This document shows positions 1-64,000 of a DNA stretch of 64,000 nucleotides, one piece after another. The stretch comes from Cordylochernes scorpioides. Taxonomy: Eukaryota; Arthropoda; Arachnida; Pseudoscorpiones; Chernetidae. Position 1 is the first letter of the stretch. Every line of letters starts with the position of its first letter. The position numbers and the translations under genes are program-made. The notes beneath the pieces are model-generated. The model was not told the origin of the DNA and made no database searches. It was given only the letters and a program-made list of their open reading frames with translations. The stretch covers positions 61,680,393 to 61,744,392 of the forward strand of contig CP092863.1 in the NCBI GenBank assembly GCA_030710605.1, written 5' to 3'.

Positions 1-187
1 TTCTGTGAATTCCTGTCTTCAGGGGAATGGTTATTTTGAATCCTAGTTCTACTTATATATATTAACGATTTTATAAAATGCAGCGTCACATATTGTTGAA
101 GAATATTTATGGAGTTGTAGAGGGAGAGAAAGATCCTTTTTTTACCTAAAGGTATAAAGCTATAAAAGGAGGACAAAAGATCAAACT

Positions 188-413
188 ATTAGATAATAAA
201 AAGGCATATATTTGATTTAATAAAAGATTTATTTTGCCAATATTTCGGCTGGCTGAACGCCAACCTTTATCGAGGCATTACATTTTTGTATACACAAACT
301 CAGCGCCGCATACAAAAAATGTAATGCCTCGATAAAGGTTGGCGTTCAGCCAGCCGAAATATTGGCAAAATAAATATTTTATTAAATCCAATATATGTCT
401 TTTATTATCTAAT
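188..413. repeat. Palindromic element P1 with ribozyme-like stem-loop
   Basis: Two inverted arms of about 100 bp (188-290 and 311-413) flank a 20-bp spacer. Each arm starts attagataataaaa, continues through a ggcatatatt-like block and a ccaatatttcgg block, and ends in a hairpin. Read outward on + the right-hand core (326-365) is gcctcgataaagg, a stem-loop, then ccgaaatattgg. The same layout recurs at 41441-41656 and, with a different stem, at 63153-63336. It has no coding capacity. I infer a foldback or miniature element; the family is not named. Confidence 0.75.
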
Positions 414-718
414 GAATTAAATATAGATTGCACTATTTTCAAAAAGATCAAACTATAGATACATAAACAGCTAACGCTGGCCTGCCCTATTCACTTAACT
501 GCTAGCGAATTAACAATCCAACAAGGCCGCGCTATATAGGCAGATATGTCAATAAGCATAGATAATGCTGAAATTCTATGCAAATATCTGCATTTCAAAT
601 ATTGTAGAAATATCTTCAATGGTCAATTTCAACACCTATATGCATATATAATTTTTTTTTTTTAATCATAAAAGTTATCCGTGAGTTATAGGAAAATGAA
701 AAGTGACAGTTTTAACAT

Positions 719-1146
719 ACAGGGTGGCTAATAAGTCACGAACCCTTTTTTTTTTAAATTAAAAATTAAAAGGAGAACTAGATATAATAGAGTTTGATAA
801 TTAAAAATAATAAAAGTCGGTGGACGAGTGGGTAACCCCCTCGATTCCCGACAGTCATGAACCGGGATTGAATCCCGCGTTTAAATTTGTTTAATATGTG
901 AATAAACTTCACATATTATTCAATGTTCAATTATCATGAACTAGGTTGCTCTTGCTGAGCGGTACCTATTTATGTGAATTTGAACCAGTTTGATAATTTT
1001 AATTCTTTCTACAATATCGAGGGATGACATTTTCTGAATTAAACTTGGATGTAACCCGAACACACACATGTTAATTAGACAAATATTATAAATAATTTAT
1101 TTATTTATTTTTTTTTAAATGGTATCAGTACTTACAGGCTACCCTA
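719..1146. mobile_element. Possible mariner-like MITE interrupted by a SINE
   Basis: The left end reads acagggtggctaataagtca and the right end, inverted, reads tagggtagcctgtaagtact. This is an imperfect terminal inverted repeat of the type seen in Tc1/mariner-derived MITEs. A SINE sits inside at 816-986. There is no transposase. The TIR match is only moderate, so the element boundaries are tentative. Confidence 0.35.
816..986 (+). mobile_element. tRNA-derived SINE, copy 1
   Basis: The head (gtcggtggacgagtggg) resembles a Ser/Leu-type tRNA A box. About 45 nt later, gggattgaatccc resembles a B box with its T-arm stem. The tail contains ggttgctcttgctgagcggt. A perfect 12-bp direct repeat, agtttgataatt, lies at 791-802 and 987-998 and fits a target-site duplication. 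It is not a functional tRNA: no acceptor stem closes. Confidence 0.8.
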
Positions 1147-1159
1147 TAAATACATTATA

Positions 1160-1330
1160 CAGTTAAACCTGTCTATAGCGCCCCCTCTAAATAGTGCCTT
1201 CCTCTCTATAGCGCCCGATTTTAAATACGTATTACGATGCGATTTACATTAAAAGTGACCTGTCTATAGCACACCCTCTCTATAGCACCCTATTTTGGTG
1301 AGTCCCAAGAGGGGGCAACAGGTTTAACTG
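1160..1330. mobile_element. pogo/Tigger-like MITE
   Basis: A 171-bp element begins cagttaaacctgt and ends acaggtttaactg, a perfect 13-bp terminal inverted repeat, and TA flanks both ends. The interior repeats short tctatagcgccc-like phrases. It has no coding capacity. Related pieces occur near 15485-15600 and 60991-61030. The pogo/Tigger assignment rests on the TIR style and TA target only. Confidence 0.6.
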
Positions 1331-1560
1331 TATATTTATTATAAGTTTAATGTTATATTTAAATATTATTTTCGAAATATTTATTCAATACAAATGTCCT
1401 AAACATTTCGAAATACAATAAGACTGTTCACAAGACGATATCTATAAAGTCATTAATACATTTACTTGACTAACTGTGTATTGGTGTTAGAGTTCTATTT
1501 AACATGACATTGTGTAAAAGTAAAGTCTTGTGTTTAGAAAAGAGGTAGCATGTATCCTTG

Positions 1561-1729
1561 AGTTGGTGAACGAGTGGTTAAAACCCTCTATTCCCGACAC
1601 TCATGAACCGGGATCGAATCCCGTATTGTATACTGTTTTTCTGTAAAGAACATATTCCTATTTTTCATTGTAAATTACATAAGCTAGATTGCTCTTTTTG
1701 AGCGGTACCTAATAAAGTTATTTTGGAAT
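1561..1729 (+). mobile_element. tRNA-derived SINE, diverged copy 2
   Basis: It has the same plan as the copy at 816-986: a gtgaacgagtggtt A-box-like head, a ccgggatcgaatcccg T-arm-like block, and the tail gagcggtacctaataaagtt. The head is more diverged (agttggtg instead of gtcggtgg). I see no clear target duplication. Confidence 0.65.
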
Positions 1730-1914
1730 AGGAACACATAACCTTAATGATCCTTGCATCAAACATTTTAGTTAGAAGAGTGAATAACAAGAATATTTGT
1801 GTCCAGTTAACATCATCTACCCCTTTACGTATACCTTCTTGGAGTTTGAGCCTAAATCTCACATGGTCCTCTGGCTTTGCCGGCCACCGCCTCCCATCCC
1901 CTGTGAGTTCTGAG

Positions 1915-2400
1915 AAGACAAAGACAATTAAACAACTTTATTGACATCTCGTCAATCTATACACTCAAAGAGTGTAATAGGAGTAACAATAATAGTAGGA
2001 ATGAAGAGAGATATTTACAATAGACGTAGCCTTCTCTGAAGGGACGTCTGGATCCTATCAGGAGTTTAAAGCCTCTTGCAGTTTAAACAGGCCCCCGCCA
2101 GTTATGGAGTCAATGTCCCCAAGATGCTCGCTGGCAGACTTGAGGAAATTATGAAGAATAATCTTGTTTTCAGGCGAGAGTCGCTCAATGAGATAATCCC
2201 TATCACAGGCGTGAAAGAACCATATACGATATCCTGCCTGGTTGTATTGCCCTTGTATAAGGGGCTCAGGAGAGTTACATCGTTCAGTTGTTGGAGTGTT
2301 TTGTATATCTGCTGGTGGGAAGGCCTGTTCGTGAAGGGTTGGGTCGAAGAGGGTGCAGGAGCTGACTGGAGCTCAGAGTATCTCCATAACCAAGTTGTAT
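1915..2400 (-). pseudogene. 3' fragment of ORF1-like element, paralogue of the 20.5 kb copy
   Basis: On the minus strand an open stretch ends at a stop at 2058-2060 and aligns by eye with the carboxyl end of the 661-codon protein at 20645-22630. DRDYLIERLSPENKIIL here matches DREPFIKRLPTRDRYIL there. Past the stop both copies share a short 3' region containing (plus strand) gacaattaaacaa followed by ttattg. The upstream part of the protein is not recognisable, so this is a 5'-truncated, decayed member. ORF1 of a non-LTR retrotransposon is the likely origin. Confidence 0.6.
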
Positions 2401-3062
2401 GATAGGAATAAGAAACACAAATCGGAGAGAAGAGCTTCTCTATATAAGACGACAATCGTATAAACTTTCGGATAAGACGCCGACGTTCTTCTTGTTCGAA
2501 AGCTTGTACAGCTTCTCATACTCACTGAGACAATTTGTCGCTTCCTCTCATACTGTCGATGTCACCAAAACTGTCTGTTCTACCCCACACACACCTTCCT
2601 GGCGTCTGTTCCCCTCACACGTGGGCCATCCCTCCAAAGCTGGAATCCATCCATCTTTCCCCAACTTCACCCTGAGATCTTTGGCCCTTAGTTAGCTTGT
2701 AATACAGTAAGGGGTGGATAAACCATATTACAATACCATTGATTACATCTGGAGATATCGGTTTTGCTCTTCATTAGAGAATGGGTGCCGTTGCCACGTT
2801 AGTTACCTTGGAAACGAACCAGAATTAGAACAGATGTTCCAAGGGTCCTGGGGGGACCGCAGGGAGGTGTAGGTATGGCCTGTATAATGTGTACTTGGAG
2901 CATGTTAGGCCATTTTGGATAATTTCCCACTCAAATTTGATACATTATTGATAGATTTGGTATCTGAGTAGACAATTTAATGACAATATCCTTTAAGAAA
3001 TATCAGCTCAGATTTTAGGTTCAGAAGTCTACTTGTACAAGAGCTAAGTTTGTTTGTTTCAG
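2401..3062. other. Unassigned stretch and intron 3' end of left lipocalin gene
   Basis: I see no convincing coding signal. It is presumably intron of the lipocalin gene whose last exon begins at 3063. The last bases, tttgtttgtttcag, are a good polypyrimidine tract and AG acceptor. Confidence 0.4.
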
Positions 3063-3214
3063 ACCAAATACGCGTCCTGGTCCACGAGGATATGTTCCCC
3101 CATTTCACTGATAAACAATACCAAAAAATAATCGCTAAGCTCAAATCTAAAAACCTGCCTGTCGAAGATATGTGGAAGACTTCCTACGATAACTGTACCT
3201 ACGTTTCTAGCTAA
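3063..3214 (+). CDS. Lipocalin-type protein, last exon (gene continues off left edge)
   Basis: After the tttgtttcag acceptor, two bases complete a split codon and 49 codons follow to TAA at 3212-3214. The peptide begins QIRVLVHEDMFPHF and ends in SYDNCTYVSS. It aligns without gaps in its first half with the last exons of the genes at 27854-28008 (QLRVLVHQDEFPKF) and 57072-56915 (QLRVLIHEDKFHDF). All three have the same phase and a Cys near the carboxyl end, which in lipocalins often pairs with an earlier Cys. Exons 1-4 are not in the window. Lipocalins are secreted beta-barrel carriers of small hydrophobic ligands; the ligand is unknown. Confidence 0.8.
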
Positions 3215-3225
3215 AGAGACGAACA

Positions 3226-3231
3226 AATAAA
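3226..3231 (+). promoter_or_regulatory. Poly(A) signal of left lipocalin gene
   Basis: AATAAA lies 11 nt after the stop codon, implying a very short 3' UTR. Gene 2 (minus strand) has the same arrangement at 56896-56901. Confidence 0.6.
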
Positions 3232-3990
3232 TTCGATTGGCATTCAGAACTGTTTTTCTTATACACTATACACACAAAATAACTATTTTATTGACATCTT
3301 GTCTTATATTGATTCGTCTTAGAATCTAAAGAGATAAAAAAAGTGGATAGATAAATATACATGTAAAATTGTTGCAAATTATCCTAACGACGTATGGATC
3401 AACTGTCAGTCGTGTATGTGAGGCGAGTGTTGATGTTCTTCCCACACGCGGACAACAAGAAGCAGAGGCGGGCTAGAAGTTAGCACCGAGAGTGATCGGG
3501 GACAGCCCACGGGACAGAGGTAGAGGCCATGGCACAAACTTGTATGCCTATCACCGAGACATGGAGAGAGAGACAGAAGCGGTCTGCCGATGGACTCATT
3601 GGAGAACATACTGAGCTACCCCCTGCTAAAACCTGTCTTGTTTACAGGGATCGTATATAAAAAGCACTGGAGGGGGCCCCATCTGGGCGTCCGCATTTTC
3701 TTCCTCTGCCCCCAGCTGCCACCAACCACTCTGGAATTTTATTTTGACGTCACCATTTTTAGTTTAAATACAAATAGGGGTGTACAGGTTATATTAATAA
3801 AGATATAGCATATTTACAAAATATGGGGGTGGTAGCAAATAGAAACACTGTACATTTTAATAGAAGGGTATGATCTTATAAAGTATCTCTCTCTCGGCTC
3901 TAACTAATTGGAAGATACGTGAAATATACTAAAAGTGTCATTATTATACAGTTTAAATATACAATATACATATTTAAAAATATATACACT
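3232..3990. other. Unassigned, contains an ORF1-element-like 3' tail
   Basis: At 3280-3300 the plus strand reads attttattgacatcttgtc, close to the 3' ends of the ORF1-like elements at about 1930 and 20540, so a further decayed minus-strand tail may start here. A moderately GC-rich block at 3410-3740 contains tatataaaaagc (3654-3665), which could be a TATA box. I recognise no protein. Confidence 0.3.
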
Positions 3991-4110
3991 GTCGTCATGG
4001 GGTGGTGTCCACCGCGGTAAAGACTCCGTCACCGATGGAATGCGAGAGTTCTTTCCCCCAGAGTGGGCAGGTCGATGTGATGGCTGGCGTTACCGAACTC
4101 AAGACCAAGA
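3991..4110 (+). repeat. LTR-element leader segment with primer-binding-like motif, copy 1
   Basis: About 115 bp starting gtcgtcatggggtggtgtcc match 34661-34784, where the equivalent motif reads tggtggcgcccaccgcgg. Such tggcgccca blocks are typical of retroelement primer-binding sites just inside a 5' LTR. The copies share the following leader to gatggtact. I infer the remnant start of a Gypsy-type internal region; the adjoining LTR is not identified. Confidence 0.45.
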
Positions 4111-4579
4111 TGGTACTTGTAGATGGTAGCCTTCGCCACGCTAGTCAGTTTCATTGCCTCGGGATGGAGGCCGATGCCTAACAGCCAGTCAGGCCTGGAG
4201 ATCCAGGGGCACTTCGCAAGAGGCGAACACCTTCCGGAGCAGGGGTCGCACGACAAGGCAATTCCAATATCAGAAAATCAGGAAAGCTGGAGCTGATTTA
4301 TATTGTACGAAAGGCCCTATCTCTTTACGAGATAGGACAGACCACTATACCTCCTAGCAGCTGAGCAGCCTGATAACAGATTCTTTAGATGGACCAAGTC
4401 AGCCCGGCCTATATTGGACTGGTAGTTGTGAGGATGGGGAGCACCCATGATGCTGCCCTTGCTTTCATAACTAAAGAGAAGCTACCGACTTTGGGAGACT
4501 TCAGTTGGTGATGGTTCTCTCCAAGATGTCCTCTGGCCCCTCTGGAATTCGTTGACCCTGCGAGATGGAGTCTTAAATA
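4111..4579. other. Unassigned, probably decayed retroelement interior
   Basis: This lies between the leader-like segment and recognisable integrase. Short open stretches exist, but I cannot match any of them to gag, protease or reverse transcriptase. Confidence 0.3.
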
Positions 4580-5660
4580 GGAAATGGGAGGGCGAGGATG
4601 GAAAGCACACACACATGAATCCTGGAAGTTGGTTTTACGCAGATCTCATGTACCTTTGGCTTTCCAGCAGATGCCTAGCAGACCCACGGTAGATCAGCTC
4701 GGCATCAGAAAAACATTAACCAAAGTTAGAAAAATATTTTGTTGGCCAGAAAGTGAAGCTGATGTCGAAAAAGGGACCGACAACAAGATCCGAAGGAAAG
4801 TTGAAAATCTACAATAGAGATGCCCCATTTGAGTGGATTGCGATTTCTGTTGTGGGACCCTTTCCAAAAAGCGACCTAGGAAATAAGTACATCCTGGTAA
4901 TAATGGATTACTTCACTAAATGGCCTGTCGCAGTCCCTATTCCAGACCAAGAGGCTTCAACTGTATCCGAGGCGCTACTGCAAGATTTGCTCTGAATTTA
5001 TGGTATGCCAAGAATTCTTTTTTCCAACCAAGGAAGGAATTTCGAATTTAAAAAATTCCAAGAACTTTGTTGACGACTGGGCATTGAGAAAACAAGAACT
5101 ACATCTTTGTATCCTCAATCTGATGGGATGGTTGAACGTTTTAGCAGGACTCTTACTCAACACCTGACCATGTTTGTCGGCAAGAACCAAAAATACTAGG
5201 ATCAACATCTTGCTTTGCTCTTAATGGCCTATCGATCAGCTAAGCATGAATTGACTGATTTATAGTCCTGCTAGAATGATATTTGGCCATGAACTCCGAA
5301 TACCTTGTGATGTGCTTCTTGTTCGTCCAGAAAAAATCTTTGAAAACACTAATGAGTACACCTCTGACCTGGAAAAAGGATGCCTTCCATTTATCAGTGG
5401 GAAAGAGAAAATGGAAGACAGGTACAACGTAAAGACTTTCAAAGAGGGTGAAATAGTTTGTCTCCATAATTCTCAACGGAAGAAAGGACTTTCTCCTAAA
5501 CTTCAGTATCAATGGGAAGGACCCTACAAGATCATCAAGTGCCTCAATGATGTCATCTATCGAATTCAGAAGACCCCGACATCTGAACCCAAGGTGGTGC
5601 ACTACACAACCGATTAGCAACCTTCAGGGGTACTGTTCCAGAGCAATGGACTGTTCGGGA
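4580..5660 (+). pseudogene. Gypsy-type integrase region of pol, decayed
   Basis: Integrase pieces appear in order. The zinc-binding-type motif LGIRKTLTKVRKIFCWPE (about 4700) is followed by a catalytic core with VGPFPKSDLGNKYILVIMDY (about 4850-4910), then SNQGRNFEF, where the usual second Asp is Asn, then SDGMVERF with the Glu (about 5120). A carboxyl domain follows with YQWEGPYKIIKCLNDVIYRI (GPY/F type, about 5505-5565). Several stops and a frameshift separate these blocks, and reverse transcriptase is absent. It is inactive. The gene runs into a purine tract and LTR at 5686. Confidence 0.8.
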
Positions 5661-5670
5661 CGATCAGTCC

Positions 5671-5685
5671 TAAGGAGGAGGCAGT
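5671..5685 (+). promoter_or_regulatory. Polypurine tract before 3' LTR
   Basis: ctaaggaggaggcag directly precedes TGTTAGG of the LTR. It closely resembles the tract (minus strand aggaggaggcta) of the gag-only element at 16016-18006, suggesting related Gypsy lineages. Confidence 0.6.
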
Positions 5686-6125
5686 GTTAGGTTGAATAAA
5701 AAAAGCACATATCAGAATATAATGCTTTTTAGAACGTTCAACAATAATGTAGAACAATCAGAGAATTGATTGGCCAATTTAAAACAATTACGCATTGCTT
5801 ATTGCTGGCTCCTTTCTGATTGGCTCATCAACCTTGAGCGTTTTGGAATTATCTACTCCGGGATATATAAGGATGAGGAGCTCATATAAAAAGAGATAAA
5901 GGAAGAACAAAACTACGTGATGAGCTCGAAGAAAGCGCGAGCTGCTGTCTCAAGAGGTCAGACTGCTGCTTACCGCCGAAGCCGGTGTACTTTGTGGAAG
6001 ATTCAAGAAGGTTCTACCAACTTCTATCTCCTGTCCTGTTCCTGTTTTCATTTACTGTGCTGCAGTTGGTGAGTTTGTAACTGCTGTTTTATTTTGCATT
6101 CATCTATAATTCTTTTATTGATTAG
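5686..6125 (+). mobile_element. Gypsy 3' LTR (right end approximate)
   Basis: It starts TGTTAGGTTG right after the polypurine tract and integrase end. It contains a TATA-like ggatatataaggatgag at about 5862-5878, as expected of an LTR promoter. I could not find the matching 5' LTR in the window, so the right boundary is a guess. Confidence 0.55.
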
Positions 6126-6439
6126 GATTAAATGAAGTCCTTAAGATCCTTTGTATCCAAGGAAATTATTCTTTTGTCATGCAACAACGTAAAAATATAA
6201 TATAAAGAGTTGCGGGATGATACGATTCATGCATCGAAAAAGATATCTCTCCATTTAATTATGAATCAAAACAATGCAAATTATGTTTATCACTCAAATA
6301 AATAACCTTAATAGTGGTAATTAGGAACGAGACACAAGACCAGTTTTGACAAATTCAGATAAAAGACCAACATGTATACCATGGTTTTAGCCTCTACTGA
6401 TGATAACCACTCATGTGAGTTATCAGGATATGCCTCTTT

Positions 6440-7250
6440 AATTTTTAATATTGCCACGTGGAAAATTAGGAAATATAAACTTCAGAAGACACAGAAATTT
6501 AATTAAGGTAAGAACAAACTATGAATGATAAAATATAATATAAGCAATGAGGGAAGTTTAGAGAGTAGCAAAATATAAATATCAAAATTGATACTATGTT
6601 AAAAAACTAATAAATATTTTGCTACAATATCAACACCTGACAGTTTATTTTATATTTTCCTATTTTTTCCTTTACTTTTTTAAAAATTTTAATTACACCT
6701 GTAGAGAAGAGTTCTTAATATCACAAAGCTCTCAATCTTGGTTTAATGAAGAAACTTTGTTGCATAGACATTGAATGTCCCATAAAGAAAGTCTGTAATT
6801 ATCCACGATAGGTTTTGTACAAAATAATACGTGATAAATATAATTTGTGTGAAATCAAAATTTAAATATATTTGTAACAAATAAATTTACTGGCAATGTG
6901 TTTCTTTTCAATACACCTTACTGCAATGATAAAAGATATTGATTGAGAGGGCTTGTCTCATTTCAATAATATCATTAAATACTATCTATACAGACCTCAC
7001 TGCAATGATATATGTTATTGAGAATGAGAGAGCCAAGCCCACGTGGAAAATTAGGAAAGACAAACTTCAGGATGACACAGCAATTTATTTAAGGCAAGAG
7101 CAAACTATGAATGATAAATAAAAGATAAGCAATTAGGGAAGTTTACAGAGTAGCAAAATATGAACATAAAAATGATACTCTGTTAATAAAATAATAAATA
7201 CTTTATTACAATATTATTGAAAAGAAACACGTTGCCAGTAAATTTATGAT
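6440..7250. repeat. Dispersed repeat family with 'ttgccacgtggaaaatta' block
   Basis: Two copies occur, near 6450-6640 and 7025-7210. Each has a ccacgtggaaaattagg start, caaactatgaatgata in the middle, and a cagagtagcaaaata end. The second sits inside a terminal inverted pair, ttactggcaatgtgtttctt at 6889-6908 and its complement at about 7222-7241. Other copies are at 22835-23000, 23040-23165 (inverted) and 59505-59700. It is non-coding and probably a MITE. Confidence 0.55.
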
Positions 7251-7552
7251 ACAAATTTTATCGATAGATAGCAATTAAATTTATAAATTTATATAAATTT
7301 ATAAAAACTTCTGATTAAAATATGAATAATTATATCAATGGCAGTTTTTAGAACAATTACAAAAGATCGATTAGCCAACTCTAAGAGCGATTTCTTAAAG
7401 ATTAAAATCACGATGCCAGGTTAGTTCTCATCGCCTATAAGAAGTAAATCATATTCCAAATAAGAACTAATAAGAAATTTCTCCTTTATGGTTTTATTAG
7501 ATGATAAGAAAGAAGAGAAAAATGTTTCTTCAATAAACGTATTCGATACAAG

Positions 7553-7580
7553 CTTTCGGGCTGTCAAGCCCTTCGACAGG
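7553..7580 (-). ncRNA. Hammerhead-like stem-loop in PLE 3' region
   Basis: The minus strand reads cctgtcgaagggctt-gacagcccgaaag. A GGGCU/AGCCC helix is bracketed by CUGUCGA and GAAA, where an active hammerhead needs CUGANGA and GAAA. The fourth core base is U instead of A, so I regard it as a degenerate relic. Hammerhead motifs are known from PLE terminal repeats. Confidence 0.4.
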
Positions 7581-7936
7581 TACAACGAAGTGTGAGTAAA
7601 CAAGACTATATAAAGAATCGATCTATGAGATAAATTTGCATATTATATATATATGGCGTAAAGATAAAATGAATCAGATTTGATATTGTTGTTTTGTATA
7701 ACTAATTTTGTAAGATATAAAATATGGTAATTGACAAATTAAAAACATAAATGAAGCTAAAATGGACGGAGATATTAACATAATTTTAGGAAAAATATAG
7801 CGAAATTTAAAATGAAGCATGATCATATTTGTAACACCAAACAACTGAAAAAGTAATATACAAAATGACGTTTAAAAGAGTATTATCAGAAGAAAAATAA
7901 CGATTAAACCCGCCATCAGCGGAATCTTAGGATTAT

Positions 7937-7999
7937 GAAAAGGAAGGGGTGGGGAAGAGGAGGAGAAGAGAGGGTGGGTGGGGGGGGATGGTGGGACAT
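7937..7999 (+). repeat. Purine-rich low-complexity tract
   Basis: This is a G/A-rich run including gtgggtggggggggatgg. It has no other features. Confidence 0.6.
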
Positions 8000-9218
8000 G
8001 GAAAAAACTTAGGTTTTAGTGGCCAGCCTATAGATTCATACATATGTCATGATACTGCTTTGGTAAATCTATATGTCTATTAATACTATTATTGCTAATG
8101 GATAAAATTGCTTCTAAAACTAATCTTTGGTATTTGTTGTTGATATTGGAATATAGGGTGGTAGGGGAGGATAAATTGAAGGAGTGGCCAGTGATGTTGA
8201 TGTGGTTAAATATAAGAGATCTATTATCTTTATTGGAGATGCATCTACCGTGCTCAGTCATCCTGGTGGCCACAGATCTACCAGTCTCGCCTATGTAGGA
8301 AGCATTGCAATCGTTACACGAGACTGAGTAGACCGAGCCACCAGAAGACTGAACAACGGCAGATCTGTGTAGGCGGGTGATAGGGTGTCTAAGAATGGTA
8401 CCTATACTTTTGTTATTAGAAAAATATGTATTGATTCCGTGTGATCTGAGGATGCGGGAGATGGAGACTGATTGAGGGGAGAAGGGCAAAAAACAGATGT
8501 TTCTACTGACTGTAGTGGGTTTAACGGAAAGTGGGATACTTATGTATAAAATGGGGAGGATATTGGGAGAGGGCTAGCTGTTTTATGATTTTAGATAATT
8601 ATATTGATCTGAATATGGGAAGGGAGCAATGGGTAACCAATCTCTTGGTAAGAGTTCTAACTGTGTTAATTTTATGTGCTAGAGGGCATGAAGAATTGAA
8701 ATTTGTGTAAAAAGTGGGATTATTGATCTTGTGGTAGACAGTAGTGTGGTAATGGGAGGGGGTGCGTATAATAAGTATATCAAGGAACGGCAAAACAGAA
8801 TTAACTTCAGATTATAAACTAAATGTAACTTCCGGGTGAAAAGAGTTAAGACAAGCTAAAATACTTACTTCCTGTCCGGTGTCACATATGCAGAAGATAT
8901 CATCAATGTATCTCCGCCACATGTGAATGCCCGGGGTGAATTGTTGTTGGATCCAGTGGTCAGTGGTGGCCATGACAATTTCTGCGAGGGGTGAGGATAG
9001 AGGGCTGCCCATGGGAGAGTCCCTAATTTGTTTGTAAAAAAGGTTATTAAAGGTGAACGTGGTGAAATCTAAGCATAGAGAGGATAGTGCCACTATGGAA
9101 TCAATGGTTTGAGAATCTATATGGTTATCCTGCAAAAATTTTGTTAACTGATTAATAATGAGCTGGTGGGGGAGGGAGAGATACATGGAATTTACATCGA
9201 ATGATGTTTGATATGTTA

Positions 9219-9283
9219 ACGCGGGATTCGATCCCGGTTCATGACTGTCGGGAATCGAGGGTGTTACCCATTCGTCCACCGAC
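9219..9283 (-). mobile_element. SINE head fused to PLE
   Basis: The minus strand carries only the tRNA-like first 65 or so bases of the SINE (gtcggtggacgaatggg to atcgaatcccgcgttaac). It then changes abruptly to PLE reverse transcriptase sequence at about 9218. The inverted phrase tcttttaaataaaggt at 9285-9300 is the complement of the spacer between the tandem SINEs on the right. Confidence 0.75.
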
Positions 9284-9376
9284 TCTTTTAAATAAAGGTT
9301 CAAATATCAAGAATCTACTTTGATTTTATATGCAAATACGTTGTAGAAAATTTGATCTGAACCTTGATTTAAAAGA

Positions 9377-9553
9377 GTCGGTGGACGAATGGGTAACACC
9401 CTCGATTCCCAACGGCCATGAACTGGGATCGAATCCCGCGTTAACATTTTGTTTAATGTGTGAATAACCATCACATATTAATTATTGTTACAAATTTCAT
9501 AAACTAGGTTGCCCTTTTAGAGCGGTACCTAATAAAGTGATTTTGGAACATGG
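9377..9553 (+). mobile_element. tRNA-derived SINE, tandem copy a
   Basis: This is a full-length member with a gtcggtggacgaatggg head, a gggatcgaatcccgcg T-arm-like block and a gagcggtacctaataaag tail. It is preceded by accttgatttaaaaga, nearly the 16-base spacer found before copies b and c. Confidence 0.8.
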
Positions 9554-9570
9554 TACCTTTATTTAAAAGA

Positions 9571-9748
9571 GTCGATGGACGAATGGGTAACACCCTCGAT
9601 TCCCGACAGTCATGAACCGGGATCGAATCCCGCGTTAACATTTTGTTTAATATATGAATAACCTTCACATATTATTCATTGTTACAAATATCATAAACTA
9701 GGTTTCTCTTTTTGAGTGGTACCTGATAAAGTTATTTTTGGAACATGG
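9571..9748 (+). mobile_element. tRNA-derived SINE, tandem copy b
   Basis: It is the same element as copy a, offset by about 194 bp, and is preceded by acctttatttaaaaga. Head and tail are both present. Confidence 0.8.
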
Positions 9749-9765
9749 AACCTTTATTTAAAAGA

Positions 9766-9952
9766 GTCGATGGACGAGTGGGTAACATCCTCGATTCCCG
9801 ACAGTCATGAACCGGGATAGAATCCCGCGTTAACATTTTGTTTAATCTGTGAATAACCTTCACATATTATTCATTGTTGTAAATATCATAAATTAGGTTG
9901 CTCGGTTGCTTGAACGGTATTTAATAAAGTGATTTTGGTACAAAAGAACAAG
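9766..9952 (+). mobile_element. tRNA-derived SINE, tandem copy c
   Basis: This third copy has the same period of about 195 bp. It is preceded by the same 16-base spacer and followed by a partial version of it (acctttattttttgg). Its tail has diverged (ttgaacggtatttaataaag). Confidence 0.8.
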
Positions 9953-10141
9953 AACCTTTATTTTTTGGAGAGTATCAATTATTCTTGATACAAGAAACAA
10001 GAAATTTTAACACAAGCGAAGATATGGAAACCCGATTTGGAATTCTTAAAAAAAATCTTTATAAATATCTGTATCACAACACAAAATTCAAAACCTATTA
10101 AACAATATCAGTTGAAAGTCTTTCTATTCTATATGTGTTGT

Positions 10142-10222
10142 TATAAGGTTGTCCCAAAAGTTCATAATAATATTATGATTTATATTTTGCAAGTGTTCAC
10201 AAACTTTTGGGACAACCTTGTA
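10142..10222. mobile_element. Mariner-type MITE, copy 1
   Basis: aaggttgtcccaaaagtt at 10145 is matched by its complement, aacttttgggacaacctt, at about 10202-10219, making a near-complete palindrome. ggttgtcccaaaag is a familiar mariner-type terminus. It is non-coding. Confidence 0.6.
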
Positions 10223-10320
10223 ATTCTGAAACTTGGTCCACCTAATGATAGAAAACATCAGAGATTAAATCATTCATCTATAAGAATTCTGTTATAATTT
10301 TACGAAGGTTACCAATATTA

Positions 10321-10397
10321 CCAAGGTTGTCCCAAAAGGTTGTACACTTGCAAAATATAAATCATAATACATTTACGAACTTTTAGCACAACTTTAT
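10321..10397. mobile_element. Mariner-type MITE, copy 2
   Basis: It begins aaggttgtcccaaaagg and ends aacttttagcacaacttt, a diverged inverted copy of the same ends. The interior matches the copy at 10142-10222. Confidence 0.5.
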
Positions 10398-11076
10398 ATA
10401 TTTCACCATACATATCGTACAAAAGTCTGGGAATGGATATAAGCTACGTTTTGTATTCCTCATAATATATATATTAAATAAAATTAAGAAGCATCTTTTA
10501 TTTCAAAATCAAATTTATTAAAATAAATAACAAATATGTACAATATACCGATTATTCGAAAATTCTCTGAAAGTTAAAACAAATACTATATACATTATTA
10601 GAAGACATTGATTTGGTAACAAAGCCAGAATGTAAAATTTTACAAATACAATCCCAATTTTATTTAGGAGACAACAAATAATAGAATAAGAAAATAGAAA
10701 ATAACATTCTGGTTGAATAGATAGAAGGTTTTTAGAGGGTTATCAATGATGAAATTTTCAGGTTCTATCAACTCAAATGGCAGAATAAATTCCTCATAAA
10801 AGTATAAAAAATATAATTAATAATCAGAAAGGAGTTAAATCTTTAAGAGAAAAAAACTAAAAATGAATATCAATTATTTCAATAAATTTTTATAAATGAA
10901 AGAAGGGTAGATCTTCCATGTGAGTGGAGGGTGATAAGTTGAATATTGATTACGCCAAATTATTAGGCATGCAGTAGGAACTCATAGAAAAAAAAAAATG
11001 GATGCGAATAATCATATCTGATGCTATTTTTCGGTTATATAGTGAGCTTACCATAAGATAGATTTAACTAGTAGTT
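10398..11076. other. No recognisable feature
   Basis: AT-rich non-coding DNA. I see no open frame of substance and no repeat I recognise. Confidence 0.4.
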
Positions 11077-12575
11077 AGTAGGGGTGGCGAGGGTAGTTGG
11101 TTAGGCGGGAGTAGTTTGTTAGGAGGAAGGTGGGGGTAGTTAATTAGGAGTGGTGTGACGGGAGTGGGTAGGTAGTTAGGAGGGATGACGGGAGAGGGTA
11201 GTTAGGAGGGTGGGGGGTAAGTAGTTAGGAGGAGGGTGGGAAAGGGGTAGGTGGTTAGGAGGAACGTGGGGGGTAGTCAATTAGGAAGGGTGACGGGAGT
11301 GGGTAGTTAGGAGGGTGGGGGGTAGGTAGTTAGGAGGGATGACGGGGGTAGTTAGTTAGGAGGAGGGTGGGAGAGGGGTAGTTAGTTAGGAGGAGGATGG
11401 GAGAGGGGTAGGTGGTTAGGAGGAGGGCGGGAGAGGGGTAGGTAGTTAGGAGGAGGGCGGGAGAGGGGTAGGTAGTTAGGAGGGATGACAGGGGTAGGTA
11501 GTTAGGAGGGATGACGGGGGTAGGTAGTTAGGAGAAGGGTGGGAGAGGGGTAGGTAGTTAGGAGGAGGGTGGGAGAGGGGTAGGTAGTTAGGAGGAGGGC
11601 GGGAGAGGGGTAGGTAGTTAGGAGGGATGACAGGGGTAGGTGGTTAGGAGGAGGGTGGGAGAGGGGTAGGTAGTTAGTAAGAGGGTGGGAGAGGGGTAGG
11701 TAGTTAGGAGGAGGGTGGGAGAGGAGTAGGTAGTTAGGAGGAGGGTGGGAGAGGGGTAGGTAGTTAGGAGGAATAACGGTGGTAGTTAGTTAGGAGGAGA
11801 GTGGGAGAGGGAAAGGTAGTTAGGAGGAGGGTGGGAGAGGGGTAGGTAGTTAGGAGGAGGGTGGGAGAGGGGTAGTTAATTAAGAGGAGGTTGAGAGAGG
11901 GGTAGGTAGTTAGGAGGGATAACGGTGGTAGTTAGTTAGGAGGAGGGTGGGAGAGGGGTAGGTAGTTAGGAGGGATAACGGTGGTAGGTAGTTAGGAGGA
12001 GGGTGGAAAAGGGGGAGGTAGTTAGGAGGAGGGTGGGAGAGGGGTAGGTAGTTAGGAGGAGGGTGGGAGAGGGGTAGGTAGTTAGGAGGGATAACGGTGG
12101 AAGTTATTTAGGAGGAGGGTGGGAGAGGGGTAGGTAGTTAGGAGGAGGGTGGGAGAGGGGTAGGTAGTTAGGAGGGATAACGGTGGAAGTTATTTAGGAG
12201 GAGGGTGGGAGAGGGGTAGGTAGTTAGGAGGAGGGTGGGAGAGGGGTATGTAGTTAGGAGTGGTGACAGGAGTAGGTAGTTAGAAGAACGGTGGAAGGGG
12301 GAAGCTGGAGTAGGTAGTTAGGAGAAGGGTGGGGGTAGTTAGTTAGGAGGGGGAGGTGGGATTAGGTAGTTAGGAGGAGAGTGGTGGAGGTAGTTATTCA
12401 GGAGGGGGATGCGGAGGTAGGTAGTTAGGAGGGGAAACGGAGGTAGGTAGTTCGGAGGATGGTGGCGGGGTATGTTGTTATGAGGGGGAGGCAGAAGTAG
12501 GTTGTTATGAGGGCGTGGCGGAAGTAGCTAGTCAGATAGGGGGAGTAGTTAGTTAGGAGGGGATGGCGGTAGTAG
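11077..12575 (+). repeat. 1.5 kb G-rich minisatellite
   Basis: A tandem array has a main unit of about 31 bp (ggtaggtagttaggaggagg followed by gtgggagag) and a shorter variant containing agggatgacggg or agggataacggtgg. The middle (about 11350-12250) is fairly homogeneous and both ends are degenerate. The plus strand is almost all purine and T, with many runs of three to four G, so quadruplexes could form. No coding. Confidence 0.9.
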
Positions 12576-13215
12576 TAGTTCCTTGAATATTACTCATAAA
12601 ATTCTAACTCTTGTGAATTCAGATGTTACATCTGAATAGAGTATAACTCCAGAAGCAGCATGATGAAACGAGAAATTTGAAAAATTTTCTGAGTTATATG
12701 TCCTCAAATAATATATGGTAATATTCCGTATAACTCGATTTCATATATTAATAAGTCCTTTATTTCTGAAATGTTTGTGAGAAAAGTGTATATAATAGGT
12801 GTGTGCTGTTATTAGCCTCTTACAAACATGTGTACAAGCCGCATCAAGATTATTCAGGCCCAACTAGGGGTTTATTAAATTATTTGTATTATTTCATAAT
12901 TTCAAATATAGGAACTATAAAAACACATTTTGATTCTGTTACTTTTGATCTAAACACGCTAAAGAATATCTTCATTCCGAGACCTTGGAGAACTTGACAT
13001 TATGAAGAAATATTCTAAATAATATACCTCCATCATTATGTATATTCATAAATTATCTTCTAAGTGACTTTGTAGCGCTGAGGAGGCACAACATCAGAGC
13101 AAGACAAATATATCTGAAGGAAATGTTGACCATTGAGTCGCCAGTAAACATCCAAACAACGTTGTTTTTCTCGCCGTTATAAGTGGCAACACTACAGATC
13201 TATCTCCACATCACG
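12576..13215. other. Upstream region of lipocalin gene 1
   Basis: AT-rich, with no separate gene. The last 60 or so bases before the ATG must hold the 5' UTR, and the context tcacgATG is acceptable. I see no convincing TATA or initiator. Confidence 0.35.
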
Positions 13216-13311
13216 ATGTACTTCTTCCTGTTGACTATCTTCTTCCTAGGAGCCGCCTCGGCGTCCTTCTGTCCTCAAATCAAGGAACAGGTGTCCGTGT
13301 CTTACGAATCC
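13216..13311 (+). CDS. Lipocalin gene 1, exon 1 (signal peptide)
   Basis: Thirty-two complete codons. MYFFLLTIFFLGAASA is a typical hydrophobic signal peptide with a small-residue cleavage site before SFCPQIK. It ends in phase 0 at the donor gtaagtac. The start was chosen because this is the only ATG in front of the signal peptide. Confidence 0.8.
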
Positions 13312-16300
13312 GTAAGTACAACACCTCCAGATATTTTTTATATTAAACAATATTTAAAATGATAATAAAAGTGAAAAATCTCGCTTAAAACGAGGAAGGG
13401 TAAATTATTTTACATATAAAACTCTTTTAATGATTTAAAACACAAGAAATTAAGTTATACCGGCTCTTTTTTATATCGATAAGATTTGGCGATCTTTCAA
13501 GACAAAGGGCTTTTTTCACAGCTCTAATAAAATCTAATAATAAAACACATGGGCTAAGTAAACTTTTGGTGTGAAGGTTTTGCCAGTTTTATATAAATGG
13601 AGAAACGAATTGTTAAAAGATTTGTTATATTGTTTCATATAGTATAAATGATTTCTGTTTATTTAAGAGCAAACTTCACTGAGTCAACATGTTCATTCTC
13701 AAGACATATATGGAAGAATTCACTTCAGTAAAAATCACGCTCAATAATTTCTTAAAAACCTTTCACTGCCGTTCACACGTGTGGTTAGGAGTCTTTCTTC
13801 AGGAGCCTATAATGCGCTTAAATGTGATGTAAGAATTTTTCTTAGTAAAATGTAATTGGTAAGATTAAAACGTAGTGATAGATCTCAGATAAATTGTTTA
13901 TTATATTGAAAAATTGTCTCGCCTTTTCAGTGATATGATAACCTTGATGTATGCACGGTGTGGCTACTGGTCATGCGTCGGACCTTTGTTGGGTTCTGTG
14001 CTGTCTGGAGTATTGGAGCTCCATCTATTCTTCCGTTTTTTAGGGTGAATCTGTATAAGACCGATGGTCTTAATAAAGCTGTATGTGTGTGTATATTGAA
14101 AACTTGTTATTTCTTTCAGTATTTTAATTTGAGATTATCTATCAAAATGTATTGGTTATAAAGATAAAAAATGACCTCATTTAGTTTTGTAGTTAGTAAA
14201 GAGGAGGAGAGAAGAGTAGATTTGAAATAATTTGAAATTTTGTGGCTATTAAGATTGAGTTGTAGTTATAGAGCTATGCAGTTATATTTCTCAGTGTTAA
14301 GATTGTTAAAGATAAATTATAAAAGAAGAAACACAAAAGTCCCTAGACTCCTATACTCCAGGCAGCACAGAACCCAACAACAGCCTACAGATCCGACATA
14401 TGTCCAGTGGCCACACCGTGCATACGTCAAGGTTATCGTATCACTAAAAAGGCGAGACAATTTTTCAATATAATCAACAATTTATCTGAGATCTGTCATT
14501 ACGTTTTAATCTTACCAATTACATTACTAAGAAAAGATTATTTTTATAACAGGTACCCGTGGAAGGACATCTTGCCCGAAAGTTTGAACGGTCGTTTTCT
14601 TATAAAAAATCTCTTCTTATCGACTTATCTTTTTTTTCTTCTTCTTCAATAGCGAATAGGGTTATTATCGTTGTTTTAAGGAGAAACTAAGTTGAAATCT
14701 CCCACTGCTTTGAAAGTTTAGATCAGGGGCCGGCAACCTTTTGAGTCAGAAGAGTCAAAAATTACAATTTAAAAAATTTCAAAGTTTTTAAAAAGACCCA
14801 AAATTTTCGCCAACAATAAATAGTACTTGAATAAATAAAGTTTTTATTTATGCGAGTACTACACGCAGCTTCACATCGCTCCATCTCCAGCTCCATCGCT
14901 TCTCGGTCTTTTGGCTAAGATCAAAGTGTACACGCAGCTCCACATCCAAAGAGCTGCTGCATGTGGCTCGCGAACCACATGTTGACGACCATTGGTTTAG
15001 GCGAAAGAATGTTGGTATATCTATTTGTCAATCGTTGTGTTTTTTTTTTTTTAAGATAGAGATGTTGATTGCTTTCATCATTGTATTTATTAGGAGGGAA
15101 CTGTACTGAAATCTTAGTGGTTTTGTTGTTTCATTCGAAAATGTATATGATAATTTCTCTCAATATTGTAGTTATTACAGTGTTGTAACTTCTGTCATTG
15201 TTTTCAATATGGTAATGTAATTATACACATCTCTATGTTTCTGATGTGTATATAAAATGACTTATGTTATTGAAGCTGTTAGTAATGGAGTTGTATCCTT
15301 ATAATTCTCAGCTAGCTTCCCTTTATAAATAAGAGATAGTTTTTAAAGATAGATTAGACAACTAACTTTTGTGGCTTTTATGTATAGTTTTTATTTATTT
15401 ATTGATTATATTATTACTAGACGAATGGCCCGGGCAACGCCCGGGGTTTACCCGAGTGCGAATATATTCTAAAAACGTTGACTTGGGTGGTCGCTATTAA
15501 CAGGGTGGTCTGTATAGACAGGTGGATGTATCACACAGCTGATAACAGGGTTGTCTAGAGTGGTCGCTATAGACAGGGTGGTCTGTATAGACAGGTTTAT
15601 GAGAGAGGCACAAACTTACAGGTTGTTGACGCCGCAATCCCCAGAGAGAGTGTTTTTTGTTGCATCATGCTGTGACTCACACGACGACCCAAGGTCAACA
15701 GGGGTGGAGCAGCAAGCTTAAGCCTATCACCGTCTGGTGGCGCTGCTTGCGAGTTATATCTACAATTCTGCAAATAACTCTAAGGATATTCAAGATATTC
15801 AAGAAATTATTTTTCGAAAACCTTTCCGGGGATATACCTAATAATATCCCAGAATTTCATGGCGATTGGATGTATGGTTTTTGAATAACAGGGTTGTCTA
15901 GAGGGGGGCAGGGAGGACACGTGTTCCCTTGCAGCCAATGAGCGCGCATTCTATCCGTGAGCTTCAGACAAACAGACAAACAGACAGAATAAGGCAAATA
16001 TATAAGTAGATATATTGTAGCGTAGAAATCAAGCCTTGAAATATCCTAAGATGTAAAAGTATTTATTGATGACGTCACAGCGACGAGTCGACAATTATTA
16101 ACAGGTCAGCCCCACCTATTTACAGCTCGATAATCTTAAGCAAGCAAACAAAGAAATATTTTAAAGATGATTTCACAAATACAGATTAATATATATTTTT
16201 TAATCTGTTGAATATATTTTCATTGAATAATATTAAATTAAATAATTAAATATTTCTTCGTCACATAGCCTCCTCCTATAGAGAGCATCGACCCGATGCT

Positions 16301-19300
16301 CAGCAGGAAACTTACGTCGTCAGTCTTAAGAACTAGTACTATGGCCAGGGATATTTTCAGGTGACTGCGGTGGATGTCTTCTTTCAGTTGAGATATCTTA
16401 TTCATGAGGACTTGGTAGGTCTATGTTTACGTCAAGGTAGCTTTTTCTCATTTCTACTGTGGTCGGTAAGGGGGGATTTTATAACTTTGCGGCCTCACCT
16501 CCAATGTGGTCTATCATCTAGTTTTAATGGCGGGGCGTCCAGCTAGATCTTCTAGCAAGTGAGAAATTTTGTCTGTTTCGACCGCGATATGAAGTAGAGC
16601 TTCGGTAGCGACTGAAATTTTTCCTCGATGATTCATCGTTGGGTTCCTGAGATTCGGTTTGAGAGTTGTAGAATTCCATTGCGTCTTGCTTTCTTCGGAA
16701 ATATTCATTTCTCCTCTCCTCATTGTGTCTCTTCCTGTCACGGCAATAGCGGACGACGTGACCTGGGCGTCCGCAGTAGAAACAGATTGGCTTTCCCTCT
16801 GTTGTCCGCCATTCATTGGTGTCGCGTCTTCTTCCTTGTTTCTAATATTGAGATGTAGGATGGGGATTTCTAGGTTGAGCTTCAAATTTAGGGTTTGATA
16901 CCGGCCTGGGTGCTTGAGGGGGACTTATTGTAGGTTCTGATATAGGCGCCAAGGTCTTTACGATCTCTTCCCTTACTAAATCTTCATTGGCAGCGATTTT
17001 AGGCTCCTCTTGAGGAGAGTTCAATGCTTGCTGTATCTCTTCGCGGACAATTTTTCGGATCAGCGATGACAGATCTTCTCCGTCATCCTGGTCACAGAGA
17101 GAGGCTACATTTGGTAGGCGCTCGTACCTGGTTGGGGTAACTCGCTTACAACGGAGCGCTTCGACACGGCGACATTCTGTAATGAATTGCTCGGTGCTCT
17201 GTACATCCCTCGGTAGGAGTGCTTGATAAAGCTCCTCAGCTATCCCCTTCATGAGGTGGGAGATTTTATCTTCTACGCTCATTTGAGGATCAACCTCTTT
17301 GCACAAGCACAGGACATCCTGGATGTAAATTTGGTACTTTCACCTTTTAATTGTGCCCGTGTTTTAAGTTTCTTCTCCGCTTGCAATTTTGAATTTTCTT
17401 TTTTTCCGAACACATTCTCTAATTGAGATGTGAATTCCTTCCAAGTCTGTATGCTTTCTTCGTTGTTCTCAAACCATTTGAGAGCAGTTCCAGACAGATA
17501 AAAATAAACTTTAGTAAGACAAAGGGTTTCGTCCCAATGGTTGTACCTTGCCACACGTGCATACCCTTTTAACCATTTTTGGAGATCTTCACCATCCTCC
17601 CCGGAGAAAATGGAAGGGTTCCTTGGCAAATGTTGAACAACGCAGTTGCTTACCTGAGTACCTTCCTTCTTTACATTCATAGAAGTTTCTTCTGGTCCAA
17701 CAGAATCAATTTTTCTTTAATTTCTTAATGGGTATCGGTCCAGCTTCTTCACCAGTTGTAGCGTAGAAATCAAGCCTTGAAATATCCTAAGATGTAAAAG
17801 TATTTATTGATGACGTCACAGCGACGAGTCGACAATTATTAACAGGTCAGCCCCACCTATTTACAGCTAGATAATCTTAAGCAAGCAAACAAAGAAATAT
17901 TTTAAAGATGATTTCACAAATACAGATTAATATATATTTTTTAATCTGTTGAATATATTTTCGTTGAATAATATTAAATTAAATAATTAAATATTTCTTC
18001 GTCACAATATTGACAGTTAGTTAGGTTACAGTGGATATTTTCGGAGAGGCCCGCTCAGTGCTAGGTCTCACGGCGGCCCTCGTGGCCGCCGTTTTGGCTC
18101 CTCTCTGCCTCCACGGCTTCAAGCTGGACGCCGAGCTTTCCTCAGTTAATACTCAACTTTCCCATGGTCCTGGTGCCACGTGAGACGTACTAAGAGAGCG
18201 TCTTTTGATCCCAAACTTTGTCCTTACTGTCCCGCGCGGACTTCCCACTCTGCACACCTTGCCACTCAACTCCGACTGCTTCCAACTCACTTGCTGGCTT
18301 ACCCGGGTTTACGACATATACATAGTTTTTAAATGTATACAAATTATTTCTAGTTTTAAAGAGAGAGAATGAAAGTTATTTAAATTTACATTTTAGAGTA
18401 ATAATGATAAAAGAAATAAAGTGTGTGTTGTATCGTGACTTTTCTAATGATATAAGTTCTGAAAGTATTCTTACTTCTGTCATTGGAATATATAGTGATG
18501 GGGTTGTGTGGTACTGTAGCTTGACGCCCAATGGTACGAGTTCTCCCACACCAGCTATGACTTCGTTGATAAGGTCCATTGTCTGGTCAACAACATCACC
18601 ACCATGGGCTCCAACAAGCTCAACTTCTACTCCTATGGCATGTCCAATGAGTAAGTATTTTGCTGAGGTGAAAACATGCTAATAGATATATTTCTTTATA
18701 AAAGACTTATTGTGGTGTATTTAGGTTGATTTAAAAGTAGAAATAGATTTTATACTCTTTTTATTTAAATGGATTTTATTATATTACACCGTATTAGAGA
18801 TGCAAACTCAAGAATTACAAGTTAACAATAGAATGATGATGATAAGTTATATATTACGATATATATATCACAGAATAATAATATGTGGATTTAAAATTAT
18901 TAGAATATAAATATACGACAGTTCCTTCCCTCCTTAGAAATGGAATCTGTAAGGCGGCCTCCTCTCCCTTAGAGGATATCGCCAACTCGGTCTCGGAGTC
19001 CCCTGCTCTGTTGCTGCTGAGGTCCCCGGAGTGGGCTGGCACAGTGGGGCGTCTTCTCTACTGGAGGATGTAGCAGTCTTATCTAAGGGAATGTCTTCAT
19101 GATTTATTTGGACATTTAGGGGCATCAGCAGGAACACCTCTGGATCAGGACAAGGCAATTTGAATCCTAATGTATTCACTTTTATATAGATATAAGGGAT
19201 TATTTTTATTAATGAATAATCCTGTGGTCACACACACATACATATTCTGTCATTAGCCATGTATTCTTAACATATATTTTCTTTCATTGTTCTCTATTAT

Positions 19301-22300
19301 AATGTAAGGAAATATGGCAAATAAATTCCATCCTTTTCATTTCCATATTTTCATCAAAAATCTTAATCTTCTCAAACAGATGAGCACCGAAAGTAGGCAC
19401 TCCATATAATTATATTAAAAATAAAGAAAGCATATCCTGACCAGGAGCACATGTGATTTTTAGATGGCAGAGTGCCATCTGGTGGAACAGAAATCAACTA
19501 AGCGTTTTTTTCATATAAATATATTACATAGTAAAAGGCATATATTGTATTGAATAAAATATTTATTTTCCAATCTTTTATTCAATCCAATATATGCCTT
19601 TTTACTATCGAATGATTTAAGTATGGATTGCTCAATTCTCAAAAAATATAAATATATGTTAATTATATATAAAATTGTATCGAAATATTTTCTATCTCGA
19701 AGGGTATTTTTTATTAAATATATTTTGTTTTAATATATTTATTCAGAATAATACAGCATCGATAGATGAATCATATTTCTCTATTGATAGCTAGTAAATA
19801 ATAAACTGTACCAAAATGTTTTATATATTTTATCACATCATTTTCCTCGATTTCTTTTACCTTAATTCACCTAAATATACATAAACGTTTAAAATACAGT
19901 CATAAATATATAATCTATACTCTACGAAACCCAAATATTTCACTCTTCGAGGATCTGCCTATTATTATTGTTTTGTTCTCAATGTTCGTTATTAGAAAAC
20001 TACAAGAGCTTATTTCTTTTGCAACAAAGAACTTTTTAGATAGTATAAATAATAGCTATAGTTATCATATATACACAACTAAGGTTGAGTGAATTATAGA
20101 TTTGATATCGTAGTCACAAGTTTGTAGCAAATTTTGTGTCAGGCGATGTAAATTCTTTATGCTTCATGTCTTAGGTCAGGGTTGGGCACACCTTTGAGTC
20201 GGAAGAGTCAAAATTTACAATATACAAAATTGAAAAGTTTTTAAAGAGCCACAACATTTTTTCTTGCCAACAATATATAGTACTCGCATAAATAATATTT
20301 ACGTATGGAACTATATAAAGAGCCGCAGCTTTACATTTTACCGACCCCTGTCCTAGGAACCTAGTATTCAAATGAGAGATTTCTCATGTCAAGAAAAAAG
20401 GACGATCAAACAGTACTTCTTTAGGTCTTAGATATAGATTACAATTTCTAGATGTATATCCCACGTTCTAGATCCCAAGTTATAGATTGGTATTCCCTGT
20501 GTGTTTGTGTGACAATTTTTTATTTTTTTTTGACAATTAAACAATATTTATTGTCATCTTAGACAATCGGTAAACTCCAAAGAGTTAAGTAGGAAGAGTT
20601 ATTTACAGTTCAAAGGCGGTGTCCTCACCGAGGGTCGACTGGACTCAAGCAGGCAATAACTTCCTGAGTTCGGACATACTCTCAAGCATAGAGGGATCGG
20701 CGTCCCGAGCGCGCCAGATGGCGGTGCTGATGAATCCACCGAGGATGTACCTATCCCGAGTGGGTAGGCGCTTGATGAAGGGCTCCCTATCCCCGGGGTA
20801 CAGGACTGCTCTCACGATGTCATCCATGTCGACTTGCGATTGGAACGTGTGCTCCAAGTCGATTTCACGACTCAATCCGTGAATTAAGTCTCCTGCCATC
20901 TTCCAGCGCCTGTCCATAGACAGTGGAGGCGGAGGTGTCGTCATGGCCGGTGTCGTCGTGTCCCCATGGGGGACGGGTGGTATTGGCCCAGCGAGCCGAG
21001 GCGCAGGCGGTGGGGGTGCACAGCGCTCCTCCTCAGTTATTGGATCGTCCTCCTCCATGTCCGTCGGGGCGGGCGGCGGAGGTGTCATCAAAGGAGGTGT
21101 CAGTTCCTCCCTGTAGGTAGTGGGCAGCATAGGCTCAGCGGGCCGAGGCGCAGGCAGTGGGAGTGTTGAAATCACTGCGGCTGGTGAGGATGCAGAGGTC
21201 TCCTCAGTGGTGGTCATGTCGACATATGATGTAAGGGTTGCAGGCCCGAGGGTCCCCTGCGCAGGCAGAGGGCCACACGGGGTAGTGAAGTCCGGCCGGG
21301 CGGGAGGCGTCGGCTCAGGACGCGACGCCGCCGAGCGAGGGCCCATGGGATCTTCAGGTGAAGGGGTCATTGGTGGAGGAGCTGGAGTCACCGCCTGCAT
21401 GGGTGAGGCCGGCGGCGCTGGTGTGGATGGCCATGGCGCCGCAGATGGTAGAGATGCAGCGCAGGAATCAGATGGGGCGCGGGAAGCCTTGTTAGATGGA
21501 CTGGGAGGCGCGGCCGAAGACTGATTAGGCAGCCCAGGCGCGGTCGATGGTGGGAGGTCGGTGGAAGGGGGCGGTGAAGCCCGTCTGGCGGTGGTAGAGC
21601 GCCCATGGAGTTGGGGGCAGTTAGCTCTTCTGTGCCCTTGGCCGTGACACTTCGAGCATTTTATTCCATGAGACAGGAAGGCTGGCCAGGCCTCACCCTT
21701 GATCCTGATCTCAAATCGAGTAGGCAGTTTGTCAATGGTGATGCCGTCGTGGAGGAGGATGAAGGCCTCCCGTCGGCCGTCGGTGTATGTAAACTCTCCA
21801 GCCTTCAGCAGCTTGGGGGCGATGGAGGTTATGCGCCCATAGCGGGAGAGGGCGTCAATGATGGCGGCGTCCGCCACAAAGAAGGGCAGGTTTCCAACCG
21901 TTATTCTGGTTGAGCTCTTCCTGAAGGGGAAGGTTCTGATGAGGGTTCCCTCGATCTCGAGGCCTTCCCGGACTAGGTGTTCCGCCAGAGATTTGCTGGC
22001 GAGTCCCAACAAGTAGTGGCCGTTGATCTTTGAGAACTGGAAGATGTTTTTGGGTCCTCCGACCACTCTCTCGATAGCCCTAAGATATTGGTACGACTGG
22101 TAATCCGGGCAGTACTCGAGATATAGGCACTGCTCCTCGGTGCAGGATGCCTGGCGAGCCCTGGCCTCCATGACATGTGCCGTTGTGGTCCTGATCTCCT
22201 GGACCGGAGGTATCCATCCCGTCGACGATCGCTGTCGGCGAGAAGCTCCAGCGCTGTTGGACTGCGCGGCCATGGCAGGCAGAACCGGCGAGTCGCGGCG

Positions 22301-25300
22301 CCTTTTCTTGGTTCTTACGACGGTGAAAGCGTCGTTGTTGTCCATTTCCGCCAATTCGCTATCTCCCCAAATGAGCGGGGCCGGGTTGGCTGTTGAAGCG
22401 CTGCAAGAAGCAGCAATCAGCGGCGCCGTGACGTCATCACGCGCGGCGGCCAGGCTTGCATGCATCCCGCGCGCCGGCGGATCTGCACGCCTTTGATATT
22501 CCATGGAAAATTCTTTAGAAGAATTCTCTTCTATTGCTTCTTTCGGTGATATCTTCTCACCTGGTTGAGATTGAACGCTGAGCCTTTCAGGCACTTGTTC
22601 AGCGGATTGAGGGCTTTCAGCCAGTATCAATTTTGTAATTTTCCGCGACGTACTTCCGCTCGCCAGAGGCGAAAAACGGCGGAGCTAAAACTAGCGTGGC
22701 TGCACGGTCGGCGTGTGTGTGTGTGTGTGTCTTAGATGTTTGTTTCAACTCTTAGATATATTTAAAAATTTATTGCCATCTATCGATAAAATGTGTAACA
22801 AATGTGTTTGGCGATGTGTTTCTTTTTACTAATATTGCCACGCGGAAAATTAGGAAAGTCAAACTTCACAATGACACGGCAATTTATTTAAGGCAAGAAC
22901 AAACTATGATTGATAAAAATGAAAGATAAGCAAAGAGTGAAGTTTACAGAATAAAAAAGAATGGATATATATATTGTAACAAAGTATTTATTATTTCACA
23001 CAAGTATTAACAGAGTATCATTTTTTATGTTTATATTTTGCTACTCTGTAAACTTCCCTTATTCCTTATCTTTTGTTTATCATTCATAGTTTGTGCTTGT
23101 CTTAAATAAATTGCTGTGTCATCCTGAAGTTTGTCTTCCCTAATTTTCCACATGGCAATATTAATACTCAGTTAATAGAATAATAAATACCTTGATACAA
23201 TATCATCAAATGCTATATCATAGATGTATATTAAAAAATATTTTTAACGAAGAAGTTTATTTTTAAAATAAATTTCTACAGCTCTTACTGCAATTACATC
23301 AGTTTTTCATTGCAGTATGGGTAGTATAGAAAATTGTTTTGTTTTAAAAAAGAAACATACGCGTCAAAATAGTTTATATTTTTCATAACATATAGTGAAC
23401 TAATGTATTATGTTAATAAAATAAGTCGGTGGACGAGTGGGTAACACCCTCGATTCCCGACAGTCATGAATAGGGATTTAATTCCGCGTTAACCTTTTGT
23501 TTAATATGTGAATAACCATCACATATTATTCATTGTTTCAATTATCATAAACTAGGTTGCTCTTGTTGAGCGGTACCTAATAAAGTGATTTTGAACCGGA
23601 ATTATGTTAATAGTATGTTAATATACTTATTTATTAGATATATGTCATAATATATATTCTTCCAGGAATAATAAAGCTAACCTACAGACAACCCAGAGAG
23701 AGACGGGAGAGTAAAGTCACTTGAAACACCAGCGACATTCCAAGAGTTGATCACTGGGGGCCTGTTATTTAACACCTCGGGACTTTAAGACAGTTGGGGA
23801 TTGTGGTGCGACACGAACGGCCGCCCGGCTGTGCCAGTCCCGTCTCTCTCTCTCTGGTTGCCTGGGTGACTCTTTCAACTTGTGATTTCTCTCCCCACCT
23901 TATATTACCACATATATGTGTCTTAAATTATATAAATGTTAATTCAAATTGTCTTGGAATAATGACAACTAGAGTGATTTTGAAATATCTTGATTCTCAA
24001 TGTTTCTTCTCTTTTTGCAAAAAAAAAAAACAACCCTTTGTTGGCTTTTGATAAAGAAGATTGAGAGGTAATCCTCATAAATGGAAAACTTAAGACGCGA
24101 TGTTTCTTTTCACAAATAAATCAAACTTCTACAGTACTTACTGCGATGAAAAAATATTGGGAGGGCTTGTGGCTTCATCAGTGGTGAACCTTCCCAGCGT
24201 TTTCGCCGATTTAATCTATGAGAAGGCTTCTCTTAAAGCTCTAATACTGTATTGAACGATTCTCCTTATATATGCTACAATAAAGGGCGGAATCTTAGAA
24301 ATGGTATTTAAGAAAACCATGGACATAAGCTTTTAGAAAAGTAGAATTACATTTAAATATTTTCATCGAGCAATGCTCTTCCGCAAATAATAAGGAGAAG
24401 ACCAGTTAGGCATAATAAGACAGCTTCTTTAGAGCTCTAATACTGTATTGGACGATTCTGCTTTTATATGCTACACTGAAGGGCGGAATTTTAGAAATGA
24501 TATTTAAGCAAACAATGAACATAACTTTTAACTCTAAAAATCTAAATGTGTTTCTCAGACACAATATCAGCATCGAGGTCAACGGCACGCTCCAAAAGGG
24601 ACAAATTCCCTCCTTCAAGCTCAATCGCAATCTCCGCATCGAAGTGGAGGATTCTCCCGAGGATTCTGGTGATTGTAAGTTACACTATATCCACTATAAA
24701 CCTAGTAATACGGTATCCCTGAACAAGAGATTGAGAATTCTTCATCGTTAATATAAGATTATATAAAGTTAAATACAAAATTAAAAAATAAATATGAATA
24801 AATAAGTTTAAATAGAGATAAATAAATGTAAAATGTATTTTTTATGCTTATCTCTAGTACACGTGATACAGGGCATGATAATCATGGTGGGTAGAAGTAG
24901 ACGACTACTTTTACTGTAAGTGCACCACATGTCTTCACATGTGAAAAGCAGTTTGACTTTGCACTTATATTTGACAAGACGTTAAAAATTCTTTTATTTT
25001 TATTTGTTCCTGACGAGTACAAAATATTATTGTCGAAATGTCGAGAAAAAAAATATTTACTGGCCGAAGTATCTTTAATTTTAATAACTATGAATGCTGG
25101 CAGACAGCCTCTATCTTCACGATGAGAATAGAGATTCTTAAAATTAATCAAGGAGAAATCAAAATCAGTAGAAAATAAAAATTAAAGCATTTATGGCAAG
25201 CCGTTAAAAATTATTTAATTTTTATTTTCTCCTGACGAGGACAAAATATTTTTGTCGAAACGTAGAGATAATAAAAAGATTTACTGGCCGTAGTATCTTT

Positions 25301-28008
25301 AACAATATGTGTTTCTTTTGAACGAAAATCGAAATTTTATTTTAACGATTATTTTAAGACCTTAGGGATGAAGTATAAAAGGATGATTTGTGAATAGTAA
25401 TGATAAACGGAAAAATCATTAATCTTCATAATTCATCCTTTCATACTTCATCCCTAGGGTTAGAAATAATCTTTATTTCTCCTTAAAATAAAAATTCGAT
25501 TTTTCGTTCAAAAGAAACACACGCAGGATAATTTTCAAATATCGTTTTAAACTCTATATTTATGATAAGAATATGGATATATGAAAGTTTGTCAGAAATG
25601 CTGTGTCCAGACCCAACACTTATCACGATTGAGTACAAGATTGTGAAGTATGAAGCCAAGGAGTACATGGTCCTGTGGGCTTGCACCGAGAGACCTCTCC
25701 TCTACGCCGGTAAGTACTGGAAACTAGCATCAAGGACACTCTTCTGAAAAGCAGATTGAGTTCTTCTTGAACTTTAGAGCGAATATTAGCGCATGTGATG
25801 CCAACTTCAGTTTACATATAGACAATAAATATAGACTGATTGCTAATCTTATATAATATTGTTGCACCAAGTTGCAGCTTTGCAGAGTCGTCGACCTTGG
25901 TTTCTTCCTTCTTGGTGTTATACACGTTTCCCGAGCGGGTTTCCATAGTCGAAGCAAATAAATAAAATTAAATAAAAATAAATTACCTTTCAAAGTTATT
26001 GTGTTTATTTATTCGTGGTCTTCCTCGTAGGTCGTGATCCGCAGTCTCCCTCTAGGACCTCTCTCGCTCCAATAACCAATCAAGATATATGTAACAATAA
26101 ATATTACAAAAGAAATGAAACTATAAAAAAGAATGATGATAATCTAAATATTCTGTCTTAAATAAATAGTAAATATCATAGAATATTTTGAATAAATGTA
26201 AGGCGCATTAAAATTGATGTAACAATATATAAGCACAATATATATTATAATATCTTCAATTAAAAAGACATATATTGTATCAAAATATAATTTACTTACC
26301 AATATTTCAGTTGGCTGAACGTCAACCCTTTTCAAGATATTACAACATATGCCAATATATTTTGATCCAATATATGCCTCTTTAATTGAAAACCTATTTA
26401 TGTATGGCTCTATTATAATATATTGCCATAACCAAAAATGTACATAGTGTGTAACTTTAAATATTACATCGGCAGCTTGGCGAATGTTATGTACCTAAGC
26501 TCCGATAGATGGCGGGCGCGCTAGGCGGGAAGTTTGTAAACATTAGCCGCCATCTTTAGAGGTGTAGCTGATCGCCAGCCATTCGGGCCTTTGACATTAC
26601 TTCCTTAATTTATTATTATTTTTATCCATTTAACTTAATTTATCTCTTCTCCTTTTTTATCACTCAAACTATTTAAAGTAATCTAATAAATTATTATTTT
26701 ATTCTATCCAAACGTCACCTTCATTACTGTGACAATATAATTAACTATAATAAAGATAAAGCGTTTTCAAATAGGCTTGAAATATTTTTCCGATTAATAA
26801 ATACATTAACGTCTTCCAAGAGGTATTGACCCTCTACAGAATAACACCTATTCCAATTTGGACAATCCCGCCGGCTGGTAGACCAATGCATCAGCATATA
26901 AGACTGACAATATACATTAGTAACCTAAAGCTAGGTGTTATAAAACGAGATATTTAAAGGTGATAAGAATGATGAGAGAAATTGCCTTAAAATCATTAGG
27001 GGGGGAGAAGAAAACGTGAAGTCAATTTTTTATAAAGAGTAACAAACTGAATCAATAAAAAGGTAATAAAGATTTATTGAAGAATATATTTGAAAAAAAA
27101 AGTTTTTATAATGGTATTAGCAGGTTCCTTCAGAAGGAATTAGTATAAAGTAGAATTGAAAGGAATGTCCGCGTCTTATAGAGAGAACTCCATGGCAAAC
27201 TTAATTGTTGAGGCTATAAGTAGTTTTATAGAGCTTTTACGTCATCTAGATAGAAATTATTGTAAGTCCAAACTACCTATTATTTATTGGATCAATTATG
27301 GTGTGACTCAATCAAATATATTCTTACATAGAGTTATTGTTGAGGCTACAAGTCTTCTTCTTCTTTCTTATCTCCACTCAATCATATTATAGTATCAAGC
27401 TTGTAAAGTTGACAACCATCATGATTGGGTGAAGTAGATTGCATCTGCCTTTGTTATTAAGACTGGGAGCACTACTCAGTGGCAGGGCCGACTTAGCTCC
27501 AAAAGAAATGGCCGCCTCTGACATGAGGAACAGACGCCATGTACAGCCGCTCCTAGCATGGAGCACAAATGCTGCTCATCCTGTATCCCTGGTTTAGGAG
27601 CCCTTACAGGATACTATCAGCCAAGCCAGCTGAGCCCAGGTTTTTTTTACCGAGCTTGTTACTGCTCCCCCTCCTTCTTTTTCATTCGGGCTTGGGACCG
27701 GCAAAGGCGGAGTTGAGTTGGAGGAGTAATTTTATAGAGCTCTACGTCTTCTAGATAAAAATTCTTGTAAAAATCCAAACTACCTATTATTTATTAGATC
27801 AATTATGGTGTGACTCAATCAAATATATTCCAACATAGAATGGTTGTTTCCAGCACAACTCCGCGTGCTTGTTCACCAGGATGAATTCCCCAAGTTTCAT
27901 GAACAAAGGTATTGGAAGATTGTTTCCGAACTCAAATCCCTGAATCTGCCTGCCGACCAGCTACAGAATATCAACTACAACAGATGTCCCAATCTTCCCC
28001 ATCATTAA
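13216..28008 (+). CDS. Lipocalin-type secreted protein gene 1 (five exons)
   Basis: Five exons (13216-13311, 18520-18650, 24559-24674, 25611-25709, 27854-28008) join in phase to 198 codons plus stop, a normal lipocalin length. Every intron has GT-AG ends and every donor is GTAAGT-like. Exon 1 gives a signal peptide and a Cys-Pro start. Exon 2 has the DAQWYE block, equivalent to the lipocalin GxW signature, and a Cys. Exon 3 holds central strands (NGTLQKGQIPSFKLN). Exon 4 has EYMVLWACTER, equivalent to the second lipocalin motif region. Exon 5 is the helix and carboxyl tail with a Cys. It is probably a carrier of a hydrophobic ligand of the apolipoprotein D or crustacyanin type. Introns of 0.9-5.9 kb are filled with transposons. 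No nonsense codon is seen. Confidence 0.8.
13837..14540. repeat. Foldback element with ~190-bp inverted arms
   Basis: The left arm (about 13837-14025) and right arm (about 14345-14540) are diverged inverted copies. Examples are cagtgatatgataaccttga against its complement near 14425-14450, and ttgggttctgtgctgtctgg against ccaggcagcacagaacccaa. About 320 bp of unrelated sequence lies between. It is non-coding, in intron 1. Confidence 0.7.
14724..14994. mobile_element. hAT-type MITE carrying a U2 snRNA scrap
   Basis: The left end is caggggccggcaac and the right end, inverted, is caatggtcgtcaac. These are typical hAT termini, flanked by imperfect 8-bp repeats (gtttagat / gtttaggc). The interior has agagtcaaaaattacaattt and an agagctgctgcatgtggctc phrase like the MITE at 20177-20350. 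A U2-like insert interrupts it. Confidence 0.6.
14895..14930 (+). ncRNA. U2 snRNA 5'-end retro-fragment
   Basis: Thirty-six bases starting atcgcttctcggtctttt and running to gatcaaagtgta match the highly conserved 5' end of U2 spliceosomal RNA with about one substitution. The branch-site-pairing region and everything downstream are missing, so it is not functional. The phrase acacgcagcttcacatc before it (14861-14877) and acacgcagctccacatc after it (14930-14946) look like a 17-bp target duplication. Confidence 0.75.
15001..15295. other. No recognisable feature
   Basis: AT-rich intron 1 sequence without open frames or repeats I can name. Confidence 0.35.
15296..15410 (-). repeat. Dispersed repeat R3, copy 1
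   Basis: The minus strand carries ataaaagccacaaaagttag and tctaatctatctttaaaaac, as do 62035-62165 and 63770-63900 on plus. It is non-coding and the family is unknown. Confidence 0.6.
15416..16010 (+). mobile_element. Non-coding retroelement tail, RTE-like ending
   Basis: It starts at actagacgaatggcccgggc, a GC palindrome. It ends with a cagacaaacagacaaacag tract followed by a short atataagtagatat tail, a style seen at 3' ends of RTE-type and similar non-LTR elements. The interior includes catggcgattggatgtatgg. tctatagacaggtgg-type phrases near 15520-15600 recall the pogo-like MITE. No protein; the assignment is weak. Confidence 0.3.
16016..16265 (-). repeat. 3' LTR of gag-only element
   Basis: TGTAGCGTAG...CGTCACA, 250 bp. 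It differs from the partner LTR at cagctcgat / cagctagat and ttttcattg / ttttcgttg. The same LTR occurs truncated at 28169-28341. Confidence 0.85.
16506..17680 (-). pseudogene. gag of gag-only LTR element, with one frameshift and one amber
   Basis: The capsid-like region starts MNVKKEGTQVSNC at 17680 and has the retrotransposon gag pattern GEDGEDLQKWLKGYARVA and WKEFTSQLENVFG. A one-base frameshift near 17307 leads into CKEVDPQMSVEDKISHLMKG and a basic linker with ERLPNVASL. The frame then meets TAG at 16842-16844. Continuing in the same frame beyond it is a CCHC knuckle, CFYCGRPGHVVRYC (16784 downward). The lesions look like ordinary decay, although a stop between capsid and nucleocapsid could also be suppressed. 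Confidence 0.8.
17757..18006 (-). repeat. 5' LTR of gag-only element
   Basis: The 250-bp partner of the LTR at 16016. On minus it begins TGTGACGAAG and ends CTACGCTACA. The internal region starts actggtgaagaagctgga, where a primer-binding site is expected; I cannot name the tRNA. Confidence 0.85.
18520..18650 (+). CDS. Lipocalin gene 1, exon 2
   Basis: 131 bp from the tactgtag acceptor to the gtaagtat donor: 43 codons plus two bases. It encodes LDAQWYEFSHTSYDFVDKV, then HCLVNNITTMGSNKLNFYSY. The W-Y-E block matches the first lipocalin signature. Length and phase are identical to gene 2 exon 2, with about 80% identical residues. Confidence 0.85.
18934..19180 (-). pseudogene. Gypsy Pol carboxyl-tail remnant
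   Basis: The minus strand ends in SWRYPLRERRPPYRFHF, almost the same as the tail SRRYPLRERRPPDRYVP of the Gypsy pol at about 40755-40805. Only this low-complexity end of the polyprotein is recognisable, so it is a fragment. Confidence 0.55.
19529..19609. repeat. Palindromic element P2 (core lost)
   Basis: The outer arms are atagtaaaaggcatatattg and its complement, with a short centre (tatttattttccaat). They match the outer arms of P1 and P4. The right flank gatttaagtatggattgctc is shared with P1, P3 and P6 flanks. The inner stem-loop is deleted. Confidence 0.65.
19640..20167. other. No recognisable feature
   Basis: Very AT-rich intron 2 sequence without coding signal. Confidence 0.4.
20177..20350. 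mobile_element. hAT-type MITE
   Basis: The left end cagggttgggcaca and right end taccgacccctg form an imperfect hAT TIR. They are flanked by 8-bp near repeats (tcttaggt / tcctagga). The interior shares agagtcaaaatttacaat and aaagagcc phrases with the MITE at 14724-14994. Confidence 0.6.
20520..22700 (-). mobile_element. ORF1-only retroelement copy
   Basis: A GC-rich block in AT-rich surroundings. On minus it begins near 22700 with a GC-rich leader and carries one long ORF. Its 3' region ends with AATAAA and an A-rich tail (minus strand aattgtcaaaaaaaaataaa). No endonuclease or reverse transcriptase follows. It may be a non-autonomous element, or a retrocopy of an ORF1 mRNA. A diverged relative lies at 1915-2400. 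Confidence 0.65.
20645..22630 (-). CDS. ORF1/gag-like nucleic-acid-binding protein, 661 codons, intact
   Basis: One uninterrupted frame. The amino-terminal 130 residues are low complexity with a basic patch (RTKKRRRDSP). A globular region of about residues 160-320 includes TVGNLPFFVADAAIIDALSR, an RRM-like stretch. A CCHC knuckle, CSKCHGQGHRRANC, lies near residue 340. About 230 residues of Pro/Ala/Ser/Thr-rich linker follow, then a folded carboxyl end with DREPFIKRLPTRDRYILG. The order RRM-like, knuckle, linker fits ORF1 proteins of Jockey/I-type non-LTR elements, which bind their own RNA. Which ATG is used is uncertain; a later one lies at the MDNNDAFTVV segment. Codon use is far more GC-rich than in the lipocalin surroundings. 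Confidence 0.7.
   Translation of the reverse strand: MILAESPQSAEQVPERLSVQSQPGEKISPKEAIEENSSKEFSMEYQRRADPPARGMHASLAAARDDVTAPLIAASCSASTANPAPLIWGDSELAEMDNNDAFTVVRTKKRRRDSPVLPAMAAQSNSAGASRRQRSSTGWIPPVQEIRTTTAHVMEARARQASCTEEQCLYLEYCPDYQSYQYLRAIERVVGGPKNIFQFSKINGHYLLGLASKSLAEHLVREGLEIEGTLIRTFPFRKSSTRITVGNLPFFVADAAIIDALSRYGRITSIAPKLLKAGEFTYTDGRREAFILLHDGITIDKLPTRFEIRIKGEAWPAFLSHGIKCSKCHGQGHRRANCPQLHGRSTTARRASPPPSTDLPPSTAPGLPNQSSAAPPSPSNKASRAPSDSCAASLPSAAPWPSTPAPPASPMQAVTPAPPPMTPSPEDPMGPRSAASRPEPTPPARPDFTTPCGPLPAQGTLGPATLTSYVDMTTTEETSASSPAAVISTLPLPAPRPAEPMLPTTYREELTPPLMTPPPPAPTDMEEDDPITEEERCAPPPPAPRLAGPIPPVPHGDTTTPAMTTPPPPLSMDRRWKMAGDLIHGLSREIDLEHTFQSQVDMDDIVRAVLYPGDREPFIKRLPTRDRYILGGFISTAIWRARDADPSMLESMSELRKLLPA
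22830..23165. repeat. Inverted pair of the 'ccacgtggaaaatta' repeat
   Basis: The forward copy begins attgccacgcggaaaattag at about 22835. The reverse copy ends ctaattttccacatggcaat at about 23160. The two enclose about 60 bp, giving a hairpin-capable structure. Confidence 0.65.
23424..23600 (+). mobile_element. tRNA-derived SINE with target duplication
   Basis: The head gtcggtggacgagtgggtaa and tail gagcggtacctaataaagtg match the copies at 816 and 9377-9952. The 12-bp attatgttaata at 23408-23419 and 23601-23612 is a perfect target duplication. The B-box-like block is mutated (gggatttaattcc). Confidence 0.85.
23643..23912 (+). mobile_element. Solo LTR of the 31.7-34.5 kb element family
   Basis: TGTCATAATATATATTCTTC...TTACCACA, 270 bp, clearly homologous to the 293-bp LTRs at 31669 and 34245. 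The 4-bp tata lies on both sides (23639-23642 and 23913-23916). It is a product of LTR-LTR recombination. Confidence 0.8.
24115..24200 (+). repeat. Dispersed repeat with 'cttactgc...gggcttg'
   Basis: cttctacagtacttactgcg to ccttcccag matches the complement of about 61480-61565. Shorter relatives lie near 6920 and 6990. Confidence 0.5.
24225..24530 (+). repeat. Local tandem duplication before exon 3
   Basis: gctctaatactgtattg occurs at about 24238 and 24433 with similar following sequence (aagggcggaat, ttagaaatg). This implies a duplication of about 195 bp in intron 2. Confidence 0.6.
24559..24674 (+). CDS. Lipocalin gene 1, exon 3
   Basis: Acceptor tgtttctcag, donor gtaagtta; 116 bp, the same length as gene 2 exon 3. 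It encodes HNISIEVNGTLQKGQIPSFK, then LNRNLRIEVEDSPEDSGD, a pair of barrel strands. NIS and NGT are potential N-glycosylation sites. The reading frame is also open upstream of the acceptor, but the splice phase fixes the start. Confidence 0.8.
25009..25041 (+). ncRNA. Hammerhead-like core 1
   Basis: CUGACGA, then a helix of GUACAAA-type pairing with AUUGUC, then CGAAA. This meets the hammerhead consensus CUGANGA...GAAA, although stem II is imperfect in this copy. Stem III could form between gacg (24978-24981) and tgtc after GAAA, with a GUU cleavage triplet. Stem I is not convincing. Confidence 0.4.
25231..25262 (+). ncRNA. Hammerhead-like core 2
   Basis: CUGACGAG, a perfect 7-bp helix (gacaaaa/ttttgtc) with a four-base loop, then CGAAACG. 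Both invariant core segments are present and stem II is strong. The stem III partner upstream (ccgtt) has one mismatch, so cleavage is uncertain. Confidence 0.45.
25306..25527. repeat. Foldback element FB, copy 1
   Basis: gtgtttcttttgaacgaaaa at the left is complementary to ttttcgttcaaaagaaacac at the right. A second inverted pair, agggatgaagtat and its complement, lies inside. A related copy is at 62413-62597. Confidence 0.7.
25611..25709 (+). CDS. Lipocalin gene 1, exon 4
   Basis: 99 bp with acceptor ctgtgtccag and donor gtaagtac, encoding YPTLITIEYKIVKYEAKEYM, then VLWACTERPLLYA across its splice borders. It matches gene 2 exon 4 in length, phase and most residues. The Cys in WACTER probably forms a structural disulfide, which is inference from the fold. 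Confidence 0.85.
26257..26389. repeat. Palindromic element P3 (one core)
   Basis: The outer arms are caattaaaaagacatatatt and its near complement at 26365-26389. One inner unit remains: ccaatatttcagttggctga followed by acgtcaaccc, the reverse of the P4 core. The second core is lost. Confidence 0.65.
26450..27424. other. No recognisable feature
   Basis: Intron 4 sequence. A short GC-richer patch (about 26500-26590, gatggcgggcgcgctaggcg) stands out, but I cannot assign it. ttgttgaggctataagtag near 27207 and ttgttgaggctacaagtct near 27332 form a small duplication. Confidence 0.35.
27425..27730 (+). repeat. Dispersed repeat R4, copy 1
   Basis: About 300 bp containing gactgggagcactactcagt and gcttgggaccggcaaaggcg match the complement of 42717-43000. 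It is non-coding, possibly a retroelement UTR. Confidence 0.65.
27854..28008 (+). CDS. Lipocalin gene 1, exon 5
   Basis: Acceptor ttgtttccag, then two bases of a split codon and 50 codons to TAA at 28006-28008. It encodes QLRVLVHQDEFPKFHEQRYW and ends RCPNLPHH. It corresponds to the carboxyl helix and tail of lipocalins. No canonical AATAAA follows closely; attaaa at about 28076 is a candidate. Confidence 0.85.
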
Positions 28009-28168
28009 AATTGTATAATTGAACACATTTCTAGTCCCTATAGAAATTACCTGTTCCAATCCAAAATTACAAGCCATTAAATATAAATATTTCAACAATT
28101 TGAACTATGTGTTTTTAATAATAATAATTTCGCACACATACTCACATGAAAAAATTCATATATTATAT

Positions 28169-28341
28169 TGTAGCGTAGAAATCAAGTCTTGGAATATCTT
28201 AAGATGTAAAAGTATTTATTGATGACGTCACCGCGACTAATCGACAATTATCAACCAAACTATCTACAGCTAGAGAATATTGAACAAGCAAGCTAAGGAA
28301 TATTTTTATGATGATATTTTACAAATACAGAGTAATATATA
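28169..28341 (+). mobile_element. Truncated LTR of the gag-only element family
   Basis: It starts TGTAGCGTAGAAATCAAG like the LTRs at 16016 and 17757 and follows them with scattered changes to about 28341, where similarity stops. The right part is missing. Confidence 0.75.
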
Positions 28342-30602
28342 TGTGGTAACCGAGGGTCAAACCTGTAGTAACCGAGAGGGACAGTCAGGGCGTGGAGAGT
28401 TTTCCAGTACCTCTCTGCACCTTGTAGGACCTTTAACAGTTCTCACAGAGTACAGGCAGTCGTGGTCGAGGCAGAGTGGAAAGCTTGGGAATGTCCACAC
28501 ACAAAAAACGAAGAGACACAGTTGTAGTAGGCAAGTTCCATTAACAGATAAAAGTCGAGCTAAGAGCAAGATGGAGAAAGAAGGTTTCTTACTGTTTTAC
28601 ATGGTCGATAAGGTGGACCTGGCTGCAACCAACAAGGGCTCACGCCGACGGTGAAGTCTGACTGTCTAAGTTGGGCTAAAACCGAGGTTTTATATCTTTG
28701 CCGAAGGGGGGGGGGGAGACATGTGAGAATTTAGACTTTGAACGTCTGCGGCATTCTGCACCTTTTGACCTTGATGGCAACGGGCTGCCAAATTCCTTTT
28801 TAAGGTTGTTGGAATTCTCTCTCGATTTTAGACGTTTTTGAACTTCTCAATCTTGCTTTAACTCAGCTCTTAATCGATTACATAGTTTCATTTATTTATC
28901 CTCAGTTTGTACAAAGTACATTACATATGGTGATGCAATGGCACATGTCAATCATGCGTATAATTATTTATAGATGTGTTTCTATATACAACATGGCAAT
29001 CTTGTTATAAGTATTATACATTATAGGCTTGTTGGTTTAAATTACCATAGATGGGCCCCGAGAGTGAAAGGGTTTATCCGGGTTTAAAACGGGTAAAGCC
29101 TCTCTAACACAGGTAAGTAATTAAAATTCATTTTTATTAATTTAAACTGTGAGGGTTAAAAAGGGCTATAACAATATGTTTTGTTTGGATATATCTGCAA
29201 ATTATAAAAAAATAAAACTTATGTTTAATTCAAAAGTTATGATATTCATTATAAAAGAGAAATTTAGATAAAAGCTTTGTTTGATTAAAAAAAAAATGAT
29301 GATAAAAATAAAATGATGTTCTAAGAGATTGTTGGCGGGCGTTGGAAAGGGTTAGGAGTTAAAGAATATGCAATTGTAGGTATTACACAGGCAACCAAAT
29401 ACTTAGGTCCAGGTGCAAAGCGAGGACAAAGACTTGAGCGTCTTCCTAGGCAATGTTTCACCTGTGATCCTGTATAAGGTTACAGTGCTTTGTCACAATT
29501 GTAGAGTTATTGGGTTGAAAAGTTGTTGAAGAAAAAGTTGTTCATTAATATGATTTGAAAGGGGTGAAATAGAGTGCCATGCGATAAGTAGAATTGTTGT
29601 ATCGACAGTAGGTGATCTGACTTGACTTAAAATCAAAGGTTGATTGTGGTCCGCTAGAGCTAAAAAAAATTGTGCGTTGTGAATGCTTTGTGCATGCGTT
29701 GGTAATTTTGCTCTGCGGATGATTGAAATAAACTTTTGAAACGTGATCAGGCCAGAAGTTGGGATTTGTAAATCTGGGGAACTGTGTTCATATAGTTTGT
29801 TGAAATTATGAAATCTAAAAAATTGTCAAGCAGTACTGTCGTTTTTCTACGTTGATGTGAAGCATTAGCTGAGAAAGATAGTAGTGTAAAGTACACTGAA
29901 GTGGTTAGAGAAACGATTGTTCTATGCCCGATAGTTAATTATATTATTTTTCCTATTATAAAGGTATAAAAACAAATATAAAATGAATAAAAATATAGAA
30001 ATATCATTGTGGTTGAATAAAGTTTAAGTGGACAACATCTCAAACATGTATTATATAAAAGTAATAATAATGAAAATTAAAGTGATTTTTGAAAACAAAT
30101 AAATGTTTTGCGATACTAAAACAATATAATGAAAAATAAAAGTAAAATTGGATTTAAAAAAAAATAATATTGGATTAAAAACTTGTGATTATATATTTGA
30201 AAGGTTAAAAAAAATAAAATTTAAAATATTTTATACAAAAAATAGAATATAGTTGAAGATTATTACAATGAGTAGATGAAGGTTTGGTAGAGGAATGGGA
30301 CAAAAATATTTTTCTAAAAAGAAGTTACAAATGTGGTGTGTAACTAGTTCATATCCCTTTGGTATGTCAGTTAACTAGCGGTGATTATGTCCATTTTTAC
30401 GTCCGGGGTGCGATGTTTATTATTTTTGAAGGGGGAGATATGGGGCTTGTCTACAGCGCACTGGCTTTAAATTCTTTCTCTTCTAGTCTGGATCTGGTGG
30501 GTTCGAAGAAATATTGTGTGAAAAAGAGTAAGTAATACAGATTCAAATGGGTTGGTGTAGAGTGTAGATAGAATAGGTTTTTGAATTTAACGGAGAATTT
30601 TC
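28342..30602. other. Unassigned, no recognisable gene
   Basis: This is probably decayed retroelement plus AT-rich filler. An 11-G run (about 28706-28716) and gaagggggagatatgggg (about 30428) look like polypurine tracts. No matching LTR was found. Confidence 0.3.
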
Positions 30603-30608
30603 TGGTCG

Positions 30609-31600
30609 CTACTTGAGGTTTGTTTTAAAACGATCGATGTTAAATAAATCTGGATTTAAATGTAGGAATGGCTGGGAAGTTTGAGGCGGTATAATTCGGA
30701 ATAGTTGCGTCTCGAAGATATCTGGAGTCAAATGATTGAATTCACTGAGATATACATCTGGAGACATTCGCTGTGGGTTTTGAACAAATCGGGTTTGTGG
30801 AGGTGTAATGTACAGAACATTCTCTGTGTAATATTTTAATTTATTGACATGTATAGTGTCACTGTCTCTATTGAGAGGTTGATTGAGGCGATCTATTCGA
30901 ACAAAATTGGGTGAGATTATTTCAATTATTGTATATGGTCCAGTAAAATATGGTGCTAATTTACCTGTGTCGGGATGTCTATAATTTTTGACAAAAACAA
31001 GATCATTCACTTCGAAATGTGGTGTTCTGTGCTGCTTATCAAATGTTTCTTTATCTTTTTTTATGCTTATTTTGGGTACGAGAGCGTGCTATCTCTCTAG
31101 CTCTAGTTATTTCGGGGTATGGGTTAAGATGAGTTCTTAGATCTGGGGGGACAACATTGAACATTAAGTAGGTGGGTGGAAAACTTGTGACAGAATGGGG
31201 TGTGTTATTATAGGTCTGAATGACGCGTTTAACTAGTTGAGTCCAGGAAGCTTTCGGATTTTCTAGATAAGCTAGTCAGAGTTTGCCTGTAATGGTGGCA
31301 TTTAAGCGTTCTATTAAACCGTTTGCTTGTGGGTTATTGCTTGTGGTGAGTAGGGGTTGTATACCATGTGTTATTAGAAATATACGGAATTTTTCTGAGG
31401 TAAAAGCGGGCGCTCTGTCAGATAACAGACGTTTTGGAAATCTTTGTTGTAGTACAGTTTTGAGAGTTTGAATGTACGTTAGGGTACTGGTTAAACTCCC
31501 TTTGAGAGTGGCGAAAGCTTATTGGCAGTTTTATGGTCTATTTGAAAGATGTAGTTTTCTCGGTGTTCGTAAGTGTTGTGTTTCGACGTTGTTGCGGACT
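30609..31600 (-). pseudogene. Gypsy-type integrase fragment, decayed
   Basis: On minus, from about 31560 down, come IDHKTANK, LLSDRAPAFTSEKF (second catalytic Asp block) and NNPQANGLIERLN (catalytic Glu block near 31310). A stop and a frameshift near 31050 follow. The carboxyl domain YFTGPYTIIEIISPNFVRID (about 30950-30890) ends at 30609. It is inactive. The upstream part is cut by the LTR element that starts at 31669. Confidence 0.75.
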
Positions 31601-31668
31601 TAGTAAAAATGTTATCTCAAACTACAGTAATACTACAGGATAACACTACATTACAACATGTATATATA

Positions 31669-31961
31669 TGTCATAATATATACTCTTCCAGGAATAATAA
31701 AGCAAACCTACAGTAAACCCAGAGAGAGAGGGGAAGTTAAGGACCGCTCACTTTAGACATCAGCGACATTCCAAGGGGCTCCTGTGGTCCGTCACTTAAC
31801 ACCTCGGGACTTTGAAGACAGTTGGGGATTGTGGTGTGATACGAACGGCCACCCAGCTTTGCCGGGCACGGCTCTCTCCCTTTCTCTCTGGTTGTCTGGG
31901 GTTCTTCTTCCAAACTTGTGGTGTCCTTATTTCTCTTCCCACCTATTATTATATTGCCACA
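31669..31961 (+). repeat. 5' LTR, 293 bp
   Basis: TG...CA termini; about 98% identical to the LTR at 34245-34537. A related solo LTR is at 23643-23912. Confidence 0.85.
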
Positions 31962-34244
31962 TTAAAAGTCGACAGGATAAGACCTGGCCGGAAAACAAAT
32001 TCCCATACCTACTAGAATATGAAGAAAAAAGAAGCAAAGTCATGTTGATCGGACAAACCCACAGCCAAGTTCCACAAGAATTTACAACCAACTCAACTCT
32101 AGCCACTTCTCTTCGAGCTCTCACCCCCTTCCTCGCCAACTTTTGAACCGTGGTCCGGAAGAAGTGATCACCTACGACGGAGATGAACCAGCTGCACACT
32201 TCTCCCAGCACTAGATCTGCCCAAGAACGACCACCGTGCCAGAGCAGGACACCTTCCATCATCAAGGACAAGACTCCGCCATACCCCTTGCGCTACAGTG
32301 GCGGACAACACTGGCACGTACAGTATCACCAGACAGAACCCTCCCTCAATGAACTCAATGAATCTACTTTTTCTCTAAACCAACATAACCTGTAAGTGAA
32401 ATTGTTTTATCCCTACCATTCATTCTTCAAAGAAGTCATTCCTTGTAAACTCTGATGCCAATATTTCCACAATTAGTTTAGCTCCATTTATTTTCTCCAC
32501 GCCTATTAACAATGATTTTATTCTCAATACTATTTATCTAGATATTTATAACCCATTAAATTTGTACCTTACCAATCGAATTAATAATAGACATTTTAAT
32601 GAAATAATTCCTATTTTAAAGTCATCCCTTAAAAATGGACTTCTACCTATTCATACTTTACGATTTTTAAGATTAACAATAATTTTCATAATCAAGTTAC
32701 ATTTTAAAAATAGTTTTCCACTACCTAACCATTTGTACCACTTTGTATATGCCTTCTTCTAATTGTAAGTACGGCTCACGAAAATTATTTTTTTTCTCTA
32801 ACCGACCCATAATTCATTCTGTTAGCTTAGGCAACGAAGAATTCCAACCACCACGTGAGCCTCGCTTACAACCAACCCTTAGTAACCCTTATCAATCTTC
32901 CCCTGAATGTCCCACTCATCCTTACAACTTTGTTAACCTTCTACCAGCCCATGACCCTCTATCAAATTATTGATTAATCATTTATCGAACTACTTTTGCC
33001 ACTAATCTCCACTCTTCATTTACGATAATATATTTTGTAGTTTCTCTCTAGCATATCCACCGACCCACACCATCTAGCCACTGGTGTGTTCGTCACAGGA
33101 TGCAGATTGACTAACTGCTAGATGTTTATCAAATACTTTTTGTTCGCACTTGAACAAACTGCATCGAGCGGCACATTTCGCTTCTTCTCCTCGCGCCACA
33201 CATTCGCCACACGGGCCCTGTCTTCAAATTTATGTTTGTCCCTTGTTCATACCAGCACGATATAACCTACGTCCGATATTTACCACGGAGGTACGTTAAA
33301 CATCGTCGCTGATTTTATCCGGTCCGTCATCATTTCGCGCAGACATGGGTTTTACGTTCAACCCTTCGCGAAATCATCTCCTCGCACAAGCTCCCACGAC
33401 GGTTCAAACACCTCGTGTCCGAGCAGCTTGTCACTTGTAAAGGACAAAGCCGTCCTCGTCTCAATTTTTGGCACTGTGCGCGCACACTTTCCTTCTATTA
33501 GTTAAAACTAGTATCGAAAGAATTAAGGTATAAAGGCCCAAAGCAAGTTTCCCCTCGCTCTGTTCGCCTATATTCTACCTTTGTATCTCGAACTATTTTA
33601 TCTTCTCAAATTAACTATAAGTCCATGCGACTTCCTCACCTACACACGGGACTTTTCCCCTCGGACTCTCTACACGAGTAACTGCATACATAAGGTAGAA
33701 ATGCCCAAAGCAAGTTTCCCCTCGCTCTGTTCGCCAAAATTCGAACATTGTATGTAGTTCTATATTTACCTCAGTTCTGAGTTCACGCAATTTCCACCCT
33801 CAACCTCATTTCTCGTACTCTACACCTATAGCCTAGAAAGCCCATGCCAAGTTTTCCCCTTGCCATGACCACCTGAAAACATATCTTAAAGTGTAGAGTT
33901 CCCCAGTCTTAATGGCCTTAAGATTTTCATCATGTGTTTGTGACTCCCCTTCTCGTTGTTCACACCTCTCAATATCATTTCCCTTATAATACATTAGATG
34001 TTATTGTATATAGCCTTTTATAACTTTGATATTATCAAAATTTCCCTTAAATATCAAACTCTCCTGTGTTGTAAAACTGCTTGTAAATAATATTTATCTG
34101 TGTACTATAGAATATTTTATTTACATAAAACTATGTCCCCATAACCATAAATAATTTCAACTATAAAATTATTTTCTCTATTCCTGGCTTCTCCAGCTTT
34201 AAGTATACTCAAACCATATTCAGCCTTCTTCAACGGGGGCCATA
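31962..34244 (+). other. Interior of non-autonomous LTR element
   Basis: Short open stretches only (longest about 185 codons from 31784, starting inside the LTR; others of 70-76 codons); none matches gag or pol. A phrase aaagcaagtttcccctcgct occurs at about 33540 and 33709 with similar surroundings, an internal duplication. A weaker third version is near 33838. Confidence 0.55.
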
Positions 34245-34537
34245 TGTCATAATATATACTCTTCCAGGAATAATAAAGCAAACCTACAGTCAACCCAGAG
34301 AGAGACGGGAGGGTAAGGACCGGTCACTTTAGACATCAGCGACATTCCAAGGGGCTCCTGTGGTCCGTCACTTAACACCTCGGGACTTTGAAGACAGTTG
34401 GGGATTGTGGTGTGATACGAACGGCCACCCAGCTTTGCCGGGCACGGCTCTCTCCCTTTCTCTCTGGTTGTCTGGGGTTCTTCTTCCAAACTTGTGGTGT
34501 CCTTATTTCTCTTCCCACCTATTGTTATATTGCCACA
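34245..34537 (+). repeat. 3' LTR, 293 bp
   Basis: Partner of the LTR at 31669. It is followed by tatatgtata. Confidence 0.85.
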
Positions 34538-34660
34538 TATATGTATATATAATGGGAATACATATGAGAATATAAATAATAATGAATATATATGGATTAA
34601 ATGAATATAAATATATAAAATAATTGAAAAATATAGATATATATAAAATATATACAATAT

Positions 34661-34784
34661 CGTCATTGGTGGCGCCCACCGCGGGAAAGACTCCGCCACT
34701 GATGGACTGCGAGAGTTCTTTTCCACAGAGTGAGCAGGTCGATGTGATGGCTGGTGTTACCACCTTCAAGACCAAGATGGTACT
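34661..34784 (+). repeat. LTR-element leader segment with primer-binding-like motif, copy 2
   Basis: cattggtggcgcccaccgcg is followed by the same leader as 3991-4110. The next Gypsy LTR begins exactly where the similarity to copy 1 ends (after gatggtact). That LTR element therefore seems to have inserted into this older remnant. Confidence 0.5.
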
Positions 34785-34869
34785 TGATGTAAATGGAGAG
34801 TTACGCAGACGTATAAAGATAATTAAATTGTGTATATATTTATTTATTAGGTTTTGACTAGGACTAGAG
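34785..34869 (+). repeat. 5' LTR, left part
   Basis: gagttacgcagacgtataaa and tttgactaggactagag match the start of the 3' LTR at 40838. It continues after the hAT at 38748. Confidence 0.75.
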
Positions 34870-35023
34870 CAAGCATGTCAAACTCAAATCCTAACACGGG
34901 CCAAATAAAAAAGTAATAAGATTATGTGGGCCGCAAAAAAAGAAAACAAGTAATTAAATTTTTATAGTAACATTTATGTAGGTTTATTTTAAAAAATACT
35001 AATAAGAAAAAAAGAAAGTAAAG

Positions 35024-36898
35024 TTAATATTTTCTCCCTGATATTTGGCATCTCTTTTCTGCTACCATCTTTCCTACTTCGGGGGAAATCTTGTTCGCAG
35101 TGAATAATTTTAAAACTGACCCAAGGTGAACGTCAGTAATTCTCGATCTGATTGGAGACTTATTTCCTTTCATAAGTGAAAATAACTTCTCGCACCGATA
35201 AGTACTTCCAAACATGGACATAATTTCATAAGCTAATTTTCGAGTGTTTTCAAATCTGGCTGGAAAATATTTGTAAAATTCAGAAACTCCAACTTCAATG
35301 AATTTTGCCTTTAAATCTGAATCGCACTGGATATCTATTACCGCTATTTGCATATGATTAGGTACTGATTCTATAGTTATCGAGAAAATCGAATAAAACA
35401 AAGTAAACTTGCCTTCCAAAGATTTGAAATCAGAAAACCTTGTTTCAAATTCATTTCTAAGACTTAAAATTTTTTCCGCATATTTTTGATACGATGCAGT
35501 TTCACCTAAACTTGATTTGTACATGTTGCATGTCGGGAAGTGCATTAAATCTTCGTTTTTCAACTGCTTTCCCCAAAGAACTAGCTTACATTTGAATGCA
35601 TTAACTTGGTCACACATGTTGGTAATGATCTGATCCTTTCCTTGCAGTTTCAAGTTTAAATCCGACAAGTGTTTTGTTATGTCAACCATGAAGGAAAAAT
35701 CTTGGAACCATACTTGATCAGAAAACAAAGTGATGTCTTGATTCTTGGTTATTAAAAACTGACATATTTCTTCTTTCAAGTCCCAAAATTGTTTGAGAAC
35801 CTTGGAGCATGATAGCCAACGTACCTCGGTATAGTATGATAAACCTGAATATTCGCTTTCTAATTCAGTTAAGAACAGAGAGAACTGTCGCTGATTTAAA
35901 CCTCGAGATCTTATGAAATTGATGAATTTTTTGATAGGTGTCAACACATTTTCTATTTTTATTATCTTCGTACATAATACTTCCTGATGTATAATGCAAT
36001 GCGTATGATGAATATTGGAACCATCAGAAATTTCACTTAGTTTTTTCGCAGTAATGCTACGAAACCGTTGGTTTTTCCAGTCATTGAAGGAGCTCCATCT
36101 GTTGCTACAGAAGTCAATTTTGATTGAGGTAAATTGTATTTTTGCAGAAGATCATAAACGCAATTAAATATATCTTCTCCTGTAGTAGTGCCATGCATCG
36201 GTACTAGTTCCAATAATTCCTCAAAAATGTTGAAATCCGTGTCGCAAGCTCGAAAAAAAAACAGCTAACTGAGCTACACCCTCAATGTCCGTACTCTCAT
36301 CACAGGCAATGGAAAATGCTTCGAAACAAGATGATTTTTCTTTTATCTGATCATTTAAATTTCTGGCCATATCAGTACCTCTTTCCACAACGGTATTTCG
36401 AGACAAAGATATTGCTTGAAACGTCTTCACACTTCCAGGACAAACAATTTCTGCAGCTTTAATTAAACATTCCTTGATGAAATCACCTTCAGTAAAAGGT
36501 TTTGAGTGTTTAGCTATCATCTCCGATAAAACGTAGCTTGCATGCACCCCCGCTTCACTCTCTTGTGATACTTTAGTAAACATAAACTGTTGGTTTTTCA
36601 TTCCCAACTTGAACTCTTTTAACTTTTCTTGTCTCATTAAACCTTCGTAGGTATCATATTTGGATTTATGTTGTTCATAATGACGTTTAATGTTATATAA
36701 TTTTGGTACACTAATAGCATTATTACATATCAAGCAGATGATTTTATCTTTTACTTCAGAGCAAAAATACTCTAATTCCCACTTTTCTTGAAAATTCCTA
36801 TGTTCGTCAGCAATTTTTCGTTCAGTTTTACTGCCACTTGGTTTTGATGAAGACATATTGAATACAAAGGTCTGAAAAAAATTAGTAATCGCTAACAC
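35024..36898 (-). pseudogene. hAT transposase, at least two frameshifts
   Basis: The amino end from about 36858 (MSSSKPSGSKTERK) has a C2H2/BED-like finger: CLICNN, then HYEQH. ACDESTD carries the first catalytic Asp (about 36300). After a frameshift at a run of nine A (about 36250), VATDGAPSMTGK carries the second Asp. Another frame break occurs near 36040. The part from 35947 leads to the hAT dimerisation region FYKYFPARFENTRKLA and CEKLFSLMKGNKSPIRSRI, with the stop near 35024. Family members of this type gave rise to vertebrate GTF2IRD2/ZBED-like proteins. Confidence 0.8.
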
Positions 36899-37379
36899 AA
36901 AATAATAAAACGTTTTAATTAATATTTTAATTTTGACGTGACAACGTCTTAAATTAGGTTGCGGCTGGGAGTCACTTATGAAAAAGTGTAACGCCCGGTA
37001 ACGTTACGATGAGTCACCGAACGAGAGTGCTGCGCGCGCAGCGCTAGAGAATTAGGCGCATTGAATCGGCGCATGCTTGTCTCTGTCTTTGTCTTTCTCG
37101 AACGTTCTTGGCGTTGGAAAAACAAGAAAGCGTCATAATACATGTTCACACGTGTGGTTAAAGTATCGTCAGCTGTGTCTGTAGTGAAAATGTGGAGTGC
37201 TTAGATTCGTCATTTACAACAACTACAACAATAAAGGTAAATAATTGTACACTGATATTTCATTATCGTAAACTATGATTGATTGATTAATTGTTAGATT
37301 GACACAAAAGTTGAGAAACTGAGTTTATAGGTTATGTCATACTATTGATAAATGTTGATAGTGTTAAGTAAATTATTAG

Positions 37380-38162
37380 TTTAAAATTACCAAACAAGCC
37401 GTAAAATTCTGTGACGACGCAACCGACGCTGGACAACTTATTGTAACGAACATCAACTGTCAAAGTTTAAGTGCCCATGCCGCGGACATTGAAACAGATA
37501 CAGTGATACCACGATCAGACTATTTAGTATTGACTGAAACGTGGATGCGCGACACTTGTGAACCAACTCCAATCAAGGGTTATGAGTGCGTATCCAGGGA
37601 AAATAATCGACCTAACTCAGATACCAACGCGGCTGGTGGAGTGGCGATCTATCGTAAATTATCATCGACATCTACGGCGGAAGTGTTCCAAGTTGCGATT
37701 ACAGACGTAACTCGTGTCATTAAAACCAAGGGTGACATGTGCATGACTGAAGTTACTTGCTTCGCCGCTAATACTAGCTTCAAGTTTATACTCGGTGCTG
37801 TATATATTCATCCAGGAGCTAGTATGCAGGATATTGGAATGTTACTATGGCAAGGACTCGGTCCGTACATTCACAACAGCCAGTACGTGCCACCGTTCGT
37901 GCAAATTGATTCTAGTATACCGATTCTTCTGTGTGGTGATTTTAACAAAAACGTAAAGCCTGACAACTCGTTTCTTAATTTCATGAAAAATACGTATAAT
38001 CTTGATTGCGTATCAAACGTTTCTAAGTCAACTACGTTAAAAGGAACAACTATCGACTTGACTTTCGCAAGACACATTACAGCAGAAACACTTCCTTTCA
38101 TTTCATATTTCTCCTATCATCGTCCTATCCTCAACAAAATCACTCAAATAGGAATTAGTTAA
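37380..38162 (+). CDS. Endonuclease/exonuclease/phosphatase-domain fragment inside hAT
   Basis: The frame is open from about 37380 without a clear Met and ends TAA at 38160-38162. Domain motifs in order are NINCQSLSAH, LVLTETWM (catalytic Glu), AAGGVAIY, GAVYIHPGASM, LLCGDFNKNV (Asp and Asn), KGTTIDLTFAR, and a carboxyl YFSYHRPIL where many family members have SDH. From memory, this pattern with the YFSYHRP ending resembles the nuclease domain attached to PIF1-like Helitron helicases of arthropods. No helicase is seen upstream. It was probably captured by the hAT element or inserted into it. Opposite orientation to the transposase. No stops interrupt it. Confidence 0.65.
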   Translation, partial: FKITKQAVKFCDDATDAGQLIVTNINCQSLSAHAADIETDTVIPRSDYLVLTETWMRDTCEPTPIKGYECVSRENNRPNSDTNAAGGVAIYRKLSSTSTAEVFQVAITDVTRVIKTKGDMCMTEVTCFAANTSFKFILGAVYIHPGASMQDIGMLLWQGLGPYIHNSQYVPPFVQIDSSIPILLCGDFNKNVKPDNSFLNFMKNTYNLDCVSNVSKSTTLKGTTIDLTFARHITAETLPFISYFSYHRPILNKITQIGIS

Positions 38163-38747
38163 GTTTAAGTTTACATGTACAATGTTTTAGTAAACAAAAT
38201 ATATTTCTATAGTTAAAATTTGTGCAATTCTTATTTTCATTCAATTCCTTTTTCCTATTGTGCAATTTAATTATATTCATATCAATAAATATTCTACCGT
38301 TGTCACGTAAAATCTTCGCCCGTAAAACCGACTTTACAGGCAACCATTGTTTTTTTTTTTTAAATTTAATATTTTTTAACTTACCAGACACAGAATAACT
38401 GCACAAATTATTGAACGTAACTTAAAAAAATTTTTTTCTAGTACTCCGAAAGAATATTTTCTTTAAACTTTAAGGCACACAATACTTATGGCGATGTACA
38501 TACTTATGTATGTAGGTATAATATTATCAAAACTTACGACTTATGTATGGCGACAGTGGTTCGTTATTAATAAATAAATTATGTATAATTACAATTTTTA
38601 AAAATTAGGCTACAAATTTTTATTATTATTATTTTTTAATTTCTACAATTTTTTTTATTAAAATATATTGTCTGGTGGGCCGCAAATTTATTCGTTGTGG
38701 GCCGCATGAGGCCCGCGGGCCGCGAGTTTGACATGCTTGGACTAGAG

Positions 38748-38825
38748 TAAACATATTCTGTCGAGAGATATGTAAATTTTGATTGTTTAATTTTTGGATT
38801 AAATTTGTTTTGTTAAATTGCTTTA
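38748..38825 (+). repeat. 5' LTR, right part
   Basis: attctgtcgagagatatgta to ttgttaaattgcttta, identical in layout to 40931-41005. Together with 34785-34869 it makes one LTR. Confidence 0.75.
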
Positions 38826-38879
38826 TCAAAATTCAAAACTATTTTAAAGCCGTAAGATTCTTTTTGATATTAAACAATT

Positions 38880-40806
38880 TCTACTGCCCTTACTGCAAGG
38901 GTAACATTTCAGAATTGAAATCTTTCATGGGCATGTTGTCATTTTACAGTAAATTCGTTAAAAATTTATCTATACATGCAAATCCTTTATTCTCTTTATT
39001 GAAAAGAAGTTCTAATTGGAATTGAAAAAAGAACATTATCAGGCATTCGAAAAATGTAAAAATTTGATTAATACAAAACTTGTTTGACGCATTATTCGCA
39101 AGATTTGCCTCTTTATGTTACTTGTGATGCATCAAACTATGGTATAGGAGGATATATTTCCCATATTGTTAACGGCATTGAGAAACCAATTACTTTTGTT
39201 TCGAGAACACTAAATGACACAGAAAAGAAATATTCCCAGATAGAAAAAGAAGGTTTATTAATATTCTTTACCTTAAACAGGCTAAAACAATTTCTTTACG
39301 GAAGAAAATTTACTATTAATTTAGATCACAAACCATTACTAGCCATTTTTGGCGATAAAAATAATTTACCAGCCTTAGTGGCAAATAGATTACATAGATG
39401 GTCACTCTCAATATAAAATTTTAATTTTACAATTAAATATACTAAGGGAACTGAAATACCTCTTGCAGATTTTCTTTTAAGATTTCCAAATCCTGAAAAA
39501 GGGGAGAAGGAAGAGGAAATGGGAGAAATATTATTAATAGAAAATTCAATATCAGATTACGTCTTGGTATCGGACAAAACCCAAGAAGATCCAACTCTTA
39601 GAAAACTATATAAATTAATCAAGTATGATAAGTATGATATTGACTCAGATGTATATATAAATCCTTATCTTAGAATTAAAAACGAGACAACAATAGTAAG
39701 AAATTGCCTATTTTTCGGAAATAGAATGATAATCCCCGATTCCTTAAGAGAATATGTTTTGAATATCATTCATGAAAATCATATTGGAATAAATAAAATG
39801 AAGACTCTGGCCAGAAGTTCTGTCTATTGGCCAGGAATGGATGAGCAAATTGAAAAATTGTCTAAAAGCTGTAGCATTTGTATGGAAAGCACATCAAAGC
39901 TGCCAAACCAGGAATTTACTGAGTGGACTCCACCAAACAAAGTTTGGAAGAGGATTCATCTTGACTATTTCTATTTTGCGGGAAAAACCTTTCTGATATT
40001 AGTGGATGAGCATTCTAATTGGATAGAATGTCAAATGGTTCCAAATACATCGGCGGGATTCTGCATAGACTTTTTGAGAGAATGTTTAGCGAGATATGGT
40101 ATCCCAGAGGTGGCGGTAATGGATAATGGGCCCCCGTTTAGAAGTTATGAAATGAAGACATTTTTCGAAAGAAACGGCATTCATGCGATGTTTAGCCCCG
40201 CCTACCATCCAGAGAGCAACTGACTAGCGGAAGTGTCTGTAAGAGAGATAAAAAAAAGCTATGGGAAGAATTATTTCGGATGAAAGAGAATTACCCCTTG
40301 AGTTTGCTTTGATAAAGGCATTATATGCATATAGATTGAGTCCTTTGACTAGAACGGAAAAATCCCCTGCTGGAATATTTTTAAATCGCGAGATTAGAAC
40401 GAAGATTTCCATGTTGAGCAAGAAATCATTAAGAGTAGGGAGATTGAAAAATAAAAAACAGAGCAATAGCTACAAAATAAATGATAGAGTAAGATACAGA
40501 TGGATGGAAAGAGGAAAGCCGAAATGAATGTTTGGGATTGTAAAGAGAATAGTAGGAAGCAGCAGCTGTATGATAGAAACTGATGGAATTGAAAAGAAAG
40601 TACACACCAAGTATATGAGGAGAAGTGAGAGAAAGGATGTTTCGTCATCAGAAGAAGGAATAAGCTACCCAAGGCCTCAGACGTCAAGTCCCCTGACTCC
40701 TGCTACAATAGTAGCAGAATCTACACCTGGACCACCGGCTGAATCTACACCTTCCCGGAGATATCCACTACGAGAGAGGAGACCACCGGATAGATATGTA
40801 CCTTAA
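38880..40806 (+). pseudogene. Gypsy pol: RNase H and integrase, decayed
   Basis: It opens in the reverse transcriptase tail (LKSFMGMLSFYSKFVKNLS). RNase H follows with YVTCDASNYGIGGY, KKYSQIEKEGL and LDHKPLLAIF. Integrase has HENHIGINKMKTLAR, SVYWPGMD and a CSIC pair. Its core has IHLDYFYF (Asp), AVMDNGPPF (Asp) and HPESN, then a TGA where Gly is expected, then LAE (Glu). The carboxyl region continues past a frameshift and another in-frame TGA at 40525-40527 to a tail, SRRYPLRERRPPDRY. At least four lesions; inactive. Confidence 0.85.
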
Positions 40807-40837
40807 TAAGTGTTGCTATCTTAAAAAAAGGGGGAGT

Positions 40838-41005
40838 TGATGTAAATGGACTTAGAGTTACGCAGACGTATAAAAATAATTAAATTGTGTATATATTTAT
40901 TTATTGGGTTTTGACTAGGACTAGAGTAAACACATTCTGTCGAGAGATATGTAAATTTTGATTGTTTAATTTTTGGATTAAATTTGTTTTGTTAAATTGC
41001 TTTAA
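40838..41005 (+). repeat. 3' LTR of Gypsy element
   Basis: Starts TGATGTAAATGGACTTAG right after the polypurine tract. The sequence matches the split 5' LTR with few changes. Confidence 0.75.
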
Positions 41006-41404
41006 AGAAGGTAAATAAACTTCTTTTTTTCATATGTTATGATAATATTTATTTTGTTTAAAATAAATGTGTTTATGCTATTTTTCTAATAAATTATTTA
41101 ATAAACAAAATAACAGTACTTATCCATACAGAGAGAGAAAGAGAGAGAGAAATAAACAGTATATATCAGTAGAAATTATGCAAAAGGCATCTAATTTCTC
41201 CCTGAAAACAAACTTGTCTATGAGTAAAGTTTAAAACAGGTCACCTTTAATATAATAATATATGTTTTAGTTAATTACACGTTCAATATTATAAATGTGT
41301 GGCATAATTTCAATTGAATAACATTTGTACATTATTAAGTTTCTAATACTATATTAATAGAAGAGTTTAGAAAGTTATAGGGAATTATTAAAACATATGT
41401 ATAT
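41006..41404. other. No recognisable feature
   Basis: AT-rich, with a short gagagagaaagagagagag run near 41130. Confidence 0.4.
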
Positions 41405-41440
41405 ATTTTGAAAATAGAGCAATCCATAAATAAATCTTTA

Positions 41441-41656
41441 AATAAAAAGGCATATATTTGATCAAAATATAATTTATTTTACCAATATTTCAGTTGGCTG
41501 AACGCCAACCTTTATCATGGTGTTATAACATATTTAATATGCATTAAAAACACATTAAATATGTTATAACACCTTGATAAAGGTTGGCGTTCAGCCAACT
41601 GAAATATTGGTTATATAAATTATATTTTTGATCCAATATAGGCCTTTTTAATTAAA
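41441..41656. repeat. Palindromic element P4 with two ribozyme-like cores
   Basis: Arms of about 100 bp each. The right core (41571-41610) reads ccttgataaagg, a ttggc/gccaa helix with a short loop, then ctgaaatattgg. The left arm is its complement. The outer arms aaaaaggcatatatttgatc and gatccaatataggccttttt match P1-P3. The left flank gaaaatagagcaatccata is shared with P6. Confidence 0.75.
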
Positions 41657-41831
41657 TATGTATATATAATTAATTATTATTTAAGGAGAGATGAGTTTTT
41701 TTTTCATTTGAAAAGAAACTCATCTCCAGAAACCTCTTGCCTTATTTGATTAGTAAAAGAGTCTCATATACTTCCTGAAAATAGAGGTTGCCTGGCCAGC
41801 ATTCATATTTCTATGAAAAATAGACACTTCG

Positions 41832-42280
41832 GCTAGTTAGAGTTTTTTTTTCTTTTTTTTTTCTCATAGACACTTCGGCTAGTTAGAGTTTTTTTTTTCT
41901 TTTTTTTTTCTCATAGACACTTCGGCTAGTTAGAGTTTTTTTTCTCATAGACACTTCGGCCAGTTAGAGTTTTTTATTTTTCTCATAGACACTTCGGTCA
42001 GTTAGAGTTTTTTTATTTTTCTCATAGACACTTCGGCCAGTTAGAGTTTTTTATTTTCTCATAGACACTTCGGCCAGTTAGAGTTTTTTTTATTTTTCTC
42101 ATAGACACTTCGGCTAGTTAGAGTTTTTATTTTTCTCATAGACACTTCGGCCAGTTAGAGTTTTTTATTTTTCTCATAGACACTTCGGCTAGTTAGAGTT
42201 TTTATTTTTCTCATAGACACTTCGGCCAGTTAGAGTTTTTTATTTTTCTCATAGACACTTCGGCTAGTTAGATAAAATAC
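41832..42280 (+). repeat. Minisatellite, ~37-40 bp unit
   Basis: About twelve copies of ctcatagacacttcggctag plus ttagagttttt and a variable T-rich spacer; g(c/t)cagttag and gctagttag variants alternate. The last boundary at 42280-42300 carries the inverted phrase ctaactggccgaagtgta. No coding. Confidence 0.9.
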
Positions 42281-42300
42281 ACTAACTGGCCGAAGTGTAT

Positions 42301-42716
42301 ATTTCTCATATACTTGTATTTTATGTAATATATGATGTATAGGATTGAATTAGGGGAAAAGAGGTTTACATTCTTCTAATCCGTTTCACTCACAAACTAG
42401 AATGTTCTTTTTATTTATTTGATCTCTACTCTCTTCTCTAAATGAATTACGATCCTATTGAACTAACAAAAATGATATTCTATATCTTTTATAAATGCCA
42501 AACTTCAACGAATATCAGTTAACTGAAAAGGAAAAAAAATCACAAATTCTTCTCGATAAATATATTTTTTTCTGTTGTATCATGATATATTCATATTTTA
42601 AGTTTAATTAATTAATTGTTCCCACAGAGTATATGTGTAAGATCACAAGGTAAATAGGACCTCACCGTAAGAAGATACGTTTCTATTTGTTTACTTTGTT
42701 ATAAGTTTCTTTTTTA
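42301..42716. other. No recognisable feature
   Basis: AT-rich, without coding signal. Confidence 0.4.
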
Positions 42717-43000
42717 TTTTGTTCTCGCTCTTGCCGGTCCCAAGCCCGGATGAAAAAGGAGGAGGTGGAGCAGTAACAAGCTCACTAAAAAACCTGGGCT
42801 CAGCTGGCCCGGCTGATAGTGCCCTGTAAGGGCTCCTAATCCAGATAACAGGATGAGCAGCGTTTGTACTCCGTGTTAGGGGTGACTGCACATGGCGTCT
42901 GTTCCTCATGTCAGAGGCCACCATTTCTTTTGGAGATAAGTCGGTCTACCACTGAGTAGTGCTCCCAGTCTTAATGACAAAGGCAGACGCATTCTAATTC
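42717..43000 (-). repeat. Dispersed repeat R4, copy 2
   Basis: Complement of 27425-27730. Shared phrases include cttgccggtcccaagcccgg and gctcccagtcttaatgacaa. It adjoins the LINE fragment starting near 43008, so it could be part of a retroelement. Confidence 0.65.
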
Positions 43001-43007
43001 ACCTAGT

Positions 43008-44620
43008 GTGGAGATAAGAAAAAAGAAGAATAATGTTTTTATAATTAATTTTAGAAACAATATTATTGTGCCCGTAGAAGAAATTAAAATTCTTGGAATT
43101 ACGATTGCGAATTATAGATGGAAAAACAAATTGAATTTTGGCCCTCACCTTAACATTATACTAAACAAAATCCAAAGATTGAAAAACCTTCTTTTTCCAA
43201 TATGTGGAAAATCTTGGGGTCTTAGCACCCAAAAAAGGCTTACACTTTATAAATCTATAATAAGACCAACGTTAACTTACGGAACAGAAATATGGTTTGA
43301 ATTTATTAGCAAAAAATATATGTACAAACTGAACTCAATGCAATATCAAATTCTGCTATGGTGTACCTGTAGCGGTTCCCAAATATTAACCTATCATATT
43401 TTCATTATAAGTTTTAATTTGTTTAATAACTATTTGATTCAAATATTAAATTAAAATATTCATCTTATAAATGTATAATGCTCATAAAATATACTTTATT
43501 AAAATTATATAAATTAACATTAATATCACATTATTTGTTGTCATAATAATATAATAAAATAATTATACATCATTCTAAATATAAATCATAAATCATGTAT
43601 AAAATATAAATATTTATATATAATATATCAAACACATATATTTTAAAATTTCATAATATTAAAATGTTATTTGACCACGACAGACAAAAACAAAAGAACG
43701 TCAACATGTATACAACAATTTAACCCCTTCTGATAATTTGTATTAGATAAATGTAATTAAAAGTTGATTTTACGAAAAATAATTTGTTTTTGGACTCCGT
43801 TTGGAATTACAAACCAACCAGCAACATACCCAAACATATAAAACAACCAGTTACAACTGTGTTCACACCTTAGCCAATATTCCTTTGATCACTGATTATA
43901 TGGAATCTAGAATTATAGGTTGTCGCATACCTCGCGACATTTGCATGATATTGATTTGTTTTGTATATTTTTACATTCTTTCTTTTAAAAGATGGTAGAT
44001 TTGCATATCCGCGAGAAGCGCGATATCTATATATAGGTCAAAGGATTAATAAAGTTAGAGTTTCTATTGTCATAGATCTTCTCATTGTTCTGCGGAACTC
44101 GTTCTTTTACTTAGAACACCACATAGGGTTTGAGTTGAATAATTTATCAACAGAAGATAAACAATTTTATGATTTGTATATTCCAGGTATACTCAAAGAT
44201 TTCATTATATCAAGGATTAATTTACTGAAAAAAAATACTAATCAAACATTTTAAAGTTTCTTTCCTTATGAAATTCCGAAATATTTTCGACCAAACTATT
44301 ATAATTCACAATTTATCACAGATCATGGAAATTTCAGGTTTTTTCTTAAGAAAATTCAGGCTGTGCAAGATTCGACAAGTTTCTGTGGATTGGGGGAACA
44401 AACTTTAATACATCTCTTGCTAGAGTGTCCTGTCTTTCGAAAATACAGAGTCAACAACGATTTGTTTGTTTGCTTTGTTTGTTCCTTCTGTACATACCCC
44501 TTTCCCCCCTTTCCCTTGCTGTTTTCGCCCTTGTTGCTGTTTGCCTGTGCTCCCTGCTCCCTTTGTAAATATTTCCCCCCTCCCTATTTATCTCATTGGT
44601 CACCTGGTTAAAAAAAAATA
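43008..44620 (+). pseudogene. Non-LTR retrotransposon 3' fragment
   Basis: A reverse transcriptase carboxyl part is open to about 43380: VEEIKILGITIANY, KIQRLKNLLFPICGKSWGLS and RLTLYKSIIRPTLTYGTEIW. These are typical of post-catalytic regions of Jockey/R1-type LINEs. Further pieces at about 43960-44460 end in a Cys/His pattern, CGLGEQTLIHLLLECPVF. An A-rich and (taa)n tail follows at 44610-44690. Catalytic motifs are absent, so it is 5' truncated and decayed. Confidence 0.7.
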
Positions 44621-44690
44621 ATTTTAATAATAATAATAATTATTATTATAATAATAACAATTTTAATTTAATAAAAAAAAAAAATTCCAG

Positions 44691-45054
44691 GAGCCTCTGA
44701 GCCTGAAAGTTGTACCTCCCCCCTTGTGCCCCACCCGGTCTTCTTCCAGCCCTCCTCTCAACCTGCCCGTTCACGGTTTGATCCTCGCCACTGCAAATTT
44801 GCCTTGGAGCAGACTTGCTTGGAGCCTGGCGTTGTACTTGGTGCTTCCTTGGTGCCCTCTCTAACCGCGCTCTCGCCCTCTTCTTCCCCGGGGTGCTCAC
44901 TCGCCCTGCCTGCGCCTCTCCACCCCTCTCCTTGGCTTCCACTGCAGCGGGCGCTTGGTGACACCTAACCATGAGTCCTGCCTTAGAATGCTTGACCGAA
45001 AGCATGTAGAAGGCATAATAATAGAGTAGCTTTAGGCCCTAGTGATTTAATTTC
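44691..45054. other. GC-rich unassigned segment
   Basis: A markedly GC-rich block (44700-44960, ccccttgtgccccacccgg and similar) in AT-rich surroundings. Open frames on both strands are low complexity and match nothing I know. It may be a retroelement 5' UTR. The full-length LINE inserted at its right edge. Confidence 0.35.
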
Positions 45055-45249
45055 AAGTAAGGATACATAAGATTCCCCGCTAGGTGGCCAACCGAAGAGG
45101 CAGCAGGTAACTACGGCTCCCGTTAAGTATTTCATTTTTCTTGATATTTTTAGTTTTTTTTCCTTCTGCTGAGTTACTCTAGTTCTTGTACAGGGAAAGA
45201 GGAAATTTATCTTTTATTTCTCGGAAGAAAAGAGTGTGGAAAGGGAAAG

Positions 45250-46182
45250 ATGAATATAGGCCTAATATATACATGTATCTTATTTTTATGCATCACTTAT
45301 CATGTAAATGAGCGCGTTGGCTGGGTTATGCAAATTGATTTTATCGATGAAAATGATGCAAATTGCGAAAGGCTGACTGCTTTAGATCAAGTGAAAAAAT
45401 TTGGGCTCTCTATACGTTTTCGTTATAGCAAATCAAATTTGAGAATTATAATACTAGCATTGTTATTGATCTCGGGTATCGAGAGTAACCCAGGCCCTAA
45501 AGTTACCAGACAAACAACTCTAGAAACGCCTATGGAGAAAGACCTAAAATAACTGATTGCGGCACTTTCTTTTAAAATGGATGATTGGGGCTCAAAACTC
45601 GAATCTAGGCTATCTGCGATTGAACTAGGGATGCAGAAATTTGATACTCGTGTACAGCAGCTTGAATCTTCTCTGAAATTAACTGCGAGCGCCGTTGAAG
45701 TGAATGTCAAAAAGATTAGAGAACTTGAGAGTCGAGTTAGTTTTATGGAGATGAAAAACAGAGAGAAGAACTTGATTTTTTACGGTATGGAAGGTAATGG
45801 AAGTGAAAATCCTGATGAATCCCGCGCCAAAATAAAAAGTTTGATAAAGGACAAGATGCAGATCTCGGATGAGATCGTTATTTCCAGGTGCAGGAGGTTA
45901 TCCAAAAAGGATAAAGCCCCAATGCTGCTAGAGGTTCCAGAATACAGCGAGAGATTAAAGATATTTAAAAATTCATTTAAATTAAGGGATTTGAAGATCT
46001 TTGTAAGCAAGGACTACTCTCCCAGTACTAGAGAACAACGCCGACTGTTGATTCCTAAATGGAAAGAATTCTTAAACAAAGGAATCACGGCAAAACTTAG
46101 GGATGATAAACTGATTGTCAATGGAACAGTTTATCAGGTTTTCAATGGTAAAATTACCACCAAGGAGGGTGCGGAGTTATAG
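45250..46182 (+). pseudogene. LINE amino-terminal region: 2A-like peptide and ORF1-like domain
   Basis: ATG at 45250. A hydrophobic stretch (NLRIIILALLLI) leads into SGIESNPGP (codons 75-83). The match is to the 2A ribosome-skipping consensus D(V/I)ExNPGP, with Gly replacing the first Asp. An in-frame TAA (45550-45552) follows. The same frame then runs from 45577 through a coiled coil (ESRLSAIELGMQKFDTRVQQ) and an L1-ORF1-type RRM (EKNLIFYGMEG, then RCRRLSKKDKAPMLLEV) to TAG at 46180-46182. The frame continues into the endonuclease. The original was therefore probably one polyprotein. Confidence 0.75.
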
Positions 46183-49100
46183 CAACTGGATGAAAATACA
46201 AACAAAAGGCAAACTACTGTAAATAGACAGTCTTGTTTTTCGTTCAAAGACGACACACAAGTGCTGTGTTGGAATGTTAATGGTTTGGAAAGGATGTTGC
46301 TGCAATTCGACCTATTCACACATTTAGAAAAGTGCAGCATTTTTGCACTCACAGAAACATGGAAGGATCAACATATGAAGATTAAATCAAAAGGATTTCA
46401 TCTGTATGAATCACTTGCTCAGAGAGACCACAAGAAGGGTAGATCATCGGGGGGAATTATTGTTAGGATTCGAGAAGCTATAAAAGACAAGATTGAAAGG
46501 ACTGAAATTGAAAAACAATGGATTATGATCTGTCTGTGGTTGGACGGTGAAATGCGAGTGTGTATGATCTTTGCTTACTTGCCACCAAACGAACACTATT
46601 TGACCAACTGCAAAAATTTACTCGACCAAATAGAAGGGAAAATAGTTGAAGGATATGAAGTTTTTACTGGCTGGTGACTTGAATACACGAACGGGTGCAT
46701 TGGGAATTCTTCATAATACATCACATCTTCCTTGCTACTTAACTACTAGACGCACTTCTAAAGATCCTGTAATATCTACGCATTCAGAACAATTCATAGA
46801 TAGATTGGATAATAATACTCTTACAATTTTGAACGGCAGAACAAGGGGGTGACAGAAGTGGTAACTACACATATATATCAGCACGGGGATCCTCGGTGGT
46901 AGATTACTGTATTGTCTCCCATGGGCTGTTAGGTTACGTACATGACCTATACATCGAGGGATTACCACACTCAGATCACTTACCTCTAATTATAAAAATG
47001 GATATGAGTTGGGGACCGAAACAAGTGACGAACCCGACTTCACGGGTCAAGAAAAAATATATTTGGTTACCCGAAAGAGTAACGCTATTTGTAGAGGACT
47101 TAGGAGGAGCTTATGGATTTTGGAATAACTCGATTGAGAATATAATGAACAACATGGTTAATCAGATTAAAAGCGCAATGGTACAAAATGGTATGCAAAT
47201 TGAAATAAAAGCGAATAACTTACTGTCGAAGCCTTGGTTTGATCATGAGTGTTACATGGCGAAAAAGATTATGAAAGCAACTCTGACAAAATATATTAAA
47301 TCTAATAGGGATCTAGATCGTTGGGAATATGTTAAAACAAGGAACAAATATACATCGATTATGAACAATAAAAAGAAAAAATATTTTTGTGAAATACAAG
47401 AAAAATTAAATAATACATACGATTCAAGTGAATTCTGGAAAACAATAGCTCGCTTCAGAAAAAGAAACTATACACAGGGCAATATCTCAATATCAGACTG
47501 GCAGCAATTTTACAATAAACTCCTGGATACAGAATCAATACCAGATTACGAACCCATTACTATGACTTTCCTAAATACAGATAATGAGCTAACTAAATGC
47601 ATAACTCTTAATGAAATAAGCAAAGAAATTTCTCGAATAAGGCATGGCAAGGCGACTGGTTTTGACGACATAATGAATGAAGCAATAAAGGCCCTCCCAA
47701 AAGATTATCTAATTTCCTTAAAGGATATATTTAATAGAATTTTGAGAACGTCTGAATTTCCGACAACATGGTTGAAATCAGTTATTCAACCAATTTTTAA
47801 GAATGGTGATCCAGACGACCCCTCTAATTATCGAGGCATTGCGCTCTTAAGCAATATAGCAAAATTATTTACATCAATACTCAAATCTCGTCTAGGCAGT
47901 TGGATTGAAAGGAGAAATATAGTTCCTGAGAACCAGGCGGGATTCAGGGCTGCCCACTCTTGTCAAGACCATATATTCACTCTATTATGCCTGATTCAAA
48001 TGACTCTAAGCCGAAAGAGAAGAAAATGCTACATGTTCTTCGTGGATTTGAAAAAAGCCTTCGACACAGTGCCCCACTCATTATTATGGAGAAAACTGGT
48101 AGATGCAGGTCTCAACCACCGTTTTGTTAACTTAATTAAAGATTATTACACAAATGTGACAGCGGTAGTGCGATGGAATAATTCATTCACTGAGCCAATA
48201 AAGGTGCGTTCGGGAGTTTTACAAGGGGAGAGCCGATGTCACCTTATTTATTTATACTTTTTATAAATGATTTAATCGGTCTCTACAATAATTCAGATTT
48301 ACCGGGAATATATCTCCCAAACTATGGATATGTTCATATTCTACTATACGCAGATGATATTGTCTTGATTGGAGAATCCAAAAACAACCATCAAATAAAA
48401 ATCAATATGCTAAGAAAATATTTTGAAACAAATTTATTAACCCTGAATGAAAATAAGTCAAAAATTGTAGTTTTCAGAAACGGCGGTCGATTAGCACAAA
48501 ATGACAAATGGTTTTGGGGTGAGAGGCAACTGTCTGTTACTACGAAATATCTATACTTGGGATATCCGCTTACAAGTGCAAATTCACTAAACAAGGTAGC
48601 GTCACACTACAAGGGCAAAGCCCTGGCAGCAATTGGCGCTGTGTGGCAAGTTCTGACAAAATCAAAGATGAACTCTCTAAATGCGGCAATGAGATTACTT
48701 GATTCGACGGTCTTACCTCACATGCTATACGCCGCACCCTGCTGGGCACTCAACCAAGTAAAGGTAGTTGATCAGGTTCAGAATATTTTCCTAAGACGCT
48801 ACCTAAATTTACCAAAGTATACTCCGGGCTTTATGCTAAGAATGGAGTGTGGACGAGTATCACAGGAAGTTATTATAACTAAACAGGTCCTGAGATTTTG
48901 GGTGAGGATTATGAAAATGGAAGAGAGTAGGTTGCCCCGGGCATGTTTGTCACACCTCTGGACATTACACAGCAATCAAAGGGCTGGTTTAACCTTTGTC
49001 GAAAACCTGTCAACCATTTTAGACTCAAACGGTTTTTCGTTCCTGAAGGGTTGTCCGGATTACGCTGCAATAATGACTGAAATCCCTGATATTATTCGAA

Positions 49101-49591
49101 TAGCAACCGAACAAAGCATCCAAAACGACATGGCGAAAATCCTAAATACTTCACATTACAGTCACTTCAAATACCTAAAAAATTAAATAACAGCAGAACG
49201 ATATTTATTCACAACTATTCCTCTAGCAATTAAAAGATTTTTTGCACAACTGAGACTCCTTTGGACGATCTTCCCAGAAAATCGTTCAAATCGCTGGAAA
49301 ATTGATTTGACTCTAACTTGCGATCTATGTAAAAACAGAATCCAAGACGAAATTATACATATAATATTTGGATGCTCTTGCTTAGAGAAACAGAGGAAAG
49401 AAATTTTGGGTGACTTACCCTGGTCTCAACCTGACTGCCAACAAATTTGCAGCTGGATGAACACACTGATGGTTGATCAGGGTCTCTCCCTCGGTTTATA
49501 TAAATTCTACAAGGCCGCAGTCAATGTCCGTTGGAGAACAATGGATGTGCCGAATGTCGTGGTTTGCTTGGAGGAAGAAAACGAAGATTGA
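46183..49591 (+). pseudogene. LINE endonuclease and reverse transcriptase, frameshifted
   Basis: The endonuclease has VLCWNVNGLE, FALTETWK, RSSGGIIV, FLLAGDLNTR, SSVVDYCIVS and PHSDHLPL, with single-base frame breaks near 46660 and 46850. The reverse transcriptase begins near 47600 with ATGFDDIMNE, QPIFKNGDPDDPSNYRGIAL, FRAAHSCQDH and MFFVDLKKAFDTV (motif A). At SGVLQGE a two-base insertion near 48230 shifts the frame to MSPYLFILFINDL, then LLYADDIVLI (motif C). The frame has TAA at 49184-49186 and resumes to LTCDLCKNRIQDEIIHIIFG, a zinc-type end, stopping at 49591. By gene order this is a CR1/Jockey-group LINE; exact clade not settled. Confidence 0.85.
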
Positions 49592-50015
49592 ATGCGGCTG
49601 ATTCAACACTAGCCCTCTCAATGATATCCTAATTTTGACATATTTTAAACATTGATACTTTAATTTAAATATTTAATCATGTATGGTTTCTTTTGCTCTG
49701 TATGTTTATTTTTTGTATATATGGTTGTATTTATTTTTGTTTGTTTTTTTTTCTTTCTTCTCGCTTTTCTTTTTCCTTATTACTTCCTGAATTCTAGTTT
49801 TTACTTTCGAAATATCTTCCTTTGCTAAATCTTGTAGAGGGGAATCATGTATAGGGCTGGATGCCCCAATAAAAAGGCTTGTGTGTGTGTGTGAAGTAAG
49901 GATACATATATAAAATTTAATTTCCTTTGTATAGAATGAAAAAACCCTGTACAATTTATAAACGAATACAATAAAGCATCAAGGGCTGCGAATCTTTATT
50001 AAAACGACAATTTAC

Positions 50016-50046
50016 GAGCTTTCGAGCACATACGCCCTTCTACAGG
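50016..50046 (-). ncRNA. Hammerhead-like stem-loop, left PLE end
   Basis: The minus strand reads cctgtagaagggcgtatgtg followed by ctcgaaagctcg: CUGUAGA, a GGGC/GCUC helix, then GAAA. The same degenerate core (U for A at the fourth position) is seen in the PLE at 7553-7580. The mirror copy is at 54697-54727. Confidence 0.4.
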
Positions 50047-50306
50047 AATTAATAACACAATAATAATCCAACCTAGTTTGAAATATAATTTATATACATA
50101 TAGCTATTGTTTTGCATATCTGCTTAACTAGAATAATATTAAAATGATTGAATTTACATGTAGGTATAATAATTTGGAAAACTAATTCTAAAATATATGA
50201 GGTAATATGATACATTAAAGTAAACTTATTTTGTATTTTACAAATTTTACAACTTACAAGGAATCCCATTAGACATGTGATATCATATGCTATGAATGAA
50301 TTTGTA

Positions 50307-52379
50307 TTATCTTATTGTATTTAAGTCTATTGAATTGTATGCTTCTGGTAAATCTATTTTGCGATTTATACTATTGTATTGCTTGGACACTATTGCTTCA
50401 ATTATTAATCTTTGATATTTGTTACTGATATTGTTGTAATGTGCTTTAGGTTCATTTAAGTTGAATGTATGTCCTGTTGAATTAGAGTGCTGTACTATTA
50501 AAGATAAAGGGTCATTTCTGTTTATATTTCTTCTGTGCTCAATGATTCTATTATATAATTTTCTTCCGGTCTCCCCCACATATCTGGCATTACAGTTATT
50601 GCATTGTATGGAATAAATTACTTCTTTTCTGTGTGATATGTGTTCGGTTTGCCTGTTTTTTGTTATCGGGTTTCTTAAGATATCTGATAGGCTGGGTGAG
50701 TTACTATAAAAGGTTTTTATTCCAAATTTATCTAATGTTCTGGAAATATGGATAGATTTCGGGGAATATGGAATGTAACAATTTTGCCTGTATATTTTAG
50801 TTTTTTGTGCTATCATGTTAGATGTGACCTGTTCCTGATAGAAATGTTTTAATATAAATGTTTTAGGGTAACCAGCTGAAGATAAATTCTGGATAACTGT
50901 CTGTGTTTCATGATTTTTGTATAGATTTAGTGAACAATGAGTATAAATTCTTTTAGTCAAAGTTTTCACTGTGTTAATTTTATGACTGATGGGGCAAAAT
51001 GAAGAAAACTTTATATAATTAGGGGTGAAAGTAGGTTTGTAATAAACTGTAGTTTGTAATCTATTATCTATTTTCATTATTTTAATATCTAAAAATGGCA
51101 ATGTGCAATTATTTTCTTTTTCTATTGTAAAGTGTAAGCTATTGTTGTAATTGTTGAGAGAGGCTAAGATGTTGGAAATCTGTTTTTCGGTACAAATGCA
51201 AAATATGTCATCTATATATCGTCTGTATAATATGATATCTGCCGGGTATAATGAAGTGATCCATAAATCTAATTCTCTCATTACTATTTCGGCTAATGGA
51301 GTTGACAATGGGCTTCCCATAGGAGAACCCTTAATTTGTTTATACTGTTTCTGGTCAAATGTGAAAATGTTAACTCTAAGACATAATGTGATTAAACCTA
51401 TTATTTTATCTATTGTATTAGGGTCTATCTTATTGTTATCCAAAAAGGTTTTAGTAGTTTTAAGTATTAAGCCGTGGGGGAGACTGGGGTATAAGGCCTC
51501 TACATCGAATGATACCAAAATATGTTCTCTTTGATAATTGTAATTGGCTATTTCTGTGATGAATGTTGGAATATTGGCTATTGACATTGGAAATACGCTA
51601 TTCTTAATTAATGACTGTAAAAATATTGTAACATACCTGGCTATTGGTGCTAGTGGTGAGCTGTGATAGGCTACTATTGGTCTTAATGGGATCCCTTGCT
51701 TATGAACCTTGGGTTTTCCATATATGTAACTCTCAGAGTCTAAATTAGACATGAATAATTTAAATTCATCGTTTGATATCATATTGCTTTTGGCCATTCT
51801 GTTTATTTCTTTTTTGAAGTATGAGTATTCTCGTTTCTTGTTAATTTCATCAACTATTGTAAATATGGTTCTGTCCTCTAATATGTTGTTCATTTTGTTT
51901 ATATAATCAGATTTGTCCATCACAACAGTCATCCCTCCTTTGTCTGCACTCGTGATGATTATATCTTGTCTATTTTTGAGATCATTTAAGGCTGCTTTAT
52001 CTCTGTGGTTATTTGGCGGCATTTTGTTTGGTTCTTTTAAAATGTTTATTACAGTATTTCTAATGGTATTCTTATCGTAGTTATTGAGCTTACCGATGGC
52101 TGCTTCTATTCCACTAATTATTTTGACGGTCTGTGGTTTGCCTATTGGTCTATGTTTTAATCCTTTAGATAATATGTTGACTTCATCTTTGCTTAACACT
52201 GTCTTGGAGAGGTTGATCACATTAACTGCATCATCTTTTCTACTTATAGCTGGGAAATCATATTTGCGCATCCAAAATTCTATCTTGTTGTTATGCCTTT
52301 TTTCTAATTTTTCTTTTAATACTGCTATTTTTGCGTTAATGTTTACTATGATATCATTAAGATAACAGCAACCAATCAC
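50307..52379 (-). CDS. PLE reverse transcriptase/GIY-YIG endonuclease, left arm
   Basis: An open frame of 690 codons; the first 15 or so codons lie in or next to the central spacer, so the true start is lost. It is identical to the right-arm protein from MRKYDFPAISRK onward. Motifs, numbered as in the right arm, are GKPKVHKQGIPLRPIV (about 183), VSFDVEALYPSLP (252), KGSPMGSPLSTPLAE (313), RRYIDDIFCIC (349), LPFLDIKI (390), then GIY-YIG with IYSIQCNNCN and YVGETGR (551-567) and RIIEHRRN. No stops or frameshifts. It could encode active protein if transcribed, but lacks its natural amino end. Confidence 0.9.
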   Translation of the reverse strand: MIGCCYLNDIIVNINAKIAVLKEKLEKRHNNKIEFWMRKYDFPAISRKDDAVNVINLSKTVLSKDEVNILSKGLKHRPIGKPQTVKIISGIEAAIGKLNNYDKNTIRNTVINILKEPNKMPPNNHRDKAALNDLKNRQDIIITSADKGGMTVVMDKSDYINKMNNILEDRTIFTIVDEINKKREYSYFKKEINRMAKSNMISNDEFKLFMSNLDSESYIYGKPKVHKQGIPLRPIVAYHSSPLAPIARYVTIFLQSLIKNSVFPMSIANIPTFITEIANYNYQREHILVSFDVEALYPSLPHGLILKTTKTFLDNNKIDPNTIDKIIGLITLCLRVNIFTFDQKQYKQIKGSPMGSPLSTPLAEIVMRELDLWITSLYPADIILYRRYIDDIFCICTEKQISNILASLNNYNNSLHFTIEKENNCTLPFLDIKIMKIDNRLQTTVYYKPTFTPNYIKFSSFCPISHKINTVKTLTKRIYTHCSLNLYKNHETQTVIQNLSSAGYPKTFILKHFYQEQVTSNMIAQKTKIYRQNCYIPYSPKSIHISRTLDKFGIKTFYSNSPSLSDILRNPITKNRQTEHISHRKEVIYSIQCNNCNARYVGETGRKLYNRIIEHRRNINRNDPLSLIVQHSNSTGHTFNLNEPKAHYNNISNKYQRLIIEAIVSKQYNSINRKIDLPEAYNSIDLNTIR

Positions 52380-52380
52380 A
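52363..52380. other. Centre of PLE palindrome
   Basis: An 18-bp non-palindromic spacer, taacagcaaccaatcaca, between the two 5'-truncated arms. Confidence 0.9.
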
Positions 52381-52471
52381 TCTTAATGATATCATAGTAA
52401 ACATTAACGCAAAAATAGCAGTATTAAAAGAAAAATTAGAAAAAAGGCATAACAACAAGATAGAATTTTGG

Positions 52472-54436
52472 ATGCGCAAATATGATTTCCCAGCTATAAG
52501 TAGAAAAGATGATGCAGTTAATGTGATCAACCTCTCCAAGACAGTGTTAAGCAAAGATGAAGTCAACATATTATCTAAAGGATTAAAACATAGACCAATA
52601 GGCAAACCACAGACCGTCAAAATAATTAGTGGAATAGAAGCAGCCATCGGTAAGCTCAATAACTACGATAAGAATACCATTAGAAATACTGTAATAAACA
52701 TTTTAAAAGAACCAAACAAAATGCCGCCAAATAACCACAGAGATAAAGCAGCCTTAAATGATCTCAAAAATAGACAAGATATAATCATCACGAGTGCAGA
52801 CAAAGGAGGGATGACTGTTGTGATGGACAAATCTGATTATATAAACAAAATGAACAACATATTAGAGGACAGAACCATATTTACAATAGTTGATGAAATT
52901 AACAAGAAACGAGAATACTCATACTTCAAAAAAGAAATAAACAGAATGGCCAAAAGCAATATGATATCAAACGATGAATTTAAATTATTCATGTCTAATT
53001 TAGACTCTGAGAGTTACATATATGGAAAACCCAAGGTTCATAAGCAAGGGATCCCATTAAGACCAATAGTAGCCTATCACAGCTCACCACTAGCACCAAT
53101 AGCCAGGTATGTTACAATATTTTTACAGTCATTAATTAAGAATAGCGTATTTCCAATGTCAATAGCCAATATTCCAACATTCATCACAGAAATAGCCAAT
53201 TACAATTATCAAAGAGAACATATTTTGGTATCATTCGATGTAGAGGCCTTATACCCCAGTCTCCCCCACGGCTTAATACTTAAAACTACTAAAACCTTTT
53301 TGGATAACAATAAGATAGACCCTAATACAATAGATAAAATAATAGGTTTAATCACATTATGTCTTAGAGTTAACATTTTCACATTTGACCAGAAACAGTA
53401 TAAACAAATTAAGGGTTCTCCTATGGGAAGCCCATTGTCAACTCCATTAGCCGAAATAGTAATGAGAGAATTAGATTTATGGATCACTTCATTATACCCG
53501 GCAGATATCATATTATACAGACGATATATAGATGACATATTTTGCATTTGTACCGAAAAACAGATTTCCAACATCTTAGCCTCTCTCAACAATTACAACA
53601 ATAGCTTACACTTTACAATAGAAAAAGAAAATAATTGCACATTGCCATTTTTAGATATTAAAATAATGAAAATAGATAATAGATTACAAACTACAGTTTA
53701 CTACAAACCTACTTTCACCCCTAATTATATAAAGTTTTCTTCATTTTGCCCCATCAGTCATAAAATTAACACAGTGAAAACTTTGACTAAAAGAATTTAT
53801 ACTCATTGTTCACTAAATCTATACAAAAATCATGAAACACAGACAGTTATCCAGAATTTATCTTCAGCTGGTTACCCTAAAACATTTATATTAAAACATT
53901 TCTATCAGGAACAGGTCACATCTAACATGATAGCACAAAAAACTAAAATATACAGGCAAAATTGTTACATTCCATATTCCCCGAAATCTATCCATATTTC
54001 CAGAACATTAGATAAATTTGGAATAAAAACCTTTTATAGTAACTCACCCAGCCTATCAGATATCTTAAGAAACCCGATAACAAAAAACAGGCAAACCGAA
54101 CACATATCACACAGAAAAGAAGTAATTTATTCCATACAATGCAATAACTGTAATGCCAGATATGTGGGGGAGACCGGAAGAAAATTATATAATAGAATCA
54201 TTGAGCACAGAAGAAATATAAACAGAAATGACCCTTTATCTTTAATAGTACAGCACTCTAATTCAACAGGACATACATTCAACTTAAATGAACCTAAAGC
54301 ACATTACAACAATATCAGTAACAAATATCAAAGATTAATAATTGAAGCAATAGTGTCCAAGCAATACAATAGTATAAATCGCAAAATAGATTTACCAGAA
54401 GCATACAATTCAATAGACTTAAATACAATAAGATAA
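52472..54436 (+). CDS. PLE reverse transcriptase/GIY-YIG endonuclease, right arm
   Basis: A 654-codon frame from MRKYDF; the open frame extends further upstream to the palindrome centre, as in the left arm. The catalytic set is complete: motif A Asp in VSFDVEAL, motif C Asp pair in YIDDIF, and the GIY-YIG nuclease with GETGR and a Glu in RIIEHRR. PLE proteins commonly exceed 700 residues, so the amino-terminal 50-150 residues are probably missing. Stop TAA follows TIR at 54434-54436. Confidence 0.9.
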   Translation: MRKYDFPAISRKDDAVNVINLSKTVLSKDEVNILSKGLKHRPIGKPQTVKIISGIEAAIGKLNNYDKNTIRNTVINILKEPNKMPPNNHRDKAALNDLKNRQDIIITSADKGGMTVVMDKSDYINKMNNILEDRTIFTIVDEINKKREYSYFKKEINRMAKSNMISNDEFKLFMSNLDSESYIYGKPKVHKQGIPLRPIVAYHSSPLAPIARYVTIFLQSLIKNSVFPMSIANIPTFITEIANYNYQREHILVSFDVEALYPSLPHGLILKTTKTFLDNNKIDPNTIDKIIGLITLCLRVNIFTFDQKQYKQIKGSPMGSPLSTPLAEIVMRELDLWITSLYPADIILYRRYIDDIFCICTEKQISNILASLNNYNNSLHFTIEKENNCTLPFLDIKIMKIDNRLQTTVYYKPTFTPNYIKFSSFCPISHKINTVKTLTKRIYTHCSLNLYKNHETQTVIQNLSSAGYPKTFILKHFYQEQVTSNMIAQKTKIYRQNCYIPYSPKSIHISRTLDKFGIKTFYSNSPSLSDILRNPITKNRQTEHISHRKEVIYSIQCNNCNARYVGETGRKLYNRIIEHRRNINRNDPLSLIVQHSNSTGHTFNLNEPKAHYNNISNKYQRLIIEAIVSKQYNSINRKIDLPEAYNSIDLNTIR

Positions 54437-54696
54437 TACAAATTCATTCATAGCATATGATATCACATGTCTAATGGGATTCCTTGTAAGTTGTAAAATT
54501 TGTAAAATACAAAATAAGTTTACTTTAATGTATCATATTACCTCATATATTTTAGAATTAGTTTTCCAAATTATTATACCTACATGTAAATTCAATCATT
54601 TTAATATTATTCTAGTTAAGCAGATATGCAAAACAATAGCTATATGTATATAAATTATATTTCAAACTAGGTTGGATTATTATTGTGTTATTAATT

Positions 54697-54727
54697 CCTG
54701 TAGAAGGGCGTATGTGCTCGAAAGCTC
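54697..54727 (+). ncRNA. Hammerhead-like stem-loop, right PLE end
   Basis: Exact mirror of 50016-50046 on plus. It lies 260 bp after the stop, in the 3' region of the right arm. Confidence 0.4.
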
Positions 54728-54800
54728 GTAAATTGTCGTTTTAATAAAGATTCGCAGCCCTTGATGCTTTATTGTATTCGTTTATATAATTTCCTTTGTA

Positions 54801-55200
54801 AATATATTTTGGATTTCATTGAGAAAAATGGTCTCTGATGTAACGATCTCAAGGAAATATTGGACATATCTTGTGGTTGTAAACTATATATAGGTGTATG
54901 CGTGTATATGTGTGTATATATGTATATATTTTTTAATTTAATGTTGTAACTGTAAATAAAATTCAAAGAATATCTCTATATGTAAATAATATTTATGAAT
55001 CTTTCTAAGTTACTTTCTGTGTATCTTCCCATGTTGAATATTTTCTTTGTTATATTTGTATGTACATTTAGCGCAAGTGTCCCTAGGGGGACATAGCGTT
55101 TTGAATTGAAATAAATAAATAAATGTTTGATTAATCTTCTTGGAAACAGTATTTTAAAGATTCTAAGCAAACTCAACAATTTCCTTGTCACGAAAAAATA
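54801..55200. other. No recognisable feature
   Basis: AT-rich, with a short (gtgtatat) repeat at about 54897-54930. Confidence 0.4.
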
Positions 55201-56619
55201 CACTGCGTGACATTGAAAATGGAACACCTAGAAATAGTGGCCAGAAAATTATGCAAATTTCAGGGTAGACGCGCCTAACCGAGTTATGCAAATGATGTAA
55301 AATGCGCAGCTCTCGTGCGCACATGGAGTAAGATATAAGGGAAGGAACTTGCAGAAAGGACAGTATTCGTGTCGTTATTTCTTCAAGGAAAATCATTGTA
55401 GAAATTTTGTTCTTGTGTCAAAAGACACGTGTAATAACAGAGAATGCCAGGTCATCGTAAACGGAGGCAGTTCAAGCAGACAGACGCTTTTACGAGGGGC
55501 ATGGTGATCGGACTGAAAAGGGCAGGTTGGTCCATACGTCAAATCGCAGCTGATACACACCTTGGTGCATCCACGGTGCACCGACTGTGGAGAAGATGGT
55601 TGGAACAAGGAAATGTGGCAATTTATAGGAATGCCGGTGCAACCTGAGTGACGTCAGCACGTGTGGATCGGCGTATCCTTCGACAAGCAGTGGCGGCCCC
55701 ACAAGCCACTTGTACCGCCATCCTGCAACATGTGCAAGACACCCTAGATCATTCCATCTCGACCAGAACCATTTCCCGTCGATTGGTTGCTAATGGCTTG
55801 CAATCATGCCGTCCGCTAAGAAGACTACCATTGACCCCACCGAATAGGCGCTAACGTTTGGAATGGTGCCGGGCTAGATCGACGTGGATGACGGAATGGT
55901 ACAGGGTCGTGTTCTCAGATGAGTCGCTTTTCTGCTTGTCCAGTGATAGTCGCCGTGTACGCGTGTGGCGTCGACGTGGAGAAAGGTCCAATCCGGCAGC
56001 AATTGTGGAACGCCCCACCGTGCGACAACGTGGAATCATGGTTTGGGGCGCAATCGCGTATGATTCCAGGTCACCTTTACTTCGTATTCAGGGCAATATG
56101 ACGGCCCAACGATACGTTGATGATGTGCTGCGACCGGTGACACTCCCCTACCTTCAGGGGGTACCCAATGCCCTTTATCAGCAGGATAACGCCCGACCGC
56201 ACACTGCTCGCATTAGCCAACAAGCTCTGCAAGATGTACAGATGCTTCCCTGGCCACCGTACTCTCCTGATCTCTCACCAATCGAGCACGTCTGGGACAT
56301 CATTGGACGCCGTTTGCATGCCTTGCCACAGCCGCGTTCAGAAGACGAACTGTGGCAAATGGTTGAGAGGGAATGGAGAGCCATCCTTCAGGACGCTATC
56401 CGTACTCTGATTGACTCTCTACCTAGACGTGTTGCTGCGTGCATCGCCGTCCGCGGTGGTCCTACTTGCTACTAAGCCGACGCCGTTCTCGCTCTGTATT
56501 ATGACTATCATTTTGAAATAAAGATCACTTATTGTTCGTCCCTGTCTCTCTCTGTCTGCCGAGTTTCATCACTTTCTGGCCACTATTTCTTGGTGTTCCA
56601 TTTTCAATGTCACGCAGTG
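55201..56619 (+). mobile_element. Tc1-like transposon, complete ends
   Basis: 1419 bp flanked by TA. The terminal inverted repeat starts cactgcgtgacattgaaaat and continues to gtggccagaaa, 47 bp with a single mismatch between ends. The transposase is one frame with two nonsense codons. aataaa lies at 56517. Confidence 0.9.
55444..56475 (+). pseudogene. Tc1-like DD34E transposase with two nonsense codons
   Basis: One frame of 343 codons. A paired-type helix-turn-helix (FTRGMVIGLKRAGWSIRQIA, then ASTVHRLWRRWLEQG) is followed by a second DNA-binding helix region (TISRRLVANGL). The catalytic triad is VFSDESLF (Asp), YQQDNARPHTA (Asp) and SPDLSPIEHVWD (Glu). TGA at 55645-55647 and TAA at 55852-55854 break it; both fit single substitutions of Arg or similar codons. 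No frameshift, so inactivation is recent or was mild. Confidence 0.9.
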
Positions 56620-56621
56620 TA

Positions 56622-56895
56622 TATTCGTAGTTTCTTTCTTCTTGCAGGAAGGAAAGAGTTTTCTCTCTGTTGAAATAGAAAAATCTCTCCTCTTCACAAT
56701 ATTATCAATTTATACTCAATAAAAAATATCATTTGCCTGGTTTTTATCTTTATAGTTTATCATGTAATTTTCTAAGTAAATTTAAAAACTATATATTTAA
56801 TGACCACGATAACCATGTCAATGTGTTGTTATGACTTAATGTAGTAGGTGTTTAAATAAAATTAAGATATGACTCGAGATTATTTGCTAGTGGAG
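56622..56895. other. No recognisable feature
   Basis: Intergenic AT-rich sequence between the Tc1 element and the 3' end of lipocalin gene 2. Confidence 0.4.
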
Positions 56896-56901
56896 TTTAT
56901 T
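56896..56901 (-). promoter_or_regulatory. Poly(A) signal of lipocalin gene 2
   Basis: AATAAA on minus, 13 nt after the stop codon. Confidence 0.65.
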
Positions 56902-56914
56902 TGTACGTCTCTCC

Positions 56915-57072
56915 TTAGCGGGGAAGTCTGTCGCAGTTTTCGAAGGAGATCTTCTCCAGCTCCTTGACGGGCAGGTCCTTGGACTTGGCCTTGAGTTCGG
57001 AAGCGATCTTCTGGTAGTCCTTCTCAGAGAAATCGTGGAACTTATCCTCGTGAATCAGCACACGCAGTTGGG
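56915..57072 (-). CDS. Lipocalin gene 2, exon 5
   Basis: Acceptor tgtgttccag. Two bases then 51 codons, QLRVLIHEDKFHDFSEKDYQ to FENCDRLPR, stop TAA at 56917-56915. It is three codons off the left gene and one off gene 1 in length. The Lys-rich helix differs most. Confidence 0.85.
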
Positions 57073-60000
57073 CTGGAACACACGGGTGTCATCTCTACTT
57101 GAACTGGTTTATATTCAAATCATCTTTAATCAGTTGACACAACCTCCTTGCCATATTATGTTTAAAATAATATGAGAAAATGTTCTTTTCTCAAGACCTT
57201 ATATTACATTGTATATAGAGAGAAAATAGAGGTAATCCGGGCGTCTTGAGCATAAATCGCCAACTACCCGATACATTGTATATATCCAGGGGATAATCAA
57301 TAGAACAAGAAAAACGAGAATTTTCTAAGAAAATTGTTTCATTAAAATTCAGACTTGTAGTTTGTAACAATTGACAGATATTTATTGATTCTAAAACCAC
57401 ATTAAATAAATATATTTTCAATGATACAGCGTTAATATTTTATGATAAAATATTTTTGTGAAAAGTAAATACAAATTTTTATATTCTAATTACTTTTCAT
57501 TGCTCAGAACAAGGTTATTTTATATCGTTGATGATTCAAAGATATACATTATAACGACAGTGTATGAAATATCATTATCATAGAAGATATGAGTGAATAT
57601 ATTCCAGCATAGATGTATAACAGAATGATAATACACTAAAATTTGTTGAACTCGTTTAGATAAATCTTTTTTTATTTGCGATTGAACGTTGTGGCCCACT
57701 GTACATATTACATCCCAAACACGATGTGACGCCAGCCATCTCTGTCTTGAGCTCGATGTACCGATTCGGCGACCGTTAAGCCAGTGAGTTCCTTTAATTG
57801 GTTTATGATAAAAATGGAGTATAAACCCAATACTATAGTAAGAGGAAGTAAAGACTTACCGGCATAGAGGAGGGGCCTCTCAGTGCAGGCCCACAGGACC
57901 ATGTGAGACTTGGGCTCATATTCCACAAGCTTGTACTTGATGGTGAGAAGAGTAGGATCTACACATAATTTGGGTCATCATTCCACGATGGAATAAAACC
58001 ACACAAATATAATTATAAGACAACTGAAGAGGTAAAGAAGTATATTTGCATTGCAGCTTGTCTGATTTCTACATTATATTTGGGCTCAAAATGATACACT
58101 TTGGTTAGTAATCCGTAAACCCATATACTCTCTAAAGAAGTATTCCTATACTTTATATGTTTAGCATATAAAATTTCATTATTTACAGTTATAATTACAA
58201 CAAAAGTTGTGAGGATGATGATATTCATATATTGAAAGAGGTACCTGTCCCTTTATTTGTTTATCAAAACAATATACTTTGCAGCACCCTAATAAAAAAA
58301 AACTTTACTAGTAATGAAAAATTTGCCAAAACAGGTGTTGTGGCTCATTACTTTTCATCACTAGTGAAGGTTTCTATCGTTGATGATTCAATGTTACCAA
58401 TAATATTGGTGGATGGAAATTTTGCCGGGAGGAAATTAATCCATGGAAGCAATGGTCGCCTCTCCCGTCAAAATAAACGTCAGAATCTGACGCCATTGAT
58501 TTGGCCCAGCCATATTGCCAGCAAAACACCTCTTTGGTAGATTGTGAGGATTCCATTAGATCCCGTGTGGATCTCATGGAATAAAGTCCGCCCTAGGCTG
58601 ACGAGGGCCATTAGCCCGAAACCATGGTCTCTAGGTGGACGCTTATCATTTTGCCAACGTTGGTGTTGTGGCTTTGTCACCGACCCGATGCCGCTAGTTG
58701 CGGCGACGGTCAATAGATGGCGTCAGATTCTGACGTTTATTTTGACGGGAGAGGCGACCATTGCTTCCATGGAATATTGGTGGAGTATGAAATATCAGAA
58801 TCATAGAGGATATGGATGTATCTATTCCAGCATAGATGTAAAGAAGCATGAAAACACAACAATGGGTGATGTCAATATGGAGTATAGAGTAGTATAGAAA
58901 GCTTGAAAGGGTTTTATTAGAGTGATGCAAAGTGCATCATTTCGATGCACAAATGAAGAGAGACTTACTTCTTTAGGCATACAGATATAATTGTTAGTGA
59001 TGATGAATTTTGTTTACTATATAATATTTCATTATAAGAGAATAGTTTTCTATATGTTATATATCATATACAAGCCAAAATACTCGGCTTTGCCCAGTTT
59101 TTATCTGATTCAACATTTTCCTAATAAATTTTGATTATATATATTTTATATATAAAAATAATTAGATTTTCTGCTTGAATTTTAGATCATGTTGAGGATT
59201 ATGTTAATGCAGTCGTTGTAAAATCTTGAAATAATTTGATCAGTAAATTTTTTAATTGAGCTAAAGGAATGTATAAAAACATAATTTTATAAAAGTAATG
59301 CCTGGCTTAAGGCAATCAAAAAATGAAAAGATTATTTACATTATGTACTAAAGTTTTGAGCCGGCCATTGGGATAAAACAACAACGAGTTTTTAAAGGAG
59401 AAGAGTGACCTCTGGCGGTCGATTTAGCAGAGTATTTGAATATATTAATATAATTTAAAATAAAATAATATTTTTATATAACATACATATATAAAAATAA
59501 TTATATATTGCCACGTGGAAAATTAGGGTAGATAAACTTCAGGAAGAGACAGCAATTTATTTAAGGCAAGAACAAACTATGAAGGATAAACAAAAAATAA
59601 GGAAAGAGGGACGTTTACAGAGTAGCAAAATATAAACATAAAAAAATGATACTCTGTTAATACTAGTGTTAAATAATAAATACTTCACTATAATATATAT
59701 ACATATATGTAGCTTATATATATAGCTTTCAGATCAAATTTCTCCTGGAAAATTTTCCATCTATATATATACATATATTATAAATAAAAATATTTTTTGC
59801 TCTTGAGGATTATGCTAGAGTGATTCAGTCGTGGTTAAAATTAAATGAAATTATTTATCAAAAATAGCTTTAATTGAGTTTATGGGATATATAAAACATA
59901 ATTTGTAAAAGTTCTGCCTGGCTTAAGGCGATTAGAACAAGGAAAACAAAATATTATTTACATAATGTAAAAAGATTTGAGCCGGCCATCGGAGAACAAC

Positions 60001-62925
60001 AACAATGAGTTTTTATAGGGGAAGCGTGACCCTTGGCGGTCGATTTAACAGAGTATTTGAATCAATGATATATAATTTTAAATAAAATAATATTTTAATA
60101 TAACATATATATGTTTTATTTTTGATTTTAACACCTGATCTTTTAATCTATTATTTTTTTCTTTCATTTTTTTTTCATATAATATGAAAATAATATTTAT
60201 TTTGATTATTATTTGTCCTATTTTGGCGATAATAGATTCATATAATCATTACTTTCCTACATTAAAATATATAAATCAGTTCTTTTTTGGGCTCTTTTCA
60301 CGAGGAGTTTGAATGATTAATATAACGAACACCATCTTCCTATTTCGCACAAAAATCTAAAAATGGCAGTAACATCGGCCTGTAAAACGATAGGTCTGTA
60401 TAAGAAAAAATAAGTTAAACTTCTCTATTTACTATTAATAAAAATCAATTATTGGTATTACAAAAGAAAATAATCTGCCTTTAAAGATTAGAAAATCATT
60501 TTGAGAAACCTTTAGGCATATGTTTAGGGATAGCAAAATTCTAATCTCCAAACAATCTCCTTAATTGATATGCGCTGCCCTGTTACAGTCGAAAAAAATA
60601 TAATCATCGAGCTATGTCTATTGATCCTAAGGAATTGCTCCAGAATCATTAAAACATTAATGTTAAGTTTTTCAGGGTACAAAGTAGTAGTATATATATA
60701 ATTCGCACAATAAAAAAAAATTAATAACATTGCACTTACAGTCACCAGAATCATCGGGGTGGTTGTCCAGATGGATATGAATATTTTGGTCAAGCTTGAA
60801 TTCGGGGATCTTCCCATCGACGAAGGTACCGTTGGCCTCGACTCTCATCTTGGAACTGAGGCAAACATTGAACATTCTGAGTGCATCTTCAAAGCTGGTG
60901 GAATGAAGTTTGTTCATCTAGGATATGTAATATACATCTTATATTTATGAAACACGACTGGATTTCAAAATACATATCTAGAGAAATTACAGTTAAACCT
61001 GTTTATAGCGCCTCCTCTTGGGACTCTTGGGACAGTATATCTTCAGGGCTGTTGAGATGATTTCTATTCATCTAGTATATTGGATATATATCCAGGATTT
61101 AAAGAACACGTTTATAATCTAAATAACACTTTCAGAAAATGATATAAATACATCTACAGGCTTTATGAAATAACACTTCTTTGATTAGAGAATCTGAGAT
61201 ATTATAGATAGTTCTTCAGGGTTTATGAAATAACATTTCTTTGATTAGAGTACTGATAGACCTGGAAAGAAAGAAGTCTTAGTAAAGCCATTCAGCTGTC
61301 TATGAAAATATTTATATGTATATATAATACTGCTGTCATAAAAGCATATGTCCATAATTTTCTTCAAATGATGCAACTAAGGATCTACCCTTTATTGTTA
61401 TATAAAAGGCTGGTATAAAGGCAGAATCTTCCAATATACTATTAGAAATCTTTAAAGCGGTCTGGTAGATCAATTTGGAGAAACTGGTGGGAAGGTTAAC
61501 CACTGAAGAGCCAAGCCCCTCCTTTATTTTTCATTGCAGTAAGGACTGTAGGAAGTTTGTTTTATTTGAGAATGAAAAATTAGAGCTTGATCTCTTAATT
61601 TATTTCATATAGATGCCACGTTATGTCTCATATATTACATGTTGAAAAGGTCAAATATTTGGTAAGCTATGTTTGTATATTTTCCCTATATGATTAGCGC
61701 TATTCTTAAAGATTTGGGATTTTCAAGAGGTGATGCATAAATTTCTATTTATTATGCTGCATTGTTAATCAAGTTCAGAGTGCTTTAAATACAGCTGGAT
61801 ATGTTTTTTAAACAAATATATATCCTAGTATTAAAACATCAAGCTTCTGTGTGAAAATCTCTGAAGACATTGTTTCTTTATCTATTTATATGCGAAAATG
61901 TTTTTGTTATCTATTCTTTATTGCCTTCATTGATATATATAATGCAACTTTATTATTTACATAAGTAATTTAAAAAAAAGTCTCAATTAAATTTTTGTAA
62001 ATTAATATTATTGATATTATGTTATAGCACATAGGATATAGCGTGTGTTTTGTAATAAATAAATAAATACTACACATAAAAGCCACAAACTTAGTTGTCT
62101 AATCTATCTTTAAAAATACCTCTTATTTATAATGGGTAATTAGCTAAGAATTATAAGGATACAAACAAATATATAACTTTCTCAAGTAGCAAAATAATCT
62201 GAACAATATGATAGCATATAATCGCACTTAATAAAATATAAAATGTTCATCTTATATATTCTAAAAATAAAGCAATTCATACTTAAATCATTAGATAATA
62301 AAAGGCATAAATTGGATTAAATAAAAGATTTATTTGCCAATATGCCTTTTTATTATCTAATATATATAATATGAACAATTATATAAATGTAAAACGACAT
62401 TGGAAAATATCCCGCATGAGTTTCTTTTAAATGAAAAATCGAAATATATTTTTAAATCAATCCCTGGACAAGTTTTATTTTTCCGTTTATCATTACTCTT
62501 CACAATTCATCCTTTCATACCTCATCTCTAAGGTTAGAAATAATCGTTATTTCTCCTTAAAAATAAAATTCTATTTTTCATTTAAAAGAAACTCATGCGG
62601 GATATTTTCCAATGTCGTTTTACAATCATAAGACCCCTTATATTGTATTATAAAATATATAAATGTACATGGAAGTTTTAAATGAACGTGAATATACATA
62701 AATTACTTACAACATCCATATATTCGAGAATATATTCCATTATCCGAGAAAAAAAATATATTTATGATGCTAGTTAAATATATATGAAACTTACTCGTAG
62801 GCCTGTCCATAGGAATAGAAGTTGAGCTTGTTGGAGCCCATGGTGGTGATGTTGTTGACCAGGCAGCGGACATCTTCGATGAAGTCATAGCTGGTGTGGG
62901 CATACTCGTACCATTGGGCGTCGAG
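56915..62925 (-). CDS. Lipocalin-type secreted protein gene 2, exons 2-5 (exon 1 not in window)
   Basis: Exons on minus: 62925-62795, 60855-60740, 57958-57860 and 57072-56915. Lengths 131, 116 and 99 bp equal those of gene 1 exons 2-4, and all borders are GT-AG with the same phases. Together they give about 166 codons from LDAQWYE to CDRLPR and stop. The signal-peptide exon should lie above 62925. In gene 1 the corresponding intron is 5.2 kb, so it may be outside the window. No lesions are seen. It converges with gene 1. Function as for gene 1: a probable small-molecule carrier. Confidence 0.8.
57075..57859. other. Intron 4 of lipocalin gene 2, no feature
   Basis: AT-rich. The 3' splice tract lies at its low-coordinate end. 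I see no element. Confidence 0.45.
57860..57958 (-). CDS. Lipocalin gene 2, exon 4
   Basis: 99 bp encoding PTLLTIKYKLVEYEPKSHM, then VLWACTERPLLYA. Acceptor ttatgtgtag, donor gtaagtct. Residues WACTERPLLYA are identical to gene 1. Confidence 0.85.
58441..58772. mobile_element. TIR element with perfect 56-bp inverted ends
   Basis: ccatggaagcaatggtcgcc to gtcagaatctgacgccat at 58441-58496 is mirrored exactly at 58717-58772. The outermost bases ccatgg are self-complementary and aat lies directly outside both ends. The 220-bp interior has no coding. It is a non-autonomous DNA element in intron 3 of gene 2; the 3-bp flank would fit a PIF/Harbinger-like target, which is weak evidence. Confidence 0.8.
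58773..59194. other. No recognisable feature
   Basis: AT-rich intron 3 sequence. Confidence 0.4.
59195..60110 (+). repeat. Direct duplication, ~300-bp units
   Basis: Units 59195-59470 and 59805-60080 share gcctggcttaaggc, gagccggccat and ggcggtcgattta in the same order, with many small differences. A copy of the ccacgtggaaaatta repeat (59505-59700) lies between. Confidence 0.7.
60111..60739. other. No recognisable feature
   Basis: AT-rich intron 3 sequence just downstream of exon 3. Confidence 0.4.
60740..60855 (-). CDS. Lipocalin gene 2, exon 3
   Basis: 116 bp. Acceptor tgtttgcctcag, donor gtaagtgc. It encodes SKMRVEANGTFVDGKIPEFK, then LDQNIHIHLDNHPDDSGD. NGT is a potential glycosylation site shared with gene 1. 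Confidence 0.8.
60991..61030 (+). repeat. pogo-like MITE end fragment
   Basis: cagttaaacctgtttatagc followed by gcctcctcttgggactc resembles both ends of the element at 1160-1330 joined together. It is a remnant with its interior deleted. Confidence 0.5.
61031..62034. other. Intron 2 of gene 2, minor repeats only
   Basis: tttatgaaataacacttctt at about 61165 and tttatgaaataacatttctt at about 61220 form a local duplication. The segment at 61480-61565 is the inverted partner of the repeat at 24115-24200. Confidence 0.4.
62035..62165 (+). repeat. Dispersed repeat R3, copy 2
   Basis: catataaaagccacaaac-type and gtctaatctatctttaaaaa phrases are shared with 15296-15410 (inverted) and 63770-63900. 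Confidence 0.6.
62290..62361. repeat. Palindromic element P5 (mostly deleted)
   Basis: attagataataaaaggcata and its near complement tatgcctttttattatctaa are the outer arms of the P1 family. Only a tttatttgccaa stub of the inner part remains. Confidence 0.65.
62413..62597. repeat. Foldback element FB, copy 2
   Basis: catgagtttcttttaaatga is complementary to tcatttaaaagaaactcatg. The interior phrases cacaattcatcctttcatac and aggttagaaataatc match 25306-25527. Confidence 0.7.
62795..62925 (-). CDS. Lipocalin gene 2, exon 2
   Basis: 131 bp. Acceptor gtattgtag, donor gtaagttt. It encodes LDAQWYEYAHTSYDFIEDV, then RCLVNNITTMGSNKLNFYSY and GQAY. It has the first lipocalin signature and Cys. The block VNNITTMGSNKLNFYSYG is identical to gene 1. 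Confidence 0.85.
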
Positions 62926-63152
62926 CTACAATACCACACAACCATATTACTATATATTCCAATGACAGAAGTAAGAATATTTTCATTTTTCAGAACCTCT
63001 ATCATTAGAAAAGTCACGATTCCTCACACACTTTATTTCTTGTATAATTATTGCTCTAAAATGTAAATTTAAATAACTTCCACTCTCTCTTTAAAACTAG
63101 AAATAATTTGTATATATTGTATAAGTTTGAAAATGGAGCAATCCATATAATA

Positions 63153-63336
63153 AAATATTTTAAAATGCTTATTTTGGATCATAAGTTTAATTTTCCAATA
63201 TTTCGTAAGGCAACTCGCCAAACTTCTTCGGGGAACAATCATCTCAAAACAATCTTGTTCTCCGAAGAAGTTTGGCGAGTTGCTTTCGAAATATTGGAAA
63301 ATTAAACTTTATGATCCAAATAAAAGCATTTTTAAA
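63153..63336. repeat. Palindromic element P6 with a different stem
   Basis: Arms of about 80 bp. The right core reads ccgaagaag, a ttggcg-centred hairpin, then tcgaaatattgg, the same bracket layout as P1 and P4 with different stem bases. The outer arms carry attttggatcataagttt. The left flank gaaaatggagcaatccata is shared with P4. Confidence 0.7.
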
Positions 63337-63769
63337 TAATATATATATATATTATACAATCTAAAAACTCAAATATTTCTACATTTCAAAATATATATAT
63401 ATATTTTAGTTTTATTCATTGATATTTCTACTTTTGGTTATCATCGTTTTTAGAATACTTTCAGTTTTGTTGTAAATAGGCGTAGTTAACATATCTATCT
63501 TTTTGAATCACTAATATAGGATTAACTTTATAAATTCTATATAATGTGAAAATAACTAATGTGTAATATTTTCCTCAAGTAATTGAAAATAAAAGCTACT
63601 TGATGCTAAATAATTATATTTTTCTTATCACGACTGTCCAACCCTTTATCTTATCGATGCTTTGTCTTATCAACCCTTTCTCTAATAACAAAAAAATTAT
63701 TCATAAAATATATATATTTAAAAACTATGTACATATAATATTTTAAACATTTACAAGCAAATATCCACA
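63337..63769. other. No recognisable feature
   Basis: AT-rich. A (ta)n run lies near 63340. I found no lipocalin exon 1 between here and the window end. Confidence 0.4.
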
Positions 63770-63900
63770 TAGGATATAGCGTTTGTTTTGTAATAAATAC
63801 TACACATAAAAGCCACAAAAATTAAATGTCTAATCTATCTTTAAAAACGATCTCTTATTTAGAATGGGTAAATAAATAAGTATTATAAGAATACAGACAA
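63770..63900 (+). repeat. Dispersed repeat R3, copy 3
   Basis: It begins ggatatagcgtttgttttgt like 62035-62060 and carries acataaaagccacaaaaatt and gtctaatctatctttaaaaa. Confidence 0.6.
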
Positions 63901-64000
63901 AATGAAAAATGTTATTTACAGAAAACTGATAAATCTTTGTTATATCTTAAAAACTCAATAATACCATATGTTACGATGCACTAGCGCGCCATCCCTTTAA

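Follow-up and report, generated by a model that had tools for sequence, protein, structure and literature searches.

How Penelope-like elements (PLEs) integrate is an open question, and biochemistry published in 2024 (PMC11167929) leaves the later steps unvalidated. The protein of the element described there, Poseidon of Anolis carolinensis (PAc), is a predicted dimer that cleaves and extends both target strands in vitro, and the PAc tail is the stretch between two reverse transcriptase (RT) start sites; the same paper reports a hammerhead ribozyme near the unit junction for PLEs. For the endonuclease-bearing Penelopes of the rotifer Adineta vaga, PMC3846280 describes palindromic junctions and copies that stand head to head, with an optional tail at one of the inverted ends, and proposes antisense self-priming. 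Inverted pLTRs and 3' extensions are also named in PMC8969392. Head-to-head copies with an optional one-sided tail have already been published (PMC3846280). Here we analyze a window (the whole stretch of 64,000 nt studied) from Cordylochernes scorpioides that holds such a pair, together with its relatives elsewhere in the genome. New, within the scope of one family in one genome, are the finding of exactly one tail per insertion and the common template of the two arms. Our literature search, outside which lay most subscription papers, including older Penelope work, turned up no report that the one-tail rule is invariable or that the dimers originate by two-sided priming.

Architecture of the window insertion

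As ruler we used one real 2751-nt tandem unit from locus L025, which sets the unit nt numbering given here. The insertion and its parts are as follows:

49918..49931, no strand: left copy of the 14-bp target-site duplication (TSD), a repeat with a single copy in the empty site
49932..49956, minus strand: tail, unit nt 1-25, or 1-27 if the 2 nt that overlap the TSD are counted, left arm only, from unit comparison
49957..52363, minus strand: left arm, unit nt 345-2751, 3' end outward, from unit comparison
50307..52379, minus strand: ORF of 690 aa, reverse transcriptase with a GIY-YIG-like C terminus, native N terminus missing
51042 (mirror position 53701), minus strand: sole arm-arm mismatch, A versus G, from the alignment of the arms
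52363..52364, no strand: head-to-head junction, blunt, without microhomology, from junction analysis
52364..52379, plus strand: 16 nt of element sequence in the right arm only, the middle of what was earlier an 18-bp "spacer"
52364..54786, plus strand: right arm, unit nt 329-2751, 3' end outward, without tail, from unit comparison
52472..54436, plus strand: ORF of 654 aa, right-arm counterpart of the 690-aa protein, likewise without its native N terminus
54787..54800, no strand: right copy of the 14-bp TSD

Alignment of 49957-52362 with the reverse complement of 52381-54786 pairs two stretches of 2406 nt with 1 mismatch, so that the arm length given in the first-pass annotation stands and its failure to find any difference is amended by one base (51042). 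A repeat search stretches the match to 2407 nt, with 16 nt in between. Because the arms begin at unit nt 345 and 329, the 18-bp spacer proposed between them is in fact element sequence of the longer right arm, and the two truncation points lie 16 nt apart. The outer ends are unequal as well: the left-arm tail (25-27 nt) equals the start of the next unit, and the right arm is without any. The window palindrome is confirmed as real, and its description as two PLE copies, head to head, 5'-truncated at the centre and inserted as one unit with a TSD, was borne out; with the first in-frame ORF ATG at unit nt 44, both arms lack some 100 N-terminal codons.

Family assignment follows from several features canonical for endonuclease-bearing PLEs, namely an RT domain, tandem units, a 3' tail of ~30 nt on some ends, and a short TSD in an AT-rich target. 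The Pfam RVT_1 matches in the two ORFs lie above the cut-off (E 1.6e-9 and 7e-10), and 2751-nt units stand head to tail, in the tandem or pseudo-LTR arrangement, at several loci (L025, L012 and L020). The predicted GIY-YIG C terminus is only suggestive: PF01541 matches there with E 0.003 and 18.3 bits, below its cut-off of 22.6, and a poor single-sequence model of the endonuclease part (pLDDT 58) yielded no fold match at E <= 0.001, and none of the matches shown was to a GIY-YIG protein. A search of solved structures returned a retron RT only (E 0.0015). For a hammerhead, which is not known to define all PLEs, no Rfam family was found at E <= 1 over 49900-54900; by eye we noticed a degenerate hammerhead-like CTGTAGA...GAAA motif. 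The element 3' end folds no better than shuffled sequences (z 0.75).

The 14-mer TAATTTCCTTTGTA occurs on the plus strand of the 64-kb window at 49918 and 54787 only, and its reverse complement has no occurrence in the window, in agreement with the earlier statement that a 14-bp direct repeat brackets the whole unit and not each arm. When the flanks are joined with one TSD copy, they match C1:61648787-61649348 over all 562 nt at 99%, and the 96 bp around the join are identical (96/96) with one 14-mer copy; the empty site that had been put forward as a check was thus found, in a near-identical duplicate 81 kb upstream. The surroundings of the insertion have a second copy at this site, with window 44000-46500 matching at 99% and 56500-58500 in part only at 92-96%, so the empty site looks like a paralogous duplicate. 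Among the 40 matches listed for the joined flanks, one is the window's own right flank and 38 more cross the join, covering query 245-562 (one 245-561) at 97%, so that the target is itself a high-copy repeat. The window insertion is clean and single.

Head-to-head copies and their tails across the genome

A 35-place pattern for the element 3' end found 740 sites at no more than 1 mismatch, a large natural experiment in integration. The first 100 listed of these 740 fall into 61 groups, comprising 32 "-+", 1 "--+", 1 "-++", 24 single, 2 "++" and 1 "--"; 34 of the 61 are head to head and none is tail to tail. Head-to-head dimers are ordinary for this Penelope family. The sequences of 33 head-to-head groups were read, namely the window, L018 and L040-L070, which amount to a survey of 32 insertions with L061 and L062 counted once; the 34th, at C1:166612512, where the tail pattern matches the right end only, is outside the sample. 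Nine further insertions from a first, length-biased set (L010-L013, L019, L021, L022, L027 and L028) bring those with both outer ends visible to 41. From this tail count we excluded L009, L017 and L026, which have one arm, and L014, L015, L016, L020, L023, L024 and L025, of which an outer end lies beyond the fetched stretch. For the 27 groups in which the pattern shows no head-to-head arrangement, 15 ends were read over 141-166 nt, C1:5396009 lies within L009, and 11 were left out. L061 and L062 (C2, 210 kb apart) are one inverted insertion with its flanks in opposite orientations, an inverted segmental duplication.

Exactly one arm is tailed in all 41 insertions. A script recount of the 32 survey insertions gave 0 tails in none, 1 tail in 32 and 2 tails in none, and if tails were independent at one half the probability of 41/41 would be 5e-13. 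By eye, no facing tail pairs within 9 kb were seen among the first 100 listed of 296 tail sites. On our own reading 8 of the 15 apparently single ends carry a tail, 7 of which the script flagged, the tail of L073 having one changed base; one of the 15, C1:49420530, has an oppositely facing tail-pattern site ~200 nt away, so some apparent singles are pairs. Very short inserts with arms of 39-151 nt (L042, L048-L050, L052-L054, L056 and L058) are near-perfect palindromes of the element 3' end, and these too have one tail each together with common flank words. The tail side is uneven, left in 12 and right in 29 of the 41 (binomial P 0.01).

The tailed arm is the longer in 17, the shorter in 15 and equal within 5 nt in 9 of the 41 insertions, so that arm length does not follow a hairpin loop. 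Two rules tried on these numbers found no support: that the second arm is copied from the first, with the tailed arm then the longer, and that one copy follows the other on a single RNA, with the tailed arm trailing and shorter.

In the survey, a word of 9 bp or longer is common to both flanks of 31 of 32 insertions, versus 9.6% of 552 mismatched flank pairs from different loci. By eye, the flanks of L055 share 7 bp, or 10 counting bases that also fit the element end, and the survey targets are AT-rich; some TSDs are simple AT repeats and as such weak evidence (e.g., L050, L057, L058 and L065). The single-arm loci L009, L017 and L026 have no TSD evident by eye, so that not every copy is two-sided now.

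Arm templates, arm lengths and central junctions

Mismatches between the two arms of a pair (42 loci) are private in 70 cases and common to other loci in 10, versus 1147 private and 1477 shared in 300 random cross-locus comparisons. Where the arms of independent pairs have 300 or more positions in common (27 pairs), their divergence is always below the between-locus median (27/27), and in 20 the arms are closer to each other than to the closest other locus; in the other 7 some other locus is as near to an arm as its partner arm is. Tandem units inside one insertion are mostly near-identical too, with exceptions such as L014, L019 and L026. This pattern of mismatches fits copying of both arms from a single RNA or from sister RNAs with a common source, and later gene conversion between the arms could add to their likeness.

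The central junctions carry marks of end joining. No insert is present in 35 of 47 junctions, whose mean microhomology (capped at 8) is 2.2 nt, versus 1.0 (0.99) for 290 no-insert junctions simulated via the same BLAST steps; the observed mean was reached in 0 of 20,000 resamples. A control based on exact matches, with a mean of 0.77, did not mirror the handling of the real junctions, and the excess persists with the BLAST-matched one. Inserts occur in 12/47 junctions versus 10/300 simulated (none over 3 nt), and filler of at least 5 nt in 8/47 versus 0/300; the filler of L067 repeats a nearby stretch.

Arm lengths correlate over the 32 survey pairs (rho 0.72), with rho 0.63 over the 19 pairs in which both arms are at least 160 nt and 0.40 (P 0.06) over the 23 in which either arm is. 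Nine of the 32 pairs are symmetric within 5 nt, where 0.65 would be expected; in eight of the nine the arms are shorter than 160 nt, and several lie at short palindromes. In the remaining 23 the length difference exceeds 5 nt and in some reaches ~2 kb or more. When both arms are at least 200 nt, 2 of 19 pairs agree within 20 nt, versus 0.56 expected (P 0.10), so the near-symmetry of the window needs no special cause. About ten long-arm 5' truncation points fall in unit nt 322-390 (the window, L010, L018, L020, L022, L027 and L069), a candidate stop site that is affected by the bias of the first locus set by query end.

Origin of the inverted pairs

Two-sided target-primed reverse transcription of an endonuclease-bearing type PLE is, with a probability of about 0.7, what made the window insertion. 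The evidence consists of sequence patterns from one genome and one family, from which we infer the cDNA intermediates. The element nuclease would cut both target strands some 9-16 nt apart, leaving 3' overhangs, and each target 3' end would prime one cDNA on element RNA, such that both element 3' ends come to face outward. The two end points are observed; in time, one cDNA would start at the far site and carry the tail, and the other would start ~27 nt nearer. The source sequence is common to both arms of an insertion, which points to one RNA or sister RNAs as the template. The cDNAs would then stop and, to judge from the junctions, their free ends would be joined through microhomology, by filler-type end joining or, as in the window, bluntly, and fill-in of the overhangs would yield the TSD. 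The two stops in the window lie only 16 nt apart, hence its look of a near-perfect palindrome. Two-sided target priming predicts this combination of two precise outer ends (one each), a surrounding TSD and end-joined centres, and the presence of one of each outer end per insertion is consistent with each target strand having been primed separately. Points against it are the window junction without microhomology and the 9/32 symmetric pairs, mostly short, which are also compatible with a hairpin. The 7/27 pairs with another locus as near to an arm as its partner, the three single-arm loci, the TSDs made of simple AT repeats and the uneven tail side weigh on the same side. The cause of the one-of-each pattern may be an asymmetric dimer, or the first cDNA hiding the near site. 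Tentatively, and at somewhat less than even odds, we consider an obligately asymmetric, two-headed PLE complex, by which one RNA would be copied twice from both cut strands with starts at two fixed sites ~27 nt apart, the tail being the mark of one fixed half and not optional.

Self-priming, in which the end of one cDNA (or of an antisense RNA) would loop back and prime the synthesis of an inverted dimer that then integrates, is proposed for rotifer Penelopes in PMC3846280 and would suit the common template of the arms, the 16-nt loop between the near-identical arms of the window and the symmetric pairs, several of them at short palindromes. A hairpin copied to its end should, however, put a tail on both ends, where each of the 41 insertions has one; its loop would be expected in the first arm, but the tailed arm is the longer in 17 and the shorter in 15; and the 23/32 pairs that differ in length bear end-joining marks. 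We therefore regard self-priming as unlikely. Improbable, too, is the capture, at a staggered cut, of an inverted dimer that had formed beforehand away from the chromosome: the one TSD that brackets the whole unit and the clean empty site agree with it, but a separate reason is needed for two precise outer ends, one each, which the two published RT start sites explain directly. The "already inverted dimer" of the first-pass annotation thus finds no support in the two different end points (41/41), nor does its suggestion of template switching to a second RNA, since direct repeats would be the product of a switch from one sense RNA to another.

The near-identity of the arms might also be expected of a one-armed insertion later duplicated in inverted form, or of two insertions at one site, which is very improbable given that the TSD surrounds the pair, not each arm, and that dozens of loci show this architecture with differing junctions. 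Near-perfect palindromes are a known class of assembly artefact, and yet a fold-back artefact is scarcely credible here, as the earlier reading of the locus had also held: the one-sided tail, the 16-nt asymmetry, the one base difference, the TSD, a separate empty locus, and the same architecture with other arm lengths at dozens of loci all speak against it.

Two-sided target priming resembles L1 twin priming, in which priming from both target 3' ends on element RNA results in an inversion. The L1 parts are non-overlapping pieces of one RNA, whereas here both arms start near the same 3' end and the shorter span is also present in the longer. The likeness of the Cordylochernes family to PAc extends to a tail lying between two RT starts, AT-rich targets, both strands cut and extended (in vitro for PAc, proposed here) and tandem units, but the main text of PMC11167929 describes no inverted product and no one-of-each rule, and the main RT start of PAc lies 111-118 bp into the ORF, whereas the Cordylochernes tail is upstream of the first in-frame ATG. 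Unlike in the proposal for Adineta vaga (PMC3846280), where the tail is called optional and self-priming is from an antisense template, the tail is on one end in each of our 41 insertions and the junctions resemble end joining of two cDNAs. The one-tail rule provides a sharp prediction for a bench test and disfavours the self-priming model.

Three further observations concern the surroundings. Two overlapping ORFs at 46896-49186, adjoining the insertion, were named by eye as like a non-LTR retrotransposon reverse transcriptase. The stretch 8045-8148 is 78% identical to unit nt 2275-2377 and is a probable old PLE relic. Sequence from window 56500-58500 and C1:61.65-62.16 Mb is repeated many times along half a megabase, in the manner of a tandem gene cluster.
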